Positions 1 through 14,377 of a DNA stretch of 14,377 bases are shown in pieces; position 1 is the first letter of the stretch, and each line of letters begins with the position of its first letter. Location: positions 1-14,377 of the forward strand of contig JAUWOV010000046.1 in NCBI GenBank assembly GCA_030611945.1, written 5' to 3'. The notes beneath the pieces were generated by a model. That model saw nothing but the letters and a program-made list of their open reading frames with translations, ran no database searches and was not told the DNA's origin. Position numbers and translations under genes: made by a program. The DNA comes from a bacterium (GTDB taxonomy: Bacteria; JAHJDO01).

Positions 1-110
1 TTCTTGGTTTTCGCTCTCTTGGAATCAGTCCGGCAAACCATCGTTTGAAACATGATGCTTCTTTCTTTATCTCCTTAAATATTCCCGTAGATACTATTAA
101 TATTTTCCTG

Positions 111-140
111 ACCCCATCCCGAAAGCTTTCGGGATGGGGT
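111..140. repeat. Perfect 30-bp palindrome
   Basis: The 15-base arm ACCCCATCCCGAAAG is followed immediately by its exact reverse complement. As RNA it would form a long G+C-rich hairpin closing on an AAAGCTTT core. No T-run follows on either side, so it is not a standard intrinsic terminator. It sits in non-coding DNA upstream of the riboswitch promoter and could be a dispersed REP-like palindrome. Its copy number cannot be judged from one window. Apart from this element, bases 1-212 hold no gene I can support. Confidence 0.8.
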
Positions 141-212
141 CTGCCTTCTCTACTCCACCTAGGGGGGGGTAATGATGTATCTTACCATTTCCACCCTGCA
201 TGCTGTAGTTGC

Positions 213-241
213 TTGACTTTTAGATAATTACAATATACACT
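213..241 (+). promoter_or_regulatory. Sigma70-type promoter candidate for the riboswitch
   Basis: TTGACT (213-218) matches the -35 consensus at five of six positions. With a 17-base spacer, TACACT (236-241) matches the -10 at four of six. An overlapping TATACA (234-239) would give a 15-base spacer. Transcription would begin about 20 bases before the c-di-GMP aptamer, which is the expected arrangement. This is assigned by motif and position only. Confidence 0.45.
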
Positions 242-270
242 TAACAATAGTTAATTGAAAATTAGATTAA

Positions 271-360
271 GCGATAAAGGCAAACTATCCGAAAGGATAG
301 GGCGCAAAGCCTGTGGACCTAAGAAGTTATAAATTTTATGGTAGCTGGGTTGCCGAAGTC
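271..360 (+). ncRNA. c-di-GMP-I riboswitch (GEMM-I aptamer)
   Basis: The hallmarks of the GEMM-I class are present in order. The conserved GGCAAAC (279-285) leads into a hairpin CTATCC-GAAA-GGATAG (285-300) with a GNRA tetraloop. The conserved GCGCAAAGCC follows (302-311). A second helix then carries CCTAAG (318-323) and TATGG (337-341), which together form the canonical 11-nt tetraloop receptor. The 3' side GGGTTGCCGAAG (347-358) corresponds to the closing strand of the family. The class binds the second messenger cyclic di-GMP. An intrinsic terminator starts 8 bases downstream. The segment GGGTT (347-351), part of the aptamer, is complementary to AACCC (368-372), the terminator's 5' arm. 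A ligand-bound aptamer would therefore be expected to free the terminator, giving an OFF switch; that direction is inferred. Confidence 0.93.
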
Positions 361-367
361 AAGAGGG

Positions 368-406
368 AACCCGTTCAGGCTGAGGCTTGGATGGGTTTTT
401 ATTTTT
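368..406 (+). terminator. Intrinsic terminator of the riboswitch expression platform
   Basis: AACCCGTTCAGGC (368-380) pairs with GTC-type and Watson-Crick bases of 385-397 through 13 consecutive base pairs, three of them G-T, closing on a four-base loop. The 3' arm runs into TTTTTATTTTT. The position directly behind the aptamer, and the complementarity of its first five bases to the aptamer's GGGTT, identify it as the regulated element. Confidence 0.88.
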
Positions 407-449
407 ATCAATATTGAATGGTTTGGTATATAAGAAGTTGTAGGGCAGT

Positions 450-557
450 ATGATGAATATGATAGGTTCATCAGAAGCTGCACAGAAGATTGGTGTTGAA
501 ATACGAAGAATGGAGAATATTTTGCTCTCAAAGGTTTATGCTTCTAATGAAGTGTAA
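450..557 (+). CDS. Riboswitch-controlled small ORF, 35 aa
   Basis: This is the only reading frame of note between the riboswitch terminator and a second terminator. Its start is ATG ATG AAT ATG, with AGGG five bases before the first ATG as a weak ribosome-binding site. The peptide begins MMNMIGSSEAAQKIGVEIRR and continues MENILLSKVYASNEV. It would be a mostly helical, amphipathic chain without a signal peptide or an obvious membrane segment. Its stop codon (555-557) lies inside the 3' arm of the following terminator, so translation to the end would collide with hairpin formation. I recognise no family. It could be a genuine small effector made under c-di-GMP control, a leader peptide that couples translation to the second terminator, or chance coding in a regulatory RNA. 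The location is the main argument for it. Confidence 0.4.
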   Translation: MMNMIGSSEAAQKIGVEIRRMENILLSKVYASNEV

Positions 558-566
558 ACCTTTTTT
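530..566 (+). terminator. Second intrinsic terminator
   Basis: AAAGGTTTA (530-538) pairs exactly with TAAACCTTT (555-563), an inner CTTC-TAAT-GAAG hairpin (541-552) stacks above a small TG/TG internal loop, and six T follow (561-566). It closes the riboswitch transcript after about 320 nt and separates it from the recombinase gene. The remaining intergenic stretch, 567-775, shows nothing I can name apart from weak promoter-like fragments. Confidence 0.85.
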
Positions 567-775
567 ATTGTCGGCTTAAGTTATTTGACTAATGTTCTAT
601 CGTCCTTACCGACTCACTTCCAATGACTTTTCTCTATACTAAACTCCTAATAACACCCCCTTTAACTTACTCAAAAAGCCTGCCAAAGGCAAACTTTTAT
701 AAGTCTGGTTTACTTACGCACTCCCGTATAGGTTATAACAATAAATTACGACTGCTTTAACCAAGCAAAAACTTA

Positions 776-802
776 TACTTTTCATTAGAAAAGTAAACTT
801 TT
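776..802 (+). promoter_or_regulatory. Overlapping inverted repeats before the recombinase start
   Basis: TACTTTTC-ATTA-GAAAAGTA (776-795) is a perfect inverted repeat with 8-bp arms. Its right arm can alternatively pair with the next bases, AAAAG-TAAA-CTTTT (789-802). The two hairpins exclude each other, and the second ends three bases before the ribosome-binding site GGGGGT (805-810). This could modulate translation, or be a binding site for the recombinase itself. No evidence separates these options. Confidence 0.35.
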
Positions 803-815
803 AAGGGGGTGTAAA

Positions 816-1442
816 ATGGGAAACTTCCAATGGACATTGCGCGCGAGTAAATTTCTTACTACAAAGGAAATCAGAAAGTTAAGGAAAATGCTGACTAAAA
901 GAAAAGAAATTGCGGAAAGAAATGGTAACAGGGTGGCAGTGAAAGATTGGTTTGTGATTGATCTGGCATTATCAACTGGTTTGAGAGTACAGGAGATAGC
1001 TGATTTGAAATGCGGCGATATATCGGTGAATGATAACCTTTGCTATTTGTTTGTGAATAATGGCAAAGGTCATAAAAAGAGAGTAGTTCGTTTTAATGGA
1101 GATTTCAAAAAACACTTTCTTGATTATATGGAATGGAAGCAAAGAATTGGGGAAGGTACAAACCTGGAAGATCCATTGGTAGTTTCCAGTAATACACAAG
1201 GACATTTAACAAAGATGGCATTACAGCAGGTATTCTACAGGTCTGCGAAAAGAGCAGGAATACAAGGACATAGCATCCATCATCTAAGACATACCTACGC
1301 CAGCCACCTCTATAAGGCAAGCGGATTTAATCTGAGGCTGGTGCAGAAACAACTTGGTCATAGCTCAATAAAAACAACTGAGGTTTACGCTGATGTTTTT
1401 AGTGAAGACATGGAAAAGGCTTTGGAGAGGTTGTATGTGTAG
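816..1442 (+). CDS. Tyrosine recombinase/integrase, catalytic domain only
   Basis: This 208-aa protein belongs to the phage integrase / Xer family, which cuts and rejoins DNA through a 3'-phosphotyrosine. The active-site set is complete: Arg57 in STGLRVQE, the beta-hairpin Lys84 in GKGHKKR, His155 and Arg158 in HHLRHTYASHL, His182 in LGHSS, and the nucleophile Tyr191 in TTEVYADV. Family members are commonly about 300 aa with an N-terminal SAM-like core-binding domain. Here the catalytic domain starts almost at once (FLTTKEI at 13-19), so the arm- and core-binding region is missing. The ATG follows AAGGGGGTG at a good distance and no longer in-frame start is apparent, so the short form looks native. 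The gene stands alone behind a terminator and the inverted repeats. It could serve a small mobile element, DNA inversion or cassette insertion; no matching attachment sites are evident. Confidence 0.85.
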   Translation: MGNFQWTLRASKFLTTKEIRKLRKMLTKRKEIAERNGNRVAVKDWFVIDLALSTGLRVQEIADLKCGDISVNDNLCYLFVNNGKGHKKRVVRFNGDFKKHFLDYMEWKQRIGEGTNLEDPLVVSSNTQGHLTKMALQQVFYRSAKRAGIQGHSIHHLRHTYASHLYKASGFNLRLVQKQLGHSSIKTTEVYADVFSEDMEKALERLYV

Positions 1443-1518
1443 CGGAGCAATAGTCAAAACTTCTTCTTCAAATTTTGGTTAAGAAATGGAGCTGCCTATA
1501 GCACTGTTGGAGAAAGAC

Positions 1519-1537
1519 AAGGGATTTAATATCCTTT
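1519..1537 (+). promoter_or_regulatory. Hairpin just upstream of a ribosome-binding site
   Basis: AAGGGAT and ATCCTTT form seven pairs (one G-T) around a five-base loop. The stem ends three bases before the GGGAGG Shine-Dalgarno (1540-1545) of the next gene. No T-run follows, so it is not a terminator. It may be structural only. Bases 1443-1518 show nothing else. Confidence 0.25.
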
Positions 1538-1552
1538 CAGGGAGGTATTGAT

Positions 1553-1978
1553 ATGCAAGGTAAAAAGGGGGAACAGCAGAACCCGCAATCAGTCGTAGCT
1601 AGCGGGAAAAAGAGAATACTTTATATTGACGATGAGAAGAATTTTCTGTTGCTCACCAAGATCAGGCTGGAAAAAACAGGAGAGTTTGAAGTCATTATCA
1701 CTACTGATGCTGAAGAAGGTATGAAATTAGCCAAAAAGCACAAGCCAGATTTAATTCTCATGGATGTCATAATGCCAGGACTGGGGGGCGGCCGAGTAGC
1801 AGAGATTTTGCTTAACGATGTACAAACCAAGAGTATTCCCATCCTATTTTTTTCCGTTCTGGTTAATGATATCAGCATAGAGAACGGGAGATTGCGAAAG
1901 ATAGGCGGGCGGGATTTTATATCCAAAACTGCGGGTTACCATGAACTTATAGGGGGTATCAGGAAAGTCTTGTGCTAG
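1553..1978 (+). CDS. Receiver-domain (REC) protein with N-terminal tail
   Basis: This 141-aa protein is essentially one response-regulator receiver domain, expected to be a cytoplasmic phosphoacceptor from a histidine kinase. The acidic pair Asp26-Asp27 sits in LYIDDE, the phosphorylation site is Asp71 in ILMDVIMPG, and Lys125 in FISKTAG completes the pocket. The usual Thr is Ser101 (LFFSVL), a common functional substitution. An unusual Gln/Lys-rich tail of about 18 residues precedes the domain. There is no output domain, so it must act through a partner or as a phosphate relay. The ATG follows GGGAGG seven bases upstream. It is separate from the other three receivers, which lie 4.5 kb downstream beside the kinase, and is less like them than they are to one another: residues 78-80 are GGG where the others carry (F/I)(D/G)G after the MP. 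Confidence 0.88.
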   Translation: MQGKKGEQQNPQSVVASGKKRILYIDDEKNFLLLTKIRLEKTGEFEVIITTDAEEGMKLAKKHKPDLILMDVIMPGLGGGRVAEILLNDVQTKSIPILFFSVLVNDISIENGRLRKIGGRDFISKTAGYHELIGGIRKVLC

Positions 1979-1986
1979 CTCGTGTG

Positions 1987-2008
1987 AGGACTAATCACAG
2001 GTAGTCCT
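1987..2008 (+). repeat. Intercistronic hairpin
   Basis: AGGACTA and TAGTCCT form a perfect 7-bp stem around an eight-base loop between the receiver gene and the PilZ relic. No T-tract follows, so mRNA stability or processing is more likely than termination. Confidence 0.4.
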
Positions 2009-2023
2009 GAAAGGAGTAATTTA

Positions 2024-2137
2024 GTGAATAATTGGGACACGGCGAAGAAAGAAGAAAATGCCCGAGATACCCTATTCAACAAGGGTGTCCAATTGAAATT
2101 GCAAGATGATTTGTTGGGAAAACATTTGATAATTTAG
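2024..2137 (+). pseudogene. Truncated, degenerate PilZ-domain gene
   Basis: A 37-aa frame opens with GTG, eight bases after AGGAG. Its product starts with NNWDTAKKEENARDT and ends with LKLQDDLLGKHLI before a TAG. The intact PilZ protein at 2888 starts NNWNGEERRRYPRF and has LRLEDDSGKHLI at the same spacing, and the first 12 bases after each start codon are nearly identical. This is therefore the 5' part of a paralogue, cut off before the second c-di-GMP motif. The RxxxR ligand motif (ERRRYPR in the intact copy) has become KKEENAR, so cyclic di-GMP binding is lost. It may still be translated, but as a relic or an unrelated short peptide. The homology rests on reading the two frames side by side. 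Confidence 0.65.
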
Positions 2138-2181
2138 AGGATGTAATAAGAAAGTACTCTCAATATACAAGGAGATAAATT

Positions 2182-2400
2182 ATGCGCTGGATCTGTCTTA
2201 TTTTTGCAGTAATATCGTTTATATCTTTCATAAGTGATTTGGGTATGGCAAAGTTCCCTGTTGTCCGAGTCATTCCATCTGTAGGTAATAGTAGCCCCAC
2301 TATTCTGACTTTATTGCTTTTCTTGGTGACACTGAGCATGCTGGTGAGAATGTTGAGGATGGAGATAAGAAGAGAAAAGAAAAACCGCAAAAACACATAA
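2182..2400 (+). CDS. Small two-helix membrane protein, unknown
   Basis: This 72-aa protein has two hydrophobic stretches, about residues 3-19 (ICLIFAVISFISFI) and 41-57 (ILTLLLFLVTLSMLV), joined by a short loop with Pro and Gly. It ends in a strongly basic tail (RMEIRREKKNRK), which by the positive-inside rule would be cytoplasmic with both termini inside. The ATG lies seven bases after AAGGAG, a good start. I recognise no family. It follows the PilZ relic and precedes the DnaA-like gene by a gap of about 45 bases. A role as a membrane partner of the neighbouring regulators is possible but unsupported. Confidence 0.6.
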   Translation: MRWICLIFAVISFISFISDLGMAKFPVVRVIPSVGNSSPTILTLLLFLVTLSMLVRMLRMEIRREKKNRKNT

Positions 2401-2445
2401 AAAAATTAACTTTTAATGGCTAAATATGAAAAGGGGAGATCAGTA

Positions 2446-2721
2446 GTGAGTAGGCAAATAAAAGGTGTTACTGTTGGTCTGTCTAAAAAGAATCTGCAGG
2501 AGTTGCTTGTTAGGGCGTGCAAAGCTTATGGTGTGTCGCAAGAGGATATCAAGGGACCTTCTGAGGGGGAAACACTAATTAGAGCTCGGGAAATATTTGC
2601 GCATTCAGCTTGGAAACACGGAGCTTCTTTGCATAAAATCGGCGTAGCTCTTGGTGATAGAGATCGCAGCGTTATTGTTTCATATCTTCACAAGGATGAT
2701 ATTTTAGATCCACGAGATTAG
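2446..2721 (+). CDS. DnaA domain IV-like DNA-binding protein
   Basis: The 91-aa product is a stand-alone helix-turn-helix domain resembling the C-terminal DNA-binding domain of the replication initiator DnaA. Helices run from about residue 15 to 85: LLVRACKAYGVSQEDIKG, then IRAREIFAHSAWKHG, then the signature region IGVALGDRDRSVIVSYLHK. The last corresponds to the GxxxGGRDHTTVLxA motif, with DRDRS in place of GRDHT. No AAA+ ATPase part is present, so it cannot be an initiator and is probably a small DNA-binding regulator. Similar stand-alone domains accompany REP-type transposases and mobile regions. I chose GTG 2446 because GGGGAG lies seven bases before it. The in-frame ATG at 2416 would add ten residues but has no ribosome-binding site. 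Confidence 0.7.
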   Translation: MSRQIKGVTVGLSKKNLQELLVRACKAYGVSQEDIKGPSEGETLIRAREIFAHSAWKHGASLHKIGVALGDRDRSVIVSYLHKDDILDPRD

Positions 2722-2743
2722 GATATTTTGGGAGTAACTAAGC

Positions 2744-2794
2744 ATGGGAATATTAAGTATGTGTTTTGAACTTTGCGCTCCAAAATTAAAATGA
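2744..2794 (+). CDS. Micro-ORF, 16 aa, start-stop coupled
   Basis: The frame reads MGILSMCFELCAPKLK after GGGAG nine bases upstream. Its TGA overlaps the ATG of the next micro-ORF as ATGA. It may be a leader peptide feeding ribosomes toward the PilZ gene, or chance. No family is recognised. Confidence 0.25.
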   Translation: MGILSMCFELCAPKLK

Positions 2795-2895
2795 ATACAA
2801 TTATAAAAGAGCTTGAGAGAATATCGCTCAAGTTTGTTGGATTAAATAAAGACATCTGCAAAATAGAGAAAATAGGTGGTAAGGACGATGAATAA
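2791..2895 (+). CDS. Micro-ORF, 34 aa, overlapping the PilZ start
   Basis: The frame starts MNTIIKELERISLKFVGLNK and ends KIEKIGGKDDE. Its TAA (2893-2895) lies just past the PilZ ATG (2888), an 8-base overlap. It has no ribosome-binding site of its own, but its ATG overlaps the stop of the preceding micro-ORF, so expression would depend on coupling. The peptide looks helical and charged, and I recognise no family. Together with the previous frame it fills the 166 bases between the DnaA-like and PilZ genes. Confidence 0.3.
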   Translation: MNTIIKELERISLKFVGLNKDICKIEKIGGKDDE

Positions 2896-3268
2896 TTGGA
2901 ATGGTGAAGAAAGAAGAAGATACCCGCGATTTGCTTCTGGAGGAGATGTTCTACTAAGATTAGAAGATGACTCGGGGAAACATCTAATTCAATATCACGG
3001 CTATTGCAAAAATATAAGTCTTAAGGGTATCTGCATAAAAATATCCCCAGGATATCGTGAGATAAAAGAAAAGACAAAACTTCAGGTAAAAATACCTGTG
3101 TGTGACACGAGGCACTATTTGGAGCTAACTGGAGAGGTGGCATGGTGTTCACAAGACGAAAAAGGCAGCAAGATTGGCATACAGTTCCTCTCAAATAATA
3201 ACAAAGGAAAGGAAGTGTTGCTTTTTCAGCTTGTGGAAAATGTGAGAAAAAAAGCAAGTGGTGGCTAA
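2888..3268 (+). CDS. PilZ-domain c-di-GMP-binding protein
   Basis: This 126-aa single-domain protein fits the PilZ family, whose members bind cyclic di-GMP and act by protein contact, often on pili or motility. Both ligand motifs are intact: Arg10-x3-Arg14 in EERRRYPRF, and Asn42-x-Ser44-x2-Gly47 in NISLKGICI. The beta-barrel continues through LQVKIP, ELTGEVAWC and SKIGIQF. The start is set at ATG 2888: GGTGG lies seven bases before it, an upstream in-frame GTG (2876) lies inside that ribosome-binding site, and the relic at 2024 begins at the same residue. It is encoded upstream of a prepilin and on the same strand as the pilus motor. It is therefore a plausible c-di-GMP receptor for the system, for example acting on the assembly ATPase; this partner is inferred. 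Confidence 0.9.
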   Translation: MNNWNGEERRRYPRFASGGDVLLRLEDDSGKHLIQYHGYCKNISLKGICIKISPGYREIKEKTKLQVKIPVCDTRHYLELTGEVAWCSQDEKGSKIGIQFLSNNNKGKEVLLFQLVENVRKKASGG

Positions 3269-3276
3269 AACAATGT

Positions 3277-3327
3277 AAGAATAATAAGAAATGCGGACTT
3301 AGCAAGAGGAAAGGTTATTTATTGAAA
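3277..3327 (+). repeat. Degenerate copy of the 26-aa peptide element
   Basis: This stretch aligns over about 50 bases with 4410-4460, sharing AAGAAATGC, the run GACTT-GCAAGA and GGAAAGGTTA. In copy two the frame reads NADLARRKGYLL. Here NADLAR is in one frame and RKGYLLK in the next, because one A is missing from the AAGA/AGGA junction, and there is no start codon. It therefore looks like a frameshifted relic of a short coding element, inserted between the PilZ and Zn-Fis genes and ending at the latter's ATG. Confidence 0.55.
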
Positions 3328-3683
3328 TGAAATGTCCTGTTTGCGGAACAAAAATGAAAATAGAAATTAATGATAAATCAGATGCGGCTCTTTGGTATCT
3401 TTGTGATTGCTGGTATTGTAAATTAATTCATCATCCTGTTAGAAATCTTTTAAATTGGTTAGATAAAAGTTGGCATAAGCGACATAAGGAGATAATTAAA
3501 ACAAAGCAACATAATAAACCTAATATAAATATAGTAGATACATTTTCTTTAGAAGAAGTAGAAAAAGGAACTATCTCTAAAGTTCTATCTTTAACTAAAG
3601 GTAATTTTTCAGAAGCAGCTAAAAAACTTAAAATTGGCAGGACAACATTATATCGGAAAGCTAGAAAATATAAAATAATATAA
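3327..3683 (+). CDS. Zinc-finger plus Fis-type HTH regulator
   Basis: This 118-aa protein joins two modules. Residues 3-31 carry CPVCG and CDCWYC (Cys3, Cys6, Cys26, Cys28, Cys31), a likely zinc knuckle. Residues 73-118 form a Fis-type helix-turn-helix: FSLEEVEKGTISKVLSLT, GNFSEAAKKLKIGRTTLYRK. This matches the DNA-binding tail of NtrC-class enhancer-binding proteins (NFSEAAKxLGIxRTTLYRK). The AAA+ and sigma54-contacting domains of that class are absent, so it cannot activate sigma54 itself and may modulate binding or compete at enhancer sites. The linker is rich in Lys and Asn. The gene is markedly A+T-rich: by hand count, bases 3361-3600 have 65 G+C of 240. The next gene has 61 of 120 over 3841-3960. 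No clear Shine-Dalgarno is seen apart from GAGGAAAGG about 13 bases upstream. Confidence 0.72.
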   Translation: MKCPVCGTKMKIEINDKSDAALWYLCDCWYCKLIHHPVRNLLNWLDKSWHKRHKEIIKTKQHNKPNINIVDTFSLEEVEKGTISKVLSLTKGNFSEAAKKLKIGRTTLYRKARKYKII

Positions 3684-3735
3684 TGTTTATTAATTTTTTC
3701 TTCTTTAATGGAAAAGAAAGGGGGTGAATAATAAA

Positions 3736-4320
3736 ATGTTGAAATTTCTTAGAAAATCCACTAAAGGATTCACGCTTATTGAATTGTTGGTCGTTATAGC
3801 GATTATTGCTCTTCTTGCATCCATGCTGCTGCCGGCGCTGGCAAAAGCGAGAGAGCAGGCAAGAAAGGCAAAGTGCTTAAGCAACCTGAAACAGATCGGT
3901 CTCGCTCTGCATATGTATGCTCAGGACTGGGATGAGAACTTCCCAATCTACGGAGCGAGCGTAGCGAGGTTGGACCTTGAGCGTCTCATTCCAGCTTATG
4001 TTCCTACGAGTGTGTTTGTGTGTCCGAGCAGCTCGGACACTAAGTCTTCGACTGATCTCCTCGCTGTTGGCGAGCTTTCCTACGCCTATGAGGATGCATT
4101 GGGCGAGATGAGCGAAAGCGATAGCCCGATTATGGTTGATCAGTCTGGAGCAGCAGGAAAAGCCGATGTGTGGAATGCAGCGTTAACTGGTGCGGAAGTT
4201 AATCATGGTACTGACGGTGTCAACGTGCTTTATGTTGGCGGTCACGTATTGTGGATTCCGGTAGGTAGCATCGTGGCAAGTCAGTTTACAAAAATGGATA
4301 ATGCTAGTTTTGATCTCTGA
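3736..4320 (+). CDS. Type IV prepilin-like protein, H-X9-DG-like
   Basis: The 194-aa product has a class III signal: [11 protein letters not shown], cleaved before Phe12, then [20 protein letters not shown] with Glu at +5. Prepilin peptidase would cut and N-methylate it, and the hydrophobic helix would anchor it in the membrane or pilus core. The helix continues as [20 protein letters not shown] with [12 protein letters not shown]-type features of the planctomycete/verrucomicrobial family. Near the C-terminus [16 protein letters not shown] resembles the H-X9-DG signature, with one extra spacer residue and GG in place of DG. ATG 3736 follows GGGGGTGA by eight bases; the in-frame GTG at 3724 is part of that ribosome-binding site. 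It is isolated from the main pilin cluster by 6.3 kb and followed by a hairpin, so it may be an independently expressed pilin or pseudopilin. Confidence 0.85.
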
Positions 4321-4341
4321 TGACTTAGCGATGTTTCAAGA

Positions 4342-4375
4342 AAAGCAGCCCCGAGAAGATCATCGGGACTGCTTT
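4342..4375 (+). terminator. Hairpin after the prepilin gene
   Basis: AAAGCAG-C-CCCGA pairs with TCGGG-A-CTGCTTT: twelve base pairs with one C/A mismatch around an eight-base loop. The 3' arm ends in only three T, so termination would be leaky and mRNA 3'-end protection is equally likely. It starts 22 bases past the prepilin stop. Confidence 0.55.
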
Positions 4376-4391
4376 GTGGAGGTTGAGAAAC

Positions 4392-4472
4392 ATGGGTAAC
4401 ACTCGTGGTATGAATAAAAGAAATGCAGACTTGGCAAGAAGGAAAGGTTACTTGTTGAGACAGAAGAACTAA
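4392..4472 (+). CDS. 26-aa basic peptide ORF (repeat element, intact copy)
   Basis: The frame reads MGNTRGMNKRNADLARRKGY then LLRQKN. A strong GGAGG (4378-4382) lies nine bases before its ATG, better than many genes here. The peptide is very basic, with seven Arg/Lys in its last 14 residues and no hydrophobic stretch, so nucleic-acid or membrane-surface binding is imaginable. A frameshifted copy lies at 3277-3327. Two copies at the ends of neighbouring genes suggest a short repeated or mobile coding element, not a unique gene. I recognise no family. The inner ATG 4410 is where similarity to the other copy begins. Confidence 0.45.
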   Translation: MGNTRGMNKRNADLARRKGYLLRQKN

Positions 4473-4507
4473 CTAATGCTTATAGGATTGAATCTGGGTA
4501 TGGAGAT

Positions 4508-6514
4508 ATGAATAGGATAACAAAGGCAAATAGAAGACTAAAAATAGAGTGTATAATTTTAGCTCTCCTCATAATAGCTCTTCTTAGCTGGACTGGTAAT
4601 AAACTCCTTAGAACTACTACAGATTACATATGGCAAAGCAGGTTTGAGGTAAAAAAAGAAGTTACGCTTGAGAAAGCAGATGCTCTCAGAAGGGGAATTA
4701 TCATTGCTTTCACTATGATGGGAATTTCCGGAACTTTAATCTGCTTCCTTCTCTATTACAGGCAGAAAAGCCGCTATGAGCTCAAAGAAGATATTGACAT
4801 CAGAAAAAAACTGGAGATTCGGCTCAAAGAAGTTAACGAGAAATTAAAGAGGCAGATTGAATGGCTAGCATCTCTGAACGAGCTGGATAGCAAGATGGTT
4901 TCCACATCATTTGAGCTCAATGAAATTTTTGCTGAGGTTATGGAGTTATGTACTAAGACAATTCGTGCAGATAGTGGTTCATTGATGCTCCTTGATGAGA
5001 AATGTGAGAGACTAACCATTGAAGCCAGTTCCGGGTTAAAAGATGATATTGTTAAGCCTACCGTACTTAAAATAGAGGAGAGAATTGCAGGTTGGGTGGT
5101 GAAACATGAGGAACCTTTACTCCTTATCCGAGGTTTAAAAAATGACACGCGGTTTAAAGATTTGCATGGAAGAGAAGAAATAAAATCAGCAATCAGTGTC
5201 CCTTTGATGATGAGGGGTAGAATAATTGGAGTCCTCAATGTCAGCAATATCACCAGTCCCATCCAGTTCACAAAGGAGGATTTAGAGTTTGTAGTAACAC
5301 TTGCCAATCAGGGAGCAGTTGCTATTGAGGGTGCGAAACTCTACACTGATTTGAGGAGAGCAAACTTTAAATTAAAAAAGCTGGATAAGAATAAGTCTAC
5401 ATTTATGTCACATGTCTCCCATGAATTCCGCACTCCACTTACTTCCCTTATGGAATCAATTTCTCTTATTCTAGACGGAACACTCGGCAAGATAAACAAG
5501 GAGCAAGGTGATTTTCTTGCCATGGCGCAGAGTGAGATAAAGAGATTATCACGGTTAGTAACCGGACTTCTTGATATTTCACGGATAGAGGCAGGAAAGA
5601 TAGAAATAAAAAAAAGGCCTATAAATATGCATTTTATAATAGAAAAGGTTTGCAGAGATATTGTTCCGGAGGCAAATAAGGAAAAAGTCAGTTTAGAATC
5701 AAATTTGTCTTATAATTTGCCAGTAGTTCATTGTGATCCAGATAAGACAATTCAGATTCTAAATAACCTGGTAAATAATGCCATTAGGTCTATCCCTAAA
5801 AAAGGAAATGTCTCTATTAAAGCAGAAGAAAAGAACAAATATATTAAAGTTACAGTCACAGATACTGGATATGGTATTGCGCCTGAGAATCTGGACAAAC
5901 TTTTTGAGAAATTTGTTTCTTTTAACCATAGGATTAGCGGATATAAAGGAGCAGGTTTGGGATTGGCAATAACCAAGGAGCTAGTAGAAATGCAGGGGGG
6001 AAAGATTAGCGTAGAAAGCAAATTAGGCGAGGGGAGTGAATTCAGCTTTACTATCCCACAATACAGCCTCCCCTTCTTCTCAGCCGAACATTTAGATGAT
6101 GAAATTGAAAGAGCAAAAGAGACAAAAAAGAAACAAAAATTCAAAAAGATAGTGATGATGCTTCTCATTGTAAAAGCAAGTAATCTTAAAGAAATCTATA
6201 GCGGTAATGAAAGGGTTAAATTCTTAACAGAATTGGAAAATACATTAAATAGCGTTATCCGTTATTCCTATGACCTGATAGTTGGATATGGAGAAGATGG
6301 AAAGGCTATTCTTTTTAATGAAGTGAATAAGAATAAAGTATCTGCAATAGAAGCCAGAGTAGGGGAAGCTATCAAAGGGCATAACTTCAGCGATGATTTG
6401 GATATTCGTCAGTATATGGTGCTCTATCCCGATGATGGAAATAACGGGCAGGAATTGTTAAGAAAGATTGATGAAATGATGGGGAAAACGCGGTGGATAA
6501 GAAAAAGATATTGA
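4508..6514 (+). CDS. GAF hybrid-like sensor histidine kinase with GGDEF-like tail
   Basis: This 668-aa kinase has two membrane helices (about 13-30 and 63-84) with a short 32-residue external loop, and a coiled linker follows (90-125). A GAF domain (about 130-280) precedes HisKA, with the phospho-acceptor His305 in SHVSHEFRTP. The HATPase domain has the N box Asn424 (NLVNNAIRS), G1 DTGYGI (452-457) and G2 GAGLGL (481-486). The catalytic core is intact. Residues 545-660 are unusual: LLIVKASNLKEIYSGNERVK, a central IVGYGEDGKAILF, and YPDDGNNGQELLRKIDEMM match the layout of a GGDEF domain, with GEDGK replacing the GGDEF signature, so cyclase activity is not expected. It overlaps the first of three receivers by 22 bases, implying translational coupling and a phosphorelay. 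The small external loop suggests the signal is sensed in the cytoplasm or membrane. Confidence 0.92.
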   Translation: MNRITKANRRLKIECIILALLIIALLSWTGNKLLRTTTDYIWQSRFEVKKEVTLEKADALRRGIIIAFTMMGISGTLICFLLYYRQKSRYELKEDIDIRKKLEIRLKEVNEKLKRQIEWLASLNELDSKMVSTSFELNEIFAEVMELCTKTIRADSGSLMLLDEKCERLTIEASSGLKDDIVKPTVLKIEERIAGWVVKHEEPLLLIRGLKNDTRFKDLHGREEIKSAISVPLMMRGRIIGVLNVSNITSPIQFTKEDLEFVVTLANQGAVAIEGAKLYTDLRRANFKLKKLDKNKSTFMSHVSHEFRTPLTSLMESISLILDGTLGKINKEQGDFLAMAQSEIKRLSRLVTGLLDISRIEAGKIEIKKRPINMHFIIEKVCRDIVPEANKEKVSLESNLSYNLPVVHCDPDKTIQILNNLVNNAIRSIPKKGNVSIKAEEKNKYIKVTVTDTGYGIAPENLDKLFEKFVSFNHRISGYKGAGLGLAITKELVEMQGGKISVESKLGEGSEFSFTIPQYSLPFFSAEHLDDEIERAKETKKKQKFKKIVMMLLIVKASNLKEIYSGNERVKFLTELENTLNSVIRYSYDLIVGYGEDGKAILFNEVNKNKVSAIEARVGEAIKGHNFSDDLDIRQYMVLYPDDGNNGQELLRKIDEMMGKTRWIRKRY

Positions 6515-6906
6515 TAATAGATGATGAGCCGACAATTCTCCTTGTTTCCAGACGACGTCTGGAAGCTAATAATTATGAAGTTATCACTGCAAGCAGCGGT
6601 AAAGAAGGAATTGAAAAAGCATTTACCTTTAAACCCGACTTAATTTTACTTGACCTTGTAATGCCAGAGTTTGACGGTTTTGAAGTTTGTAGGAGACTAA
6701 AAGCTTCTAAAGAGACAAAAGAAATACCAATAATCATATTTACTGCTTCTTCGGGAGAGGAGGATTTCAGCCAGAAGGCTGCTGAACTGGGCACAGTAGG
6801 ATATCTTGAGAAGCCTTTTGAGTCAGACGATTTGCTTTCCATAATTGAGAAAAATATTTTCTGGAGGGAGAAAAATGGCAAAAGAACAGATTCTCATCGT
6901 GGATGA
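6493..6906 (+). CDS. Receiver-only response regulator 1
   Basis: The 137-aa product is a CheY-like receiver without an output domain. Asp10-Asp11 form the acidic pocket (IIDDEP), Asp54 is the phosphorylation site (LLDLVMPEFDG), Thr84 is the switch residue (IFTAS) and Lys107 lies in LEKPF. The GTG start lies within the 3' end of the kinase gene, after GGGGA, so the two are translationally coupled and this is the likeliest first phosphate acceptor. Its last ten codons overlap the next receiver's start. A short Lys/Arg/His tail (KNGKRTDSHRG) after the domain comes from reading through the next gene's ribosome-binding region. Confidence 0.9.
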   Translation: MDKKKILIIDDEPTILLVSRRRLEANNYEVITASSGKEGIEKAFTFKPDLILLDLVMPEFDGFEVCRRLKASKETKEIPIIIFTASSGEEDFSQKAAELGTVGYLEKPFESDDLLSIIEKNIFWREKNGKRTDSHRG

Positions 6907-7261
6907 TGATCCGCAAATTCTGAAAACATTGGGGCGCCGGCTAATCTCAGAGAAATTTGAAGTAACAACCGCTCACAGTGGGGAAAGTGCTCTTGAGAAG
7001 ATACATAAACTAAAACCAGATCTCATCATTCTTGATTTAATCATGCCTGGGATAGGTGGGTATGAAGTTTGCCGCAGGTTAAAGAAGGATAAGAGATACA
7101 GAGATATTCCAATTGTTATGCTTACTGCCAAGGACCGGCCAGAGGATAGGTTACTTGGGATTGAAGCAAGAACTAACGGATATATCACCAAACCATATGG
7201 AATTGAGAAACTGTTGTGGGAGATTAAGCGTCAACTCTTTATTGCTGGCAGGAGGAAATGA
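6875..7261 (+). CDS. Receiver-only response regulator 2
   Basis: This is a 128-aa receiver domain with Asp10-Asp12 (VDDDP), phospho-acceptor Asp54 (ILDLIMPGIGGYEVCRRLK), Thr84 (MLTAK) and Lys106 (ITKPY). It overlaps the previous receiver by 32 bases. ATG 6875 is preceded by GGAGGGAG at ideal spacing; a TTG 30 bases upstream would place the ribosome-binding site inside the gene and is unlikely. The similarity to its neighbours (VCRRLK after the phospho-loop in each) points to tandem duplication. It lacks an output domain. Confidence 0.9.
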   Translation: MAKEQILIVDDDPQILKTLGRRLISEKFEVTTAHSGESALEKIHKLKPDLIILDLIMPGIGGYEVCRRLKKDKRYRDIPIVMLTAKDRPEDRLLGIEARTNGYITKPYGIEKLLWEIKRQLFIAGRRK

Positions 7262-7265
7262 GAAA

Positions 7266-7640
7266 ATGGCTGCTCAGAAGATATTACTTGTTGATGATGA
7301 TCCAAATATATTAAAAGTTCTTTCAATGCGATTAGAAAAAACAGGCTATGAGGTTGATAGTATTTCAGACGGGTTTATGGCTCTTGAGAAAATTCGTAAA
7401 GATAGGCCTGATCTCATAATTCTGGATTTGATGCTTCCGGAAATAGATGGCTATAAGGTATGCCGGATGCTCAAATTTGATGAAGCTTATAAAGATATAC
7501 CTGTAATAATGCTTACAGGGCGTACACAGGAAGAGGATAGAAAGAAGGGGTTACAAATGGGAGCTGATGCATATATAGTAAAACCCTTTGAAAGCAAAAA
7601 TCTTTTGATGAAGATAGAGGAACTTCTAGGAGAAAGATAG
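7266..7640 (+). CDS. Receiver-only response regulator 3
   Basis: This is a 124-aa receiver with Asp10-Asp12 (VDDDP), Asp54 (ILDLMLPEIDGYKVCRMLK), Thr84 (MLTGR) and Lys106 (IVKPF). The ATG is ten bases after GGAGG, within the 3' end of the preceding gene's transcript, and its stop is 12 bases before the ATPase start. All three tandem receivers have their acceptor at residue 54 and switch Thr at 84, so none is obviously inactive. Being adjacent to the pilus motor gene, it may be the member that contacts or regulates that machinery, like CheY-type proteins of pilus Chp/Pil systems; this is inference. Confidence 0.9.
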   Translation: MAAQKILLVDDDPNILKVLSMRLEKTGYEVDSISDGFMALEKIRKDRPDLIILDLMLPEIDGYKVCRMLKFDEAYKDIPVIMLTGRTQEEDRKKGLQMGADAYIVKPFESKNLLMKIEELLGER

Positions 7641-7652
7641 TGGGAGTCAGGA

Positions 7653-9332
7653 ATGATTGAGGTGAAAAGAAAAAAGCTGGGTGAGATTCTTATTGAAAAA
7701 GAGCTGATAACAAGGGAGCAGCTGAAGGAGGCTATTAAAAGGCAAAGAGAAACTGACGAATTTCTAGGACAGAGTCTGGTTTGTCTCGATTTTATAAAAG
7801 AGGAGACTCTTGTGGAAGAACTGAGTTCTCATCTTCGCATACCCAAAGTGGATCTTTCTAACTATCTTATTGATCCTGAAATTACACATCTTGTGAAAGA
7901 AGATATCTGTCGGGAGTATTGTCTTATGCCTCTTTTCAAGATTGATAATACCCTCACGATTGCAATGGCTAATCCAATGAATCTGGAAACTATTGATAGA
8001 ATACAATCTGATACAGGCTGTATTGTTGAACCTGTAATAAGCACAGAAACTGGCATAAAAGAAGCGATTGACCACTATTATCACGCTACTGATACCATTC
8101 GGGATATAGCGCAGAGCGTCAGCATAGAGAAGGAACCCTCTCTAATTGGTGGGCCCAAAATAGAAGCAGCTGAAAAACCATCTGTGGTAAAGTCAGTTGA
8201 CCTTATTATATCCCAGGCAATTGCTGATGGGGCAAGCGATATTCATATTGAGCCGGATGAGAATATCCTCAGAGTGCGTTACAGGATTGACGGAATTTTA
8301 CATGAAAATCTTCAACTTCCTATCCATCTTCATCCGGTAATTGTCTCCAGAATCAAGATTCTCTCAGGAATGAATATTGCTGAGAAAAGGGTGCCTCAGG
8401 ATGGGCATATTGAATTTAAAGCTGAGGGGAAAGAGATAGATGTGAGAGCATCCACATTCCCAACAATACGGGGTGAGAAAGTTGTTCTTCGTCTTCTCTA
8501 CCGCGGCGACATCAAATATGACTTGAGTGAGCTGGGATTTCCGCCTGATATGTTGAAAAAATTTGAGCGTCTTATCAGCCGTCCACATGGGATTATTCTT
8601 GTTACGGGGCCAACCGGCTCTGGCAAGACAACCACACTTTATGCAGCTCTTAATAAGATAAGCACGAAAGAAATAAATATAACCACAATTGAAGACCCTG
8701 TGGAATATAAGCTAAATAGTCTTAACCAATCGCAAATTAATCCCCGTGCAGGATGGACATTTGAGACAGGACTTCGCAATATCCTCAGGCAGGACCCTGA
8801 CGTGATAATGGTGGGTGAAATAAGAGACACGGAAACAGCCAGAATAGCTATTCAATCAGCGCTTACGGGGCATCTGGTATTCAGCACGTTGCATACAAAT
8901 GATGCTCCTGGCGCTATAACAAGACTCATAGATATGGGAATTGAGCCGTTTTTGGTTTCCTCTTCAATTATCGGCGCATTAGCGCAAAGACTGGTTCGCG
9001 TTATCTGCCCTCACTGCAGGGAGGCTTATGAGCCGGGGAAGGAGCTTTTGAAAACTCTTGGCATGGATACGGGCACAAAGTTTTATAAAAAGAAAGGTTG
9101 CCGAAATTGCAACAATACAGGTTACAGAGGAAGAACAGGTATATTTGAGTTCATGATTCCAGAGGAGGAACTGCGCTCTCTTATTACTGCCAAATCCCCT
9201 CCGCATGTTATTCGTCAGGCTGCGCGTCGCAGTGGCATGGTGACTTTGAGGGAGGCAGGGTTGCCTCTCCTCAGAAATGGCAGGACTACGGTTGAAGAAC
9301 TCCTGCGAGTTACGCAGGACGAGGAAGGATAG
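7653..9332 (+). CDS. pilB: Type IV pilus/T2SS assembly ATPase
   Basis: This 559-aa hexameric motor ATPase of the PilB/GspE/MshE family powers pilus extension or pseudopilus assembly at the inner membrane. Residues 8-60 form an MshEN-type module with two repeats, KLGEILIEKELITREQL and FLGQSLVCLDFIKEETL. The Arg and Gly of the c-di-GMP-binding consensus are replaced, by Lys8/Glu17 in the first repeat and Phe37/Asp46 in the second. The ATPase core has Walker A GPTGSGKT (319-326), the Asp box TIEDPVEY (345-352), Walker B DPDVIMVGEIRD (381-392) and His box GHLVFSTLHTND (406-417). Cys452, Cys455, Cys483 and Cys486 form the zinc tetracysteine found in PilB/GspE but not PilT, so this is the extension type. 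It is followed by the platform protein two bases later. Confidence 0.95.
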   Translation: MIEVKRKKLGEILIEKELITREQLKEAIKRQRETDEFLGQSLVCLDFIKEETLVEELSSHLRIPKVDLSNYLIDPEITHLVKEDICREYCLMPLFKIDNTLTIAMANPMNLETIDRIQSDTGCIVEPVISTETGIKEAIDHYYHATDTIRDIAQSVSIEKEPSLIGGPKIEAAEKPSVVKSVDLIISQAIADGASDIHIEPDENILRVRYRIDGILHENLQLPIHLHPVIVSRIKILSGMNIAEKRVPQDGHIEFKAEGKEIDVRASTFPTIRGEKVVLRLLYRGDIKYDLSELGFPPDMLKKFERLISRPHGIILVTGPTGSGKTTTLYAALNKISTKEINITTIEDPVEYKLNSLNQSQINPRAGWTFETGLRNILRQDPDVIMVGEIRDTETARIAIQSALTGHLVFSTLHTNDAPGAITRLIDMGIEPFLVSSSIIGALAQRLVRVICPHCREAYEPGKELLKTLGMDTGTKFYKKKGCRNCNNTGYRGRTGIFEFMIPEEELRSLITAKSPPHVIRQAARRSGMVTLREAGLPLLRNGRTTVEELLRVTQDEEG

Positions 9333-9334
9333 AG

Positions 9335-10549
9335 GTGCCTATTTACAGATACAAAGGAAGAAAGGAAACAGGTGAAATAGTGGAAGGCGTTTTAGAAGCT
9401 CCTGATGAGGACGGCATAATGCAAAGAGTCAGTGAACTGGGTTATTCTATTTCCAGCATTTCACAGGAGCAGACATCATCTCATTTTCAAGAAAAATTTG
9501 CTATCAGGTTCACAAGAATAAAAAAGACCGATATCAGTCAGTTTGCAAGACAACTGGCAAGAATGCTTCGCTCTGGACTCACAGTTCTTCAGGCTTTTGA
9601 TATTCTGATAGAGCAGAGTGAAAATAAAAAGCTCAAGCAGGTTCTCACTCAGGTAAAAAGAGATATAGAAGAAGGGCTTTCTCTGTCAAATGCGCTGGCA
9701 AAGCATCCTAAGATATTTTCTTCTTTGTTTATGAATACATTGAGAGTTGGGGAAGAAAGTGGACAGATGGAGGAAGTTCTTGATCAGCTTGCTCTATTTC
9801 TGGAGAAAGAAGTGGATTTAAGGGGAAAGGTGAAGTCCGGACTGATGTATCCTGCAATGCTGGTAACAACAGCAGTTTTCGTTATCTTCTTTCTTGTAAC
9901 ATTTGTCTTCCCAAAATTTGCGTATATTTTTGCAAAAGCGAAGGTGCCCCTGCCTCCCCCAACCAGAATACTGTTTCAGTTCTCACTTTTCTTGAAGGAG
10001 CAATGGTATTTTATTCTCGGGGCCATCGTGATTATCATACTGGGTGTTCTTACCTATATCAGAACACCTGCAGGAAGATTAAGGTTTGACCGCCTGAAGC
10101 TTAATCTTCCGCTCTTTGGAAAGCTTTTTCGCGAAGTAGCCATCTCCAGATTCAGCAGGACCATGCAGATATTGACCCGCAGCGGAGTCAATATTCTGCC
10201 TTCCCTGCGTCTGGCCAGGGAAAGCGCGGGCAATGTGGTTTTTAGGAACGTGTTTGAAAATGTAGAGGTTACAGTCAGGAAAGGAGAGGGATTTTTCCAA
10301 CCTCTGGAAAGGAGCGGGGAGTTCCCTCCAATGGCTGTGCGGATGATCCGTGTTGGCGAAGAAACAGGGAGAATGGCAGAGGCGTTTGGGAATGTAGCTG
10401 AGAACTATGAGCAAGAGGTTGACCGTGTCTTAAAGAATCTGACAGCAATCCTTGAGCCGGTAATAGTGGTCATTATGGCTGTTGTTATTGGCTTTATCGC
10501 TCTTTCAATATTTCTACCTATATTTGATATGATAAAGGTAATCAAATAA
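9335..10549 (+). CDS. pilC: Pilus/T2SS platform protein
   Basis: This 404-aa inner-membrane protein carries two T2SSF (GspF) domains, the platform on which the ATPase turns and pilins are loaded. The N-terminal MPIYRYKGRKETGEIVEGVL is the usual PilC/GspF opening. The first repeat has FARQLARMLRSGL (70-82) and LRVGEESGQMEEVL (136-149); the second has FSRTMQILTRSGV (273-285) and IRVGEETGRMAEAF (338-351). Membrane segments are near 172-192, 225-241 and 374-397, typical of the family. The GTG start lies two bases after the ATPase stop, with GAGGAAGG just upstream, so the two are coupled in an operon. Its length is the family norm. Confidence 0.95.
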   Translation: MPIYRYKGRKETGEIVEGVLEAPDEDGIMQRVSELGYSISSISQEQTSSHFQEKFAIRFTRIKKTDISQFARQLARMLRSGLTVLQAFDILIEQSENKKLKQVLTQVKRDIEEGLSLSNALAKHPKIFSSLFMNTLRVGEESGQMEEVLDQLALFLEKEVDLRGKVKSGLMYPAMLVTTAVFVIFFLVTFVFPKFAYIFAKAKVPLPPPTRILFQFSLFLKEQWYFILGAIVIIILGVLTYIRTPAGRLRFDRLKLNLPLFGKLFREVAISRFSRTMQILTRSGVNILPSLRLARESAGNVVFRNVFENVEVTVRKGEGFFQPLERSGEFPPMAVRMIRVGEETGRMAEAFGNVAENYEQEVDRVLKNLTAILEPVIVVIMAVVIGFIALSIFLPIFDMIKVIK

Positions 10550-10627
10550 AGCAGTTATGAATTATGAGTGTTTAGTTATGAGTTAAAAACTAAGAACTAA
10601 AAATTAAAACTAAAAAATAGAGAGGAG
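10550..10627 (+). repeat. A+T-rich spacer of degenerate short repeats
   Basis: The gap before the pilins contains GTTATGA twice and an AACTAA-like run (ACTAAGAACTAAAAATTAAAACTAA written across 10586-10612 with imperfect periodicity). A related ACTCAAAACTCAAAACT occurs at 12256-12272. I see no clear promoter or hairpin here, although the major pilins might be expected to have their own promoter. Confidence 0.4.
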
Positions 10628-10637
10628 GTGAGAAGAA

Positions 10638-11120
10638 ATGATGAAATTCTTAAGAAAAAAAGGTGGTTTCACGCTGATTGAGATGCTGATGGTGATTCTC
10701 ATCATTGGATTTTTGGTGGGCATTCTGATGATAAGAGCAAGCAATGTCGCTGCTGATGCCAAGAAGAAGGCAGTTGCAGCAGACCTTAAATCACTGAAGG
10801 CAGCCGTGGAAGTCCATTATATAAGATATGGGCAATATCCAGCAGATGTAAGTGGCTACTTCACAGCAGACATAATAGAAGATTCTGCAACTCGCCTGGT
10901 GGATGAAATCCCTGACGACCCATATAATGGAACCACAAAGTATGGCTATGACACTGACAACGAAGCTGACCCTGCATCGGCACAATTCTACTGTATCTAC
11001 AGCGTTGGACCAGATGGTGCAGGCAGTTGTCATGTAAACGTTGCTGATACAGTTACCAGCACTGATACTAACAACATCTGGGTAAGCAACTGCAAAACTA
11101 ACAACCATGGTGGGATATGA
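10638..11120 (+). CDS. GspG-like prepilin 1
   Basis: This is a 160-aa prepilin with leader MMKFLRKKGG cut before Phe11, then FTLIEMLMVILIIGFLVGIL with Glu15 at +5. The globular part follows the GspG/major pseudopilin plan: a helix to about residue 62 (LKAAVEVHYIRYGQYPAD), then LVDEIPDDPYN and YCIYSVGPDG, corresponding to the calcium-loop region of GspG. Three cysteines (119, 131, 152) could form a disulfide. It ends WVSNCKTNNHGG, a motif shared with the next gene. A strong AGGAGGTGAG precedes ATG 10638 (ATG 10641 is also possible). It is probably the major subunit or one of two, but sequence alone does not distinguish type IV pilus from T2SS use. Confidence 0.9.
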   Translation: MMKFLRKKGGFTLIEMLMVILIIGFLVGILMIRASNVAADAKKKAVAADLKSLKAAVEVHYIRYGQYPADVSGYFTADIIEDSATRLVDEIPDDPYNGTTKYGYDTDNEADPASAQFYCIYSVGPDGAGSCHVNVADTVTSTDTNNIWVSNCKTNNHGGI

Positions 11121-11187
11121 CGATTTCTTGTCGTATCGGGAACTACACTTTGTTAATAAATCCTAAAAAGAAAGGTGGTGAGAAAAG

Positions 11188-11715
11188 ATGATGATGTTAA
11201 GAAAGAAGAAAGGGTTCACGCTGATTGAGATGCTGATAGTGCTTCTCATCATTGGATTTCTGGTAGCCATGCTGGCGATTAGAGCGAGTGATGCCGGCGA
11301 CGCGGCTAAGAAGAGAGCAACGAGCGCAGACCTCAAGAAGCTGAAGGAGGCAACTGAGGCGTTCTATGTTGCGCACGGCAGATTTCCTGCAGCAACACCG
11401 GCAGGAAAATGGGAGCTGGAGCTGGTTGATGAAAAGACCAGGTTAGTGGATGAGGTGCCTGTGGATCCGTATAATACTGCTACTTCACAGGGAGACTATG
11501 TCTACGCGCTCAACACTGATACTAATACTCTGAAAGGAACGTATTATGTCATCTACAGTGTTGGCCCTGACGAAAAAGCTGGGACTGTGACTGTTACTGC
11601 TGCAAGTGGCGGTAATCCTGCTACCTATAGAGGTACAGTGACTGTTGGTACTGGCGATAGTGCGGACAATCTCTATGTCAGCAATTGCTTCGTGAACAAC
11701 CACAACTTCAAGTAA
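11188..11715 (+). CDS. GspG-like prepilin 2 (tandem paralogue)
   Basis: This 175-aa prepilin has leader MMMLRKKKG, Phe10 at +1 and Glu14 at +5 in FTLIEMLIVLLIIGFLVAML. Its body parallels prepilin 1: LKKLKEATEAFYVAHGRFPA, TRLVDEVPVDPYN, YYVIYSVGPDE and a C-terminal YVSNCFVNNH. Only the last cysteine (Cys167) is retained. An insertion rich in Thr, Val and Gly (about 132-156, VTVTAASGGNPATYRGTVTV) adds beta-strand material absent from prepilin 1. ATG follows AAAGGTGGTGAG. The two likely arose by tandem duplication and diverged. A terminator-like hairpin lies 20 bases after its stop, which would make these two the most abundant products of the cluster. Confidence 0.9.
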   Translation: MMMLRKKKGFTLIEMLIVLLIIGFLVAMLAIRASDAGDAAKKRATSADLKKLKEATEAFYVAHGRFPAATPAGKWELELVDEKTRLVDEVPVDPYNTATSQGDYVYALNTDTNTLKGTYYVIYSVGPDEKAGTVTVTAASGGNPATYRGTVTVGTGDSADNLYVSNCFVNNHNFK

Positions 11716-11734
11716 TCAGCGCAGGGATGCTGAG

Positions 11735-11762
11735 AGGGGGCGGGAAAATTCTGCCCCCTTTT
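11735..11762 (+). terminator. Terminator-like attenuator between major and minor prepilins
   Basis: AGGGGGC (11735-11741) and GCCCCCT (11753-11759) form a perfect 7-bp G+C stem with an 11-base loop, followed by a four-T run. The short T-run and the immediately following genes of the same operon suggest partial termination, lowering expression of the minor prepilins relative to the two upstream. Confidence 0.7.
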
Positions 11763-11777
11763 GGCAATAATAAACAA

Positions 11778-12254
11778 ATGAAAAAAGGTTTCTCTCTTAT
11801 TGAGGTATTGGTTACAGTAGCAATAGTTGGCTTTGGGCTGATTGCTATAGTTGAGATGTTTAATGTAACTGGCAGGGGAAGCGAGGGCGCTGAGAATCTT
11901 TCTATTGCGACCAACCTCGCGCAGGAGAGAATGGAAGAGATAAGGCATCTTGCGCAGAATGGGGTTAAAATTAGTGTAGGAACCGGGAATAATTCTGGAG
12001 ATGATTTTTTACCGGATTTAGAAAGTGTTAGCACCGATTCTTATCTGGACGAAAACCTTTACCTCACCGAATCAGATACTTATCGGACAGATTCTTCTCT
12101 TTCAGCAATGACGCCTTCCCGACGCGTTGACAGAGTTACTCAGGTTGAATGGGCAGAGGGAGAGAATACCTACAAAAAAGTTCAGGTTACCGTATTCTGG
12201 CAGGAGAAAGGAAAGACCCTCTCTATGGGATTGGTGAGCTATGTTAGGGAATAA
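11778..12254 (+). CDS. PilV/GspI-like minor prepilin
   Basis: The 158-aa product starts MKKG, cleaved before Phe5, then FSLIEVLVTVAIVGFGLIAI with Glu9 at +5. The sequence ATNLAQERMEEIRHLAQNG (45-63) is characteristic of PilV/GspI minor pilins, which help prime assembly at the tip. A beta-rich C-terminal part follows (RVDRVTQVEW, YKKVQVTVFW, LSMGLVSYV). ATG 11778 gives the canonical short leader but has no visible Shine-Dalgarno; the in-frame ATG 11727 would precede the hairpin and give an improbably long leader. Its stop overlaps the next gene by 14 bases, so the two minor prepilins are translationally coupled. Confidence 0.85.
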   Translation: MKKGFSLIEVLVTVAIVGFGLIAIVEMFNVTGRGSEGAENLSIATNLAQERMEEIRHLAQNGVKISVGTGNNSGDDFLPDLESVSTDSYLDENLYLTESDTYRTDSSLSAMTPSRRVDRVTQVEWAEGENTYKKVQVTVFWQEKGKTLSMGLVSYVRE

Positions 12255-14377
12255 ACTCAAAACTCAAAACTTGAGAGGATTGACTCTTATTGAGGTGCTT
12301 CTATCCGTGGTTATAATTTCACTAATGATGGGGGCTGTTGTCATCATATATACAGGAGCCCTGCGTAATTGGAACTGGATGGATCCGAAATTACTCCTTC
12401 AACAGGAAGCAACCATCGCAATGAACAAAATTGAACGTCAGTTGAAGAAAGCAGGCAGTATCTACCATGCTTCTGATAAGAGTGTGACTTTCTCTCCTTT
12501 ACCTCTCGTTACTCCCAAGGTGGATAGCTATACTGTTTCTCTCTGGCGTTTTGATGAAGGAATTGGCACAACTGCTGAAGATGAAACTGACAGTAACGAC
12601 GGAACATTAGGTATTGGCGTTGGTCAGAGGCCAGCCTGGACTGCTAGTGGTGAGAATGGTTATGCTCTTGACTTTGACGGTAAGAATGATCTCGTAGATT
12701 GTGGTAGTGGAAACACCTTAGATATTGCGGATAAATTGACTGTAGAGGCATGGATACAACCTGATTCAGGAAGTGCAGATGGAGCAATTATCTATAAGGA
12801 TAATGCTTACAGGTTATACTTGAATTCTGATGATAAATTGGTAGGAAGTATCTATTACAGTTCTGCCTGGCATGGTATTGCAAGTACCAGCAGGATTACC
12901 AGAAATGGAAGTACCTGGACAAATGTTGCCTTCACCTATGATAAAGATGAGGGAACAGGCGAGGAACTGAGACTTTATATCAATGGCATAATAGATGCGA
13001 CAGCAAATCATACTAGCAATATTTCTACTTCAGGCAACAATCTCTATATTGGCCGGGACCATACTAAAGAACGCTATCCTTTCAACGGTGTGATAGATGA
13101 GGTGCGTGTATCAAATGATATACGCAGAACAAAAATTTCATGGGAGGGCGATGCAGAGGACAAGATAGTTTTAGAAGTCAGTGGAATCAGCCACCAATTG
13201 AATGATGAATGCAATACTGATACCTTTGTTATGAATTATTATGATGAGAATTACAACAAGGTAACTGATACCACTACACAGGAAAATCGCAACAGTATCA
13301 GAATAGTTAAGGTCTTATTAGGATTAGAAAAGGATAGTCAGGAATTTAGTTTAGAGAATGTAACCACCTTAAGAAAGGAATTGCCCGGGGAGGCAGAAAC
13401 AGGTCTTGTTGGTTATTGGAAGATGGATGAAGATTCCTGGAATGGCACTACCGGTGAAGTAATTGACTCATCCGGAAACAACAATCATGGCACAGCCAAA
13501 AATGGAGCAAACACAATAGCCAGCGGTAAAGTTGGTCGCTGTGGAAATTTTGATGGGAGTGATGATTATGTTTCTGCTCCAAACATCTACTGGCCTGCGA
13601 ATACTGATTTCGCAATAGAGTATTGGATGAAATTTTCTTCATATTCTCCTTATCAAAATATTTTATCAACAACTACAAGTGGTCATGGAAATAGTGGCTG
13701 GTGGACTGAATTCGGTTCCGCCAGAGGATTCACTATGTACAGCAACAGAAACCTCGTTTTATCTGATAATATTATCACTTTAACGGGTTTGAGTACAGAT
13801 ACTTGGTATCATGTTGTGATAACAAGAAGCGGAATGGGAGCAAATAATACCAAAGGTTACATTAATAATACTCTTTTTGGACAATCATCAAGCAATATTG
13901 CGATTGGAGACGCAACAAATAATTTGTTATTTGGGAAATATGCCAAAACCGCAAGTACATCTCGGCTCAACGGCACAATAGACGAAGTGAAAATATATAA
14001 TCGCGCTCTATCTGAAGAGGAGATAGAGGCACACTATCTGGGTCTGGTTGCCCTCTATCATATGGATGAAGATTCATGGGATGGAACAGCGGATAAGGTA
14101 ATTGACTCGTCTGGCAAGGGTAACCATGGATCCGCACATGGCGGGGCAAGTATTGTTCTTAATGGCGGACCCACAACTCCAGACGGATATGACTGCGGCA
14201 ACTGCGGCTCTTTTGATGGGAGTGATGATTATATTAATGTTACATCTTCTGATTTTTATTATAACGATGCCATAACAGTTGAGGCTTGGATTAAATTGGA
14301 TAAGGTGACTGGAGTTCAAGGTATAAGCACCTCTGGTGAAGAAGCGGGACAGCCACATTGGTTATTTCAAGTCAAGG
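12241..14377 (+). CDS. Giant PilW/GspJ-like prepilin with LamG-like domains (partial)
   Basis: The frame is open from ATG 12241 to the window end: 712 codons with no stop, so the gene is 3'-truncated here. The leader MLGNKLKTQNLRG precedes Leu14, then LTLIEVLLSVVIISLMMGAV with Glu18 at +5. A PilW/GspJ-like region follows (QQEATIAMNKIERQLKKAG, KSVTFSPLP to residue 88). A LamG/concanavalin-like domain occupies about 100-298, from SLWRFDEGIG through ALDFDGKNDLVDCG, LTVEAWIQ and LRLYINGI to GVIDEVRVSN. The pilin core then resumes: ISWEGDAEDKIVLEVSG, FVMNYYDENYNK, SIRIVKVLLGLEKD (299-382). Two further LamG units start at 389 and 602, each opening with (Y/L)(W/Y)xMDEDSW and VIDSSGxxNHG. The identical 22-base segment at 13548-13569 and 14211-14232 points to recent duplication. 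LamG folds bind glycans or proteins, so a tip adhesin is the natural guess. Confidence 0.88.
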   Translation, partial: MLGNKLKTQNLRGLTLIEVLLSVVIISLMMGAVVIIYTGALRNWNWMDPKLLLQQEATIAMNKIERQLKKAGSIYHASDKSVTFSPLPLVTPKVDSYTVSLWRFDEGIGTTAEDETDSNDGTLGIGVGQRPAWTASGENGYALDFDGKNDLVDCGSGNTLDIADKLTVEAWIQPDSGSADGAIIYKDNAYRLYLNSDDKLVGSIYYSSAWHGIASTSRITRNGSTWTNVAFTYDKDEGTGEELRLYINGIIDATANHTSNISTSGNNLYIGRDHTKERYPFNGVIDEVRVSNDIRRTKISWEGDAEDKIVLEVSGISHQLNDECNTDTFVMNYYDENYNKVTDTTTQENRNSIRIVKVLLGLEKDSQEFSLENVTTLRKELPGEAETGLVGYWKMDEDSWNGTTGEVIDSSGNNNHGTAKNGANTIASGKVGRCGNFDGSDDYVSAPNIYWPANTDFAIEYWMKFSSYSPYQNILSTTTSGHGNSGWWTEFGSARGFTMYSNRNLVLSDNIITLTGLSTDTWYHVVITRSGMGANNTKGYINNTLFGQSSSNIAIGDATNNLLFGKYAKTASTSRLNGTIDEVKIYNRALSEEEIEAHYLGLVALYHMDEDSWDGTADKVIDSSGKGNHGSAHGGASIVLNGGPTTPDGYDCGNCGSFDGSDDYINVTSSDFYYNDAITVEAWIKLDKVTGVQGISTSGEEAGQPHWLFQVK

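Follow-up and report, generated by a model that had tools for sequence, protein, structure and literature searches.

One open reading frame in the window encodes a PilW/GspJ-type class III prepilin with a LamG domain set between the halves of its pilin core. The window, i.e., the whole stretch of DNA that we analyzed, is the entire contig C70 (14,377 bases) of a draft genome of 1.66 Mb in 119 contigs. We consider it probable that the gene encodes a type IV pilus minor pilin in the PilW/GspJ position, with the LamG domain sitting as a swappable cassette in the loop between the first two core strands. According to this explanation, a LamG (concanavalin-A-like, ConA-like) domain would have been inserted in the loop joining the first two strands of the globular core, and further display modules would be attached behind the core C-terminus. 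The two ends of a ConA-fold domain are near each other, a geometry that favours insertion in a loop. The two core halves, which presumably fold together, would preserve the place of the subunit in the PilV-PilW-PilX complex that initiates the tip. Projecting at the pilus tip or close to it, the LamG between them and the modules behind the core would act as adhesin units for a ligand, probably a glycan. The nested slot would be variable, in that homologous recombination in the conserved pilin-coding flanks could swap the LamG while leaving pilus assembly undisturbed.

Both nested domains in pilins (ComZ, GspK) and LamG domains on pilins are already known; a LamG nested in a PilW/GspJ-like core is new. 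We found no account in the literature of a LamG after the first PilW/GspJ strand combined with modules behind the core and an exchanged nested unit. Modular pilins are known chiefly with domains hung on their ends, and a nested lectin-type domain would extend the ComZ and GspK cases to another pilin position.

Architecture of the prepilin and its split core

The features of the gene and of the pilus genes upstream are collected in Table 1.

Table 1. Coordinates of the pilus genes in the window and of the parts of the LamG-bearing prepilin.
Feature	Residues	Position	Strand	Remarks
pilB		7653..9332	+	assembly ATPase, MshEN domain
pilC		9335..10549	+	platform protein, T2SSF
GspG-like pilin		10638..11120	+	
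GspG-like pilin		11188..11715	+	
pilV (GspI-like) minor pilin		11778..12254	+	3' end overlaps pilW start
pilW-like minor prepilin gene	712 aa	12241..14376	+	frame runs off contig end
PilW/GspJ core, N-terminal half	aa 12-95	12274..12525	+	class III signal motif RG/LTLIE, helix, first strand KSVTFSP
Nested LamG1	aa 97-296	12529..13128	+	PF13385 and TafC-type LamG matches; own LamG profile 99-293
Tract of raised synonymous divergence vs Ca. Theseobacter exili	aa 116-295	12586..13125	+	read as exchanged cassette
PilW/GspJ core, C-terminal half	aa 297-382	13129..13386	+	KISWEG...LRKEL; profile tests
Appended LamG2	aa 390-600	13408..14040	+	PF13385; own LamG profile
Appended LamG3	aa 603-712	14047..14376	+	own LamG profile; cut by contig end

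The prepilin motif RGLTLIEV occupies aa 12-19, with cleavage between G13 and L14 and Glu5 at E18, and the N_methyl family matches just above its cut-off (21.4 bits vs 21.2). The initial annotation had placed a break after KSVTFSPLP at about residue 88, a LamG unit at 100-298 and the end of the pilin-like strands near 382. These numbers agree with the positions in the ORF, where KSVTFSPLP is aa 80-88, ISWEG starts at aa 299 and the last residue of RKEL is aa 381. PF13385 matches three stretches of the protein well over its curated cut-off (179.6 bits vs 27.6), and its core in the nested domain is aa 146-293. That earlier reading had overlooked two further LamG units appended C-terminally (aa 390-712), so that the protein holds one nested LamG and at least two appended ones (the second at aa 390-588, the third at aa 603-712). 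In a sequence search of solved structures, the nested region matched the S-layer protein 4qvs, and the focal protein gave no match to GspJ. The TafC fimbrial model, for which we found no paper in the literature, covers the LamG part only and scores 77.5 bits (cut-off 410).

The Pfam family PF16074 (PilW) has no match in the focal protein or in its genus. It is also silent in the control genomes and matches in only 8 of 144 genomes, so we regard it as a narrow model. Because it had no matches in the phylum or in the control genomes, we built our own PilW/GspJ profile from 36 LamG-free homologues. The name PilW is used here for operon position and fold class, and not for PF16074.

Aligned alone, the N-terminal part of the core covers profile columns 2-107 (score 83.3) and the C-terminal part covers columns 131-191. 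When the two are spliced together, the match extends over columns 2-195 and the score rises to 105.9; LamG alone scores 1.2. The proposal that pilin-like strands resume after the LamG was borne out, as aa 295-384 score 30.7 against a mean of 10.8 and a maximum of 20.4 in 300 column shuffles, and a maximum of 16.9 among 134 windows of the same length from unrelated proteins. Taken on its own the match of the C-terminal half is modest (E ~5e-5 for one comparison; 7-12 bits with HMMER).

Shorter homologues lacking the LamG agree with these profile tests and fix the insertion point. A 156-aa PilW-like paralogue encoded elsewhere in the genome, on contig C111 (...DAQEIDFEDAYLERIKFWLDSNTIKR...), runs the first strand straight into the second, which places the insertion between strands KSVTFSP and KISWEG. 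A 234-aa homologue without LamG from another genome (G052; KQVSFRADLNDDGTLEQVEFKEV...) gives an alignment that spans the junction, and is also matched by the C-terminal part of the window protein. Because the split halves match the LamG-free profile in order and above all controls, we consider the nesting of a LamG-like domain within a PilW/GspJ-like core, as originally claimed, well supported at the sequence level.

It might be argued that only the N-terminal half is pilin, that aa 297-382 form a beta linker or a small domain unrelated to it, and that the LamG is merely appended to a minimal pilin. Neither Pfam nor NCBIfam has a pilin match for aa 288-387, and simple grafting of LamG is seen in other pilins (PMC8179133). 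Structure prediction with AlphaFold gave mean pLDDT values of 31.0 with a two-row alignment (window and T. exili) and 38.5 with a four-row alignment to which LamG2 and LamG3 of the window were added, and in these models the region of aa 297-382 has a pLDDT of about 25-35. Against this reading, the score of the C-terminal half was reached by none of the 300 shuffles and none of the 134 unrelated windows, and its match occupies the profile columns that follow those of the N-terminal half. It is also 84% identical to T. exili with 93% synonymous identity, a constraint about as strong as in the N-terminal half. We therefore regard a minimal pilin with an appended LamG as very improbable.

The initial annotation had called the insertion notable since domains are usually appended at the pilin C-terminus. 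This holds as a general rule (PMC8179133), and LamG (PF13385) is a known module of modular pilins (PMC8179133), but insertion within the sheet has precedents in ComZ and GspK (PMC6561018). ComZ of Thermus thermophilus has a GspK-like fold with a beta-solenoid between its penultimate and last strands (PMC6561018); here the LamG comes after the first core strand of a PilW/GspJ-like subunit, and further domains are appended. The initial annotation had suggested that the LamG would be displayed sideways from the tip; in ComZ, the inserted domain is aligned with the axis of the fibre (PMC6561018). The type II secretion system (T2SS) protein GspK is a tip pseudopilin with an alpha-helical domain between core strands 3 and 4 (PMC6561018, PMC8179133). 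Our case, known from sequence alone, resembles it in having a domain between core strands, but the insert of GspK is helical and GspK caps the tip, whereas the window protein has Glu5, the GspJ position and a lectin-type insert.

Pilus locus and predicted role of the subunit

The gene order response regulator-pilB-pilC-GspG-like pilin(s)-pilV-pilW (with nested LamG)-pilX-like-parA-like-pilM-N-O-P-secretin is common to the window, to Candidatus Theseobacter exili (Auribacterota), the closest public relative of the window genome, and to G229, a genome from a different GTDB phylum. The order pilV-pilW-pilX was read directly from the T. exili and G229 loci, and for the window through contig C30, by synteny. 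The first 481 bases of C30 contain the end of a LamG-bearing frame (the C-terminal half of a LamG), closing with GAYIYQWEEVFE, and a pilX with 83% identity to that of T. exili follows. The start of C30 is probably the 3' end of the window pilW; that C30 continues C70 is deduced from synteny, the two ends having no overlap. A LamG protein on contig C27 was also considered as the missing end and rejected, since its N-terminus bears a signal-like stretch of its own and C30 fits.

The set found nearby comprises PilB, PilC, GspG-like pilins, PilV, a PilX-like protein, PilM, PilN, PilO, PilP and a PilQ-type secretin, where PilN, PilO and PilP were assigned by position and gene order, and PilT homologues above the family cut-off are encoded elsewhere in the genome. 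All components used to recognize a type IVa pilus locus (PilB, PilC, PilM, PilN, PilO, PilP, a secretin, and PilT in the genome) were found. We read the locus as encoding a retractable type IV pilus in whose tip complex PilW takes the GspJ position. If it instead encoded a type II secretion pseudopilus, the LamG would be a periplasmic substrate receptor and not a surface adhesin. GspG is indeed the best-scoring family for both main pilins, and for PilB and the secretin the GspE and GspD models score about as high; however, PilM is above its family cut-off, the PilM and PilN-PilO-like genes are separate with no GspL fusion, and PilT homologues are present above cut-off, so that we judge a secretion pseudopilus to be quite unlikely.

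Within a type IV pilus, the window protein resembles the PilW/GspJ minor pilins of T4aP and T2SS in its operon position (PilV/GspI to PilX/GspK), its N-terminal half and its C-terminal strands. Where these have a short loop, it has a LamG of about 200 residues, and display modules stand behind its core. The subunit would be located at the tip, and its nested LamG most likely serves there, or close by, as an adhesin unit that binds a ligand. By analogy with PilC of Streptococcus sanguinis, a minor pilin whose ConA-like, lectin-fold module binds glycans (PMC9934059), the nested LamG may also bind glycans. The modules of PilC are grafted after the pilin part (PMC9934059), whereas here the domain is nested.

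Divergence of the nested LamG domain

Between the window and T. exili, the two core halves are 93% and 84% identical at the protein level and the LamG is 64% identical. Because protein divergence alone might reflect fast evolution, we compared synonymous sites. At third positions of codons for the same amino acid, 132 of 148 agree in the flanks and 62 of 119 in the LamG (Fisher p ~1e-11). A scan without preset borders delimited a low segment at aa 116-295, with 49 of 107 identical inside (46%) and 151 of 166 outside (91%); its log-likelihood gain (LLR) was 34.4, compared to at most 8.7 in 60 permutations. In 195-codon windows of seven neighbouring genes, synonymous identity was 0.70-0.92, against 0.52 in the LamG. 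Across the three genomes the LamG domains are about equally distant from each other (64, 58, and 56% amino acid identity), while the cores are 84-93% identical between the window and T. exili and 40-52% for the other pairs.

This jump in synonymous divergence, bounded by the domain, points to recombinational replacement of the nested LamG as a cassette. The simplest reading, which the data suggest, is that homologous recombination with a divergent allele of pilW replaced the LamG as a unit. The comparison draws on two close sequences, both apparently metagenome-derived drafts, and the window gene is split between C70 and C30.

Two other origins of the divergence have to be weighed. The nested LamG could be evolving fast through positive selection or local hypermutation, for example by a diversity-generating retroelement, with no cassette exchanged. 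The lower protein identity of the LamG (64% vs 93 and 84% in the flanks) would fit, but its synonymous sites have diverged nearly as much as in a cross-phylum comparison, which protein-level positive selection does not yield, and the substitutions affect all four bases and extend through most of the domain. We found no adenine bias (substitutions at A 59/181, C 36/96, G 50/148, T 48/161) and rejected the domain as a diversity-generating retroelement target since all four bases are substituted. Rapid evolution in place is accordingly a poor candidate, which we hold to be highly unlikely.

Alternatively, the LamG may be truly nested and its raised divergence a product of chimeric metagenome assembly, with LamG repeats joined across strains or genes. 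The window contig and contig C31 both end inside a LamG repeat, the T. exili genome was binned from a metagenome, and that of the window is a draft in 119 contigs. Yet the nested LamG is intact in three independent assemblies, and the nearest other LamG in the genus is about 38% identical, while the alleles of the slot are 56-64% identical among themselves, which argues that LamG1 is a true allele of the nested slot. A chimera thus seems unlikely, if somewhat less so than fast evolution.

Recombinational exchange of the nested LamG has a parallel in the ComC/FimU/PilV cassettes of Acinetobacter, where recombination also exchanges variants of pilus-tip components (PMC10374093). In Acinetobacter the exchange covers seven pilus genes as a block, whereas the tract described here coincides with a single nested domain within one gene. 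More tentatively, and with somewhat less than even confidence, we propose that the pilin core is a scaffold with two display slots, one nested between its first strands and one C-terminal, both reloaded by homologous recombination in conserved flanks. If so, lineages could change the binding specificity of the tip by swapping cassettes, with the assembly subunit kept constant. The domain-bounded synonymous divergence also makes a testable claim, namely that a nested slot permits exchange of a pilus adhesin with the assembly surface untouched.

A separate observation concerns the neighbouring pilV. Its middle part (approximately 11931-12083, codons ~52-102) has a synonymous identity to T. exili of 17/34, and its ends are well conserved. 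The middle of PilV may have been exchanged together with the PilW display region, or may be in contact with it.

Distribution and further features of the loci

The T. exili orthologue (749 aa, 75% identity over aa 4-384, LamG included) was the sole relative in GTDB genome contigs. Among 385 genomes searched, G229 gave one more full-length match (649 aa, 52% identity), and no further relatives were found among viral contigs. In the loci examined, just three genes out of 210 ORFs with a PilW N-terminal half contain a LamG, each time between the halves; the window gene was entered twice in this count, in two overlapping loci. What stands behind the core differs: the window has LamG repeats, G229 has LamG, and T. 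exili has a propeller-like region. In most other long PilW-like ORFs the core is uninterrupted and the additional sequence follows it, consistent with the usual C-terminal grafting (PMC8179133). Six with a large gap between the halves (L111, L112, L114, L115, L117, L038) had no nested LamG when their sequences were read; on this reading, the gaps look like ordinary longer PilW loops.

Several other features of these loci deserve mention. Each of the three loci has a conserved ParA-like ATPase gene, unusual in a pilus operon, that separates pilX from pilM (L036:7277-8053, L156:4384-5163 (-), L164:858-1634). The tail YIY[QK]WEE[IV]FE stands just before the stop codon in T. exili PilW, in the putative end of the window PilW on C30 and in a 508-aa ORF of G229 (L036:6832-6900; L164:413-481; L156 ORF 5565-7091 (-)), and the domains preceding it differ among the three proteins. 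This G229 ORF lies between pilW and pilX (L156:5565-9037 (-)) and has an N-terminal signal-like stretch; no Pfam family was recognised in it, and a PilY1-like role would be a guess. Tandem GspG-like pilins are found in the window (two, 10638-11715) and in G229 (two nearly identical copies, L156:9613-10632 (-)), and T. exili has one GspG-like pilin and a different 116-aa ORF.

In the window genome (G000), contigs break within LamG domains at the end of C70 and at the starts of C31 and C30, probably because LamG repeats disturb assembly. The same genome has six PilC/GspF-type matches and three PilT-family genes over the cut-off, suggesting that several type IV filament systems coexist in 1.66 Mb. 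Upstream of the pilus genes, the window encodes a small DnaA C-terminal-domain protein (2416-2721), a PilZ-domain protein (2876-3268) and a 198-aa DUF1559-type prepilin (3724-4320).
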